A stretch of DNA of 64,000 nucleotides from Lepidurus packardi. Taxonomy: Eukaryota; Arthropoda; Branchiopoda; Notostraca; Triopsidae. This document shows positions 1 through 64,000 of this stretch, one piece after another (within the stretch, counting starts at the first letter, position 1; each line of letters starts with the position of its first letter). The stretch covers positions 6,882,001 to 6,946,000 of the forward strand of contig JAKZAN010000004.1 of NCBI GenBank assembly GCA_023053545.1, in the 5' to 3' direction. The notes beneath the pieces are model-generated. The model was not told the DNA's origin and made no database searches. It was given only the letters and a program-made list of their open reading frames with translations. Both the position numbers and the translations under genes were made by a program.

Positions 1-3000
1 GGCTCTACTCAAACCAAGCTGCTCGTAAACGCTTCAGTGGATGCGTTGGACGAACTACCGTCTGCGTCCAGCGTGGCAATGGCGTTGCCACGCGTGGAGA
101 GCATCATTATCCCTAACGATGAGAAAATGCATGGCAAGCGAGTCCTGGTCAATGTGACGATCGCAACCGATGACGCGGAACCGTCGGACCAGCAGGGGAA
201 CCGTCAGCATGCTTCTCAACTGCACCCAGTTTACGTTTTATCCATCTCCGTCCCCACAGACGGCGGCTCGCCTACCTCGTCGTCCTCGGAACGCGACATG
301 AAACCCGAAGTCAATTTGTCCCCGCAAGTCCTACTCAGTTTGGCAGGCAACGTATCCGAAGACGTATTATTAGATCCATGGAAAACCGAGCCGACTCACG
401 TGACCGAGGTGGAACGTTTTATAGCGCCAGCATCGTCTCCTCCTCCTCCGCCGATTTGGCCCTTCATGGGCGGGGCGCACTGCCAATGCACGTGTCCGTG
501 CATGGAAGCGGAAGCGGCCCTCGTACCCAACAGCGAGAAAATACGAGACATCCCACCACAAGAGAAGAACGAGAGTATTGAAGCGGGAAATCAGACGACC
601 ACCGCAGCATCGGTTCAGCAAACTGATGCTATTACCACGACCACAACCACCCACCAGACTATTAGTACTCCAGCTACGACTGATCCGGTCGAGTTGGGTA
701 CCGAAAATGCGACCCTTAACGATGGATTGCCCTTTCCCATTGAAGATAACGATGGCTTTGATACCGAGGACGAGTTGGATGAAAGCGAAGAAGAATTTAA
801 CCAACTGAACCCGGAAGCGGAAGTATCGACTGACCTTGCCAGTACCACAAAAAGCACACCCACTGCGACCCCGAGTTGTACGTGCGAAAAAGTACCGCCT
901 ATTCTCATCTTGGAAGGTGAGAGACACATAGATTCGTGATGGAAAATGGGAGGAAAGTGTCCTAAGCTGACGAAAGACATGAAGATGAACATTCCTTGAC
1001 TTTCTGCCGCTCTAAAACTGCGCTTTTGGCTGCTCACATTCGTCTCATCGCTTTGGGGAGAACAAGCTTCCTTATATATACGTATTTTTTAAGGGGGAAA
1101 CGCTACCTATTGAGCGTTTTTTATGCATGTGCCGTGCCTTTTCTGTGCTTTGGGGAAAAAGAAAATCGCTACACTCAACTTTTGTTTTATGGACGGGGCG
1201 TTTCCTTGTTCTTTTTTAAGGCTTGTGACTTTTCGCATGAATAAAATCTGGATTTCCTTGACACTTTATCAGCAACGTGAGGAAGGGAAAGAAAAGTAAT
1301 GGGTGTGAGAAAAGGAATGTTATACTCAAATGCGATAAATATGTTTTTCCTTGTGTGTCCGTGTGTGTATTTTCTCTTGTAGGCGCGAGCACGTTTCCGG
1401 CTCGTACATTCCCGCCTGATGGTACCACCTTCGCACAAATGAGCTTGGGAGAGAAAGTGTCGAGCACTATTCCCGGTTATAGTTACTGGAATATGCAGTT
1501 CTATCAAAGTGAAGCTGCCTACGTACGCTTTGAGTTCAATATTCCTCGAGGGGCAAGTTTGGGACTCTACGCACGACGAAACGCATTACCTACGCATACT
1601 CATTATGACGTCATCGAAGTACTGAGCGGGTACAAGAGCAGAACAACGCGCGCTTCTCCCGTAAGGATTTTTTTCTTCTTTTCTTCTTTGCATTTTGTAA
1701 TTATTTTCTAAGAGTTTATTTTAATTGTCATATTTGTTTTAGTATTTCATTTCTTGGAAATCAATACCCACCCAAAGCACAATGTTGCTTTTTTGATTCG
1801 TACTTATAATTTACGTTATTGTAAGAACGAAATATTCTGTTTAAAATTTTAATAACTAGCTATTTTACGAGTTATTGGCATTCAAAACTTGGGTCGTGAC
1901 GTCATAGGCAAAGCTTGGCTGGCTTACGACGCTAGTTACCATGGTGATTGTTCCATTTCCATGCTTAAAATAGTAAGCAAAGATCTCGGGCACAATTTAG
2001 TGGTATTTCTGCGACACGGAAAGCCCACGTGATCTTATATTTTGAAATTCTTCTCTATTTAACTGCTTGCGTACTACTTCATGCACGCGATGGAAGAAAT
2101 GTGTTACTATAAACTGGATTTTTTTGCTTAAAGTCGCTTTAAAGTAAGTCCAAATTGAGACGAAAATAATAGCTTAACTTTTCTAATCCTTGCGGTGAAA
2201 ACAATAACCTTTTCCTTTCTTTTGTGATAATGTTTGTTACATCGCAGCCCACAGCTGATTGGTCAGGTGACGGAATCGTGTCGAACTCAACCAAGACAAG
2301 TTTTTTTGTCAGTTTTCTTTCTTAACGACGGACAGTCTCGTAGGAAAGTTGGAACTTCTTTCTCCTTTTCTTTTTCTTCTCATTAAAAGAATTGTTGCCA
2401 TAGTTTTAAGGGAGCTTGTGAAATCCGTTGTGTTGAGGGTCTTGGTTCGTTGAGCGGTTATTTTCGTATCGTTTTGGGATAATTCTTAGATTTTGATAAG
2501 CCATGCGAGTAGTAGAAGCTGTTGAAACATTGCAGTTCTTGAATAGCAAATAATTTATGTTGGGTTGTATAATCTTATTATATTTTCTGTTTTTTGCCCA
2601 AATAGCCTTCCGTGGCGAAAGAAGTGGTTTTGTACTTGGAGCCGGGTCATTGGTTCGTGTCGCTCTACAATGACGATGGGGACCCTCAAGAAGTGACGTG
2701 TGTGACTTCCATCGCCCAAGACATGACACTGCATTGTCCGCGTGGCTGTAGCGGGAACGGCGAGTGCTTGCTGGGCAAATGCCAATGCAAATCCGGCTTC
2801 GGAGGCGAGGATTGCTCCGAGAGTATATGTCCGTTGTTATGCAGCGGGCGCGGAGAGTACGTCAACGGCCGCTGTCAGTGCCATCCGGGTTGGAAAGGCC
2901 GCGAATGCAGTTTCCGTCACGATGAGTGTGAAGTGCCGGATTGCCACGGCCATGGACAATGCACCCATGGTAAATGCGTCTGTGCGCGAGGCTTCAAAGG

Positions 3001-6000
3001 CGAATTCTGTGATCAAGGTACATTTTACCCTACCCTTTTATAGTCATTTTTGTGCTCCTTTCCTGTTCTTTTGTGTCTCCTTTCAATGTTTTTGAAAAAA
3101 AGGACAAATGTCTTTTCAACCTTTTATAAAAAATAAAGTGAAAAAAGTAAACAAAAAGGGTAAAAAAGCAAAGGATGTTTCAGGTGAATCGATCCAGTAA
3201 TAACACGTTGTTTCTTTCTAGTGGACTGTCCTAATCCCACGTGCTCGGATCATGGTTATTGCTTGGGAGGCACTTGCGTCTGCAAACGTGGCTGGAAGGG
3301 ACCGGATTGTTCGCAGATTGACAGCGATTCCAAGCAATGTTTGCCCGATTGTTCTGGACAAGGCACGTTCAATTTAGAGCTGCAGAAATGTATTTGCAAT
3401 GATGGCTGGACAGGCGAAGACTGCTCCAAAGGTACATTTTTCTTTATTCTTTGTAACAATGTTTTTTTTATTGTTTTTTGTTGTTTTTTTTTTGTTTGTT
3501 TTTTAAAGAAGAAGAATTGCGGCTATTCTTCATTTGGTTTGAACCTTTCCTCCTCTTTTTTATGTTTTCATGTCCTTTTGTTATGTTTACCCAAGGCTTG
3601 GGAGCTTTTGAGTTGTAAATGACTTTGTTCTTCGCAGAAATGTGTGGGCTGAACTGTGGTGGACACGGCCGTTGTGAAGCAGGCGCTTGTGTTTGTGACA
3701 TGGGATGGACCGGAGAACTCTGCAACGAGCGTCAGTGCGATGCCAGGTAAAAAAGGAACCGACAAATGTTCTAACTCGCACATCTAAGCTTTTGCATGTG
3801 GTGAAGCGCAAAAGAAAGAGCAAGAGAAAGAAAAAAATCAATACTTTTCAATACCACACCGTCCTGTTAACCACACCCTTGGACCCTTATTTCCTAGTCG
3901 CAGGAAAAAATTCAAAAAGAAGAGAAAACAAAATGTTAATGAGCTTCTTCCCGGGTGGTTTTTATTTCGCAGGTGTAATGATCACGGACAGTGTAAAAAC
4001 GGGACGTGTTTATGCATCACCGGCTGGAATGGAAGACACTGCAGTTTGGAAGGTTGTCCCAAAGATTGCTCTCGACACGGACAATGCAAAACTGGACTTG
4101 AAGGCGACTGGGCTTGTCGCTGTGACCGGGGTTGGGAAGGCATAGATTGCAGTACACCTATCGAGTTGGAATGTGATGACGGTAAAGATAATGACAAAGG
4201 TAATGTAGGACAGTGTCCTTTGTTAGGCGTGTTGCTATCTTGATGGATCTGTTTTTAATTTATTTTTCCCGCCCTTTTCGGTATGCATCTGACAGATGGC
4301 TTGACGGATTGTGAAGATTCCGAGTGCTGTCCTTCCAGGCATTGCAAAAAGAGTCCTCTATGCGTGACGTCACCTAAACCCATCGATATTCTACTAAGGA
4401 AACAACCGCCAGCAATCACAGCGTCGTTTTTTGAACGGATGAAGTTCCTCATTGAAGAAGGCAGCTTGCAAAGCTACGCCAAGCAAGACGCCTTTAACGA
4501 AAGGTAAATTTTGTCTCTTGTTAAAGCTTCCTAATTCTGGGTATAGAGAGAAAACGAGCTTAGAACGAGGGTTAGAAACTGTCAATTGTGCGCTCGATAT
4601 AAGTTTAAAAGAAGGCAAATAGAAGAAAAAGCACCTTCTCGAGTTTGTTTTGACAAATAGTCGGGGAAGCACACTTTGCTAATGGAGGAAACTCAAACTC
4701 GGGGATTTGGTTAACTTGACTAACCTTGTACTGACTTTGTCCTTGTCTGTATTTTTCCGTCTGACTCCTTCACTCTCAAATCGGTTCTTCCCTTTGAGTG
4801 GGTTTTGTTTCTTAACAACTTCTGAAATTAAAATAATTGAACCATTGTTAAGCGAAATAAGGCACGCTGGAAAAATACGGATTAACAATAACAATGTAGT
4901 AATACTTGTACATTTACATCCCACAACACGGCTTTTGTATACCTGTTCTTTTTTTCCTACACGGGATACGGGATTTGGGCTGACATTTATTTTAGCTATA
5001 CAAATTTTTACCATAAAAAATAAGAAAAAAGTCTAGGATAACAAAACGAAGATACACAATTGAAAAGGGATTTATGCGGGCAAAAAAAAAAGTTTTTGAA
5101 TATTTCTGGGGTTGTATGTGTTGATTTGTGGCGTCTTTTATTTGTATTTTTTCCCTCCCTCCTTTGCGTGGCTGCTCTTAGTCTCTTCTGGAGCCATTTC
5201 AACGCCAGGTAAGCAGACCCGCCCACTTTTCCTCCCCTTCCCCAGTACACACACATACACTACACAACACGTTACGCATTGCATGCAAAATTGTCCCGTA
5301 GATCTTGCCATTTTAACGATCACTAATGTACTAATTCAATAACCTAATTACCGCACGTCGCATGCCGTTGTCTCCACGGACCTGTGATTATTTTTTAATT
5401 ATTGATTCTTTTTACTTGTTTTATTTTTTTTTTTATTTGGAGCTTTGTGGTGTGGTGTTTGTTGTATTGCACGAACCCGACATATGCCTTGGATGTATAG
5501 CATTGATTGGTATGTATTGAGTTTTTTTTTTGGTTTCACGGGTTTGGTACTTTTGTAGTAGAAGTTTTTTGAGTTGCGCTGCGGTTTGAACATAAGCTGT
5601 AGAGATATTTCTTTCTCCGTTTTTTGGAGAGGAAATCCCATGCGAGAGTAGTTTTTGTGGGCGAACCGTTTCGGTTTTTCATACATAAACTCTTTCAATT
5701 TTATCCTAAACAGTCGGACGGCTGTAGTTCGTGGAAGGGTGCTAACTCCAGTAGGCGTGGGCTTACTGGGCGTTCGCGTGTCGAGCTCGAATCCATTAGA
5801 AGGTTTCACATTGACGAGGGACGATGGCTGGTTTGACTTGATGGTCAATGGAGGCGGAGCTGTGGTTCTGCAGTTTGGTAGAAGCCCCTTCAAGCCACAA
5901 ACGAGGACCGTTTTCGCCCCTTGGAATGAGGTAAAACATCTAAAGCCTCTTATTTTATTCTGTATCTAAAAAAGCTAATTTATTTTTCGAACTTTAAAAC

Positions 6001-9000
6001 CGTTTTTGTAGGTGGTTATCTTGGATACGATTGTCATGAGCACCGAAGATGAGAAGACCGTTAATGGAGTCCCTCACATGTCCTGCGAAGCGCATGATTA
6101 CGATCTTATGAAGCCAGTCGTACTAGCCACGTGGAAACATGGATTCCAGGGCTCTTGTCCTGCCCAGAGTGCAATTTTGGCCGAATCCCAGGTAAAAAAA
6201 AACAAGCAAACAACCAAAGTAAAAATAAAAAAAAATAGAATTGGGTAAAGTGTCCAGCTGGATGAGATTTATTATTTCATAGTTTAAAACTTTCATGTTT
6301 TCGACATCCCCTTCTAGGTGGTGCAAGAAAGCTTGACGATTCCAGGAACGGGTGTCCATTTGGTCTATCATTCATCGCGCAGCGCGGGTTATTTGTCTAC
6401 CATTCAGCTCCAACTAACCCCAGACGTCATCCCCAGCACGCTCGTAAGAATCCATTTAAGGATTACCATCGAAGGCATTTTGTTCGAGAAAATACTCGAG
6501 GCAGACCCAGACATCAAGTATACTTATGCGTGGAATCGCTTTAACGTGTACAGGTAACAAAAGAAAAGAAAAACTGTCAAAAGCAACATTTTAACACAAA
6601 TTATGGTGTTTGTTTCCAGGCAACGTGTGTATGGCGTTACAACAGCCTTGGTTAAGGTGGGCTATGTTTATAATTCATGCCAGGATATTATCTGGGACGT
6701 GCAAACAACCAAGCTTAGTGGCCACGATATGAGCATTTCTGAAATTGGGGGCTGGAACTTGGACATTCATCACCGCTATAATTTCCACGAAGGTGAGTGA
6801 CGTACTAATGTAAACTTTTATTTTCTGGAAGCCGTTGTTCCTTATTCGGGAATGATTTGTTTTCTCTCTGGTTTCTTAATTTATTTTATTTTATTTATTT
6901 TTTTTTTGCACAGGCATCTTGCAAAAGGGAGACGGAACCAATTTGTACTTGAAGTATCGACCCGAAATGCTCCGCACAACCATGGGCGACGGGCACCAAA
7001 GGCCTTTGGACTGCCCCGATTGTGATGGGTTGGCTATCAAACAACGACTCCTTGCTCCAGTGGCTTTAGCGGCAGGACAAGACGGATCTCTCTACGTGGG
7101 CGATTTCAATTACGTTCGTCGAGTGTCTCCGGATGGTGTGGTCAAAACGATCTTGCGACTGAAGTAAGTCTTTCGGTTTCCCTCCACCCACGAGTTGGGG
7201 AAGTTTCTTTTTTTTATGATCCTGATGTGATGGGTATTAACCTGGAGTCTGATTTTCTCGTTTTCCTCTGCAGTGCCACGCGGGTTTCGTATCGATACTA
7301 TATGGCCGTGAGCCCGGTAGACGGCACCTTGTTCTTATCGGACCCTGAAGCACACCAAATCATTAAAATCAAGCAGATGGAGGATGTTAGCGATCCCGAA
7401 CGTAATTGGGAACCTGCAGTGGGCTCTGGAGACCGTTGCCTGCCTGGAGATGAAGCGCAGTGTGGAGATGGGGGCTTGGCCCGAGATGCCAAACTAGCTT
7501 ATCCCAAAGGTACAATACTTTCCCTTTTTCCTTTCCCCTTCTTTTTCGAGTTTACTTCGAGTGTTTTTGAGTACAAGCTCGGATTTCTTCAGGCGTCGCT
7601 GTTTCGGCTGAGAACGTACTCTTCTTCGCGGATGGAACCAATCTCCGTATGGTAGATAAAGACGGCATCATTAGTACCATTGTTGGGAACCATCGTCATC
7701 GCGCTCATTGGAAACCCATGCCCTGTGAAGGAACTCTAAGTCTTAGCGAAGTAAGTCCTTATGGCTCTGTTCTTATCCATTTTACAGTAGATGCGGCTTA
7801 TTGTGATCACGGGTTGTTAGAATTAGCCGCTTTGTAGAATCAAATTTTAAAGGATCGATTCAGAATGATAAAATTCATAGCATTGTAATGGGTTATTAGA
7901 ATCACACTTTCGCGTATTAGAATCAATTTCAAGAGAATCTTCACATGTACAGTAACGAAACTGAGTTTAAACAGCTCAAAACCCCCTGGATACGGGCCTA
8001 GCGTTTTGACCAATCCTGTCATTTCCGGCTTAAAAAACAAACCAAACTCCTCAGTCAATTCAATGAGCAGGTTATTCAATTCAATGACAAGTTCCTTTAA
8101 TTGACTGGGAAAATTTAGACGGAATATCGTGTTGAGAACCCTGCCCAAGAGTAGCAGTAGGCTTCAAAGGCGCAGTGCTTAAGTTGTGTTTTAGACGCGT
8201 GGTTATATAAAATGGCGATGAACTAGAAAAGAGTTGATTTAAAAGTAGAAGAGAAGTTGCGGCTCATTGAAACTTATGACAAGTTATATTTAAAAGATTT
8301 GCCACAAAGCGAAGCGGCCGTTAAATTAGAATTCCTCAATCATCTCTTTCAAAATTGTTGAAAAGACGTTATGAAGTAAAAAATAGTGGGCAAACTGAAT
8401 CTAGAAACAGGAAATTTTCTTTTTCTATTTCTTTTTTTACTTTTTTTTTATGCAATGCTTCGGCAAAACAGTAACAACCATCAGTGCCTTCTGTGACTGT
8501 TATGCATCAATAAGCGAAGGTATACGGGAGCCTTAATCGTAGCATTCTGTTGCAAAAACCAAACGATTTTACCCAAATGTTACATGAAGATTTTAAAGCT
8601 AGCGAGATGGATGAACTGATTTTCGGTTATTAGAATCTCCGCTTAATAGAATAAATGTTCTATTGACAAACGTGATCATAATAAGCGGCATCTACTGTAC
8701 ATTCTTTATTTTCGCATTCGTGGGAATTTGAAATGTTAAAACAGATTTTCATGGAAATGTATTTTATTTGCAGGCTCATTTACGCTGGCCAACTGCCTTA
8801 GCCATCAACCCTTTGGATAATGCACTCCATGTGGTAGACGATCATATGATTGTCAAGCTAACTCCCGACGACCGTATCAAGATCGTAGCTGGGCGGCCGT
8901 TGCACTGCGCTCCGGTGGGCACCAACGCTGGGATGTTTGCTGGCTCGGATATGGCTGCTCAAGCATCTTTAACGATGCCTCAAGGCATGGCTTTTGCCCC

Positions 9001-12000
9001 CAACGGCGATTTATACGTCGCCGAAAGCGATGCACAACGTATCAATCGCGTTCGTCGGATTGGCACCGACGGAAGAATCGCCCACGTTGCTGGGCTGGAT
9101 TCCAAATGCAATTGTTTAGACCCTGGCTGTACTTGCTTTGATGAAGATCACTTCCTCGCGACAGCTTCGAGGTTCCACACCGTTTCTGCCATCGCCGTCA
9201 CGCCGGACGGAATCCTACACCTCTGCGACCAAGCCAATTTGCGAATTCGAGCGGTTATTTCTGTCCTGCCCGAGGCCGACGACAGCCGCAATTTTGAGAT
9301 CTTTGCCCCAGAAGGACAAGTCATCTATGTTTTCAACCGGTTTGGCCAGCACGTCGCCACGCGCAACATGGTAACGGGTAAAAACGTGTACGTCTTCACG
9401 TACAACGTCAATACCAGCAACGGGAAGCTGAGTACTGTTACCGACGCAGCGGGTAACAAAGTCTTCATCCTCCGCGACTACGCCAATCAAGTCTCGTCCA
9501 TCGAAAACACCAAAGGGCAGAAATGTCGGCTGAAAATGTCACGAACCCGTCTCTTGCAGGAATTCAGCACTCCGGAAGGTCTTAATTCCACGTTTGATTA
9601 CCACGGATCTACTGGGTTGTTGCGCACGCGCTGGGATAGTACGGGCAGCAGTTCGCTCTATAATTATGACGAAAACGGACGGCTCATCTCGGCCGTTTCT
9701 CCGACAGGCGAAATGATAACTTTGGTCTTTGACCTCAGCTTGAAAGGCGCGTCTGTTCAAGTCACACATGGCGAACAAGCGCCGGTGACGTACTTTATCA
9801 AGAACTCGCGGGTCAGTCGCAAGACCGCCGATGTTGAAGAAACAACTGCCTTGTTACCCGATCGCGGAGTCATTACAGTCACACCGTGGTCCCATACCGT
9901 CACCTTGGAGACGGTCGCATACCCAGTTTTGAGCGACTTGGATCCGGTACTCGGAGAAAGCTTCCCGATTCCGGGAAAACAAAAACTGGAAATTGGCGGT
10001 GAGCTGGTGAACCGCTTTGAATGGCGGTATTACTTGAGACGCAAAGATTCGCGCACTGGAGTAAGCAAGAAACGCGATATTGCACAAGTGGGTAAACGGA
10101 TGCGGGTCAATGGAGAGAACCTAGCGGCGGTCGAGTACGACAAAGATTCCCTTACGGAAGCACTTTTCATGGAAGACCGACTCGAGTTGCTGAATATTAG
10201 CTATGACGAGATGTCACGGCCAGTCGCCTGGACTCCAAGGTAAGACAATTTTCCTTTTCTTCGAAACCCCATTTGTCGTGTTGCAAGTTGTCAGTTTCCT
10301 CATATCTTTTCTATATATTGAGCCTTTCAATATATAAAATTCCCCTTGTTACCATGGTTATCGTTTTGCTGTTTAAGACAGTAAACAAGCCCTCTGGCCC
10401 ATCAGAAAGCCGCATGATCCTATTATCTTTGAGTTTCTTTCTTTAATAGCTTAATTACTAATTCCTGCACAATGAATTAAGAAAGATCACTAGAAACTAG
10501 ATTTTGTATTCCAGCTTTAAAGAAAAAGTTGTTTGTTAGTGACTGTTGCCTTTTAAACTTCCGTTGCCGTCGCTGCATTGTTCTGATCGATTTGAACTTC
10601 TGCCTCTTTTTCCTGGCATGTTTACGATAGCGTGACAAAAAGCAATGAATAATGATTTACTTGTATCGTTATTCAGCGTATTAATTTATTGTTAGTTTTG
10701 CAGTATGATTTGTGGCTTTTTGTTTTGTTTTGTTCGCTTATTACATCCAATTAACTGTGGTTGATTCCTGGGTAAAAAGTTGTTGTGTCAAGCGTTGATT
10801 GGATGGAGTCTGCAACGTCTTTGTTTCTAGAATCTAGCATTTTAATAGCACACTTAAATGCAACCTTGCGTGAAAATTAAGAAGTGAAATTAAGATAATT
10901 AGTATATTGCTGGCACCCAGCACAATCATACTCGATTTCTATATTTTCCTGCACGAGCGCACGCACCTTTTTGGCCCATTTGGAAAAGGTTTCGTTAGCC
11001 AAGGATCATCGCTCATACTAATAGCTATTATAATGATCCTTTCAATGTATCCTTTTCCCCTTGCCTACTATTACGAAGGCTTGCTCAATTAGCTCGTTAA
11101 CGAAGCAGCAATTATATCCTAAAAGTCGTAAAAAAATAGCAGTTTTTCTACAAATTCCGACAGTTCGGTGTTTTAAAAACTCATGTGAAAGAAGCGTGTG
11201 AGCGAACTAATAATAAAAACCACACCTGTGGCTTTCCCCTTGTTTCTCTCTCTCTCCTCTCAATAAACAGAGGCTCGTTTGCTACCGTGGAAATCCGATA
11301 TGACCGTTATGGCCAATTAGCCCAATGGAAACATGGCGAGCTAACAGAAACATACAATTACGACCGAAGTGGCCGCTTAGCCGAAGTCGTTTTCCCCGAC
11401 AACCACAAGATCGTCTACACTTTCAAAGATCCTATGACATCCATGGTAAATTGAATTGCTTTTTCCTTTGTAGAAAAATAAAGCTGCCGAAAACTTGAAA
11501 CTGAATTTCTGTTTTTTGTATTGTTTTATTCTCTAGCCTTCCCAAATTACGACTGCCAGCGGACATACTTTCCTAATCCAGTACGATGCCATGGGAGCGT
11601 TTCAATCCTTGACCACACCTCGAGGCCATATCCACTCCTTCGCAATCCAACTCATTCCAGGCTATTTGAAGATCCTCTACTACTCCCCGGTGCACCGGAA
11701 TCCCTACAAACTGCTCTTGGACGACCAAGGGCGCATTGTGAGCAAAATGTACCCAGGACAAACGTCCCGGATTGTGCATTTATACGACAACGCGTCCCGT
11801 CTGGCCACCGTTTTAGCGGGCATTTCCGAGTCCAACTTCGACTACTATGAGGACACGGGGTTATTGCGCGCCTTAGAAGTTAAAGACCGTCCGTATGAGC
11901 TGAAAACGGAATGGAAGTACCACGGCGGCTTGGTCAAGGAAGAGAAAATGCGCTACGGATCCAAGACGGGCTTAGACAATGCTCGTTTCCGACAGAAATA

Positions 12001-14029
12001 CGACGGGAACGGACGTTTGGCCCTCATCGAGACCGAAATCAACGGCAAGGAATTACCCCCGCACGCATTCCTCTATAACCCCAATCTCGGCTTATTGGAA
12101 GGCATCAACGATTTACGCATTTACCGCAACGCGTTTAACCGCACGGTCATGCAAGACACTGCCAAACATTACTTCCGGATCTCCGATTGGGACAAGTACG
12201 GCCGCTCCTCCATGACCTTAATTAACATTAAGGGCTATGACGCGTATAAAATCGAGCTGGAATTCGATATTCTGAGTCGGATCACGCGCAAACGCATTAC
12301 ATTAGGTCAACGCACGTCCACTATCGACATTCTATACACTCCAGATGGCGCTGTGTCCGAGTACGTTGGCGGGAAGACATGGAAATACTCGTACGACGAT
12401 AACGGCAACATCATCGCCGTGTCCCAAGACGGCCAACGCACTACCATGTCATACGATGCCGGCGACCGTGTCGTAGGTTACGGCGACGTGGAATATGTGT
12501 CATATGACACGCACGGTTTCGTCGTACGGCGCGGCGGGCAAAAGTTGCTGTATAACGACCGCGGCCAGCTGGCTTATGTTACCGAGGCTCAGAAGTATCG
12601 TGTCTGGTATAATTACGATCACCAGGGTCGTTTGGCTGCGTGGCGGGACGACAAGGGCAACGTGACTCAATTCTTCTACGCCAACGCTTTACAACCGCAT
12701 TGCGTGACCCACGTCCATTCGCCTAAAGAAGGTCGCACGATCCGCTATTTGTACGACGAAAAGGGACATGTGGTCGCCATGGAACGGCCTGATCAACGCT
12801 ACTACATCGCCAATGATGAAAGTGGCTCGCCCGCCGTGGTCTTCAACGTCCATGGCACCGTCATTAAAACGGTGGATCGAACCCCCTTCGGCCGGGTGAT
12901 CCATGACACCGAGCCTGACATGTACGTCGCCGTCGACTTCCGCGGTGGAATCTTAGATCCGCATTCCGGGTTGATCCATTTCGGCTCCCGGGTTTATGAT
13001 CCTCTTTTAGGGCAGTGGCTCACCCCTAATTGGGAAACCTTGCATTCCAACCTCAAATCCCCCACCGATATCTTCATCTACCGGTACTACAACAACGACC
13101 CTGTTAACTTAAACCGAGGATTTGACTATCGCACGGATATGAGGTCGTGGATGGAGCTCTTTGGGTACGATCTAAGCGCCCTTTCGGGCCCACAGTACAC
13201 TTCCGCGTATGCTCCGACGCGCAAACTGCAGCAGCAAGACTGCGCAAGTAGCGTTAAGAGTCCCGTACCGGCCTTTGGCGTCATTTCGGGCTTGCAATGT
13301 CTGACCCAGAGCATCCAGAGTAGCATGGATTCGTTGACTTTTGTGCCTGTGGTGAGCTTGAAAGCCGGGCAGGAGATGCGCCGGAACTCATTGCCGCAGT
13401 TTGCGCATAAGAAGCCCACGCTGGGCGAAGGCTTGCTCTTATCGCGCGTAAGTAATCGAGTCGTCGTTACGACGTTGGAAGGCACTAGCAATACGGTTAT
13501 GCAAGACGTGTTGACGTCAGTGTTGAACAGTGCGCATTTCTTGGACGTACGCACCGTGACGAGCGAGCAGGACGTCCTTTACTTTGTCAAGGAAAGCCCG
13601 ACGAAAATGCGCGACGACCAGGAAGAATTACGGCGACTAAGTGGCGCCTTTAATATTAGTCTCAGCGAGGGTGATTCCGGGTCCTGGGAGTTAAGAATCA
13701 GCAACAGCGAAGTGGTGCTTAACGTCATATACGGCTCGGAAGTAGAGCAAGCGCGCCACCGCGCATTGCGTATTGCCCATCGGCGAGCGGTGGAAGCCGC
13801 GTGGGTCCGGGAGAAGCAGCTGGTTGAAATGGGCTTGCCTGGACTTGTGGATTGGTCGGTGGAGGAAAAAGTGGAGCTATTGACGCGCGGGGAAGTGGAC
13901 GGCTTCGTCGGCTCCGATTTGCATAATATCTACCATTACCCTCAGTTGGCCGATGATCCTAGTAACGTCATTTTCCGGCGAGATGGACGACGTAAGCGAA
14001 GAAAAAGTCACCGATCCAGAGGCCACTAA
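1..14029 (+). CDS. Teneurin (Ten-m/Ten-a type), 5'-truncated, 17 exons in window
   Basis: Teneurins are single-pass synaptic adhesion proteins that pair across cells with teneurins or latrophilin. Coding exons: 1-916, 1383-1660, 2606-3017, 3222-3431, 3638-3746, 3973-4199, 4296-4503, 5714-5930, 6012-6191, 6318-6553, 6620-6792, 6914-7163, 7274-7509, 7593-7750, 8774-10239, 11271-11445, 11537-14029. Phases agree at every junction and give 2647 codons plus stop. In order (window numbering): Ser/Thr/Pro-rich juxtamembrane stretch; conserved block [14 protein letters not shown]; eight EGF repeats (about 442-705); Cys-rich/TTR-like region ([21 protein letters not shown]); NHL propeller (about 1080-1440); Rhs-type YD shell (from about 1448) with core motif [17 protein letters not shown] near 2302; then the Tox-GHH/TCAP-like C-terminus and a basic tail. 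The cytoplasmic and membrane exons lie before base 1. I cannot decide between the two insect paralogues. Confidence 0.97.
1893..2065. repeat. Dispersed intronic repeat, copy A
   Basis: In a teneurin intron, this stretch has an ordered set of short motifs shared with copies at 10343 and 17365: TGACGTCA (1897-1904), GTTACCATGG (1935-1944), a TAAGCAAAG-like segment, then AAAGCCCACGTGATC near 2020-2034 and a T-rich end. Order and spacing are similar although the sequence between diverges. Boundaries are approximate. Confidence 0.45.
5182..5208 (+). other. Candidate 27-nt cassette microexon in teneurin
   Basis: In the 1.2-kb intron between the exons ending at 4503 and starting at 5714, a 27-nt segment is flanked by a pyrimidine-rich acceptor (...gctgctcttag) and a good donor (gtaagc). 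Both neighbours use phase 2, and the segment keeps that phase: it would insert nine residues (SLFWSHFNA) just before [10 protein letters not shown] without shifting the frame. Skipping it gives the conserved family junction, so inclusion would be alternative. Vertebrate teneurins use similarly short alternative inserts elsewhere in the ectodomain. This is inference from splice signals only. Confidence 0.4.
7785..8697 (+). mobile_element. Pogo/Tigger-like DNA transposon relic with intact terminal inverted repeats
   Basis: This 913-bp element lies in a teneurin intron. It starts CAGTAGATGCGGCTTATTG and ends in the inverse complement. The 27-bp terminal inverted repeats differ at two positions and are flanked by TA dinucleotides (7783-7784 and 8698-8699), the target duplication of the Tc1/mariner-pogo group. 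Short subterminal motifs (ttattagaatc) recur inside both ends. Around 8236-8420 the plus strand encodes a CENP-B/pogo-type helix-turn-helix: [14 protein letters not shown]...[10 protein letters not shown], continued in another frame as [18 protein letters not shown]. The catalytic DDE part is missing, so it is a frameshifted, internally deleted copy that could move only with help from a full element. Confidence 0.8.
10343..10445. repeat. Dispersed intronic repeat, copy B
   Basis: In the 1-kb teneurin intron 10240-11270. It contains GTTACCATGGTTA (10348-10360), AGTAAACAAGCC and AAAGCCGCATGATCCTATT before a T-rich tail, matching copies A and C in order. The TGACGTCA element at the left of the other copies is absent. 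The rest of this intron is AT-rich with no recognised feature. Confidence 0.45.
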
Positions 14030-14862
14030 AAAGACAATTTTTTGCGACTCTGCACCGACGTTTAACTCCGAAGAACATTATTTTGAAAAGGGAAAAGAAA
14101 AAAAAAACATTTAAAGACACGAACGTAAGAGGCAGAAGAGTCTTAGCAGGTATTTGCGTCTGGCCACAGGGTACTACACAACATTAAACGTCGACTTGGA
14201 AGGATAAAAGAAAGGAAGGATAGAGCCAATCACCGAGTGATTCTCTAATAAGACTAAATAATAATCATAATGGGATCTTCAGTTCTTTGACTAGTTATCC
14301 AAAATTTGGAGGGAAAAAGAGATGGAGTGGCCTTTTTGCTGCTCCCAAAAAAAATCTTTTTCGACAGTCAATCAATACTCTTTTCTCCTGCCGAAAAGCA
14401 GAGCTCGTCCGCCATGCAAAATTCTGTGTACTCTTTTTGTTTGTCATTATTATTATTATTTTTCGTTTTAAAATGAAACTTACAACCACTCCCCGTTTCG
14501 CGCAATTCTGTATTCTTATTCCGGAATTGATATACTCTTTAACTCGCATTGGGAGTGACGGACGGAAGCCAGGATGGGATTGTGTGTTGCTGTGAGTGTC
14601 TTAAGTGCTGTTTTTTTAGTCATTCACTATGTGATACGGCCTAAATCGGGGTATGTATTGGACCGGAGATGTGTAAACGGACATGATCTGCGATGCAATT
14701 GTTTTGGAGGAAATAAGGAAGCAGGATTCCTTTGCCAATTGCTTGGCAATCGTGTGGAAAAACAAGTTTTTGAGAAGCACAAGTTATGTCCAGAATTCGA
14801 CGCCCCTTTTCAAAAAACTTGATAGAAATAATGAGGCATATTGTACATACGTAAAAGGGTGC

Positions 14863-14895
<33 letters not shown>

Positions 14896-15533
14896 ATGTG
14901 CTACGCCATGAAAAACTTATTAGTTAAACAGTGAACAAAATGCTTTTTTTTGCGGAAAAACAAATAAGTGCGCACCATGGAACAATTGTATAAATGAAAT
15001 GGTTTTTATGGAATGATGTGTTTCTGCAGCGCCTATATAATGCTCGAGAAATGCCATATATACAGGGAAATCCATTATGTATTTCTTTTCTTTCAACATT
15101 CTTTGCAAGTTTGGCTTTCTTTCTACTCTTGGGCGATCCCTTTTAAAACAACTCCCCTTCCCCAAAAGAAAGAATTAGATCAGTGGATTTTACTTTCTTT
15201 CAGGGAGGATTTTTTTAGCTTTATTCTGGTAGTTAAGCTAATCTTTTTTGGCAACGTATATTCTTACAGGGTCTTTTTATTAACTCAGTAGTAGCAGTGA
15301 AAAAAACGTTTTGAGTTTTAAAATAATCTTGCCATTGCCAGTTGGTCATTGAGCGTTGGACGAAACCGAAACCGGAAGCAAAGCATTTCTTTTGAAGGGT
15401 AGGAGTGGACATTTATTGCTGCCCAGTAAAGAATCAGGCCCAAGACACACCACAAAGCGTAATGAATGGCTGGCAATGTTTCTTCATTTTTTTATCATTC
15501 CTTGGAATGCTGAAAAACTTTCTTTCCCCAGCT
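14030..15533. other. Intergenic: teneurin 3' UTR and downstream region of the DIP-like gene
   Basis: About 1.5 kb between two convergent genes. It contains a pure T run of about 29 bases (14865-14893), several shorter A/T runs, and only short ORFs that resemble no family I know. The 3' UTRs of both genes must lie here, but I did not fix polyadenylation sites. Confidence 0.6.
14865..14893. repeat. Poly-T run
   Basis: About 29 consecutive T downstream of teneurin. On the minus strand it would be a poly-A tail-like run, but no retroposed gene body is recognisable next to it. Confidence 0.8.
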
Positions 15534-18500
15534 TTAAATGACGCAGAGAACAGTTTGAAAAACCAGTCCAATGGTAATCAACAGTCCAGTATAGTCTACG
15601 CGTCCCGCCAGGTGGAGTATTTCCGCGCCATTTTTACCATTAGTAGCACTGGTGCGATGAACAGGGACTGAGGTCGTCCATGGCCGCCAACTTTTCTCCA
15701 CGGTTGAAGTATCTAACGGGGGGAAAAGAAGATCAGAAATCCAAATTCTGCATAACTTTTGACCTTTTCAATACAAATAAGAGTCCCCCGCCCCAATTAT
15801 TGGTTGAAAAATCCCTTGGAAAATTGGGTATTCTGGGTACTTACCCAGTTTCTTTGTAGTCTTGTCCGCCAAAGTTATATAATGTTCGTTGGCTAAGGGT
15901 AGTCGGGTCACTGCAGGTATTTCTACTCGAGACAACAGTTGAACTGGTGAATTTTTTTTCACTTGAGTAAAGAGAACAAAAATGTACTTACCGTAAAGAC
16001 GAATTCGGCCGTCTGCCTCGCCTAAGGAGTTCCGAACTACGCATCTGTAGCTCTGGAAGTCTTGCGGTGTAATATTGCGAATACGCAACGCCATGGAGAC
16101 TTTGTAGTCGCCTTCAGCAGTAGTAATGACATACTTGTCGTCTTTTTATTGTGACGCATACCAACCGGGGTAAAGAGACGAAGAAGGGAAGAAGGGGAAG
16201 CCCAAAAAAGAAGAGCAAATGGTAACGTTAGGCATTTCCAATTGTTTTCTTGGTTATGTTTATGTATATACTAGAACTGAGCATTTCGTCGCGCTCGTTT
16301 TTCCAGTAGGTAATTGGACGAGGATACGCTTCGGTATGGCACACCTATTGAAAGATCGTTTTTCTTAAATTACTTTTCTTTTACAAGTTGGCTGTTTTGC
16401 AAATCCAGTGCAAAACAAGAGAAGGCTGTTATTTGTATACGTACCAGAGTGACCTCCTGGCCCACAGTCGTTCCTTCCAATTGATGCGGAATCCAAAGCA
16501 TTGGCGGAACTGCAAAAGCAAATAGGGAGCAGCGATCGAGAGAAGAGACAGATAAGAAGCAGAGAAAATTTCGCCGTTTGAGTGAGAGATAAAAAAGCTG
16601 AAATGGAAAACTTGCAAAAGACGACTCTTATTTACATTGAACTCCCAAGCTGATACGTTTGCTGACTGAAGGCGGTACACCATTGGAAGCGATGCATAAA
16701 TAAGCACCCATGGATGTCCGGGAAACGCGAGGTAAGTACAGAGTTTCACCGTCCACTGAGTTCACTAGAAGTTTCGTTAGTCGCTTTGCATTTTCTTTAC
16801 ATTTTTTTTACATTTTATTTTATTTTTGTTTCTATTTTGTAGGAGTTTTTTGTACCTCGTTGGTGGTGTCCATGGCCGATATCGTCTCCGTCTTCGCGCC
16901 TCCATATGATGTGTGGTGTGGGGTGTCCTTTGGCTTTGCAAGTCAACGTCACATTGTTACTCTCCCGAACGATCATATCCGTGCTTGTTTCAGAATCAAC
17001 GATATCTGGCGGCACTGGGAGTGAAAAGAAACCCCCAAAAAGACAAGTGTGTGACCGCGCAAATGTTTCTTTATAATCAATTTATCGAACGCAAAAAGAA
17101 AAAATGGTGGGACAATCTATACGTGAGTGGAGCTATACTCGAAAAAAAGAAGGTTGGGAGATTTTGTCAAATACATATGTGTTGAGGAGGAAGAATTGAA
17201 AGTCAAATAGCCACTAGTAACAAAAATCGCATGTTGAGGTTTGACGGATTCGTGTAGTCTATATTATCCTAAGATATGATGCATTTTGTTCCAGATTTCT
17301 CTAGAACAAAAATATTGGCTTGCGAACGTTTAGTCATGAAGCTCATAATGGTCATGAAGCTCATTCATGACGTCACAGCGATGTCATGACGTGGCTTTAC
17401 TGCAGCTTGTTACCATGGTTACTATTGACTTCTGTTCTTGAAACCCTTAAACAAAGCTCTGTGAATTTTGAAAGTCTGTAATTTCAGACAGCCACGTGAC
17501 CCTATTTTTTCGTAAATTATTTCCTTAAATAAGTTGTAAATAGCTTAACTGCAGTTCTCCCGTGTGGTGAAAATAAGCATATAATAAGGAACTAGATTGT
17601 TGTTTATTGGTGGCTATTATTCCCCTTTGTGTTGACTTACCGACAACCTCCAAATAGGCTTGATGGTACCGCATAGGGTCTGTGTTGATTTGACACATAT
17701 ACCACCCACGATCGGATTCCTGTACATTAGCAATCTTGAGCTCCCAGCGCCGTCCACCCGCGTGAGTTAAAGAAATGCGATAATTCCGTGTGATGACTTT
17801 ATTATGGATGGTCAATATCGAATGACTCTCCACGCGTACCCAAGCCACCTAAATTCCCCACAAAGCACATGTGAAGGAAAAAAAAGAGAGAAAATGAAAA
17901 TGAGAGTTTTTTGGGGGGATAAAATCTCTCTCTCTTTCTGTTCCTTCGAACTCTACTTTTATATGCAAGGCTTTAGGAAAACCAAGTGCCAAAAGGGCCG
18001 TTGGAAGTCATTAGCCTATCGCAGCGAGCAAAAGAATGGTTCCAAGCTGGAATTGGGCCTCTTTTGCTATAACGCATACTAATCGGAGACGTGAGGTCTT
18101 CGTGCCGAGCTGTTACGTGTTTAGGAGGGTTTCCAAAAATCCTAGAAAAGAATAACCCCCAACCTCCCTGAAAAGGGGAAAAAATAGTACGCCAGGAAAA
18201 GTTCCCTTTCCGCCACGCCGCCATGCACGTACCGGGGCAGAACGCGAACAGCAGTACATATACCTACCCTCTAGGGCGCGTTTTAGGTTCCTCCTCCCCC
18301 CTTCCCAACCGTCCGTCGAGGAAGAAGCAATCCGTTGCTGCTACACAGTTTCTCGTTACTCTTCAACAGCATCTTTTGCTCCGCGCGCCTAAGAAAACTT
18401 CCCCATCGTGCTTTTGTGCACGCTTGAAGCAACGTATAGCTCCCTCTGGACAATGCGCTTGATTCTTCCAAGTGCAACTTAAGAGAAAAGACCATTTCCT

Positions 18501-21500
18501 AACTGCCCGCAAAGAAGAGATATTCACTTTGTCAGAGTTTTCCTCGGCAAAAGTTAAGTAAACTAGCTGATCTTGACAAGGAAGAAAAAAACCTCCATAA
18601 CGTGAGGCAGCCGAGAGAGTAAACGAACACAAAAGAGCAAGAAAGAGTTAGAGAGCAATGGAGCGCGGCGCTACGCGGGTTAATATTGTTGTCCGTTGTC
18701 TAATGAAAAGCAATGGTCTTGAAACTGAAGCAAAAGGAGGGGCACAAAAGAAACGAGTAGAACATTTGCATAGTCTTTGTTTCTCCATTCCTGGTCGGTA
18801 ATCGGACTGTCAACGTGGCGGAAGGGACGGGGGTAACACATTAACGGGGGTTTCTAGCTTTCCCGGGAACCCGCGTTTTTGGATCTGGTGGAAGTCCCTG
18901 ACGGCGCATACTGATGAAATCCCAACTCAACCTCCATGACGAGTCCCTTCGGCTTCTTCTCTTTCAAAAATGCTCTTTATTTTCCCTTTATTCTTCTGTG
19001 ATTTTGTGGTGTTTCACTCCCACCAAACAAAACTTGCGCTTTTAATCTGAAATAAGACCCTTGTAAAAAAAAGGAAAATGTCCCTTTTTTGGGAAAAAGG
19101 GCCATTTAAGAACATCATACACAGGATACATGGCTTCTGCCGCATCGCTTCATGCAAAGCTGAACAAATGCCAGGATTTATTGAGGTTGAGGGCACATTA
19201 TGTACTCGAGACTTTTCTCGTTGTTTTTTATGTGCTTTTTACCTTGTATTTCATTAGGTGGTCGACGACACAAGGAAGAGTGGCTTCTCTTCCAACCGCT
19301 ACAGTGATGTTGGGAATGGGTTCCGCAAATCTGGGCAAGGCTATAGTCATAAAGAGTAAAAGTTGGAGATTAGCAAACTGTTTTTTAAGTTTCAGGTTTC
19401 GGGAGCAACTTTTAAACCTTGAGAGGAGATCTCCCCCCCCCCCCCCCCCTTCCCTTTTTACAGGTCTTACAAGTAAGGTAGTCTACTAGACTGTACATTT
19501 TTGGCGAGAAGGAAGAAGGGGAATATTACTTTAGCAGAAAAGCCAGGAAACAGCTCTGGGTTAATGAATAGCTCAGCTTGTCTACATTGTAAATTATAAT
19601 TTTGAAAGTCTTGTTTAGAAGCGTTTCGTGAAGCTATTTCTTTGGTAGTGCGTGTGCAGTTATGTAGCTGTCTATACAGTCCTGGCCAGTTATACAAGAG
19701 GTTACTTAAAATTGTTGCAGTTCGACACGGACGAGTATGCTTGATGGAATTTCGAGGGGGAAGAACTTTCGCGTGGCGTTTTGGGTGTTAATTTACCCTT
19801 TAAACTTTGGATACCGGGCAAAGCGGAGAAAGACGCTTCAAGACGAAGTATTGAACCCGTTATATAATCTGCTGCTTTAATTATTTTATCTCTCATAATA
19901 TCCCACATTAATCTTGGGCTGCTGGCTCTATTAACGTCAAACTTTACACAGAAAGTACTAGCTTTTGTTTCCTCTTGCGCCAGAGTTCGGCCTGACCTCG
20001 ACTAAATTTTTTTTAGTCTGTCATCTCAGAGCTATTTATAAAATGAAGCTTATGGTTGATTAGCTTGGTTATAAGGTGACGTCATAGCACGCGTTTAAGA
20101 AGCTCAAGTATGATTTCGCTCGTCAAGTCCTAATATAATTTATCATGTCAACTTCTTGGCCAGCGTAAAGCAAAAATAAACGAGGAAGAAAGTAGGATCA
20201 GGTTATAAGGAAAAGTTCTTCGGGGAAGTGTTTCGTTTCTCGGATTCCTATTTGCTGCAGTTAAAGTATTTTTGCTTAAAAAACCCAAGTGGCAACTCAG
20301 GTTGACAGGATCCCTCCGAAAAAGAAGAGAAAAAAGCTTGTAAAAGCTTTAATGACTTAGTATTTATCTCTTTAGTTTCGGGGTCATGGTGTTGCGCCTT
20401 CAGTACGGGGAACCTTTTTAGGAGCTAAAGAGGCGTCAAACTGACTTCGCAACTTTGACACCTAACCGAGCGAGTTTCTTCGTCGCAATAACACGCTTTG
20501 TCGCTTCGCATTCTCACCATCTTTTGCCTGCCGTCCATGAAGCCCGCCTATACAAATGCGATCTCACACAGCTGCTTAGTCCTCTCAAAAAATGCGCTGG
20601 ATTTCTTTCCAGCTTTCTTCTCGCTGAACCGAATCACATGTTACTTTCAAATAGGTAACAGTAAAAATTGGCCTAAACTTACACGTTGCTAAAATGTACT
20701 TACCGTAAGGAGCAAAATGTGACTCTGTTGTTGGAACCGTTGGCGTTACTTTTGGCACAACGGTACTCCCATGTGCGGCTTGAGGACAGAAGTACGCGTT
20801 TTAAATCAGACCCGGAATAAGGAAAAAGGAGATGGAAAAAGTGGGCAGGAAGTTATGAGCACAGTACTCAAGAGTACAGCTTTATATCAAGATTTATTGT
20901 TCATTATTAAAGCTTGGATGATGATTGAAGGGGTTGTCGTTGTAGGTGATGTATTGGACCATGTTTTAAGACATCTAGTAGAAATATTACTTCTCCCCAA
21001 TGTCAAATCTAATTCTATTTCTCCGCGATGACCTCCCCTTCAATAATCAAATAGCGATTCGTGTTACCATGGTTAAAGGGATCCGAGCCTGACTCTTCCG
21101 TCACGATGAAGGCAGAGGACGTCTTTTTCAAGTAATGGCGAGCTGCTGCCAAGTTTGGTGTGATGATTATGAAAAACGAGTATACAAAAACAATATTTAA
21201 TTGCATTCCTAACCAGAGAACAGGGATAAAAAATAATACAAAGAAAATAAGGATCAGGGTTGAATTGGAATAATAATGGGAAAAATGACGTCCTTTGTTT
21301 ATTAGTCGAGTTAAAGAGGATGGGATGTTAAGAGTTAACTACAAAGGACTTGGTTGACTGCCAATTGCGCTGCTTATTCCCAAGATCAACCTGTTTTTGT
21401 GTGAAGTAAGTGTGAGAGTATATTTGTAATTCCTTTTGCTGAAAATTAGCTAGCAAGTGTTCATAAGGCCTTCCTGGAGAACAAAAAGTAGACCTGGCCA

Positions 21501-24024
21501 TTTACATTTCGGTATGAAGCGTGAAATGAAGCTGTATTTATTATGTTATGTTCAGCGTTTTATTTTCGAGGTAGTATGATGGGAAGACGGAAGACAGAAA
21601 GAGAGAGAGAAGCTATACGGCATGTGAGCTTTTAAAGTGATTCACTTCCAGTTTAGCAGGTGTGCACGAGCGCCCTGGTCTCATTACACTCAGTTCTATG
21701 ATCGTAACTAAAACTCCTTTGGTCGGTGGGGTTCATGTATCCCGCAAGTTGCAGAAATGGAACCTCATCCTAGAACCCATAAGTTTGAGGGCTGCTTTTG
21801 GGCTTTGCCAACGTGGTATGTAGTATATATGTATATATGCATGCGTGCAGCTGCAAGAAGTTGTTTTGCTATTATATACACCTTCTAAGTTCACTCAATG
21901 TTTCTTCTCCTGCTGCCACCTTATAAATTACATTTAATCGCATTAACTTTCGGTTGCAGGGATGGGGCATTAGCTGTGGTTTGTAATGCGTGATCTTCTG
22001 GTTCCCTGAAAGCACCATATGCTTCTATGCAGGAAATAGAGAGGAAAGTGAAGGGGAGAATCAGCACGAGGGAGACACAAAAGGACACTCGTAGTGTATA
22101 TTAACGGAGCAAACATTGCTTAGGCTTCGATGATGGTATTTAGGCCTAGCTTATTTGTTCATTATATTGGCCTTACCCTCCACCGAATCCAAACCGAAAG
22201 GTTCAAACCTCCCAAGCTTCACTGCTATAATGCTCGCATTATAAATCTGCGCATTACACACCTTAAAAGGACAAGCTTGTATGTGTTACTCTACTACTCG
22301 AGAGGAGCCCCACAAAAAGAATAATAATGCTTCCTGTAGACAAGGGGGTGGTTTCCCTGTCCCGAAAGAAACCTTAGCAATTGTCTCCACGCCCTTCTCG
22401 CCCTTTTTTTCCCAATCCTTCGCAGGAATCGGCAATCATCCACACCTTTTTGATGTTACCGTAGAAAAAAAATGATTTGTCCACCCTTTTAAAAACAACA
22501 ATAAAGCAAACCAGATTTGATTCTTACAAGAAATTTACTTATTTTATTTCACAAAAATAAAAATCTGAATGATGATCCTGGCTAGGGTCTTCTTATGCAA
22601 AGTCATTACATATAGTCACGTCTTTTCAGCCTTACTTTTTTCTCTTTAGTCTTTTTTAGGAGAAAGAGAGTAGACTTTATGGTGACCGATATGATTTCTA
22701 TGTTTAAAAGTTCGGGTTTTGCTTGCCTGGCTCTTAGCTCATGCACTGGTTGGTACGATAACCTTTTCTCGTATACATCCTATATTGTATGAGAAAAGGA
22801 GACCAGCACGACGAGTGTGAGACTGGTGAGAGTTTATAAGGGTTTGATATACACCCCAGCATCGTCTTATTGTGCCAGGGTAATATTCCAATTTTTTTTA
22901 TATGGGTTTTCCTGTCATATTTTTCAGCTTTGTTTTTTCTTGCCCCGTTTTCTCTTGCAGCTTTGGGTCCCCGCGAGCTTGTGGTTGTGCCCGTAGCTTG
23001 TGTACCGTCAGGGGCCGTCAATGAGATGGTGGGACGTAAAGGATGCTGTAACCCGTATATCTCTCATTGTGGTACGATGAAGACTCCTTATAGCAGGCGA
23101 GAAGGAGCATGTGGGATAAAAATGGACAAAAAAAGAGCACATACAATCCTACACTGGGGAACAAAAAAAAAACGAAAAAGGTATAAAAACTACTACTGGG
23201 TGGTGGGTGATGTAAAAAAAAGCAATTTGCGTTTCTTCTCCTCCTCCTCATTTTCGTTTTGTTGCAGCGCAAAAGGTTGTGGAAGTTGTTGTTTTCTATA
23301 TACTTCATCGCATACACCCCTCCGTATTCTCGGCAAACTCGCGGCACACATTAGCACCGGTAATCACACGGACCTCATTTAATTCTGAGGATGCTTAGAC
23401 TGCGGATCCCGTGCAACGGATTGCTTCCTACAAATCATCCTCAACGACCACTTTATGTCCTTTTGCCGGTAACAAGAAAATCCGACACGTAGTGCCGGGC
23501 TTCCCCGACACGAATGTACGAGTTAAAACGAAATGAGAGTAGGCAAACCCCACGACCAAAAACGGGTGTTTGTGTGATGTGCGTAGGTTCAGTGCTTCAA
23601 TTTCATGAGTTAAACGCCTCACCATTCACCCCTTTCTCTTTCCTCATGCAAACCCCGCAGCCGTGTAAATTTATATTTTACATCTCGTCACTTGTGACAG
23701 GAAGTAAGCTTGCAAACAACCTAGAAGGGGGTGTTTTCGCATCCCATGCAATAGAAAAGCCGGAACTAATGGTTACTTTTCTTGTTATTTCTAACGCCCT
23801 GGCAGGTGGTGAGTATATACATGTGGATGCTTAGCAATGCAGAAATAAGGCGACCAGCAACCAACAATAGGACTAAACACGCGAGTAGGCGGGATGGAAT
23901 GGTTATTGGATGAAAAGAAAGGGATTATCTGGGATTCGGGGATGGGAAATTCCGGAATACCACCTTGCGATAAGCTGAAGAAGAGAGCCCACAGAAAACA
24001 GATGCCAATACCAGGCAATTTCAT
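15534..24024 (-). CDS. Three-Ig GPI-anchored cell-surface protein, DIP/lachesin (IgLON-like) family
   Basis: DIPs are neuronal recognition proteins that bind Dpr partners. Exons in transcript order: 24024-23964, 20778-20704, 19340-19243, 17848-17641, 17014-16856, 16764-16636, 16509-16445, 16344-16272, 16141-15992, 15712-15534; phases agree and give 398 residues. The start (MKLPGIGICFLWALFFSLSQ) is a signal peptide, followed by a short Thr/Pro/Val-rich exon. Ig1 has FAEPIPNITVAVGREATLPC, VAWVRVESHSILTIHNKVIT and DRGWYMCQINTDPM; Ig2 has VTLTCKAKGHPTP, IIWRRED and MGAYLCIASNGVPPSVSKRI; Ig3 has VCHTEAYPRPITYW and DFQSYRCVVRNSLGEADG. The last exon ends in a hydrophobic segment (LLITIGLVFQTVLCVI) and stop, as in GPI-anchor signals. 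The first donor (gtggta) is weak, so the join of exons 1 and 2 is less certain than the Ig part. Confidence 0.9.
17365..17545. repeat. Dispersed intronic repeat, copy C
   Basis: Between the Ig1 and Ig2 exons of the DIP-like gene. It has TGACGTCA (17368-17375), a second ATGACGT, GTTACCATGGTTA (17409-17421), TTAAACAAAGC, then AGCCACGTGACCCTATTTT (from 17489). Order and spacing follow copy A most closely. A further partial match (GTGACGTCATAGC) lies near 20078. Confidence 0.5.
17849..23963 (-). other. Long introns of the DIP-like gene
   Basis: The first three introns (23963-20779, 20703-19341, 19242-17849) make up most of this gene. They contain a C17 run (19433-19449) and A/T-rich sequence. 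Open frames here, such as 18223-18462 and 22870-23382 on plus, are low-complexity or unrecognised and I do not call them genes. Confidence 0.6.
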
Positions 24025-26893
24025 GTTGTCACATCACTTTGGTAAGCTCTGTTTTCACTACACATAATGCACTTCTAAAAAAGTTTTGTTGATTAGTTCA
24101 AAATCCAAGCGGGGATCCCTCCCTTTGTGGCTAAAAAAGGGACGGGGCTTATACTTATGGTTTGTGTGGCTACGAAGGGAAAAAAGCCTGGATCTTAAAC
24201 ACGACGACGACTTGCCTCGTGGAGTTTTGGTTGGGCTCGCCCGTACGGGAAAACGTGGACAAGAACACGGAAAGAAGACGGAGGAATTTGTATGAACGCT
24301 CTCGACTCTCGGAATGTCGACCACCGACTGAGCTTTGCGTTCGCTTCCTGCTCGGCTCCATGTCTTCTTGCATGGCTGTTATACTGTACTAAACCTGCAA
24401 CTTATGCGTTTAGATTCGGTTGCTCAGGAATCTCGCACGTTGCTCCGTGTTTTGGAAAAAGCGGACCCCGTTTTTAAGGCGTAAAAAGAAAATTTCAATG
24501 TCCTTCACTCCCCACTTTTGTCTTTTTCTTATCCCAGACGCAGAAGCGTAACAAGATATGAAGGCATAAAAGTGTCGGAGAAAAAATTGTCAATTAAACC
24601 CCGTTTTTTTCCCGTGTATGTTTTTTTAAGCGAGATAGATTTTCGTCGCCTACCAACACCGTTGCTTTTGGTTTGCTGTTTTGAGGTTATCAAACGAAAG
24701 AGGGTATTAATGCCAGAAGCAAGTGGGGTTTGTTAGCGGGGACAACGAAAAAGAAAATGCGTCACCTGAGCTATTGTACCAGTTTATAATTAGTTGTCCC
24801 TTTTTTGTAAGTGTGTCTTTTTCTGGCATTTTTGTCTAAAGTAGTAGGATCTTCATAGGGAGGGGGGAGAGGAATAAGAGGGCAAAGTTGGTAATCAGGG
24901 GCAGTTATTTCAATTCATGGAGCAAGTGATTGTGCAAAGGGTGGCGAAGGATGAAAGCAAAAAGCAAGCGTGACCCCGGTTCATATTGCCACAATGAGAC
25001 CTGTATAGGGAGTAAGCAATCCCAAAGTAGCAAAGTTACTCCGCTGCTACTGTTGCGTTCGCCGGAGGTCGAGATTTTTGTGGTTCCCTGGTGGATCTAA
25101 ACCTCTTGTTCTTGAGCAAAGGCGTCTCACCAGGATTTCCCCGGTGTCCATTTCACACTGACCGCACTCACCCATGACAAACACTTTCTTTCGCTTGGAT
25201 CCGTACGTCCTGACTGAACATTTCTGTGGACTAACTAACCGAGAGCAGAAAATTCTCTGTGACCTTTTTGTTTATAATCATTCCTTTGCGTTTTTTTTTT
25301 ACTCAATTTTTCTTTTTTTTTTTTTATATAAGCTTTAACTTCCCTACAGACCTTCCCAAGAAAACAAACCGAAGAACTGATTAAAGCGGAAGGTTTGCTT
25401 CTCGTGGGGGATATAAATGTGTCGCCGAGCAGGTGGAAAGGCATCGATGATATTTCTACCTGGCGTTCCCCACGCAACACCGCACCTGAGACAATATTAC
25501 TGCCGCCATACGACACAGTGTCAACCTGTATATACCTTTTTCCTGCCTTTGCCAGGTTTGGCTCGGAGTATTTCCACAAATTCTTATAGCGTAAGTGTGC
25601 TATGGGGTAGTAGTACCTGTATTAGAGGAAGCTAGTTGAGTTGTAGTGAGAAGTTCTGTAATTCTGTGAGCAGTTATTAGCAGCCTTTAGTATTCAAAGT
25701 GCGTGGGTACACACTCGAATGCATGTATTCCTTATTCATAAGGAGGGCACAGATTTGGTAGGATTCCTTTTAGGCGTAAGGTAATGTTTACAAATATAAT
25801 CCCTGCGCAGAGTAACATATTATCCTTGGGTGTTGACGAAAATAGCAGTGAATGTATTTTTCAAACTTATTTTCCATTTTGCTTTCTTTCAGGAAAAAGA
25901 AATTGAAAACATGGGTAACTATGGTGACACTTATTATCCAGGTGTGCAAGGTGTTCTCTATATGAATGCAGTATCACACGGACAAGTAAGAGAGTGAAAC
26001 CTTTTGGGTTTGTTCATGATGGATGGTGTTGTACTTGAGATTTCTGCAGAGAGAGGCATTGCTGCCGCACGTGGGATGGAAACCTGACAGCTGGGGCGAC
26101 GTTTCTTACGCTTTACGAAGTGAAAGATGACGCTCTTTTACACCACAATTAATTTCCGGGAGGTGGATGTGGAACCGTTTTAGAAAACATGCGACCATTC
26201 AAATCCGGGTATAGGGAACAATATATGGGGTGTTTGGGGGGAAAGCGAAAAAGAGAAGGTAAAAATACCAAAGTAAGTGAAATAGATGGTTTGGAAATAA
26301 TGCTTTATTGAATTTTCTCTAGGATTAGGAACCGTACTTCAAGTGTGCATAGTGTTAAAGCTTCCCGTCGGATTTATGAGGTGCGATGTCCAATAGTTTG
26401 GCTCCGCCCCTCGTGATCCGTTAGCTTTTTACAAAGAATTATATCTTTAAGTTGGGGAAGCGCATATTAAGGCTAGAGGCAAGAATAAGGGCTGGGACTC
26501 TTCCAAGTTGACCTAAGAAAGAGGGCAATTTGCATATAAAGCAGCTCAGCGAAGTATACGATGATGTATGTGATTTGTATCGGACTGAGCTTATTGTGAG
26601 GGCCACTTTGCATGCACCGGGGCGCAAATGAAAGGATGTGGACATGATTCTGCATAATCGTAGCATTAATTAGCCTTTGACTGCAATATGTAGTGGCTTT
26701 TTGAGGTTCAAGAGGACAATCGTTTTTCAATAAACTGCAAATCGTAAAAAAATAAAAGTCGAAAAGTTTAATTTCTTTTGGTGCGAGAAAACGGTAACTT
26801 TCTCCATCTAGTGAACGGCAAACTAGTTACTTGCTTGATTTAATTTCCCTCGTGTTGCGCCGCGTGTCCGTTTGACATTTGTTTTGGTCCGTC
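24025..26893. other. Intergenic between divergent DIP-like and CCDC134 genes
   Basis: About 2.9 kb that should hold the promoters and 5' UTRs of the minus-strand DIP-like gene and the plus-strand CCDC134 gene. I see no recognisable coding exon, RNA gene or transposon. A minus-strand donor-like site (catgg|gtgagt) near 25170 could end an untranslated first exon of the DIP-like gene, but nothing else supports it. Confidence 0.5.
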
Positions 26894-28171
26894 ATGGAAA
26901 TCGCGTGCTGGGTAATTAGTGCCGTTTTATGCTGTTCCATTGTTTCTGCGAGTGACGAAACCGCAGCTGCCAAAGATGATTCAGTGTTACTTTGTATCCT
27001 TTTCGCCTGTTGATTTGCATCGATTATAACCGTTAGCGGTATTCACTATGCTTCGTTTGCATTGGCTTTGTGTGTTTGTCGTTGTGAAAGGAAAAAAAAA
27101 GTTCTTCATTCGTAACTCGCTTTTCTTTTGCTCGCGAGTCATGAACTTGACTGTATTTGGCGGATTGTGAAATAGGTATGTCGTTTTTGTACTTGTATGA
27201 TTGTCTTTATAGTTTCTAAGCGAAGAGAAACGTCACTTTTTTGCAGGGTTTCTTATTTCTTTTGATTCATGATTGAACTGTTCACGTTATTAGCATTCGC
27301 CGGTGTTCCAGAGATTAAGGCTTTCTCTAAGAATGGATTTCAGTTGTGGAGCTTGTTGAACTTTAAAACGCGTTTAATTTTAATGAGCGCCTCCTATATT
27401 AGCCTTACTTCCCATGTTTGTGTATTTTCCATGAGACATTCCTTAACCTCAACCTATAGTTCAAAAGCTATTCAAAGCGAGACGCAGAGATCATAAAGAA
27501 GCCGTAGACCGCATTCTTTCTTTCAAGGATGCAAGCAAACAACGAAAGCTGGTCGCAGCCATTATTCCGAAAATCTTTGAAGTTATGCTCGACAATCGAG
27601 TGAAGCTCGAAAATGCAGGCTTTTTTCCAGGCCAAGAGTTGCCAAGCGAGGAGTCTCTCAAAGACGGTACATTTTCTAAGAGTTTTTTGTTCCTTTATGA
27701 TCCGTTCACGAACTCATTCTTTCCTTTTTATAATGCAGCATTTGTTAACGTGTTGGAAAACACGGCGTTTCTGGGTGAAATCCTTTTGCATTTGCCCGAC
27801 GTGACTCATTCCGTCCTCCGAGTGAACCAGCAGTACGATTTATTGGTTAAATGGAGCGTTGGCTTTTGCAACGAAACTGCTTTTCTTGACACCACCTCCA
27901 AGAAGCTTCTCAATTTGGTATTGTGTAATCGTGACTTTAAAAAAAAAAAAAAGACGGGTAGTTTTTTGGTCAATTAAGCTGTGTTTTTACCTTCATCTAG
28001 ATGGCCCAAGAGCTCAACTTAGTCGAACGAGACGCGAACTTTGTCAATCCTTACTCTAAGTCGTACAAATCCAATGCAACCGAAGAGCCGATAGTTTCTA
28101 AGCCCAACAAAATTAAAAAGAAAGAAAAATCAAAGGGACCATCACTGTCGAGACCAAGGCAAGAATTGTAA
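26894..28171 (+). CDS. CCDC134: CCDC134 orthologue, secreted/ER protein
   Basis: Four exons (26894-26993, 27460-27666, 27739-27917, 28001-28171) join in frame to 218 residues, close to the 229 of the human protein. It begins with a signal peptide (MEIACWVISAVLCCSIVSAS). The diagnostic core is QKLFKARRRDHKEAVDRIL, AFVNVLENTAFLGEILLHLP, LVKWSVGFCNETAF and MAQELNLVERDANFVNPY, matching the family's VVENTAFFGDVVLRFP and MAQELGI blocks. A lysine-rich tail ends RPRQEL, an ER-retention-like C-terminus (the human protein ends QSEL). In vertebrates CCDC134 is a secretory-pathway protein linked to MAPK signalling and ER quality control. Its stop lies 36 bases from the AGK stop on the other strand. Confidence 0.93.
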
Positions 28172-28207
28172 TCTCAACTATTATACAACCGCATTCAAAA
28201 ACAATGA

Positions 28208-29985
28208 TCACTGATTTTCTGGAGCACAAAACATGACGATTTTCTGGGGCAATAAAGACACGTGGATAGGTTTCACTTCAAACGATTCTTGATCAATCGA
28301 ATACCAAGATTCTCCCTCCTAAAGTATTTAAAAATATTTATTATTTGTAATATTTATGCTCGAGTAGCACTTTTTCTTTTATTTATTTTTTCTTTACCTT
28401 AATTTCAGGTATTAATCGAACGCTCTGAGCGTTAATAGTGTTAGCTGCAACGCTCGACTTTTTGTGAATCCTAGAGAAACCTTCGTTAATGAAGCCCAAT
28501 GTTGATATACTTTCAGGAGCTAAAAAGTGAAACCAAAACCATGAATATTTATTGAAATTTGGAACAATGAGAAGTTGTATGCTACTTACAGATTTTGATC
28601 TCCAAGCTTTTGGGAACTAGTTTCACTCCTGTTGCATTTTCTGTTGCAATGTTAAACTCGAACGTTTTCAGGCTAGTTTCTTTCCAAATACCACAATCAG
28701 GGTTCTCAATCTTACTGTAGTCTACCGCAGAGATGTCAGTCGAGGCTAAAAGAGTTTTTTTTTTTTTTTAAACCAGAATACTCAAGTTTCCCATAAAAAA
28801 AGAGACAGAAACTATTGTTACCAGCGGATTTTCGTGATAGGAACGCTTCCCACCACCTTCTCTTTTCCGCCCGTGCTATTACTTGAGGTGTTTCTCGACA
28901 TTTATTACATCCGTGGCAAGGATCTGTATAAGCTAAAGCTCCAGTACATTGCCAAGTCTTGCCCTGTGTTCGAAAGGCAGTGAAAAACACGGACGCATAA
29001 GGCTTTAAGGGGCCCCAGAGCCAGAACTTGTCGCGGGTTTCTTTCTCATCTCGAAAGATGCCCCATCCAATCGAAGCTAGGGCGAAAATAGGCTTGCGAT
29101 TAGCCTCACCTTCCTAAGATAAGAGCATATTTACGAATAATTAGGCCTTAAATGTTAAGACAGATTTAAGAATTTACGTCTTGAATTTCTATCTTCATAA
29201 CATCAACATCTCGCCGTGTATCCTTTATTACAGCCATGGCACTCTCAGCCATCAGCTTGATCTCGTCGCTGTTAAAGGGCGAAAAAAGTGTCTTGGCAGT
29301 TTGGTTCGTCTTGCCCACAGGTAATATCCCAATAGGCCAGAATTTAGCCACCTGATGTGCATCGTCACGTCGTAGCAATCCTGTTATGGCCTAATTGGGA
29401 AGTACAAAAAGGGCAAATTAACTTTTAAATTGGCTACTTTTTTAATTTAGCAAAAGACTTCGGAAAGTGTCCCGTCTCCTCCAGCAATGAGAATGACGTC
29501 AGTGTTGTTCATAACTTGCATGAGATCGCGGGCTTGCCCTTCAGCTTCAGTTTGGATGACGTTGACTTGGAAACCAGCTAAGTTGAGCAACGGAGCGCAG
29601 TACTTTTCAAACTTGTCCCTCGCTTTCCTGTGAAAACGTTTCTCAAATTACTTTCTAAGCCTAAGAGATCAAATATTAAAATTAGCTCTTACCCAAAGCT
29701 GCCAGCTGGGTTTAGAAGAACAGTTACACGTCTAGGTAACTCATGTATTTGGATAATTTGATCGCCATATTTTTTGGCTTCTATACTGTACTCTCTCATA
29801 AGCTTTTCTTCTCTAAGATGTGGGGTGGAGAAGAACGCATTAATTCCAAGAAGGTTCAGATCTTAATAAACTACTTATATTTACAAGTAAGAATTCCGGG
29901 CATAGTTGACTCCGAATGAAATCACGCCAATGCCAAATACAGTTTTCTTCCAATTATTTCGGAGCGTTCGTATGATTTTAGCCAT
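28208..29985 (-). CDS. AGK: Acylglycerol kinase (mitochondrial lipid kinase)
   Basis: AGK phosphorylates mono- and diacylglycerol and is also part of the TIM22 import machinery in the mitochondrial inner membrane. Eight exons (29985-29885, 29812-29693, 29627-29459, 29390-29178, 29113-28822, 28745-28590, 28519-28398, 28318-28208) give 427 residues; human AGK has 422. The N-terminus MAKIIRTLRNNWKKTVFGIG matches the human start, including its membrane segment. RRVTVLLNPAGSFG and NTDVILIAGGDGTLSE form the diacylglycerol-kinase-type nucleotide site with the GGDGT motif; LLRRDD and WPIGILPVGKTNQTA follow. The C-terminus SIDQESFEVKPIHVSLLPQK matches the family end. The exon-3 donor (gaa|gtcttt) is unusual, but the frame needs it. 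Confidence 0.93.
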
Positions 29986-32900
29986 TTCTACTTGTGATTC
30001 AGTGATCCGGAAATCCGCTCTTCATGTGAATCACTATTATTGAGAGTGCAAACGTGATCTCTGTCTCATCAACAACAAAATTAGCGCTGGCTCTTGGACC
30101 TGAAAGTTGCGTTTCCTTGCCGATGAGAGCGCTCTAATCGACGTAAACATGTGCAAAATGCCATGCCTTCAAAATTTCCGTTGTAATAATTAGTGAATAT
30201 GTATAATTAACCCCCTTGACGGAAGCCAGGTGTGTAGTAAAACGCCACAATTAACGCAGGTAAGATCAGGTAACCAAATACCATTCTAAAGTTGATTTTA
30301 AAGTATGCATTAAACTTTTATATTACTCCATTTTAAACTCCTTAACACCTTAACGCTTTTATTGTAAAACTAGCTAAACACGCTCAAGTCAAGATAGAAA
30401 AATAAACTCGCTGCAACGTAGCATTTAGGTCCCGCTGATAATTTTATTGTGATGTAACATTCCTCAGCTCGTGACGGTAAGAAAATTTTCTTGCTAAGAT
30501 AAATCATTTCCACCTTGCTGCAGAGAGTTTCGCAAGTATAGTCTCAATCTTTTGCCGTCCTACCTAATTGCTACCTATGGTATACTCCAGTAGTCGGGAA
30601 GTTGTGTTTTGCTGCCAATTTATTGTCCCATTTTCCTTGGTTCTTTTGAGGGTCATCATAATTGACCAATGGGACGGAAGGGAAAAGTTGAATCGTGTCT
30701 TTTCCAGTCCGGAATATAGCAAAGAGGAACCACCCATGAAAATTGCATAAAAAATTCTTCTGGGTTATTGAATTTTTTCGAAAGTTTTAGTACTTTTCCT
30801 AGAGGGTTTTGTTAAGCCGTTGCCAACTGAGCTATGCGGCAATTAAGCAAGAGCGCCTGCTCGTTAAGTTTCTTACGACCAACCATAAGCATAACTCGGC
30901 TGAAAAAAGTTAAGCCGGAAAACGTTGGTAGTATAAGCCGAAAGAACAGGCTGAAAGCACAGGCTGCAAGCTTGTTTGCAGAACAAGTGAGGCACGTACA
31001 CGTAAAATTAATTAAACAAGAGAAAACCTTATACAAAAGTTCTCCTGCAAGTTTTGGTTGGCAACAATATAAAATGAAAAGGAACTGGAAACTATTTCCT
31101 GGCTTTTGAACCGTTTGGGTCTTTGTATTGTGCCAAATTTTTTGCCTATTGCGAAATAAACGAAACAAATCAAGTCGTGCAAAGGGACCTCCAATTATGA
31201 AACTGAGTTGGCAGCGGTGGCAAATCCAAATGAAGGGAAGCGAGTTGCATGTTTGGAGCTAGTTAATAGAACACAAGAAGGGATAGAAACCCGGGGAGGG
31301 TATATACAGCAGGTGAGGTGATGCAATTACACGAAAAAAGTGACGGCTCATGAATAAGCACAATGACCTTTTCACACGTGGACTGTGGCTGGCTTAGCAG
31401 GCCTTTTTTGCCTTTTCTTTTTCCAAAAATTATTTTGGACCATTGGAATACGTCCTTCGTAATATGCAATTTGGCTGCTTATGTTGGGAAACCTTGGCAA
31501 CTTTTGCGGGGGGAAAAGTGAGCTTGTACGTGCAGTTATTGCACAACCCACACACACGCGCTTCAGATTGCCAATTGGTTTTTCTTTGCAGATTTGAAAA
31601 CGCTGCATTCTATATATAAGTATTCCCAAGTAGCACATCGTGGCTAAAATGAGCTCGGGCGTTTATACACACGGATAGCTTCTAGCCGATATGGACAATG
31701 ATTATACGAAAAGTCAGCGCAGAAAAAAAACTCGACACTTTTTAAAAAGCAAGGGTTAATTACGAAACATAGCTTATCCAAAATCCCGCCTTCCCTTCAT
31801 CTCCTCGTCTTATTGCCCCTTGCAACTTAACTATAAAGAATACTTGGTGGTAAAAAAAGGAGAAGAATATTTTCTTTTTGTTTTTAAAAAAGAAGAAGTA
31901 ACTTCTGGAAAAGAAGAAGAAAACAAGGGCCAAAACATAAAATATAGAGAGCTAGTTCCAAAGCAGTTTTAAATAGCGTAGGCTCACATTACCTTATGGG
32001 TTTTATAGGCCAGCGAACCAAGATATGACCAGTCTTAAAAACTTTTACAGTTTTTCTTACAGGACTTTTATGGTCAAAGCTTTTTCAAAAAGGAACGCAG
32101 TGAAAACGAAAGAAACAGCTTTTTTAAGTAAATAACATAACAAAAACTTGTTGACCTTCGATGTGTGTTTGAGTGTGTATGTGTCGTGCCAAACTAGAAC
32201 TCGGGATCGAAGTTACGCTAGTCTGCATAATGACTATAAGAGGCTATTCTATTATCCGTTGAGATGGACTAAGATAGAATAACAATGATAAAAAGATCCG
32301 CGGATTTTTGGCAAATTACTGTGCAAACCAATCCAGTGGGACGAAAGCCATTACACGTGCGGGAAAGTAGGTACTTTTTGTTTGGAACAAAGTCGAAGAG
32401 AAACGGACTCAATGCACTTTTGTTTCGCTTGGGAATCTATTATGAAAGAAAAGAAAACATCCAAGGCGAGATGTGACGTCAGTTCGCGTGCAAAAGCCAA
32501 GCGAAGATTGGCGGAGTTCAAGTTAAGGTGGGCCATCTCCTTTCGTATGTGTCAGAAAGAAAACGCGTTCTACTAAGACCGGCCCTTTTTATTTAGTTTT
32601 TTTCATCTAAAGTTCTTATTCGTTAGCCCTTTATTAAAGTTGGAAACGTTGCACGCCTCGCCAGTATCTTTGTCTGGGAGGTAGGAATCCGATTATTGGT
32701 GTTGGTTGGCCGAGTAGTTCGCGCGAGTAACACGTTGTCTTATATGCCTTAGCAACAACTTCGTTTGGGAGTAATGGTTTTGCCCCTTTGCTTCGGCGTG
32801 CCATGGCGTAACACACATACATCTCGCGTATCTGCAAGTACGCACACGCACACAGTTGCGTCCAGCCAGAGACATTAGTACAACCCTTTCCTTCTCCTTG

Positions 32901-34100
32901 GGTTGGTTTGGCAGTGGCCAACAAAAAAAAAATACAGGGTTCTCCACACGCTGCTGAAGCTTGCTGGGTTCCAGTGCTCATTGTGAGTACCGAGTTTTAA
33001 CTATTCTGAACGTGCCGGGCTCCTCACTTTCTTAAGAACTTTTTTGCTTTTTTATTGCCGAGCTCTTGCCGAATCTGCCAAAGTGTTGTTGTGCAGTGCC
33101 CCAGTACAAAGCTTTCTGGCTTCTTCCAAAAGTCAAGCCAGGCAGTGTTGTGCAGGTCACAGCACGTGACTGTCGTGTGCCGTATTTCATTCCTGTAACC
33201 CGTTGGATTAATGTAAAAGCAAAAGAGCAGGACGATAAAAACTGCTCCTCCAAGTTTAATTACCTCCTTAGGTAATAATAAAACGAAACATCCGCGATTA
33301 AAGTCCCATGTTCATTTATTTAGCTTTCTCGTGCTTATGAATTAGCATATTATCAGTGCAAAATTGTGTGTGCATCCCGAGACCAATTTTCATGTTGGCT
33401 GGGGTTGAGAACTGGGAAGAGTTTGTTCGTTTACGGTTTTCGTTGTAATAAAGACATAGTTTGGGATACATTGACGAGAGAGGGAGAGAGAAAGGCAGGG
33501 ACTGTTTTTTTCTCATTGTGGCAAGTCAGTTGGGTCAAGAGGCGCGCGAGTGCCAAAAAGTGATGCCATTAAACAAAGGATAAAAAAGGGGGGAAGAAGA
33601 GTTGCGAAATTGAATAGCTGATCCTGGAGCTTTGTCGAGACGAGCCCGAAACGAGATATGGCACTTTGCCCCTTTCTGTAGATCTTCTTTCGTTCTTGTC
33701 GTTCAAGTATTAACTGATAGCTTCGTTTGCTTGCACTTTGGCCATCTATGGGAGTTCCTTTACTTGGATTTTATTTTTTGCGTTACATATTTCCTTAGCT
33801 TGTGAAATAGAATTAGCAGAACCTGATTGTTCGCCACACTTTGCCAAGATAGTTTGGCTCGTTTAGTAAAACAAGCACGTTCATCTCATCACTCATTATT
33901 GGTCTCTTGTTCGGTTTCAACCTCGAGGAGTTTGTCTTTAGGACGCCCGGTGTTGCTAACTTGGCACCGGTGAACAAGCAAAGTGTTGGCCACGGCTTGT
34001 TAGTTGAAGTTTTCTCTTACGTGTTTTTTTTTTCTAAAACACATGTTTGCTTAATTTGCGGTTTTGCTTCTCTGTTTGAAAAGGTTCATGTTTCCGATTC
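29986..34100. other. Intergenic, about 4.1 kb
   Basis: Between the divergent AGK and DM-Groucho genes. A 30-bp minus-strand segment at 30811-30840 reads like the 5' half of a tRNA (TAGCTCAGTTGG A-box) without a matching 3' half. Otherwise I see AT-rich sequence, a CRE-like TGACGTCA near 32475, and short ORFs without family resemblance. Promoter and 5' UTR of the DM-Groucho gene should lie near the right end. Confidence 0.5.
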
Positions 34101-34117
34101 ATGAACTCGGAAGGTGA
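34088..34117 (+). promoter_or_regulatory. Short upstream ORF overlapping the DM-Groucho start
   Basis: An ATG at 34088 opens a nine-codon frame (MFPIHELGR, stop at 34115-34117) that overlaps, out of frame, the main ATG at 34101. If it is in the mRNA leader, ribosomes would have to scan past it, a common way to damp translation. Whether transcripts start upstream of it is not known. Confidence 0.3.
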
Positions 34118-36990
34118 AGATATTTCTGTGGGAGGAAGTTCTCCAAGAGCCAACAATCGCGTTCCGAGATGTTCATTATGCCGAAATCATGGATTGGTAG
34201 TAGATTTGAAAAACCACAAACGCTACTGCAACTGGAAAAATTGCACTTGTGTGGCGTGCTTGGGGACAATGCAGTAAGTTTAAAGAGTATTGTATAGACT
34301 CTTGTTCACTAATTCACTTAAAAATTTTAAATAAGAATAAAATTTAAAGTTTTTCTCACTTCACTTTGTACCACAAGTTCTGGCTTCTGCACCATCTTAT
34401 GCCACTTTTTGTTTGTCTTTTTGTCTTCTTGGTCCCCCAGAAAAAGAAAAGTGAATGCCAATCAGGTTGCTGCACGTCGTGCTGCGAAACAAGACTCAGA
34501 ATTAGGCGAACCTGCCGTAGAGGTTCCTCAGTCATTACCGACTGTCATACCATCACAATCTGTACCGCTTGTAAGTTACCAATTGTATGCAAGCCCAAGA
34601 TCAGAATGAAGAGCGAATGTTGCCTGGCGTGGAGATTTAAGGCCTTTTTTGATTCCCAATGGCTTTTTTTAGTTAGTGCTGCCGCCAACGCGGTCTCCTG
34701 CGCCGCCGTTGCCTCCGAATCATACAGTGTATAGCACATTTGAGCGCGTAAAAGAGGAAATATCGTTTCTACAGACGCAGTATCAAAGGTGAAACAAGCT
34801 TGCCTTGGCAAAATGTCCACATTTTTTGCTGCTTATTTATTTCCCCCTGCAAAACTTCCATGTAAAACTCTCTGGGCTGGGATTTTTCTTCTCTTTGATT
34901 TCTTCTCCTTGATTGCTTGGATTATTTTTTATTATTTTTGTCTCGAAAAAGAAAGATCAAAACTACAATTGTATTTCTTATAAAAATGCTAAAACTGTGT
35001 AGTTTCGTATTTTAACCTTAATTTTTTATACCTATTTAATAATATTGAAGTTTGAAGTTGGATTGCGACAAGCTTACGACCGAGAAGGCAGATATGCAGC
35101 GTCACTACGTTACGGTAAGTAACTTTTTTTATCCTCCGTTTCTTTTAAACCTTCCGTTTAGCTTAGGAGTTTTACGAGCTTATTTTTTTTAGTGATATTG
35201 CTCCTCTTAACTTTTTTAGTATTACGAGATGTCCTATGGATTGAACATGGAGATGCATAAACAGGCAAGTAGAAACTCATTTCCTTTTTTCATTTAAGTT
35301 TATGGTAGTGTGTGACTGATGTGGTCAACAACGCTTGTTAGCTACGAAAATCCTTTTAATTTCTTTTTAGATTCTTTTATTACTGCGGCGAGGGAATTCG
35401 CTATGCTACTTTTGTAACTGCAAATTCGCTATAATGCAGAGCGAGTATTTAATGGGAGTGGCTAATGCCAACTCTTAACTAGTTTTACGGTTTTCTTTTA
35501 CCTTGTCTATTTTTTGCACGCATCTAGAAAGATACTGATGGCATTTTTTTTTTTAATTTCGCCAAACTCGGATTAAAAAGAATACTAAGGAAAGCCACGT
35601 GTATAGTTTAGGTCCCTTTTTTATCTTAATAGAGAAAAGGGAGGAACGGGTACGCCAGATAAGATATGCGAATTTGAACGGCAAATGAAAGATGACTAAC
35701 AGACATTTTCTTTGTTTTGTTTTTATCTCATTTTTCCTTTTTCTAGACCGAAATTGCGAAGCGTCTAAACACTATAATTGCGCAGATACTGCCCTACCTT
35801 TCCACCGAAGTAATGGGATTCAAATTGCTTGGCCCTGGTGTGTCTTCATGCGTATACTTCTATTTTCTCTTTTCTTTGTCCTGATTTTATGTAGCAGCAC
35901 CAACAGCAAGTTGTTGCAGCAGTGGAGCGAGCCAAGCAAGTCTCCATGAATGAATTGAACGGATTTAATGGGGTACTTAATGAGAATAAAAACGTTTTCT
36001 ATGGACTTATGCTAATGGTTTGTGGGTTGTTGTGTGATTTAGCTTAACGATTCATCTCGACATACGTTATCGCGTGACGCTGCATTGCTGCCTTCCGTCG
36101 TGCATCCAACAAACTTTGCAAGGAGTCCTTCGGGATTAGGTGTCAGCGTTCCCGGTATTCCAGGTGGACTTTGTACGTCCCCACGTATAGGAAACTCTCC
36201 AGGGGTACTTGTTGCAGGCCATGAAGGACTTCAGCCATTGATACGAATCACGCCTGAGATCCCAATGCAAAACGCTTCCATGGCCAGTGGCATCAACATT
36301 AACCATCTGTCTGACCCAGTTGCGTCAAGCCAAAGGGACAATCAGCGAGACCGGAAGAAGCCGCGAGATGCAATTTGCTCGGCGCGGAGCCCTGTTATAG
36401 TCGAAGTAAAACCCCGAAAGCGGATTAATTATCGCAGTTTCATTTAATGTTTAAATCCATTGGTTCTAGTGCCGATCGCTGACAGCTATCCAGTCTCACA
36501 AAGAGGTCCAGGCCTGGTTAGTGCAACCAGTTACTAATGACAAGCTCGATAAAGCTGACTTCGAAGTAAGTATCTTAAATCGTGCTTCATTAAGAGCGCG
36601 CTTGGGACGTACTCTTTATCCTCCTCTTATAAATTTCTAGTTTGTATGGCGGTTCGTTTTTATTTTATGTTTGTTGCTAGGATAGCGATGGTTATCGGAG
36701 CGATCAAGAGTCTGTGGTGGATGTTGTGAACGAGGTGGGTTGTTAAATTTTTAGTAGTTCTCTTGTTTGTTTTTGTTGTAAGGAGAGATTTGATTGATGC
36801 CCATTTTTCTGAATAGGACCCCGGTTCCCCGTTGGTTGTGGCAGCAATGCGTAATGGCATTAGCTACGGGGATAAACATGATGAGGTGCCAAGACATCAG
36901 TTGTCGCTTTTGGCCCATTCGGAGTTTCGACAGCTCAGTGGCGAAAGGTTTTTGCAGGAGAGGCATATAAGCGTGGCAGCAAGGATGTGA
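34101..36990 (+). CDS. DM-domain / Groucho (TLE) Q-domain chimeric protein without WD40 repeats
   Basis: Exons 34101-34273, 34441-34570, 34673-34788, 35051-35114, 35220-35264, 35747-35809, 35895-35972, 36043-36405, 36470-36565, 36681-36734, 36817-36990 keep frame throughout (451 residues). Residues 20-80 form a DM domain with the doublesex-type ligand spacing: C24, C27, H30, H39, C43, C48, C50, C53, then [18 protein letters not shown]. Residues 124-220 are the Groucho/TLE Q domain: [84 protein letters not shown] Pro/Gly/Ser-rich region (224-376) and a CcN-like motif ([20 protein letters not shown], 377-396) follow. The protein then stops in a 57-codon exon; the family's WD40 propeller is absent. 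The DM part should bind DNA and the Q part tetramerise, suggesting a self-contained repressor or an AES-like antagonist. No ATG lies between the Q-exon acceptor (34673) and the Q helices, so this exon needs an upstream coding exon. Confidence 0.85.
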
Positions 36991-39227
36991 TTATTGACAA
37001 GTCCCTTTTTGGGTGGGATTCCGCGCAATTGCCTTAACAAAATCAAAACTAGGACGTACAAGAACAGGGGTTTTTTCTTTTAATCTTTTTAGCATGTTAT
37101 TTTGGAATCCTCAAGTTAATCTAGACTCGCTCAAAACTTCATTACGTAAATCGCTAAACAAATGTGTTTTAGGCGTCTTTTTTTGTTTTAGTTAGGTAGG
37201 TAGAGTAAGTAATGTTTAGTTGGCTTTTAAGGAAATTCCGTGGTTAACAAGCATTATTCAATACTTTTTTTCGTTGAACTGAGCTTCGTGAAAAACTGGT
37301 TTGCCGTTGCAATATAGTACCCGGTTGTCTTGTCGAAAAGTTGGCTTTCATCGTTAATTATTTCGTTTAGTCGCAACTAGAAGCGTCTGACGGGGAAATA
37401 CCCTAACTTATTCTTTTTCAGGACATACTTTTTCTAATCGGATGATGCAGTTTGGCTACACCAAGTTTCCAAAGGTATGAGATGATGAAAATCTGCATAA
37501 ATGTATCATATATAACAATAGCCAGGTCAACCCATCAAGCCCAGGTTTGACTTCAGTCAGGAGCCGTATAAGTCGGAAGAATATGTGAGACATTACGCAG
37601 AAAAAGATACGAAATCAAACGTATGAAGCGGAATACGAAATAACTCTTATTTGGCACGAATAACTACCAAGCTTGCTTAGGAAGTCCCACAAGCGCGCTT
37701 TACGTGGTAGTCTAACATCCTTTTCTGTACAGTTGGCGTTGGATGTTGCTGTCCGCAGAATATAATAATATGCACGGAAGTCTCTCTTGGATATTTTAGT
37801 AAAGACAAGCTTGACACATTGGAAGGCTATCGTCGTTTAGCATAGCAGCTTTTGGGTTCGACTTTGTATATTGTAAATTTTTTTAGAATTGAGTAGAATT
37901 GTAAAGCTTCTTTTCCCAATTTTTCGCCTTTCTTGAAAAATCTATCCCTCCCAAACATTACTCTAGCGCCCAGTTTTCAAATCTGTTGGATTTTTTTTCT
38001 GTGACTTTTTTAACTCCAAACATTGGATTCAAAATAATGCAAATGATATGTTTCGATCTCTCCCTCGGAATTCCTTATTTGCTTATTGATTGTTTATTGA
38101 TTTAAATCTAGTTTCCAAACATGTCCTTTTGATGTACGATTTGTAACTTTTGAAATAAAAGGGAAATACTGGGAAATTATTTTGAGATTTTAAAAAAATA
38201 CGGTAAAAGGGGTGCGGCTCCAAAAAACTACGAATCCTATTGGTGGATTGGGCTAAAAAATGGGCGAGGCTTATTTTCAAGCTGGAAAGGCGTTTTCTGG
38301 GCTTTTTTCTATTAAGGATTCCTGCATTATCAAGGGGACCCTGCAAAAATCGAGAGCCTCGCCCCTTTCGATGTTCCCAACTCCCCTGCTCGGTTTCCTA
38401 TCCCTGATATTCAAACTTGTAAAGCCGAAGCTTCACAATTTCGAATATGGAATAGGCACCTTGCCGGGAAAGCATAAGGTACAGAGAGAGGAAGCCAATT
38501 TATATTAGTTTTTTCGGAAAGTAAAGTGCCTAGACCGGGTTTCGATCCGAGGATCTCTTGTACGTAAGGCTTGCGCCTTATCCACTTTGTCATAAGCTTA
38601 TTTTAAAAATGAAACTCCTATAAATATAAGATATGAACAAAGCTGGTGTACCGTATACATGGTTAGCATCTATATTTGTTCGATTTATAAAATATTATGG
38701 TTTGCCTACAGCCATTCCTCGCATTCTGTAGAAGTTGGCATTATTATACTGTATTTGTGTCTATGTATTTCAGAATTTAGTTTAAAAATCCTCCTTAATT
38801 TTTGTTTACGAATTAAAATCATCTGGTTTTAGGTACTGTTCCGTACTAGATACGGAAGGTGGATTTCATTGTTGCAAAATTCATTGTTACCCGATTAAAT
38901 GTTCTGGCTAATTCACTCACGTCCCATTCTCGCCAACGGCTAGTCGATATTCGTAACCTGTAATTAATATAAGTTTGAAAATAGTTTGACAACTTCATTT
39001 TCGAAAACCTTCCGGACCGAAAGACAAGTAAAGGCAAAACAAGCAAGTACATTTAAGACGTTACGTCCGACAACGAATTGTATTATACTTGCACATAGCT
39101 TACAATACATTAAAAAAAAGTATTAAGACTTGTAAAAACTGATAAAGCTTGGCGTATATAGTTCTCTTTATCTTAACATAGAAAAAACATAGCAACTGTG
39201 CTGCCACGAATGCATACTTAACTCCGC
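36991..39227. other. Intergenic between convergent DM-Groucho and Syt12 genes
   Basis: About 2.2 kb of AT-rich sequence. I searched it for WD40-like coding exons that might complete the Groucho part and saw none. The only structured item is the tRNA-like segment at 38526-38597. Confidence 0.55.
38526..38597 (-). pseudogene. Degenerate tRNA-Arg-like sequence (72 bp)
   Basis: Read on the minus strand it has an A-box-like GTGGATAAGGCG, TACG where an Arg-ACG anticodon loop would lie, and a T-arm-like GGATCGAAACCC (consensus GGTTCGA). Total length fits a tRNA, and four of five T-stem pairs form. The acceptor and anticodon stems do not pair, so it is a pseudogene or the head of a tRNA-derived SINE. 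Confidence 0.35.
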
Positions 39228-42200
39228 TTAATGTAAAATATGCCACATAGCCACTGATTTCCTGACGTGGTGACTCATATCTTGCCAGTGTTGACGTTCC
39301 GTGTTATTTTCTTCAGGACCAATGACAACCGTGCCTAAAATCGCCGAAGTTTTCCCACCACGTTCAGAACTGTTGTCCAATACGCTTACCTAAACACACA
39401 AATCAATCAAATGATACAATAATGAATACTAGCACAGTAATATAAATACACAATAATGAATACATATCAATAATATGAAAGAGGATAACGAATCAAACGG
39501 CGTTACCTCTAAAGAGCAACTGTTGAGTTTTGCTGGAGTGATACTGAACGTTACGGCTTCATTCCACACAGGATTCACTGTCCCCTTGCGAACTTCGGTT
39601 TTCTTCTTCTTTATCCGTTTGCCTTGGCAAAGCAAGTGCAGTTTCACCGTTGGATCAATAACATCTTTACAAGACGCCACTGCCAGATTCTTTGCTTTCA
39701 AAACCACGACTGTCAATCTTTCCGCCGAAGGTAAGTAGCTCAGGGAAAGCAACACTTGTGGTTCCTCCTCTAACGACTATAATATTATTATTCAGGTATG
39801 AGCATATCTGAAATCACACAATAGAGGTAACCCTACTTTAACATTGCGACTGACATCTCCCCAGATCTCCACTCCTGACAGGACATCATAGTTTGCCAAC
39901 TTAAGCTGCAAATCACCCAAAACGCACTGTCGCGAAAACCGATCATAGTCGCATACCTAGAAAATGATCAAATAATTCAAATAATTCTGCCTCTTTAACG
40001 TTCGTTAATGCTTTACTTCCAAAACTATGGATCTGTCATTAAGTTCTTCGTGACCGACTGGAAATTTGAATTGCTCTCCAATGTATGGACTACGGTGATG
40101 AGCACTGTAGCGCAGAGGGGTTTGTCGACGTCTGTTGTCCACTTCGGGGATCAAGCGAACACTCGCGAAAGGTTCTTTCATACCCTGGGACCCGTGATTA
40201 TTTCCATAGTACAACTCCCCGCCTAAATCCAAATCTTGGGCTGGTGGGAGAAAAAAGTACGAAACTATTACCCTGAGTTATAACTACAATTAAACTATAA
40301 CTCTATTGAATTCGAACTCTAATTATTACTACGAAGTTTTAAATCTTTACATCAGTGTACCTTTTTCTTTTCCAAGCCTGAGGAACACACAGCAGCTTGA
40401 TAGGAAATTCTACTGATGACTTATTTTTTAAAAGCGTAAACTAACTGGAAGAGCTGAGACTTTCTAAATGGCGTTAAAGAAAAAGAAGGAAATAAAAAAA
40501 GAAGCGGCAATTGCTAAGGTAACAGTCGTCCAAATCTTCTCTGCAGCCACAAGCAATCAACAGGTGAAGCACATCCTCTACCTAATCTTTTGTGGATAAA
40601 AGCCTACTCTCTGACCCCTCTTTTTGCTTTTTCCCTCTCATTTTTTCCCAAATAAAAGATTGTATATCTGTAGTGTATCCGAAGCTTTTAAGTAAACCGA
40701 AAATAGCCTTCCTAAGACCTGACAAATCTTAAATTACTTAAAAACCTTCAAAATCTTTCGACGCTAGTACCCATGTTATCCCTAGAAATTCGCTGATAAA
40801 CCAATTTTTAAGAGAAAAAAGCTGAAGAAAGAATTTGATACTAAATACGAAGTACAATACCTTCAATAAGATGTACCAGCAGATCTGACTTGTCGAAATC
40901 ATAGCACAAACGGAAATGAATTTTCCCCACGCTCAGATTTCCCACCCGATTCTTCCGCCCAGCACGCTGTCCCTGTGTGTTCGCTCCTCCAACAGTCGGA
41001 CGCTCTTGGTGGACTTTCCCATTGCTGTCATCAGTGTTGGACATTTCATAAAACCGTAGATCAGGTTCGGCGGCGAGGACGATGGTAGTTTCACGTTTGT
41101 AGAGTTCAGGCTGCAAACCCCCCAAGCTGCTATTAAGGGAAGACATAGATGAGGTTGTCGTGGCCAGAGACGTATTGGAACCGAGATGGAGACTTGACTC
41201 CGAGTCTCGCGGTTGCAACGGGTGTAGGAAAGGAGAGAAACAGCGTCTTGCTTCCGCAGATGAACAGCTCCCATGTTTGTTGGGCAGGGGTGAAGGTGAG
41301 GGCAAAGGTGAATGGCAGGGCGAGACTGGACGCTCGTGAGGCAGTAATACGCTGGAAGATGGGGTGGGACTGACAGCTGGACTCGGTACGCTCTGGTACA
41401 CACGACGTCGTATGGGCGAAGGAGATCGGTTTAGGGGGGACAAGGGTGACCAGGAACTCGCCAAGCGAGAAGCGTCTAATCCGGTTGCTTCCACATTATC
41501 CTTATTAGCTCCAGTGTTGTCTTTGTAAGCAGTCCAGTTTATTTCTGGACTGAACGTCCTAATCTGCGGCGACGAACCACGATGACCCTGTGGGAAAGAA
41601 AAATCAATAGGGAATCAGCTGTGCTGAATAACTTCAATTTAAATGCAATCCTAAGTTTCAGGTTTCCCTTAGTTACTGTACGTACTTTCCGGGCCACATA
41701 ATCGATGGCATGCTGGGAAGTCGTCGACTCGGTCCTGCTCAGCCGAGGCGCAACAGGTAAGGAACAGGATTGATGAGGTAAAGGAGAACCGGATGGCGAA
41801 ATTCGACCTGCGGTCTTCTTCGGATCCTCATTCGCAAAGGAATTACCCAAAGGAGACAAACTCGGTACAGGAGGTTGGACTACATGCCGCGCAGCTTCAG
41901 CTACAAATTCCTGTAATAACATGTGAAAAGGAAGAAAATAAACAAAACAAATAAGACGAAAAAAATTGCCTTTACGGTATGAGCTAGTTTTTTCCTTTAA
42001 TCAAGACAAATTACAAATGGTATGGGGCCAATCGAAGAATGTTTTACTGTACCGCACGCTTGATTAGATCCTCCATGACAGGGTCTGTCATTAAGTTGGT
42101 TACCCCACGTTCGTAACACGAAAAGTCTTGATTGACCTGATCCCAGAAGCTCCAACAATGGGGTCTTAATTGTGAATCCCGGGGCCAATAGCTCGAGTAT

Positions 42201-43273
42201 ATACTTTGAAGTAATGCACAAAGAAACAAAAGAGGAAAAAAAAACTCCAGTGCACCCAAAACTTCCAATTCAATTTTCGGCCAAAAATGTTTCCACGGCA
42301 ACCCCACAGCCTCTTCACTTTGCTACCATTTCAAATACACTATACTATATTTGAAGATTGTGTAGTTCTGTCTTTTTTCCCTCTCCCTCTCTCTTTTCAC
42401 TCTATATTCATCTCTTTTAGTTTTCTTAAGTGAACTTCGTAATTAGATGAAAGCTGACCCCGAGCCCACGCGAAAACGGACGACACACAATAAACAGCAA
42501 GTGAAACTCTACTACAGGTAAACTAGCTTCACAGTCTGAGTGCAGCTAGTTGAAATCTGGACATGATGAGGTTTTTACGTCTTTCGTCCAACTTTTCGTC
42601 CAAGGTAAAGAAGCTAGTCAAACTCGAGAGGTACACACCTCAGCTTCCATCGCGCTTTGCTCCCCACTGCTCGTCGAAAACGCCATGCGTCGAATACGTT
42701 ATCGAACGCAGCACCGCCTTAGCTAGCTACCCCCCCCCCCCCCTTTACAATAATACCGTGTGCCTCTTAGCTTCCTCGCTTCTCTTACACCTTCCTCAAA
42801 TAACAATGACGCATAAACAACTGCATGCAACAAGTGCTAATCCCTTCTCAGAAGAGAGGCCCTATATACTGAGCATCGAAGTTTCTAGACATCATCACTA
42901 AGTGGGAAAAGTCTCCGAAGTTGACTAGAAAACTTGTAGGCACAATCTTTTTATAGGACACAGAAATTCTAGGCATTTCTGACTGGAATAAGCGTTGCAC
43001 TGCAATCAATTCCCTTACCTGATTAGAATGCGGGACCATGACGAGGGAAGTTGAGTACTTTTTGCAGTCGCTGCGCTCTCCACGCAGAAATTCTTTGTTG
43101 GAAGCACGTTTGTGAGTCGGCTGGGTACGTTTCTGTCCCACTCGTTCCCATTCATCCCCCCAAGTATCCATCTTCTTGCGGCTTACATAATAGCGATAAG
43201 TGACAATAGTCAACGTGACGACCAAAGCCAAGCCGGTACCGACCGCTGCTCCTAATACTGCCGCACCAACCAT
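39228..43273 (-). CDS. Syt12: Synaptotagmin 12-like protein
   Basis: Supported exons in transcript order: 43273-43019, 41910-41686, 41587-40861, 40234-40017, 39956-39837, 39776-39507, 39389-39228; joined directly they give 658 residues in frame. The first exon has an N-terminal membrane segment (MVGAAVLGAAVGTGLALVV, then a basic stop). A long Ser/Pro-rich linker precedes C2A (GKIHFRLCYDFDKSDLLVHL; FKFPVGHEELNDRSIVLEV; CDYDRFSRQCVLGDLQL) and C2B (LLSLSYLPSAERLTVVVLKA; KKKKTEVRKGTVNPVWNEA; HWQDMSHHVRKSVAMWHIL). The C-terminal HW...VAMWH block and the second C2 read like vertebrate Syt12. Several Ca2+-coordinating aspartates are missing, as in that Ca2+-independent member. An extra exon near 42044-42180 (NQDFSCYERGVTNLM) is possible but its entry phase does not fit the first exon. 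Confidence 0.88.
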
Positions 43274-45381
43274 CTTTGGGGGCTTTCCTTGGACGTCTTT
43301 CTATCAATTAACGTCGCCTTGGATCCTTAGACAAGTCTTATAAGAACCACGCGAACCTGCAATGAAACGTGATACAAACATCAATAGCTTCCCTTGCATG
43401 TCGTCCAATATATTTTTAGCCAGTAAACTCTCCTTTTACCAAAGATAAAAAAAAAGAAAATAAAAGAACGTTCTACTCAAAGCACTCATAAGTTTTTGTA
43501 TGCTCGAGTCACAAAATAACACGACACACGAGGCAAGGTACGTACTGCGCAAAGCTAAACAAGCAGCAACCAAAGCACCACAAGCCTTGAAAGCTTTTTT
43601 GCGGTGAAGTTTTTTCCCAGAACTCTTGACACAGTCATATTTCAATACACAAACAAACTTAGGAAACCAGAGCTACCTTAAAACGCATATACAATTGCTA
43701 GCAACGCGAAGCAAAATCAAGAATCTGTAAACCATACTCGTCTTTCTCGGGCAACGTTTTGAAAGCTGAGGTTCGTTAAAATCATGGAACCAAAATCATG
43801 AGAAACCAGCCGGGTTTACCATTTCCTATGCACTTATCGTTTCTATGGCTACAAAACGAGGCATACAACAAACAGCGACAGAAGGCACCCAACAATTATC
43901 AATGACTGCTAATTACCCTGCCTTGATAAGGGTGTTTGTAGCAGCGCTATTCCCCCTTACGATATTACTCCAAAAGTCTCACCCAATTCCCCCCCCCCCC
44001 CAATTGCTCAATATTTGATACTAAACTTCACACCCAAACGCACACTAAATCATTCTCACCTTTTTAGACCTTCCACAAAGTGCTTCGCTTTTAAAATATG
44101 GATAACACTGTATCTGCTTCCAAGACTTGGACACCCACGCACTACTTTGTTCTACGTTCGTCAAATGCAGAGTGAAAAGCTGCACGGATTCCCTGGGAAT
44201 TAAGGTTTGCAGAACGTCGAATCCAACATCTTTCCGAAACAAGACAAGAAAACTCGAAGCGAAACGGATGATCTGCGTGTTTCCACAGGACTGGAACGCT
44301 GATTCGCACTCGCAAGGTGGTTGTCAAGCCTTGGCGACTGTGAAAGGATTCCTCGGAGCGCCGATAAGGGAATGTGTGTGTGTATGTGTGAGAGAAGCGT
44401 GTGTATCGAACACGGTCTTAGTTTTTTAAGAGGCTCCAGAGACGCGTATCATGCGGAGCAAGGGACGACGAACGACTGTGGCTTGACTTTGATGGTCGCG
44501 ATCATATTTATCCCGATGACTTCTTCTTTTTTTTCCACACCTCCAGAAAAATGAGGATCTAAAAAGGGCCTATGGGTTTTGTGTAATCAGGCATCATGCC
44601 AGCACATTGCCCCCAATAGGGTAAAATTGCTAGCAGACGGCAAGCGCTGTACTATGCAAGGTAGATGTCGCTAGGGAACATTAGCCGAAAGGATTTTCGT
44701 TATTAGAAAAAGGGCTCCATAACGAGGTAAGACGATATTTCTCCGAACCTGGAGAAGAAGAACAATTGACTTCTGATTACAAATACTTAAGGTAGGTTTT
44801 TTTCATAGTACTTACACACAACTCCTCAATAAAAGGATTATATAAACTTGGGATCCAATATAAACTTAATTACAGACGAGTTTTTCTGAAGACCTTTGTT
44901 ACTTTTTGAGCATTTACTCTTGGAATTGTGTGTGCTGTATTTTGTTTATTTTGTTACTGCGAAACTTTTGGCTCTTTTATGTTTTGGCATTTGGGTAAGT
45001 GTTTACCTAAACGTAGGTGTCACAACAACAGAGAAGAACTAGGGACCAGCTATAGGGTTCTTCCTCTAACGTTGCTAAGGAAGATGTCTTGATGATTAAA
45101 TATCGATCGATTGGGGTTTGGTCCCTGACACGCAAATAAGTAATGTTCTATAACAGTGTCCTTTTGGAGCCTTCCAGAGCGTATACAATTACAACTTGCA
45201 CTTAAACTCCCACGTAAGTTCACCCTGTTGCTTCCCCTGTAAGGTGTTTCCTGGAGTTTGGCAACGACCTTAAATCTTTAATGAACTTGCCGTACAATCT
45301 ACCTATTACACTAGACTACACGCTTTGCTTCGCCTGGAAGTCTGCTGTCCTTAACTAAGACGCCTGGGCTAACTGAGTTAT
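43274..45381. other. Intergenic / 5' region of Syt12
   Basis: About 2.1 kb. Contains C runs at 43989-44001, (with another inside the Syt12 first intron at 42730-42743), and a weak tRNA-like segment on the minus strand at 45326-45385 (AACTCAGTTAGCCCAGGCG). No coding exon recognised; Syt12 promoter and 5' UTR are expected near the left end. Confidence 0.45.
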
Positions 45382-45909
45382 ATGCATAATGCAATTGAAC
45401 CTCGCCTTTCCAGGAACCTAGCGAAAATGGTAACGTGTTTATCCCTTGTTAAACGTTACTTGCATACCATCGCTTTTATCCAGCGAAGATTCCAACCTCC
45501 GACAGCAAAGTCTGAAATCTTACAACAAAATTCGAAATCGCAGCTTGTGGCTCTAATTAATGTCAAAATAACTGAGATTTTAGTTATGGAAAAAAAAAAT
45601 ACAACTCACTTACAACATTATCATAAAAAGTGTATGACAAATGTTCTTTGTACTGAATTTAGAATGTTAAAAGTAATTTACACGCTTCGCTGGCATTGGC
45701 AAACTGAAAATTGCTGCGGTTTGATTCTGAATAGTAATGCGCGGTCCTGCAAATCTGCCTTCCTTAAACTTCATGCTGAAATAGTAGAAGGCAACCGGTC
45801 CAACGAAGCTGTCTTACCCATAAAATTTAAATCAAATCGTTTTGGAAACGGTCGCAAATTCTGTGCTAAACAGCATTTAACTTCTAAGCTTTGGTATTTA
45901 ATTACTTAA
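45382..45909 (+). CDS. Unrecognised ORF, possible exon of an IQ-motif protein
   Basis: Open for 175 codons with no close family. It is rich in Lys, Asn, Cys and Leu. KRYLHTIAFIQRRFQ looks like a single IQ-type helix as in ASPM-like proteins, and hydrophobic/basic helices recur later. A possible acceptor (cctttccag) lies near 45412, so the true product may be an exon starting there. A similar composition is seen in the ORF at 49383-49778, on the other side of the channel gene. It could be a rapidly evolving gene, a remnant, or chance. Confidence 0.25.
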   Translation: MHNAIEPRLSRNLAKMVTCLSLVKRYLHTIAFIQRRFQPPTAKSEILQQNSKSQLVALINVKITEILVMEKKNTTHLQHYHKKCMTNVLCTEFRMLKVIYTLRWHWQTENCCGLILNSNARSCKSAFLKLHAEIVEGNRSNEAVLPIKFKSNRFGNGRKFCAKQHLTSKLWYLIT

Positions 45910-46688
45910 GTGACGATTCAATAATTAACGAATAAATCGAAAAGAAATACAGGAAAACCACACAGTAATGCTGTTGCATACCAAAAGAAGAATGTATAAG
46001 ATAAGAAAATCATAAGAAAAATCCTAAGAATCTCCTAATGTTGCGCTAGAAAGGATGTTTAACGATGCCCAAATGACAGTTTGGACAGCGGAATGTCACG
46101 AAAACTGTTCCGATAAATAATACACCGTTACAGACCAAACTGAGCCATGACCCGCTAATCATCTTGGCGCGTTCCAAAGATGCGCATGCGAAGAAATGAA
46201 GATTTTTCGAGGACTAGAAATCTTCACGCGAGATCCGACTGCAACGACTCGAAATATGACAAACGTACCTCAACAACCAAGACAAAAACTCAAGGTTCAT
46301 TCATTCCAGTGCTTCCATTAGTATAACCAACACCTGCAGAAAAATTCTTCCAAACATCTTCAGCTAAACCAAAAGCATGTTAAAGTTAAGTGTCCTAAAT
46401 CGGATTTCATTTTCCATATGGTCTTCGCTAGTGATACCGATAATCTACCCAACTTATAGGTAAACTCGACCTTCCTTGACCTTCTTTGATTTTGGTCTTA
46501 TTGCAATTTCAACAATTTCGCAGTCGAAATTGCAAGATATCTTAAAAGCGTTTCATGAGTAGTGTCAAGTGAAGTGTTGAATCTATTCAACTCAGACAAT
46601 AAGTATACTCAGCAAAAAACCACAATTTCTAGCTTACCCGTCTCATTTGCATATTCTTTTATTCTATGCTTTTGCCACGTGGTAATAG
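45910..46688. other. Region upstream of the GRD-like channel gene
   Basis: No recognised feature. The signal-peptide exon of the channel must lie here or further upstream; a hydrophobic open stretch ([20 protein letters not shown], about 46640-46700) is tempting, but its frame does not continue into the next conserved exon. Confidence 0.4.
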
Positions 46689-49425
46689 TCAGCACTTCCC
46701 AAGCATTACTCTTCAGCACGGACCCAATTACAACAAACATCGCAATATTTCTGAGCTGTTGGATAATTTATTACATAATTATGACAACAGTCTGAGACCT
46801 GGATTAGGTGGTAAGTCGCTTTCCTTCGCAACTTACAAAAGGCTGATATAAAAAGAAACGTTTCTACCATTCAATTCGGAATGACAGGCACGCCTGTACT
46901 AGTTGACACGGACATTGAGGTTCGTAGTATGGGGCCAGTCTCCGAAATGGAGATGGTAAGTACAATACACATCTTTTGAGTACAGTTTCATCTCTCCTTG
47001 TCTGTGAAAGCGTCTTGAGAGCTTCTGTCCATCACATCTTGAACAAAGACAACAATAACTTGCCCTTTCCTCCCTTCTGTTAACGATCAAAAAGCACATA
47101 TATCCACAGACGTACTCAATGGACTGCTATTTCCGCCAAACATGGCGCGATGAGCGTTTAGCCCACGGTTTAACAGGCGAGTTAGCTTTGAGTGTGTCGA
47201 TGCTCCAGCGAATATGGAAACCAGACACGTATTTCTTTAATGGAAAAAACTCCTACGTGCACACCATTACTACTCCTAATAAACTGATTCGCCTCAATCA
47301 CGACGGAACGGTATTGTACTCCGCGAGGTACATCCTCCTTACTTAATTCCAAAGAAACATTTTTGTGGAAAATAAAATAAAATCAATTCAGGATGACTAT
47401 CAAAGCTAGTTGCCCTATGGAATTGAGCCACTTTCCAATGGACACACAACATTGTCCCCTGAAATTAGGGAGCTGTAAGTATATGGCATCTTTTCGGAGG
47501 CAAAAAGTTAACGAACCTGTCGCCAACACTTTTGTTGATTTTTTTCACACGTGCAGTCGCTTATGACAACCGTGACGTGCTCTATCGCTGGAACGCCGAA
47601 CGCCAGATTGCCATCGCTCCTGACATGAAAATGTCCCAATTCGACCTTATAGGAACTCCTGTGTCAAACATAACGCAAGTGACGCCTTCAGGTTCTCAGA
47701 CACTTTTTCCCTTTCTCAATATAAAAAAAAACAGTTAAATTATATTTTTCTCTAAGGCAATTTCTCTATGCTAATTGCGGGATTCCGTTTGCGTCGACAC
47801 ATGGGAAATTTCATCATACAAGTATATGGACCCTGCATCTTGTTAGTGGTTTTGTCCTGGGTCTCCTTTTGGCTAAACAGAGAAGCTACGGCTGATCGCA
47901 TCTCCTTAGGTAACCTATAGACAGTATACTCCAAACCTTTCCGTCAAAGTCGGTGTTTCTGGGGGGTTGAGGGTACCATTATCAACTTTGCTCATTAGCT
48001 AATGCGAAACGTTGCCAGACACCGACATCAACACGGGATAGGAAGCATGCTAAATGTTAGGGGCAAAAAGAAAGCCTTTAAATCAACGTCGTCGGAGAAA
48101 CCGGGAAAATCCTACAAGCCACACTAACTTCAGATTGTCACATCTAAAAGTGCGCGGATATAAGACCGAGAGCAAAGCAATACTCTCCAAAATCAGGTCG
48201 AGTAGTGAGATGCATCAAGAAAGCATCATTTCTGTCCAATGTCGAAATTTACTGGGGCGTAAGCTTCTACGTGAACGAAAAATGAAAATCGATCCCCGAG
48301 TATTTTTTACCAGAATGAAAAACAAAAATCGTAGGGGACTTCCATGATACATGTCCCAATAATTGTGCCATTTTTTCTTAATAACAAACAACAATCTTTC
48401 CCAGCTCGTAGAACTAAAGACGCGCAAATGAAAACTTTATAACTATGAAAAGTCACGAAGGAGACCGCACCCAAAAATGGGCTTTATGTACTAACTACAC
48501 TCATTCTTATGTCCTCCTCTCGCCATAATAGGAGTAACTACAGTGCTTACGATGACCTTTTTGGGCTTGGAAGCCCGCGCCACTTTGCCCAAAGTACCGT
48601 ATCCGACTGCGTTGGATTACTTCATCTTTTATGCCTTTGCCTTCATATTCGCGACGGTTGTCCAAGTAAAGAATCCTCTCATACAATAATACTATTAGTT
48701 TTAAAAAAATCATCATCATTAAGCGTTAAGCGACTTGTTTTGAACCTTAGTTTGCAACAGTCCATTACTTCACCAAGCGGGGATATGGTGAACTGTATTT
48801 CCTAACGGAAGACTGCTTTTTAAAAAACCCAGATTCGGCAAGGGATAACAATGAAAGCGACTCGGAAGACGATGAAAAAAAGGAAGTACTGGGTAAAACT
48901 ACTGTCGCAGAACACCCGGTACGAAACTACAAGAAGAGTGAATATAGGCGTATAAAATAAAGTGTATAAAATAATAACAAAATCTAAAACAATAGTAAAC
49001 TAAAATATAGAAAATAAAGAGGAAGAGCATTTAAAACTTTAATTAATTTCTCATGTTAGGAGTTATGCCATAAAAGACTCCCTGAATTTCATCTGGACTT
49101 GAACGTGAGTGTGGTGAAGGAAGGCTCTGTTTTGCCCTGTCCAGCATGGGAGGACAATAGTCTCTCTTCACGCTTGACACAAAACCACAAAAGCAGCCTT
49201 TCGTTCCCCAAATCGAAGACAACTACCACTTGTAAGCGTCGCAATAGGAACGTAACTGTAAATGGACGTCAAATTGGGAATCACGATTGGAATTGGGGTG
49301 GACGCATCAATTCCGTTTCTCGAATTGATTCAGTGTCCCGGTTCGTCTTCCCATTCGCCTTTGCAGTCATCAATTTCGTCTATTGGTACTGGTACTTGGA
49401 TCTTTACGAATCGCAAGCTTCATAA
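46689..49425 (+). CDS. Cys-loop ligand-gated channel subunit, GRD/GABA-A alpha-like (5' exon not found)
   Basis: Such pentameric channels mediate inhibitory transmission. Exons 46689-46810, 46888-46955, 47110-47327, 47392-47474, 47557-47691, 47757-47909, 48532-48665, 48751-48918, 49060-49425 join in frame. The ectodomain has [50 protein letters not shown] and the Cys-loop [15 protein letters not shown] with 13 residues between cysteines. M1 is [21 protein letters not shown]2 is [19 protein letters not shown] after REATADR; M3 is [19 protein letters not shown]4 is [19 protein letters not shown] near the C-terminus. ATADR-ISL before M2 resembles Drosophila GRD rather than the PAR motif of typical GABA subunits. 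The first coding exon with signal peptide is unresolved, so the 5' boundary is provisional. Confidence 0.88.
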
Positions 49426-49778
49426 ATTACACAAGCTACAAAATTCGTTGCTATAATTCATCTGCGACGAGGAAACTGCGTTGCAAATTACGCTGTAAAG
49501 AACTGTCTTCTCTTTTGTTTAATGCGCTGCAAAAAAATCTGCTTAATTGCCAATGGAAAACTACTCTTGTAATGAAATCAGGCAATAAAAAACGAGCTCA
49601 GTTAGCTACTATAAAGCTGATTAGTACTTGGCGAGTCAGATTAACTACGCAATGCAAAATTGCTTGGAAAGGCTACCGAGTTCAGGAAGCACTCAGGAAT
49701 TACGTGCCAGGAAATACTCGTAAGGATAATGCTATCAAAGATAAGATGCTCTTTTCTTTGTCCGCTTTGACGGCCTAA
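49383..49778 (+). CDS. Unrecognised ORF overlapping the channel 3' end
   Basis: A 131-codon frame overlapping the last 43 bases of the channel gene in another frame. Its second half is basic and helix-like (KRAQLATIKLISTWRVRL, IAWKGYRVQEALRNYV), reminiscent of IQ motifs. Downstream, about 49859-49936, another short open stretch reads VIQYIYQEKTKKKRKQ. These could be exons of one gene with the 45382 ORF, or UTR sequence that is open by chance. I cannot assign a product. Confidence 0.2.
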   Translation: MVLVLGSLRIASFINYTSYKIRCYNSSATRKLRCKLRCKELSSLLFNALQKNLLNCQWKTTLVMKSGNKKRAQLATIKLISTWRVRLTTQCKIAWKGYRVQEALRNYVPGNTRKDNAIKDKMLFSLSALTA

Positions 49779-50202
49779 ACTGCAACAGGATTTGCGTCAC
49801 AAATGAAATCGCATATGGAATGATCCGCTTTTCTGGGTCCTAACCTTGGACCGACAGTGTAATCCAGTACATTTACCAAGAAAAGACGAAGAAGAAGCGA
49901 AAACAGCACAGATCTGCCAGTTGAGCCTATTTACTACACAATCTACGCAGCTATCCATCAGCCCTGAATTGCCTAGGAGGCTTACGCATAGAAAAAATCA
50001 CGGAAAGTTCCACTCAAGGGTCTAAACGGATTGCGGCTGATTAGGAGAAGAGATTCCGGCCAACTTGGAAGTGTTTATCAATATGCCTAAGATAATTCAC
50101 AGGTTTATAAACTCGTCCGATTCCAAATCTACTTCAGTCGAAAAAAGAAAAGCTTGCATCGCATAACTACAATTCTTAGGATATCTTAATTTTTCTTTTG
50201 AA

Positions 50203-51062
50203 ATGGGTAAAAGTATTGCTGTCTTGGGGCTGATCTCAGCTATAGCCATCTGCGTCCAGGGACATGGAAGGGTTATGTACCCTCCAAACCGGTCTTCCAT
50301 GTGGCGTTTTGGGTTCGACATGCCCGTTAACTATGATGACGACGGGCTGAACTGCGGCGGATACGGCGTAAGTTTTTGACTCAACCACACTTAGCTAAAA
50401 ACTGACAAGATTTTCCCCTTTCTACCATTTTCAAACGCATTATAGACTCAATGGAACCTTAATAATGGATCGTGTGGTATATGCGGCGACAATTATGCAG
50501 ATCCTCAGCCACGCAGTAACGAAGAAGGTGGCTATTATGGTCGTGGCGTGATTGGTGCGACTTTCAAACGCGGACAAGACATGCCTGTTAGCGTGGAAAT
50601 TACAACTAATCATCTCGGCTGGTTTGAATTCCGCCTTTGCCCTCATAACGAAGCTCTTAGACAGACAACGCAGTATTGCCTCAATCAGTAAGTAACTAAC
50701 AATTTACTTCAGAAAATTGCTCTGAAAATGACGACATTAAATGTGAAATTATGCTAGTTATTTGTTGGAAATTGTGGATTCAGGGACTCGTTATAACCTC
50801 GGCCCTGACAATAAATTCTACAACCTAACTTTGCGTTTGCCAGAAGACATTGTATGCCCTCGGTGTGTACTCCAATGGCACTATAATACTGGTAAAGGCG
50901 ACTATTTAAAAGATTGCGTTGCACAAAGAATTAGAATTTGTTAATACTTGCGATTTTATAGGAAACAGCTGGGGAACATGCCCTGATGGTAAAGGAGCGT
51001 TAGGTTGCGGCCCACAGGAGACGTTTCGGACTTGCTCTGATATAGCAATCCTTGATAACTAA
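50203..51062 (+). CDS. AA15 lytic polysaccharide monooxygenase
   Basis: AA15 enzymes are secreted copper enzymes that oxidatively cleave chitin and/or cellulose. Four exons (50203-50367, 50446-50687, 50758-50891, 50962-51062) give 213 residues. The signal peptide (MGKSIAVLGLISAIAICVQG) is followed directly by HGRVMYPPNRSSMWRFGF, so cleavage leaves the His that starts the copper histidine brace. The second brace His is in TTNHLGWFEFRLCP. Other family blocks: LNCGGYG, SCGICGDNY, CPRCVLQWHYNTGNSWGTC and the end GCGPQETFRTCSDI. Many paired cysteines fit an extracellular fold. There is no carbohydrate-binding module or anchor after the catalytic domain. Substrate cannot be told from sequence. Confidence 0.94.
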
Positions 51063-51394
51063 ATGCACAAGCATCCTGTTTCGTTTCTCCTTTTTTACGG
51101 CCCACAAAAAATAATCAGTGGAACCAGGTCCATAACAGATTTCTTATAGAATGACTGGTGATGGGTTTATCGATATAAATGTATTGAGATAATTAAGGTT
51201 CAATAGAGAACTTATGCACAGGCTTTTATTGGGTTCTTTTAGTGCGTTGCAATAGTGTCTTGATTCAACCTTTGCACAGATTATTTTTTTCCGGGCACAA
51301 AAACGAAGGGAATTTGGACTAACATGTACAAAGTCTATAAGAATGCGAGTTTTTTCCTTGGAACAAGATTCAATGACCACGATTCTAGTTGTCG
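51063..51394. other. Shared 3' region of the LPMO and CCDC115 genes
   Basis: 332 bases between two convergent stop codons; holds both 3' UTRs. No other feature seen. Confidence 0.6.
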
Positions 51395-51973
51395 TTACTC
51401 TTCTGTGGATTGAATTTTCTCGGACAGCATTTGCTGATAAAGCGCTTTGGAATGTGCTAACTTTTGCTGGACATTAGCAAGCTCAATACAAAGACTTAAC
51501 GCTTCTTGGAAAGAACTCTGGGATTGGCGTAAAGAACCGGGGACTAAGATACCAAACCAATGCAAAGGGTTTTTAACTTTAGAATCAGATACTACCTCAG
51601 CTGGGTTATCAGGCTGAGGGGAATCTTTGGTCCTCTTACGTAAACCATCTGTGGTAACTGAGGAATTATTCGCAGGTTTATTAGGGTTCACCAGCTCTGA
51701 AACTAGGCTGAACTCTACGAATGAGGAACTCTCATCTGAACTCTCCCCAATAGTCAGCTTGGTAACACAGGCTAACGCAGATAGGGGACGATCGTCAACA
51801 GGTAATTGCAACTGACTAACACATTTTTCTCCCATGATGTACCGACTCTTGGATAAGCTAATAAAACCAGAACTCAGCATACTTTTTAACTGGGCGTGCA
51901 GGGAAAGATAACTTTCCATGTCGTCCACCGTTTCCAACGCCATACTATCCAAGCGTGAACATAGCGTCTCCAT
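51395..51973 (-). CDS. CCDC115: CCDC115 orthologue (V-ATPase assembly factor)
   Basis: CCDC115 is the Vma22-related ER/Golgi factor that, with TMEM199, helps assemble the V-ATPase. A single exon of 192 codons; the human protein has 180. Recognised by the N-terminal helical part with ISLSKSRYIMGEK (human SLAKARYAMGAK), an acidic/Ser-rich middle, GLRKRTKDSP, and the diagnostic C-terminal block NPLHWFGILVPGSLRQSQSSF followed by a coiled-coil helix. It has no signal peptide. The start codon lies 277 bases from the divergent sulfotransferase start, so the two may share a promoter. Confidence 0.92.
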   Translation of the reverse strand: METLCSRLDSMALETVDDMESYLSLHAQLKSMLSSGFISLSKSRYIMGEKCVSQLQLPVDDRPLSALACVTKLTIGESSDESSSFVEFSLVSELVNPNKPANNSSVTTDGLRKRTKDSPQPDNPAEVVSDSKVKNPLHWFGILVPGSLRQSQSSFQEALSLCIELANVQQKLAHSKALYQQMLSEKIQSTEE

Positions 51974-52250
51974 TCCTATTTAAAGCACTACGTTATTATC
52001 ATACAACGCTACTAAAAGTTACGCATTACTTGGAGTAATAGACTGAAATAGCTGGCAGTTTACACTTGTTTTTATCACAAAATCACATGACAAGCGCAGA
52101 CAGAAACCAACCGTCAAGCTATAAAGCTTCTGATATGAATACTAGATGGCGTTTGAAGGGCAATTTCTGGCTCTATATCTCAAATAAAATGAAAAGAAAT
52201 AAAATAATCCTGAAATGTAAACAAATGTCAAGGAGTTTGTTTTCCTAGTT

Positions 52251-53664
52251 ATGTTTTCCGGTATTTTAGCTCGTTTAACTTGTCGGAGAGTCACGTCAAA
52301 CCCGAATTTGTCATGTGTATTAAAAGCAAGGTTTCTCAGTAATTCTAGCAGAACAGAGCTTTCAAATGACGTCCAGAAGTTACGCACCATTAAAAGGATT
52401 GCTACTGGCTTACTATTTGCCGGCACTTTAGCTACGGTAATATTTGTCAAGAAGGCCCGTGCCAGGAAACTGAAAGCCTTGTTAGAAGACTGCCAAAAAT
52501 TACCCGTCGACGAAAACTTCGGCCAAGGAGTGGAATTCTTCAGATATAAAGGGTACGTCTTCCCCGGAGAATTAATCAAGTCAGGGGCGTTAAAACAGGT
52601 CCAATCTTTTGACGCTAAACCTTCTGACGTTTATGTAGTCAGCTTTCCAAAATCAGGTAAAATTCTCTTGACGAATAAGCTTTATTAATTTCATTAGTTT
52701 TCACAAATCAGGAACGACATGGTTACAAGAGATTGTCTATTTGATCCAAACCAACCTGGATTTCAAATCAGCGAGCGCGCGTGTCCTTGAGTCCCGATTT
52801 CCTTACTTGGAGTATCCTTATCCGGGTCTCAAAACGATCGAGAATCAACCTGAATCACGCTTGATTAAAAGTCATTTGGCCTTTGACCTCTTGCCGGTTT
52901 CCGTGAAGGATTCCGGAGCCAAAGTACGTACTGTACTTTACCACTCGTATAAACTAATACAAAAAGCCGCAAAGGCAAAGAGTTTTACATTACTCGACTT
53001 TCGCAGATCATTTACATAATGCGAAATCCAAAAGACGTCGCCGTGTCGTTTTACCACTTCCTACGAATGCTGAAACTTGTTAGTTACCGTGGCACGTGGG
53101 ATGAGTACCTTTCCAAGTTTTGCCATGATCAAGGTATTTATCAAGTCAAGCATTTGGCGTTCCAAGAATGCAACCCCGTTTTAAAACTTTGTTTCTAGTT
53201 CCGTATACTCCCTATTTTGGACATGTGTTGAGTTATTGGGCCCAACGTGACGACCCAAATATACTACTACTTCGTTACGAGGATTTGCATAATGACTTGG
53301 AAGGAAGCATCCGGCAAATCGCCCAGTTCTTAGGAAAAACGCTTAGCGAAGAGCAAGTGCGTCTCATCGCTCAACATGTAAGCTTTCATAAGATGGCCCA
53401 GAATCCGTCTGTGAATTATTCGCACTGGGATGACCTCGGTCTGCGAAACAAGGAAGAATCGCTGTTTATGCGCAAAGGTAATTAAAATAATTGGATAAAA
53501 AAATGGAGACGAAATTGCTTCTTGTTTCAAATGTCTTTCCTGTTTTTCTCGTAGGACAAGTCGGTGATTGGAAGAACTACTTTTCACCTAAGCAGAGGGA
53601 AGAGTTCCATCAATGGATGGCCAGTCGTCTAGAAAATACTGGATTATCATTTTCGGAAGACTGA
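52251..53664 (+). CDS. PAPS-dependent sulfotransferase with N-terminal membrane segment
   Basis: Transfers sulfate from PAPS to a small acceptor. Five exons (52251-52656, 52712-52923, 53007-53133, 53199-53477, 53555-53664) give 377 residues. The sulfotransferase_1 core is complete: 5'-phosphosulfate loop FPKSGTTWLQE (about 132-142), SRLIKSHLAFDLLP with the catalytic His, 3'-phosphate site MRNPKDVAVSFYHF (about 211-224), LRYEDL, and GQVGDWKNYFSPKQREEF near the end. The first 110 residues are unlike cytosolic SULTs: a basic, hydroxylated stretch (MFSGILARLTCRRV...) like a mitochondrial presequence, then a hydrophobic helix (about 50-66, IATGLLFAGTLATVIFV) with a basic flank. It is therefore probably membrane-tethered; which membrane is uncertain, as is the substrate. 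Confidence 0.92.
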
Positions 53665-54101
53665 GAGGTCTAACAACCGTTAAACAAAAAGGGCAGAGAA
53701 AAGTTTAAAACTTTACTTAAACTCTCATTACTGATATAACGAGCAGGAGATGCACACTCTTGCACACAACAATACATAACTGCTGCTAGAATCTACTTGG
53801 CTTCGTCTTTTTCCCCAATGCGATTACGGAAACCGATCCGTAACAGTAAAAACACGTGATACAATCTAGCCATTACGAGTATAAAATTTCTGCTGCTGCC
53901 TTTGGTGTCTGCTGCCTTTTTTTTAGTGTGTGTCTCTTATGGACATAAATGGACAACAACATAAAAGATAGCACTTGATTATTCATCGTCTTTCAGTTCC
54001 TTGGCCCTAACAAGAATCCGTCGTATTCACGAAACCTGTAGAAATACAAAACATGTTTCAAACAATAACCCAAATCCAATTTTTTCTTCTTTTTTTATTT
54101 T
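53665..54101. other. Shared 3' region of the sulfotransferase and FRS2-like genes
   Basis: 437 bases between convergent stop codons; AT-rich, expected to hold both 3' UTRs. Nothing else recognised. Confidence 0.55.
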
Positions 54102-55927
54102 CTACTCGCTCATGGACGAGTTGTGTCGACTGAGCAAATGGCGATGAGGAAAGGCAAGACTATGCCTTGTCATTCGTAGACCTTCTTCTACAGGATCCGC
54201 TGAAGGCGTCGCTGAATGGGACAAAGCGGCCGTACGATCAAAATCGATGGTGGCGTAACCTTCCGGGGCGGCGCGTTGGGGCGATTCAGGGAGCGGGACA
54301 AACACCGCAGCCGCCATAGCCGCTTGCGGAGGCGACGTGGGCAGATGGGTGGAGGCCGAGGAACCCGAGCCGCCCCCATCAGACGCACTTCCTTTATCCA
54401 AATCTAACATGATGTAATTGACTTGCCTTAAAGGCAAAGATTCAGGTGGCGCCAGCGTCGACATGGTATGGGGGCGGGGCGGTGGTTTGATTTCCTTGAC
54501 TGCTTCGGGCACAATGTTCATGTACAAATGTCGAGCTTCCTGTTCGTTTTTGAGCAATTCATCCAATCGGGCGTAATTGGTATTCATGTCATAGTCCGCT
54601 TGTTGTGCACCTAACGGTGGACTGGCTAATTCTGAACTGGTAGGACTCACGTTAGCGTACGCAGGCGGCGGTTCGGTGGGTAAATGGGGCTCGTCGTCCT
54701 CTTCCGCCCCTGTGCCCAAAGAACCACTGTTGACGTACTCGTGCAAAGTGGGCAAATTCGTGGAAGGAGGAGGTATTCTTAGCAAATTCATATTGCAAAG
54801 CATTGAGCTAGTGGAGGACACGGCTAAACTGGAAGAAGGGACGACCATGGGTAAGACCGAGGGCATGTTGCAGTAACCGATGATGTCACTGTTCATGTAC
54901 AGGGCGGAATTGGGGTTCGGGACAGGTCCCGGTAAGAGTGCTGCACTGCTGCCGCAAGAGGAGCCACTGGGGCTGAGCAAGGGCGTGCTGTCTCGGCTCA
55001 GAATGGAAGCGGCGCTCAAGGGCCGGACCAAATGGGCGGGGCCAGAAAGGCGGATGGGTTCCAAGTACCCGCTTTCTTCTTCCATCGTGGGCACGTGATC
55101 CAGAGCTTCTCTTTCCCGTAAGTCCCCGTTCATCCCTGGTCGCAGACCATTCAGCTGGGAATGGGCGTGGCTCAAACTGGTAAGACTAGGGCGTGAACAG
55201 GAAAAGGACAGCCGGCCGTTGGGCAAGAACTCTGTGGTTGGATGCGGTTGTTGTCTGGAAGTAAAAAACACGGACGAAGGTAGAGTATGCGCAGCTACGG
55301 AACTTGACGTGGAAGCAGAAGAGTGATGGAAGCTGGGGAGAGTGGCGGCCAAATCGTCACTGCCATGTTCGTTGCGGACGGTTATCTGAGCCTGGAGAAC
55401 GTTAAACAGTTGCTCGGCTCGGCGACACTGAAAAGCATAGATGCCCGGTCCGGTAGGGCAGCGTCTGCCTGATTCAAAACTAAACAAATCCGCGTCAAAG
55501 CCATACCGGCGAAGACATCGCAACGGCCATCGCACAGGAGCTTTCCCGCGTTGGTATAAGACTAAATCCAATTCTGTTACTTCAATCTGTCCAGGACATA
55601 AACGTCGGCCAGCATCATCCACATTCATCACCTGAAAAGGATCAAAGCGAAGCTATAAGACGATATCTTCCAATACGACAAAATTCCAAAAAATAAATTA
55701 AATAAATTCCAAATGTAAACCAAAATATTAATTAAATTGTACCAAATATAAATTAATGTATATAAAAATATAATTTTAAAAATAATAAAATAAATTCAAT
55801 TATTTACAATAATTGAATCCAAGAATTTCGAGCTATACATTCCAAGTCAAGTTTGAAAAAAAACAATCACCTGGAATATATTGGGATGGCGGTCGTTGAT
55901 GTCGGCCTTGCTGGAGACGCAGCCCAT
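54102..55927 (-). CDS. FRS2-like docking adaptor (FGF-receptor substrate)
   Basis: FRS2 proteins are myristoylated adaptors linking FGF and other receptor tyrosine kinases to GRB2 and SHP2. Two exons, 55927-55871 and 55631-54102, give 528 residues. The start MGCVSSKAD is an N-myristoylation signal. The PTB/IRS domain follows (about 20-115): QIEVTELDLVLYQRG, CLRRYGFDADLFSFESGRRC, GIYAFQCRRAEQLFNVLQ, nearly identical in pattern to human FRS2. The long tail is Ser/Pro-rich with tyrosine motifs YVNS, YANV and YMNI (pYxN, GRB2 type), then RQVNYIMLDLDKG, matching the SHP2-binding site of FRS2, and EGYATIDFDRTAALS, matching its last tyrosine block. The 239-bp intron interrupts the PTB just before VMNVDD. 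Confidence 0.93.
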
Positions 55928-58900
55928 AGCAGCGGGAACCCCCAATCTCACGCTAATCAAGACATGATATTATGAGCTGAAGATTTAACAAAACGACACT
56001 AAAATCAATGCTTCTAGGCTTAGTGGAAGAAAGTCTTCATCTGAGAGAGGCTGCCATGGCTCTTTTGTCAACAGGACAGCGGAAAACAGAGCCGGGGTAA
56101 GTAAGCAAAAACTGGGCACATAGGGGGTGGCAAGGCAAGCAACCCAAGCATGGATGCACCTGTTGTCGAAGTTCTGTTTGAGCAAGTTCAAGAGGAGACC
56201 GAGAGACTGTAAAAGGGAGAAGAAAAAAAGCGAAGAGCAGAGACTTCGTCCATTTTGCCATCCCCCCAATTTCAAGTTAACGCTAGCTTTGCATAGTATT
56301 GCATTCTCTCTCAGTTCTGTGATTCCGGACAGAAGGAAATCGCCGGCATTGTAACCGTGACCCTTTTCATGTATAATAATGCATGGGACTGACGTGAAGT
56401 GACATGACGCACTGGTCTCTTTTTGGGACGCTATATAACTATAAAGCTATAGAGTTACTCAGGTGTGTCTCCGCCTCTCTCGCTCTGTCTCTTCGCTGTA
56501 ACACGCAAAGCTTGTAAAAACGGGTTTCTTCCCTATCTTCCCAAGTTCCCGCTGTCGAACCCCCCCTGGACTCTGACTTAACGCAGGTGAATTTCCGGTG
56601 GTGTACACCGGAAATTGACCTCAGCACTAGTATTATTCTGTCGTAAATGAGGCATGGGTGCCAAATCCGGGAGAAAATGAGACAAAGTGGGGTGGCGGGG
56701 AGTTTTAAGCGACATCATAAGTAGGTGCAGCAGGCGGTAGTAGGAGATTGGAGGAAAAGAAGGCGGAAAAAAGAGGAAAAGTTGACAGTATTAGTGACAG
56801 CCGTGATGTTTAGGATTTTGGAGGTTCTTTGCTGTGGGTGGGAGGAACAGTTGATGAACACCATATGGCTCTCTCTCTACTTTTCTTTTTAACCCCCAGC
56901 CAAAAAGAAGAGGGGCTTAAGGTTTGTATTTAATCCTTGGACCATAAAGGAAGAATGTAATGGGAATGTAATGCAGGCTGGATTGAATATACAAACGTTC
57001 TGCTGGCCGTATAAAGAGTCAAGTCTTTGGACGCGAAACATGACGTGGGATTAAAATAGAAGACATAATCACTTCAGATTGAATAGATAAATGGAATTAA
57101 ACTCCTACCCCCGCCTCCCCCCCCCCCCCCCCCCCCCGCCCCCAAACAAATACTTCCCAAACTTACGTGCATAGCATAGAGATGAGTGATGTATGGCTCC
57201 TTTGGACACGCCAGCCCCTCTGACACTCCTATGCAACCAAGCTTTTTATGCAGAAGAGGGAAGAAAAACGAAACTCTTGAGGGAAATAAAACTTCAAATG
57301 CAATTGACGAACACTGCGATGGGAAGTTGCAATGGCTAATTAAGGCTCCGTGCCTTCTCCCAACAAAATAGGCATTGTCTTTGTTGTTTGAGTGACAGGG
57401 ATGGCAGCGTGAGTACTGCAGCCACACAAAACCCGAAGAATTTTCCTCCCCCTCCCCCCTTTCGCTCGGCGCTCTTGGCTGGGGAAACTGCACAGAATTG
57501 GCCTCGGTCCCACTCCGTCTCGTCTGAACGGCGTCGAAAATTTTTGCCAAAACTTTTTACGAGCTTGACCTGTACCCACGAGTCTGTGTGTCTATGAGTT
57601 TTCGGGAGGATAAGCTTCTATAAGTCGCACTCGAAACTCGGAAACTCGAATAACCCACAGGAGTGAACAAATGCGGGTTACAAAAGGTAGAAAAAGGATG
57701 GATTGAACGCTCACAGCTTTATTTTCGCACACGTTTTCCACCCTTTAGTTTTCTTTTGGGGGTGGAGGGCTTTAGGTTAATAATAATGAAGACTGGGTTT
57801 CAAATTTTATGGATTTGAATTTAGAATTGGGGGAATTGTGAGAGAGGAGGGGGAAAAAACGAAGGCGAAGGCCAGCGCCTTGCATACACACACATACACA
57901 CACAACTTACACACTAACACACCCACCCACGATCAATACACGAGGAAAACGACGTCTTCGACGCCGGGCTCTCTCTGGCTCTCCCAAAAGCCACTGCCTC
58001 TTCACCCGTGTACCTCGTATTCTTGCTTCGTCTCTTTTCTCTCCCCCCCCCAAGCTTTCGTTCTGTACTCCGTTTTCAAGCTTCTTTCGGGACGCTGGGG
58101 GTTCTTGGGATAATTTTTAAACAAGTCTGGAAGGATTGATCACTGCCAGCATTGCACCCTCGTGCCGACCTTGACAAGTGGAATAGTTGGGAGAGGGAGG
58201 TGGGGAGAAAATTGCAGACGGGGAACGATCCTCGAAGACGCGGAGAAAAGACATAGAAAATAATAAATAAAGAAGACTGTCACTTCTATCAACGGTTAAA
58301 AATTGTGCAGACTGGAAAACCGTAGGGCCATGCAAAAATGTTCCCAAATTGGCTTGCCAAAATTTTTAGCCAAGGACAACAATGTGTCCTTGCGCGTCGG
58401 TGGCGTCGCTAGAACTACGCCGCACTGACGCTGGGATAATAAACTGCGGATACGTCCGCGTGTGGGAACATAGGATAAGCCAAAGTAGGCGGAGCCAGAA
58501 CGTTTAACTTCGCTCCCATCACCATCCAACACCTCCACTTGCTTATTAGTAAACTTGTTCTGTTGCCTTGCATCTTTGCACGCTTTCACGTGCAAGGTTT
58601 CAAAGAACAAGTGCCTGAAAAATCCTAGACGTTTGAAAAGAGCACAAACATAAATAAGAATAAGAGGAAAACTTTGCTCGTCGCACAGCAAGAAGGTATA
58701 AAATCACAACGTTGCTAACCTTCCAGCACCAGTATATTCCGTTCCTTGTTTTTAAGCGAATTAGTCACTCACTTCGTAATGTTGATCCAACCTCTGACGG
58801 GCACAAGCGAGTTGGGGAGAATTCGACATGGAGGAGGAGGAGAGAAGGCAAGGATGAACTATTCCCGAAAACTTTTAAAAAAAGAACTAGCTCATGCACA

Positions 58901-59383
58901 TTTGCATGGTTGTGTTGGTTGTCAGAGTAAGCACTCCTTTAACGACTGCCGAGTTATTCGATCCGCTTGGCAATAGCCTGAGATGGGGAGGGAAAGGCAG
59001 GCAGGCAGCAGGCAGACATGGTGGATAGAGAGGGAAACCGAAGAATCCTTCTTATTACGGCAAGGCACCGACCTACGGCTAGCTAGCTAGGAGGACACAA
59101 GTGGTGTGTGATAAGTCAAGAGATGCGTTTCTAGGCGCCCCGGCGCCGGCGTCGTTTAGTCTAATCAGTTCAGGGGCTCTCAAAAATTTACTGCTTTCAC
59201 CTGCGACGCGATATTTATTTTCTAAAGCCACAGCATAACAACGGTTGGTCCATGCCGCGAGGAAAAGCTACAGCACAAACCGCGGCCGGAAAAGATGTTT
59301 TTTTTTAAACATTCAAGAAAATACAAGAAAATATACACAAAAGAGATTTCATTCGAAACTCTTTTTATTCTTCCTGTTTGACC
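55928..59383. other. Intergenic, about 3.5 kb
   Basis: Upstream region of the FRS2-like gene and downstream of CCDC22. Contains a 21-base C run (57117-57137), another C run near 58043-58052, CA/TA-rich simple sequence near 57885-57905 and GA-rich stretches. The minus-strand ORF 58296-58691 (131 codons) shows no family resemblance and no clear splice context; I do not call it a gene. Confidence 0.5.
57117..57137. repeat. Poly-C run (longest of several)
   Basis: About 21 consecutive C. Further runs of 13-17 C occur at 19433-19449, 42730-42743 and 43989-44001, all non-coding. Confidence 0.8.
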
Positions 59384-61600
59384 TTAGTGCTGTAAGGCTT
59401 TCAGTTGCGCTATCAGTTGAGTATTTTCTTCCCGGATGAGATGCAAATCCTGGCCAATGCGCTGCAGACTTATTGCCAAATGTTTACTTTGCTCACAAGC
59501 CAATTGCTCTTCCAAATCGAGCACCTCGCGATTGAGCTGTCCACTTTCTTCCACCGCCCTGGTAACATCTTCAAAACTGGCATGAAGCTGAGCTAGTAAC
59601 TTGTATGCCTTTTTGTTCCATGCGTCTCGTTTAGCATCCTAAAAGGGAGTAAGAGATTATAATTGCGTAAATGGCTGATGGGGAGGGGGGTTCAAGAGGT
59701 AATTTACCCGAAACAAAAGCTCGTCGGCAACCGTAAACGTGCGGTCTAGTTTTCCCACGCTCTGATTTATCTCCCGCTGTAAAACGCATAAGTCGTTTAA
59801 CATGCGATGAATCTCTTCATTTTGTTTCTGAACATTCTGAATGATTTCCATTATACGGCGAGTGTAAAACAACCTAAGAATTAAAGACCCGTTAATGCGA
59901 CTTGTGAACTTTCCCATTTTTTTCTTTTTGTTGTAACACACCTGGGAACCTCTTCTTTTTCTAAAGATTGGCACTCTAGCTCCAACTTTGTGTGCAGCGC
60001 TTCTTTGATATTAATTTCTTCTAAAACGCGCTCAAGCTTTCTTCTTGTGTCTTCCATTTGCGCCACTTCTTTGCGCTGCAAATCACATAAATAAGACAGA
60101 AACATAAAACTCACTTATCTAGTTACAGGGCTAGACTGTTATTTTTTCGTTTTTTTTACCTGACTTCCCCCGTGAGAACGTAGTTCTTGTAAACGTCCTT
60201 CTAAAGGCAAACGCACCTCGTCCCATTGCTTTGGCAGACTAGAAATTTTCTGACGAAGCTTTTCAACGTGATTGGATAATCTGGTCACGTGTTCTAGGCC
60301 GTCTGACAGTAAACCGTATATTTTCTCTTCTTTCTCCGAGGTGGCCAACCTTTCTTTCAAGAAGGCGTCTTCTTTAGACATCTTGCTGTTTACCTATATC
60401 AAGAAAAGTTTAATTAACTTATACATCGACTTGAGAAGACAGACCTCGTCTAGCCTGCTGTCCATTTGAATACGAGACTCATGTAATTCCTCGGATTTTA
60501 GCTTCAAACTTTGAATTTCTGCCTGCAAGGCTTCGATTTCTCTTTCTTCGGAGTCACGTTGTGGTTCAACCTGTGCTTCAGCTTGACTTGCGCGTAAGTG
60601 GGCTGGCTTAGTAGGTAATACTGGCTTCGCTGCTTTCTTAACTTGAACAGTTTGCTCCTTTCCCTGAATTTGACTAGTCACAGCAAACCGTGAAGTTCTA
60701 ATAGGCACAGAGACAATTGTGGAGGGTGGCACCTGAGATAACGAGAGCTTTACGGAAAGAAGAAGAATTGTTTTTTGAAAAAGTTTACAGGTTTTTTATA
60801 CGTGTGACGCAAAAGCTGAAGAGCATTCATTTCAATCAGGGAAGGGACCAAATGAAATGGCTGTTTCAGTTGACTGGTGACAGAGGGTATGGCATCATGA
60901 CTTGGCCACCGAATACTTTCAGCCACGAATTCTGATCCGCACGGGTAATTTTGGCGGGAAAATATATCGCCGGACCAATAAAGACCATGTGAGTAGGCAT
61001 TATAAGGCATCCACGGTACAGATATTTCTTTGGCAATTTTCAAACGAATCTCTTGGATTTTCCTTTCAAGGCTGGCTGTGGAAATAAATAACCAAGATGA
61101 ATATATTCTTAACTTATTAAACAAAAAAATCAGACTTTGGGGTGTATGCTCGATCACTTCAGGCTCTTTGGGTAGTTTTTCAATGAGAAATATGAACAAC
61201 TTTCTTAACTCCAACTCGCTAGAATATAGGAATGTTTGGTAACCGATTTCGCCTTTATACCCAAGGTCCTATAAGGTAAGAATTACTTAAAATAAATTGG
61301 TGACAGTATTATAGTACCACGCAAGCTTGAGCAATAGCAGCTCCAAGCTTGAATCTTCCAGTCAGACTTGGAGGTAATTTAGGTAATAACTCCAAAGATG
61401 GATTAATGGCTTTTAAGCACATAACTGCACCTTCAACCACGAGTTCGGTAGAGAACTGGGAAAGACTTGTTTGATCTTCCTCAACATCACTACAGAAATA
61501 CCGTAGTCTTTCATTAGCTGAAATTATTTGAATACGTAAATAATACTAACCACATAAGGTTTCGCAACGTCCTAATTATAATCCTGTCTACTTCATCCAT
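59384..61600 (-). CDS. CCDC22: CCDC22 orthologue (CCC endosomal complex)
   Basis: CCDC22 pairs with CCDC93 and COMMD proteins to regulate Commander/WASH-dependent endosomal recycling. Exons in transcript order: 61600-61554, 61489-61318, 61268 to about 61130, 61075-60789, 60732-60445, 60393-60160, 60075-59942, 59873-59708, 59638-59384; the donor of the third exon is not fixed. The N-terminal NN-CH domain reads MDEVDRIIIRTLRNL, FSTELVVEGAVMCLKAINP, GRFKLGAAIAQAC, DLGYKGEIGYQTFLYSSE and KEISVPWMPYN. Coiled coils follow (DAFLKERLATSEKEEKIYGL; RRIMEIIQNVQKQNEEIHRM). The signature GKLDRTFTVADELLFRDAKR and YKLLAQLHASFEDV match the human C-terminal part. Its ATG is close to unassigned plus-strand ORFs. 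Confidence 0.92.
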
Positions 61601-61637
61601 ATTTTCTACAACACGATCGAAAGCAGCAGGTTATTTT

Positions 61638-62230
61638 TGTATACATACAAACAAGACATCTCTCCCAAAGAGGGCGTTTCCGACTATTTCGCTCGGTTCA
61701 AGCAGCGGAAAAACGCGCTTTTAATGCAAATTAACCTTCAAAGGGTTTGCTATGAAAAATTGAACTGTGCTTATGTCCAATCCAGGTTGCATAAAATGCA
61801 TTCGAAACCTTTGGGAAATGGCCTTTAGATAAGTCCCAAGGCACTACTTCTTTCACAAAATGAATAAGGGATTTTTCGGTACGAGATAATATTCAAATCG
61901 ACACAAAAATAGTAGTCTTGCCTTCATTGTTCTCGAGCTGGTTCTACACAATTTGCGCACTAACGAAGAGCAAACATTCTTTTCACCCTCGTTCATTTGG
62001 CTCATGAAGGTGACAATCGGGGAGAAAATTACGAAAATTGCACTTTGGTGTCCATAAGGAAAAAGATGGGCGTATTAGATGGCTGTGCAAGATCTTTTAA
62101 AACTCGACTCGGAAATTTTGTTTTGGTGCATACTAGTGAACATACGATAAAATGGTACTTTATGGATCGAGTTCTAAAAGAACTACTGAATTATAGCGGT
62201 GTTAGTGGCGCTATCCAGCCAACGATATAA
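61638..62230 (+). CDS. Unassigned plus-strand open stretches
   Basis: Two frames, about 61637-61828 (DYFARFKQRKNALLMQINLQ) and 61964-62230 (VLDGCARSFKTRLGNFVLVH, IKWYFMDRVLKELLNYSG), have protein-like composition and lie head-to-head with CCDC22. They could be exons of a divergent small gene, but neither has a convincing ATG and I could not find a donor/acceptor pair joining them. No family recognised. Confidence 0.2.
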
Positions 62231-62490
62231 TAACGGAAATAAATCAATCCGGTTTAAATATCTTAGAACAGATTCCCTCCGATTTTGTCGGAAACTCCAA
62301 AAAAATTACGCTACAAAATAGAAGCTTGTTACTTGGTTTTTTGCACGCACAGGTATTTAAAGGGGAGTAAGGGAGCAGGCTTTCGAAAATACATAAAAAT
62401 AATGCTTTCCACAAGTTTCTGTACCATCGTACGCATTTTAGAAGAAAGGCGCATACGCCAATAAAGAAGGTTTTGGCTTCGTAATATTGT

Positions 62491-63353
62491 TCACATATCC
62501 GTAGGTAAGATATCGGGAATGACATACTGACAAAGGCTTTCTTCTGAGCCTACGAAAACTACTTTCCCAGCCGTATTTTCATCCAACCTAGAGTAAAATG
62601 AAATTTAAAAAAAGGCGCCAAGACGGAAACATAAGCCCGGTCTTTACCATCCTCTAATCACAGCCCAACAGCCGGAAAAGACAGTCGGTGCGTTCACTAT
62701 CAAGCAAACGCCTAAGCGCTCCGGATAATGACGACTGAGCAGCCAGATAATGTTCTTAATGAGAGGGTAGTCCATACATGTAAGTCCAAAATCTTTCAAG
62801 TCGAATACAATACAAAGGTTATCTACAACCTCCTCAAAGCATCGTTTACTAGCCTCTTCCTAACAAAAGACCTTATTTCTAATAAACGTTCCACATGTTT
62901 CAAGGTTAATGTTCCGTTTGCGTTACCAAGCAGTAGACGATAAACTGGGTCAACTGGTCAATATCACGGTTATTGGCACTGTGATTTTTTGCAGGTATAT
63001 ACACAACAGGCCGACCTTGCATGTCACGATGTTTAAGAACCCTAGCTTTTTTAGCAGCTACGTTAGCAACCACAGAAGGATGCGTTTCTGTAATCGTGGA
63101 AACCCCATACTCCATTCTCCATTTGTTCGTTTTTAGAATCGCCTGGAAAATAAACAGGCTATAAGTTAATAACGACAATACTTGGAAAGAAAAGTACTTG
63201 AAAAGCAGCGTCAATGCGCCTGAATGCTCGAAGATACCGTCGAAGAGCATGGTCATTGACAAATTGCGAAGGATCAGCATCAAAAATTAACTTAAGGCGG
63301 TTTTTCAACTCTTGGAAATCGGACTCACTGACAGGTTTTGGATTATGTTCCAT
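62491..63353 (-). CDS. Small CRAL-TRIO (Sec14-like) lipid-binding protein
   Basis: Four exons (63353-63198, 63142-62927, 62859-62648, 62587-62491) give 226 residues, essentially just the CRAL-TRIO module. Helical N-part: NDHALRRYLRAFRRIDAAFQ and AILKTNKWRMEYGV. Lipid-binding domain: VLKHRDMQGRPVVYIPAKNH, DIDQLTQFIVYCL, EEASKRCFEEVVDNLCIVFD, MDYPLIKNIIWLLSRHYPER, LGVCLIVNAPTVFSGCWAVI, VVFVGSEESLCQYVIPDILP. It would carry a hydrophobic ligand or phosphoinositide between membranes. There is no GOLD, MSP or transmembrane segment after the domain. ATG 63353 is the first in-frame ATG of the exon. Confidence 0.9.
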
Positions 63354-63905
63354 GTCCACTACAACAAACTACATAACATTAGCGATATAACAGTTTAATA
63401 TAATCCAAAAATTACTATTAATCGTAACTTGTCAAGAAAAGAAATGAAAACATACGGTGAGTGATATTATAAGCGCTTACAACTTGCACATATAGGACGC
63501 GTAATGGATTAATAACTATTTTGAAAACATTACCTGAACCAATATTCTAGCTAGTCTCTACTAAATATTAACTTGACTAATTAAGTATGTTTAAGGACTC
63601 AAGTTTTTAGCGTTTTCCTCATACGAAGAAGGGGAAAATCACTCAATCCGACTCTTCTGACTCCTGAAAAGTGTCAACAATTAAATTACACGTTGCCACA
63701 TCAATTTTTAATAATAATATCTTTTACTTTTTATACATTTGTATATATTTATTGAAATAAATTTCATTATTTTAATCCATTTGAAATTTTCGTTCTCCGA
63801 TTTCAAAGTAAAGTTTTCCGGCAAATTTCAACACAGGATATAGTATTGGCGCGAAAAAGACTGTTTTGCTCCTTGACGTAAAGGTAAAACAATAAAGTTT
63901 AGATT
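63354..63905. other. Intergenic between divergent CRAL-TRIO gene and the next plus-strand gene
   Basis: About 550 AT-rich bases, presumably carrying two divergent promoters. A minus-strand string ending ESEESD and a stop (about 63641-63661), preceded by an acceptor-like sequence, is too short to call. Confidence 0.45.
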
Positions 63906-64000
63906 ATGACAGGAAGGAGAGGAAAACCATTTAATAGAAAACGGCTGAATGAAGGAACACAAGAACCTCCGAAAAAGAAGCAGATGCAAGCGAAATCAAC
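63906..64000 (+). CDS. 5' end of a Lys/Arg-rich protein, cut by the window edge
   Basis: ATG at 63906 opens a frame that runs off the window: MTGRRGKPFNRKRLNEG, then EPPKKKQMQAKS. The composition suggests a nuclear or RNA-binding protein, but 31 residues do not allow a family call. Confidence 0.4.
   Translation, partial: MTGRRGKPFNRKRLNEGTQEPPKKKQMQAKS

Follow-up and report, generated by a model that had tools for sequence, protein, structure and literature searches.

Sequence-specific transcription factors often recruit Groucho via a short peptide; dimerization of Dsx proteins relies on a small domain of their own. In fly Groucho, the GP region is an HDAC-binding region that is also required for import into the nucleus. 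In the Groucho/TLE family, the Q domain is described as carrying tetramerization, which in the long TLEs is essential to repression (PMC2997355), and in fly Groucho both GP and CcN are reported to be required, with deletion of CcN abolishing repression and SP preventing unrestrained repression (PMC3272004). Among the DM factors, Dsx is reported to require dimerization for efficient DNA binding (PMC6721801), and eh1 motifs have been predicted in DMRT2/dmrt11E (PMC1310626). The arthropod DM subfamilies are given as the Dmrt99B, Dmrt93B and Dmrt11E types together with the dsx clade (PMC6721801). Here, we analyzed a 64-kb stretch of the Lepidurus packardi genome (contig C3, 6882001–6946000; hereafter, the window), in which a DM domain and a Groucho Q domain are predicted in one open reading frame (hereafter, the fusion).

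Gene model

The spliced model comprised 11 exons on the (+) strand of the window, which formed a single open frame of 451 codons with a stop ending at position 36990. An AG preceded each of exons 2–11, and a GT followed each of exons 1–10 save exon 5, which has a GC donor (GCAAGT). Exon 1 (34101..34273) carries the start codon, the bulk of the DM domain and all eight zinc ligands and ends in phase 2 at GTAAGT, and exon 2 (34441..34570) adds the remaining DM domain (the KRKV..QVAARR helix) and a linker and ends in phase 0, again at GTAAGT. After an intron of 102 bases (34571..34672) that contains no AATAAA, ATTAAA or N, the Q domain begins in exon 3 (34673..34788), the equivalent of groucho exon 2, which is entered in phase 0 and left in phase 2. 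The earlier note had given these same positions for exons 1–3, a 0/0 junction between the DM and Q exons and an end at 36990, all of which proved correct in the spliced model.

The Q domain continues through exons 4 (35051..35114) and 5 (35220..35264), both placed by the spliced model and Pfam, and through exon 6 (35747..35809), and it ends in exon 7 (35895..35972), where a tandem acceptor (35895 or 35898) gives a protein of 451 or 450 aa, i.e., a difference of one Q. Downstream of it, exon 8 (36043..36405) encodes a diverged middle region containing RKKPR, exon 9 (36470..36565) encodes more of the middle region with no domain recognized, and exon 10 (36681..36734) encodes a CcN-like motif that is the counterpart of DSDGEKSDQDLVVDVANE in Scylla Groucho. 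Exon 11 (36817..36990) begins a novel C-terminus with DPGSP and contains the stop.

An additional ATG at 34088 opens a short reading frame, in a different phase, that overlaps the start of the fusion (window 34088–34117, ATGTTTCCG..., read as MFPIHELGR). A pyrimidine-rich tract and an AG lie just 5′ of this frame, and a 5′ UTR intron may therefore end at ~34082.

Domain content

The Pfam DM model matched the predicted protein over 47 of 47 model positions (residues 20–66; 59.5 bits, cut-off 27), and TLE_N matched the same protein over model positions 4–107 of 118 (residues 119–223; 171.2 bits, cut-off 32). The zinc ligands (C, C, H, H, C, C, C and C) lie at offsets 4, 7, 10, 19, 23, 28, 30 and 33, and the DM stretch gave gap-free alignments with Drosophila Dsx (1lpv) and with human DMRT1 (4yj0), which bears out the earlier observation of eight ligands at the doublesex spacing. 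Residues 18–80 aligned to DMRT1, with the 4yj0 alignment extending through the RR of the recognition helix. On the Q side, residues 106–248 matched the solved Q domain of TLE1 (3.7e-45), and as judged from its sequence the Q domain of the fusion likely tetramerizes. A misread Dsx dimerization domain was considered as an explanation of the Q part and was ruled out by the TLE_N match (171 bits) and by the matches to TLE1 structures (1.5e-44 or better).

Among the best 120 relatives, local alignments to Grouchos reached a maximum coverage of 69% of the fusion, with ~40% identity, and weak similarity in the middle region is therefore possible. Tblastn with two Groucho queries (P0034 and P0013) detected WD40 in both groucho genes on contig C4 but, at E ≤ 0.1, nowhere in the window, the part after exon 11 included. 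The 451-aa protein gave no match to DSX_dimer (OD2, PF08828) at E ≤ 1, and regular expressions found no eh1 or WRPW motifs in the fusion.

Proposed origin and function

We consider it fairly probable that the locus is one functional, exon-shuffled gene whose product is a DM repressor with a corepressor built in through Q. Its origin would lie in the groucho exons from Q to CcN, without the start exon and the WD40 exons, having been joined 3′ of two DM exons. The product would bind DM sites and would oligomerize via Q, both among its own copies and with the two Grouchos of the same genome that carry WD40. Such homo- and hetero-tetramers would bring the repression exerted by WD40-bearing Groucho to DM targets with no need of an eh1/WRPW peptide, and Q would stand in for the dimerization domain by which Dsx binds DNA well. 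Recruitment of Groucho through the fusion's own Q domain is probable.

The main rival to a DM repressor is an antagonist resembling AES/TLE5, whose Q would trap full-length Groucho in inactive complexes or park it at DM sites, with de-repression of DM targets or of other Groucho targets as the outcome. Q without WD40 is indeed the layout of AES/GRG5, which is reported to be able to act as a dominant negative (PMC2997355), the window gave no WD40 match, and loss of CcN, or of the entire central region, is likewise described as making fly Groucho dominant negative (PMC3272004). However, AES is described as consisting of Q and GP only (PMC2997355), whereas the fusion retains the CcN block and has its own DNA-binding domain, and we regard the antagonist as less likely than recruitment, although it is the strongest of the rivals.

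The DM–Q junction and the resident groucho genes

Both normal groucho and normal Dmrt genes, the presence of which had been raised in the earlier note, exist in the genome, namely two WD40-bearing grouchos and three further DM genes. The two groucho genes (A and B) have Q, CcN-like and WD40 parts and lie ~15 kb apart on contig C4. Across this pair (C4:3182000–3209000), the intron content differs, with groucho A lacking the first Q intron, and both genes have a long insert within the WD40 domain. The Q introns of the fusion match groucho B as to both position and phase, and its Q domain is 72–75% identical to those of A and B over 99 residues.

A phase-0 end at a GT, before the exon equivalent to exon 3 of the fusion, is possible for the start exons of groucho A and B (MYPSPARHPPG and MYPSMNP...). 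Exon 3 itself has no ATG in any of the frames, in agreement with what had first been noticed of it. Because exon 3 offers no start codon and is entered in phase 0, as is groucho exon 2, the DM exons take the place of the groucho start exon; since both ends of the junction are in phase 0, the reading frame would have been preserved at once on joining.

We next weigh two adjacent genes, in which case a short DM gene would terminate within intron 2 and a fragment of groucho would be spliced from its own start exon further upstream, skipping the DM exons. Retention of intron 2 leads to a stop after 12 extra codons and thus to a DM-only protein of 113 aa, which makes a separate DM-only product or isoform possible. 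The evidence for such a split is outweighed by the lack of either polyadenylation-type hexamer (AATAAA or ATTAAA) in the 102-base gap, by the lack of an ATG in exon 3 and by the canonical donor and acceptor with matching phases. In addition, a narrow pattern for groucho-type start exons (ATGT[TA][TC]CC) had two sites in window positions 14101–34673, and neither showed a phase-0 GT before its stop when inspected by eye; a start exon of a different sequence would escape this pattern. We therefore consider two genes improbable.

Constraint and coding signal

Over 99 codons of Q, the comparison of the fusion with groucho A and B gave pS values of 0.90 and 0.94 and pN values of 0.12 and 0.15, respectively, and the comparison of A with B gave a pS of 0.81 and a pN of 0.06. 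The synonymous sites of the fusion Q are saturated and its pN is low, which indicates a domain that is old and constrained. When neutral drift over the same distance was simulated with 5000 copies each, 155 of those derived from A and 87 of those derived from B were stop-free, and at half the distance the counts were 618 and 442, respectively; these simulations covered stops only, not frameshifts. The DM domain of the fusion, compared with the genome's three other DM genes over 45 codons, showed a pN of 0.34–0.44 and a pS of 0.75–1.08, with all eight ligands kept.

We also scored codon usage against a null of stop-free non-coding sequence (500 draws per exon). For exons 1–11, the number of draws scoring as high was 118, 191, 53, 18, 47, 221, 56, 0, 27, 1 and 14, respectively, so that support is strong for exons 8 and 10, and exons 1, 2 and 6 cannot be told apart from non-coding sequence. 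It is accordingly the match to the DM model, together with the open phase, that marks the DM exons as coding, not the codon score.

In a Q tree of 32 rows, from which P0046 (Dermatophagoides) was left out, the fusion had by far the longest branch (0.39 vs. a median of 0.01), with an unsure position and a bootstrap that had not settled. Because this branch is so long, Q binding could be altered. Groucho B grouped with Artemia in the same tree (94/79, or 96/87 with P0019 included; bootstrap not settled), and for the WD40 part of groucho A the nearest among the best 120 relatives was also Artemia (79%), as would fit a branchiopod.

The long Q branch, the diverged DM domain and the weak codon bias of exons 1, 2 and 6 are features that a chimeric pseudogene in decay would also show. 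Decay is nevertheless very hard to reconcile with 11 exons free of stops and frameshifts, with intact splice sites and ligands and with a pN of 0.12–0.15 in Q at saturated synonymous sites, and we give this explanation little credence.

A DNA search of the whole 108.6-Mb genome found a single copy of the fusion gene and, in groucho A, one further 57-base piece matching at 86%. An assembly join of two unrelated loci is scarcely credible, since the region 34001–37100 contains no N and lies within a 12.9-Mb contig, the join would fall in an intron with matched phase, and neither half has a second DNA copy beyond that 57-base piece. Of the DM–Q factor first proposed for this locus, the part that stands firmest is that a single gene encodes both domains in one protein, which phase, splice sites, the lack of a start in exon 3, single copy and Q constraint strongly support; its tetramerization, its DNA binding and its action as a repressor, which the earlier note took to be perhaps sex- or tissue-specific, are predictions held with less confidence.

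Search for the same domain order elsewhere

In a whole-protein search covering 5.8 billion proteins, 7990 candidates were scored, 2664 of them reached E ≤ 0.001, and the best 120 were examined. None of these 120 best relatives had a DM domain (by pattern and by phmmer at E ≤ 10), and two control DM segments were detected. As a close DM+Q relative should outrank plain Grouchos, none seems to be present in the protein collection, which may simply be without the Lepidurus lineage. When the DM part (residues 1–125) was searched alone, 208 candidates were obtained, none at E ≤ 10. The top matches, P0001 and P0002, were considered as DM fusions and ruled out, each having two TLE_N stretches and no DM.

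Among the papers listed in the literature searches, as judged on titles and the starts of abstracts, none described a protein with the order DM and Groucho Q or a Triops dsx. We could not find the DM–Groucho Q combination elsewhere. The earlier note had stated that it knew of no described protein with this order, which agrees with these papers and with the protein search, where DM followed by TLE_N was not found among the best 120 of the 7990 candidates.

Candidate doublesex orthology

DM domains occur at four places in the genome, the fusion included. Two of the other DM genes have a DMA domain ~1 kb downstream, and, to judge from subfamily signatures, these two are probably of the Dmrt99B and Dmrt93B types and the third is probably of the Dmrt11E type. 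With the three other arthropod DM subfamilies so assigned, the fusion is, by elimination, the only doublesex candidate found. An open frame that lies ~2 kb 3′ of the DM exon of Dmrt11E type, and that we assume to belong to the same gene, ends in the eh1-like FSVESIIGKR (L027:8414–8437).

In pairwise comparisons with five other DM domains, the DM domain of the fusion showed 20–23 identities over 45 positions each time, with no type favored. Its L13 and T37 are common to Drosophila Dsx and are absent from the three remaining DM genes of the genome. A threonine is reported as one of the two residues that mark insect DSX DM domains (PMC3637828), and it is our guess that T37 is that threonine.

Linkage to prospero was considered as proof of dsx orthology and failed, since prospero (HPD) lies at C4:1.39 Mb and the fusion at C3:6.92 Mb, i.e., on separate contigs. 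A genome-wide search for DSX_dimer was empty, with the controls likewise silent. The dsx–prospero linkage is seen in seven insect orders. According to PMC6721801, it was not found in Hemiptera, and OD2 is not detectable in Hemipteran Dsx; neither the lack of an OD2 match in the fusion nor its lack of linkage therefore rules out dsx. Cladoceran DSX is described as having DM and the usual oligomerization domain (PMC3637828), so that, if the fusion were dsx, Q would have taken over the place of that domain.

It is possible, but we advance it only tentatively, that the fusion is the animal's only doublesex ortholog, with Q replacing the dimerization domain and sex-determination targets hard-wired to the corepressor, and that retention of intron 2 yields a DM-only form competing at the same sites, i.e., a switch between repression and release. 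A conserved sex-determination factor would then have been rebuilt by exon shuffling. Repeated switches of the sexual system are reported in Notostraca (PMC3585860); the targets of the fusion and its switch could be tested directly in tadpole shrimps, whose sexual system is very labile.

Neighboring genes and other observations

Within the window, Teneurin exons with a C-terminal Tox-GHH domain lie at 8768–14029, and weak immunoglobulin-domain matches, below the Pfam cut-off, lie at 15768–17848 on the (−) strand. The neighbors on the other side, also on the (−) strand, are a C2-domain protein (39429–39755) and an IRS-type PTB protein (54102–55631).

Elsewhere in the assembly, fragments of COX1 are abundant in contigs C1, C2, C4, C5, C6, C21 and C38, several of them lying in multi-megabase contigs. 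These fragments contain TGA and frequently further stops, and they appear to be mitochondrial DNA copied many times into the nucleus. The best COI matches, at 87%, were to distant arthropods. Stop-free frames of 609, 450 and 742 aa belong to COX1-family genes in contigs C52, C214 and C43, respectively, which are probably bacterial and from associates of the animal. Among the 14 of 344 contigs whose lengths were inspected, six of 10.7–14.0 Mb stood out; for Triops cancriformis, 2n=12 is reported (PMC4815504). Contigs C7, C10, C12 and C9 measure exactly 25000, 25000, 25000 and 132000 bases, respectively, an oddity of the assembly.

Comparison with known systems

The fusion shares the C2H2C4 ligands and the recognition helix of DM/DMRT transcription factors. 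With arthropod Dsx, it has in common an N-terminal DM domain, an identical ligand spacing and an oligomerization domain after it; however, Dsx dimerizes via OD2, whereas the fusion has a Groucho Q domain and a CcN block instead and is not near prospero. The N-terminal Q domain of long-form Groucho/TLE proteins is also found in the fusion, but the start exon has been swapped for a DNA-binding domain, and the WD40 propeller is not matched. Like AES/TLE5/GRG5, the fusion is a short Groucho relative with Q and without WD40 that is encoded at its own locus; to the Q and GP of AES/TLE5, described as its only parts (PMC2997355), it compares with an added DM domain and CcN-like block.

The eh1-bearing DMRT2 and Dmrt11E are, like the fusion, DM factors expected to work with Groucho. 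In these proteins Groucho would be held by a predicted short peptide (PMC1310626), whereas a piece of Groucho is built into the fusion. A protein combining corepressor recruitment and oligomerization in one chain would serve as a naturally occurring test of the contribution of each.
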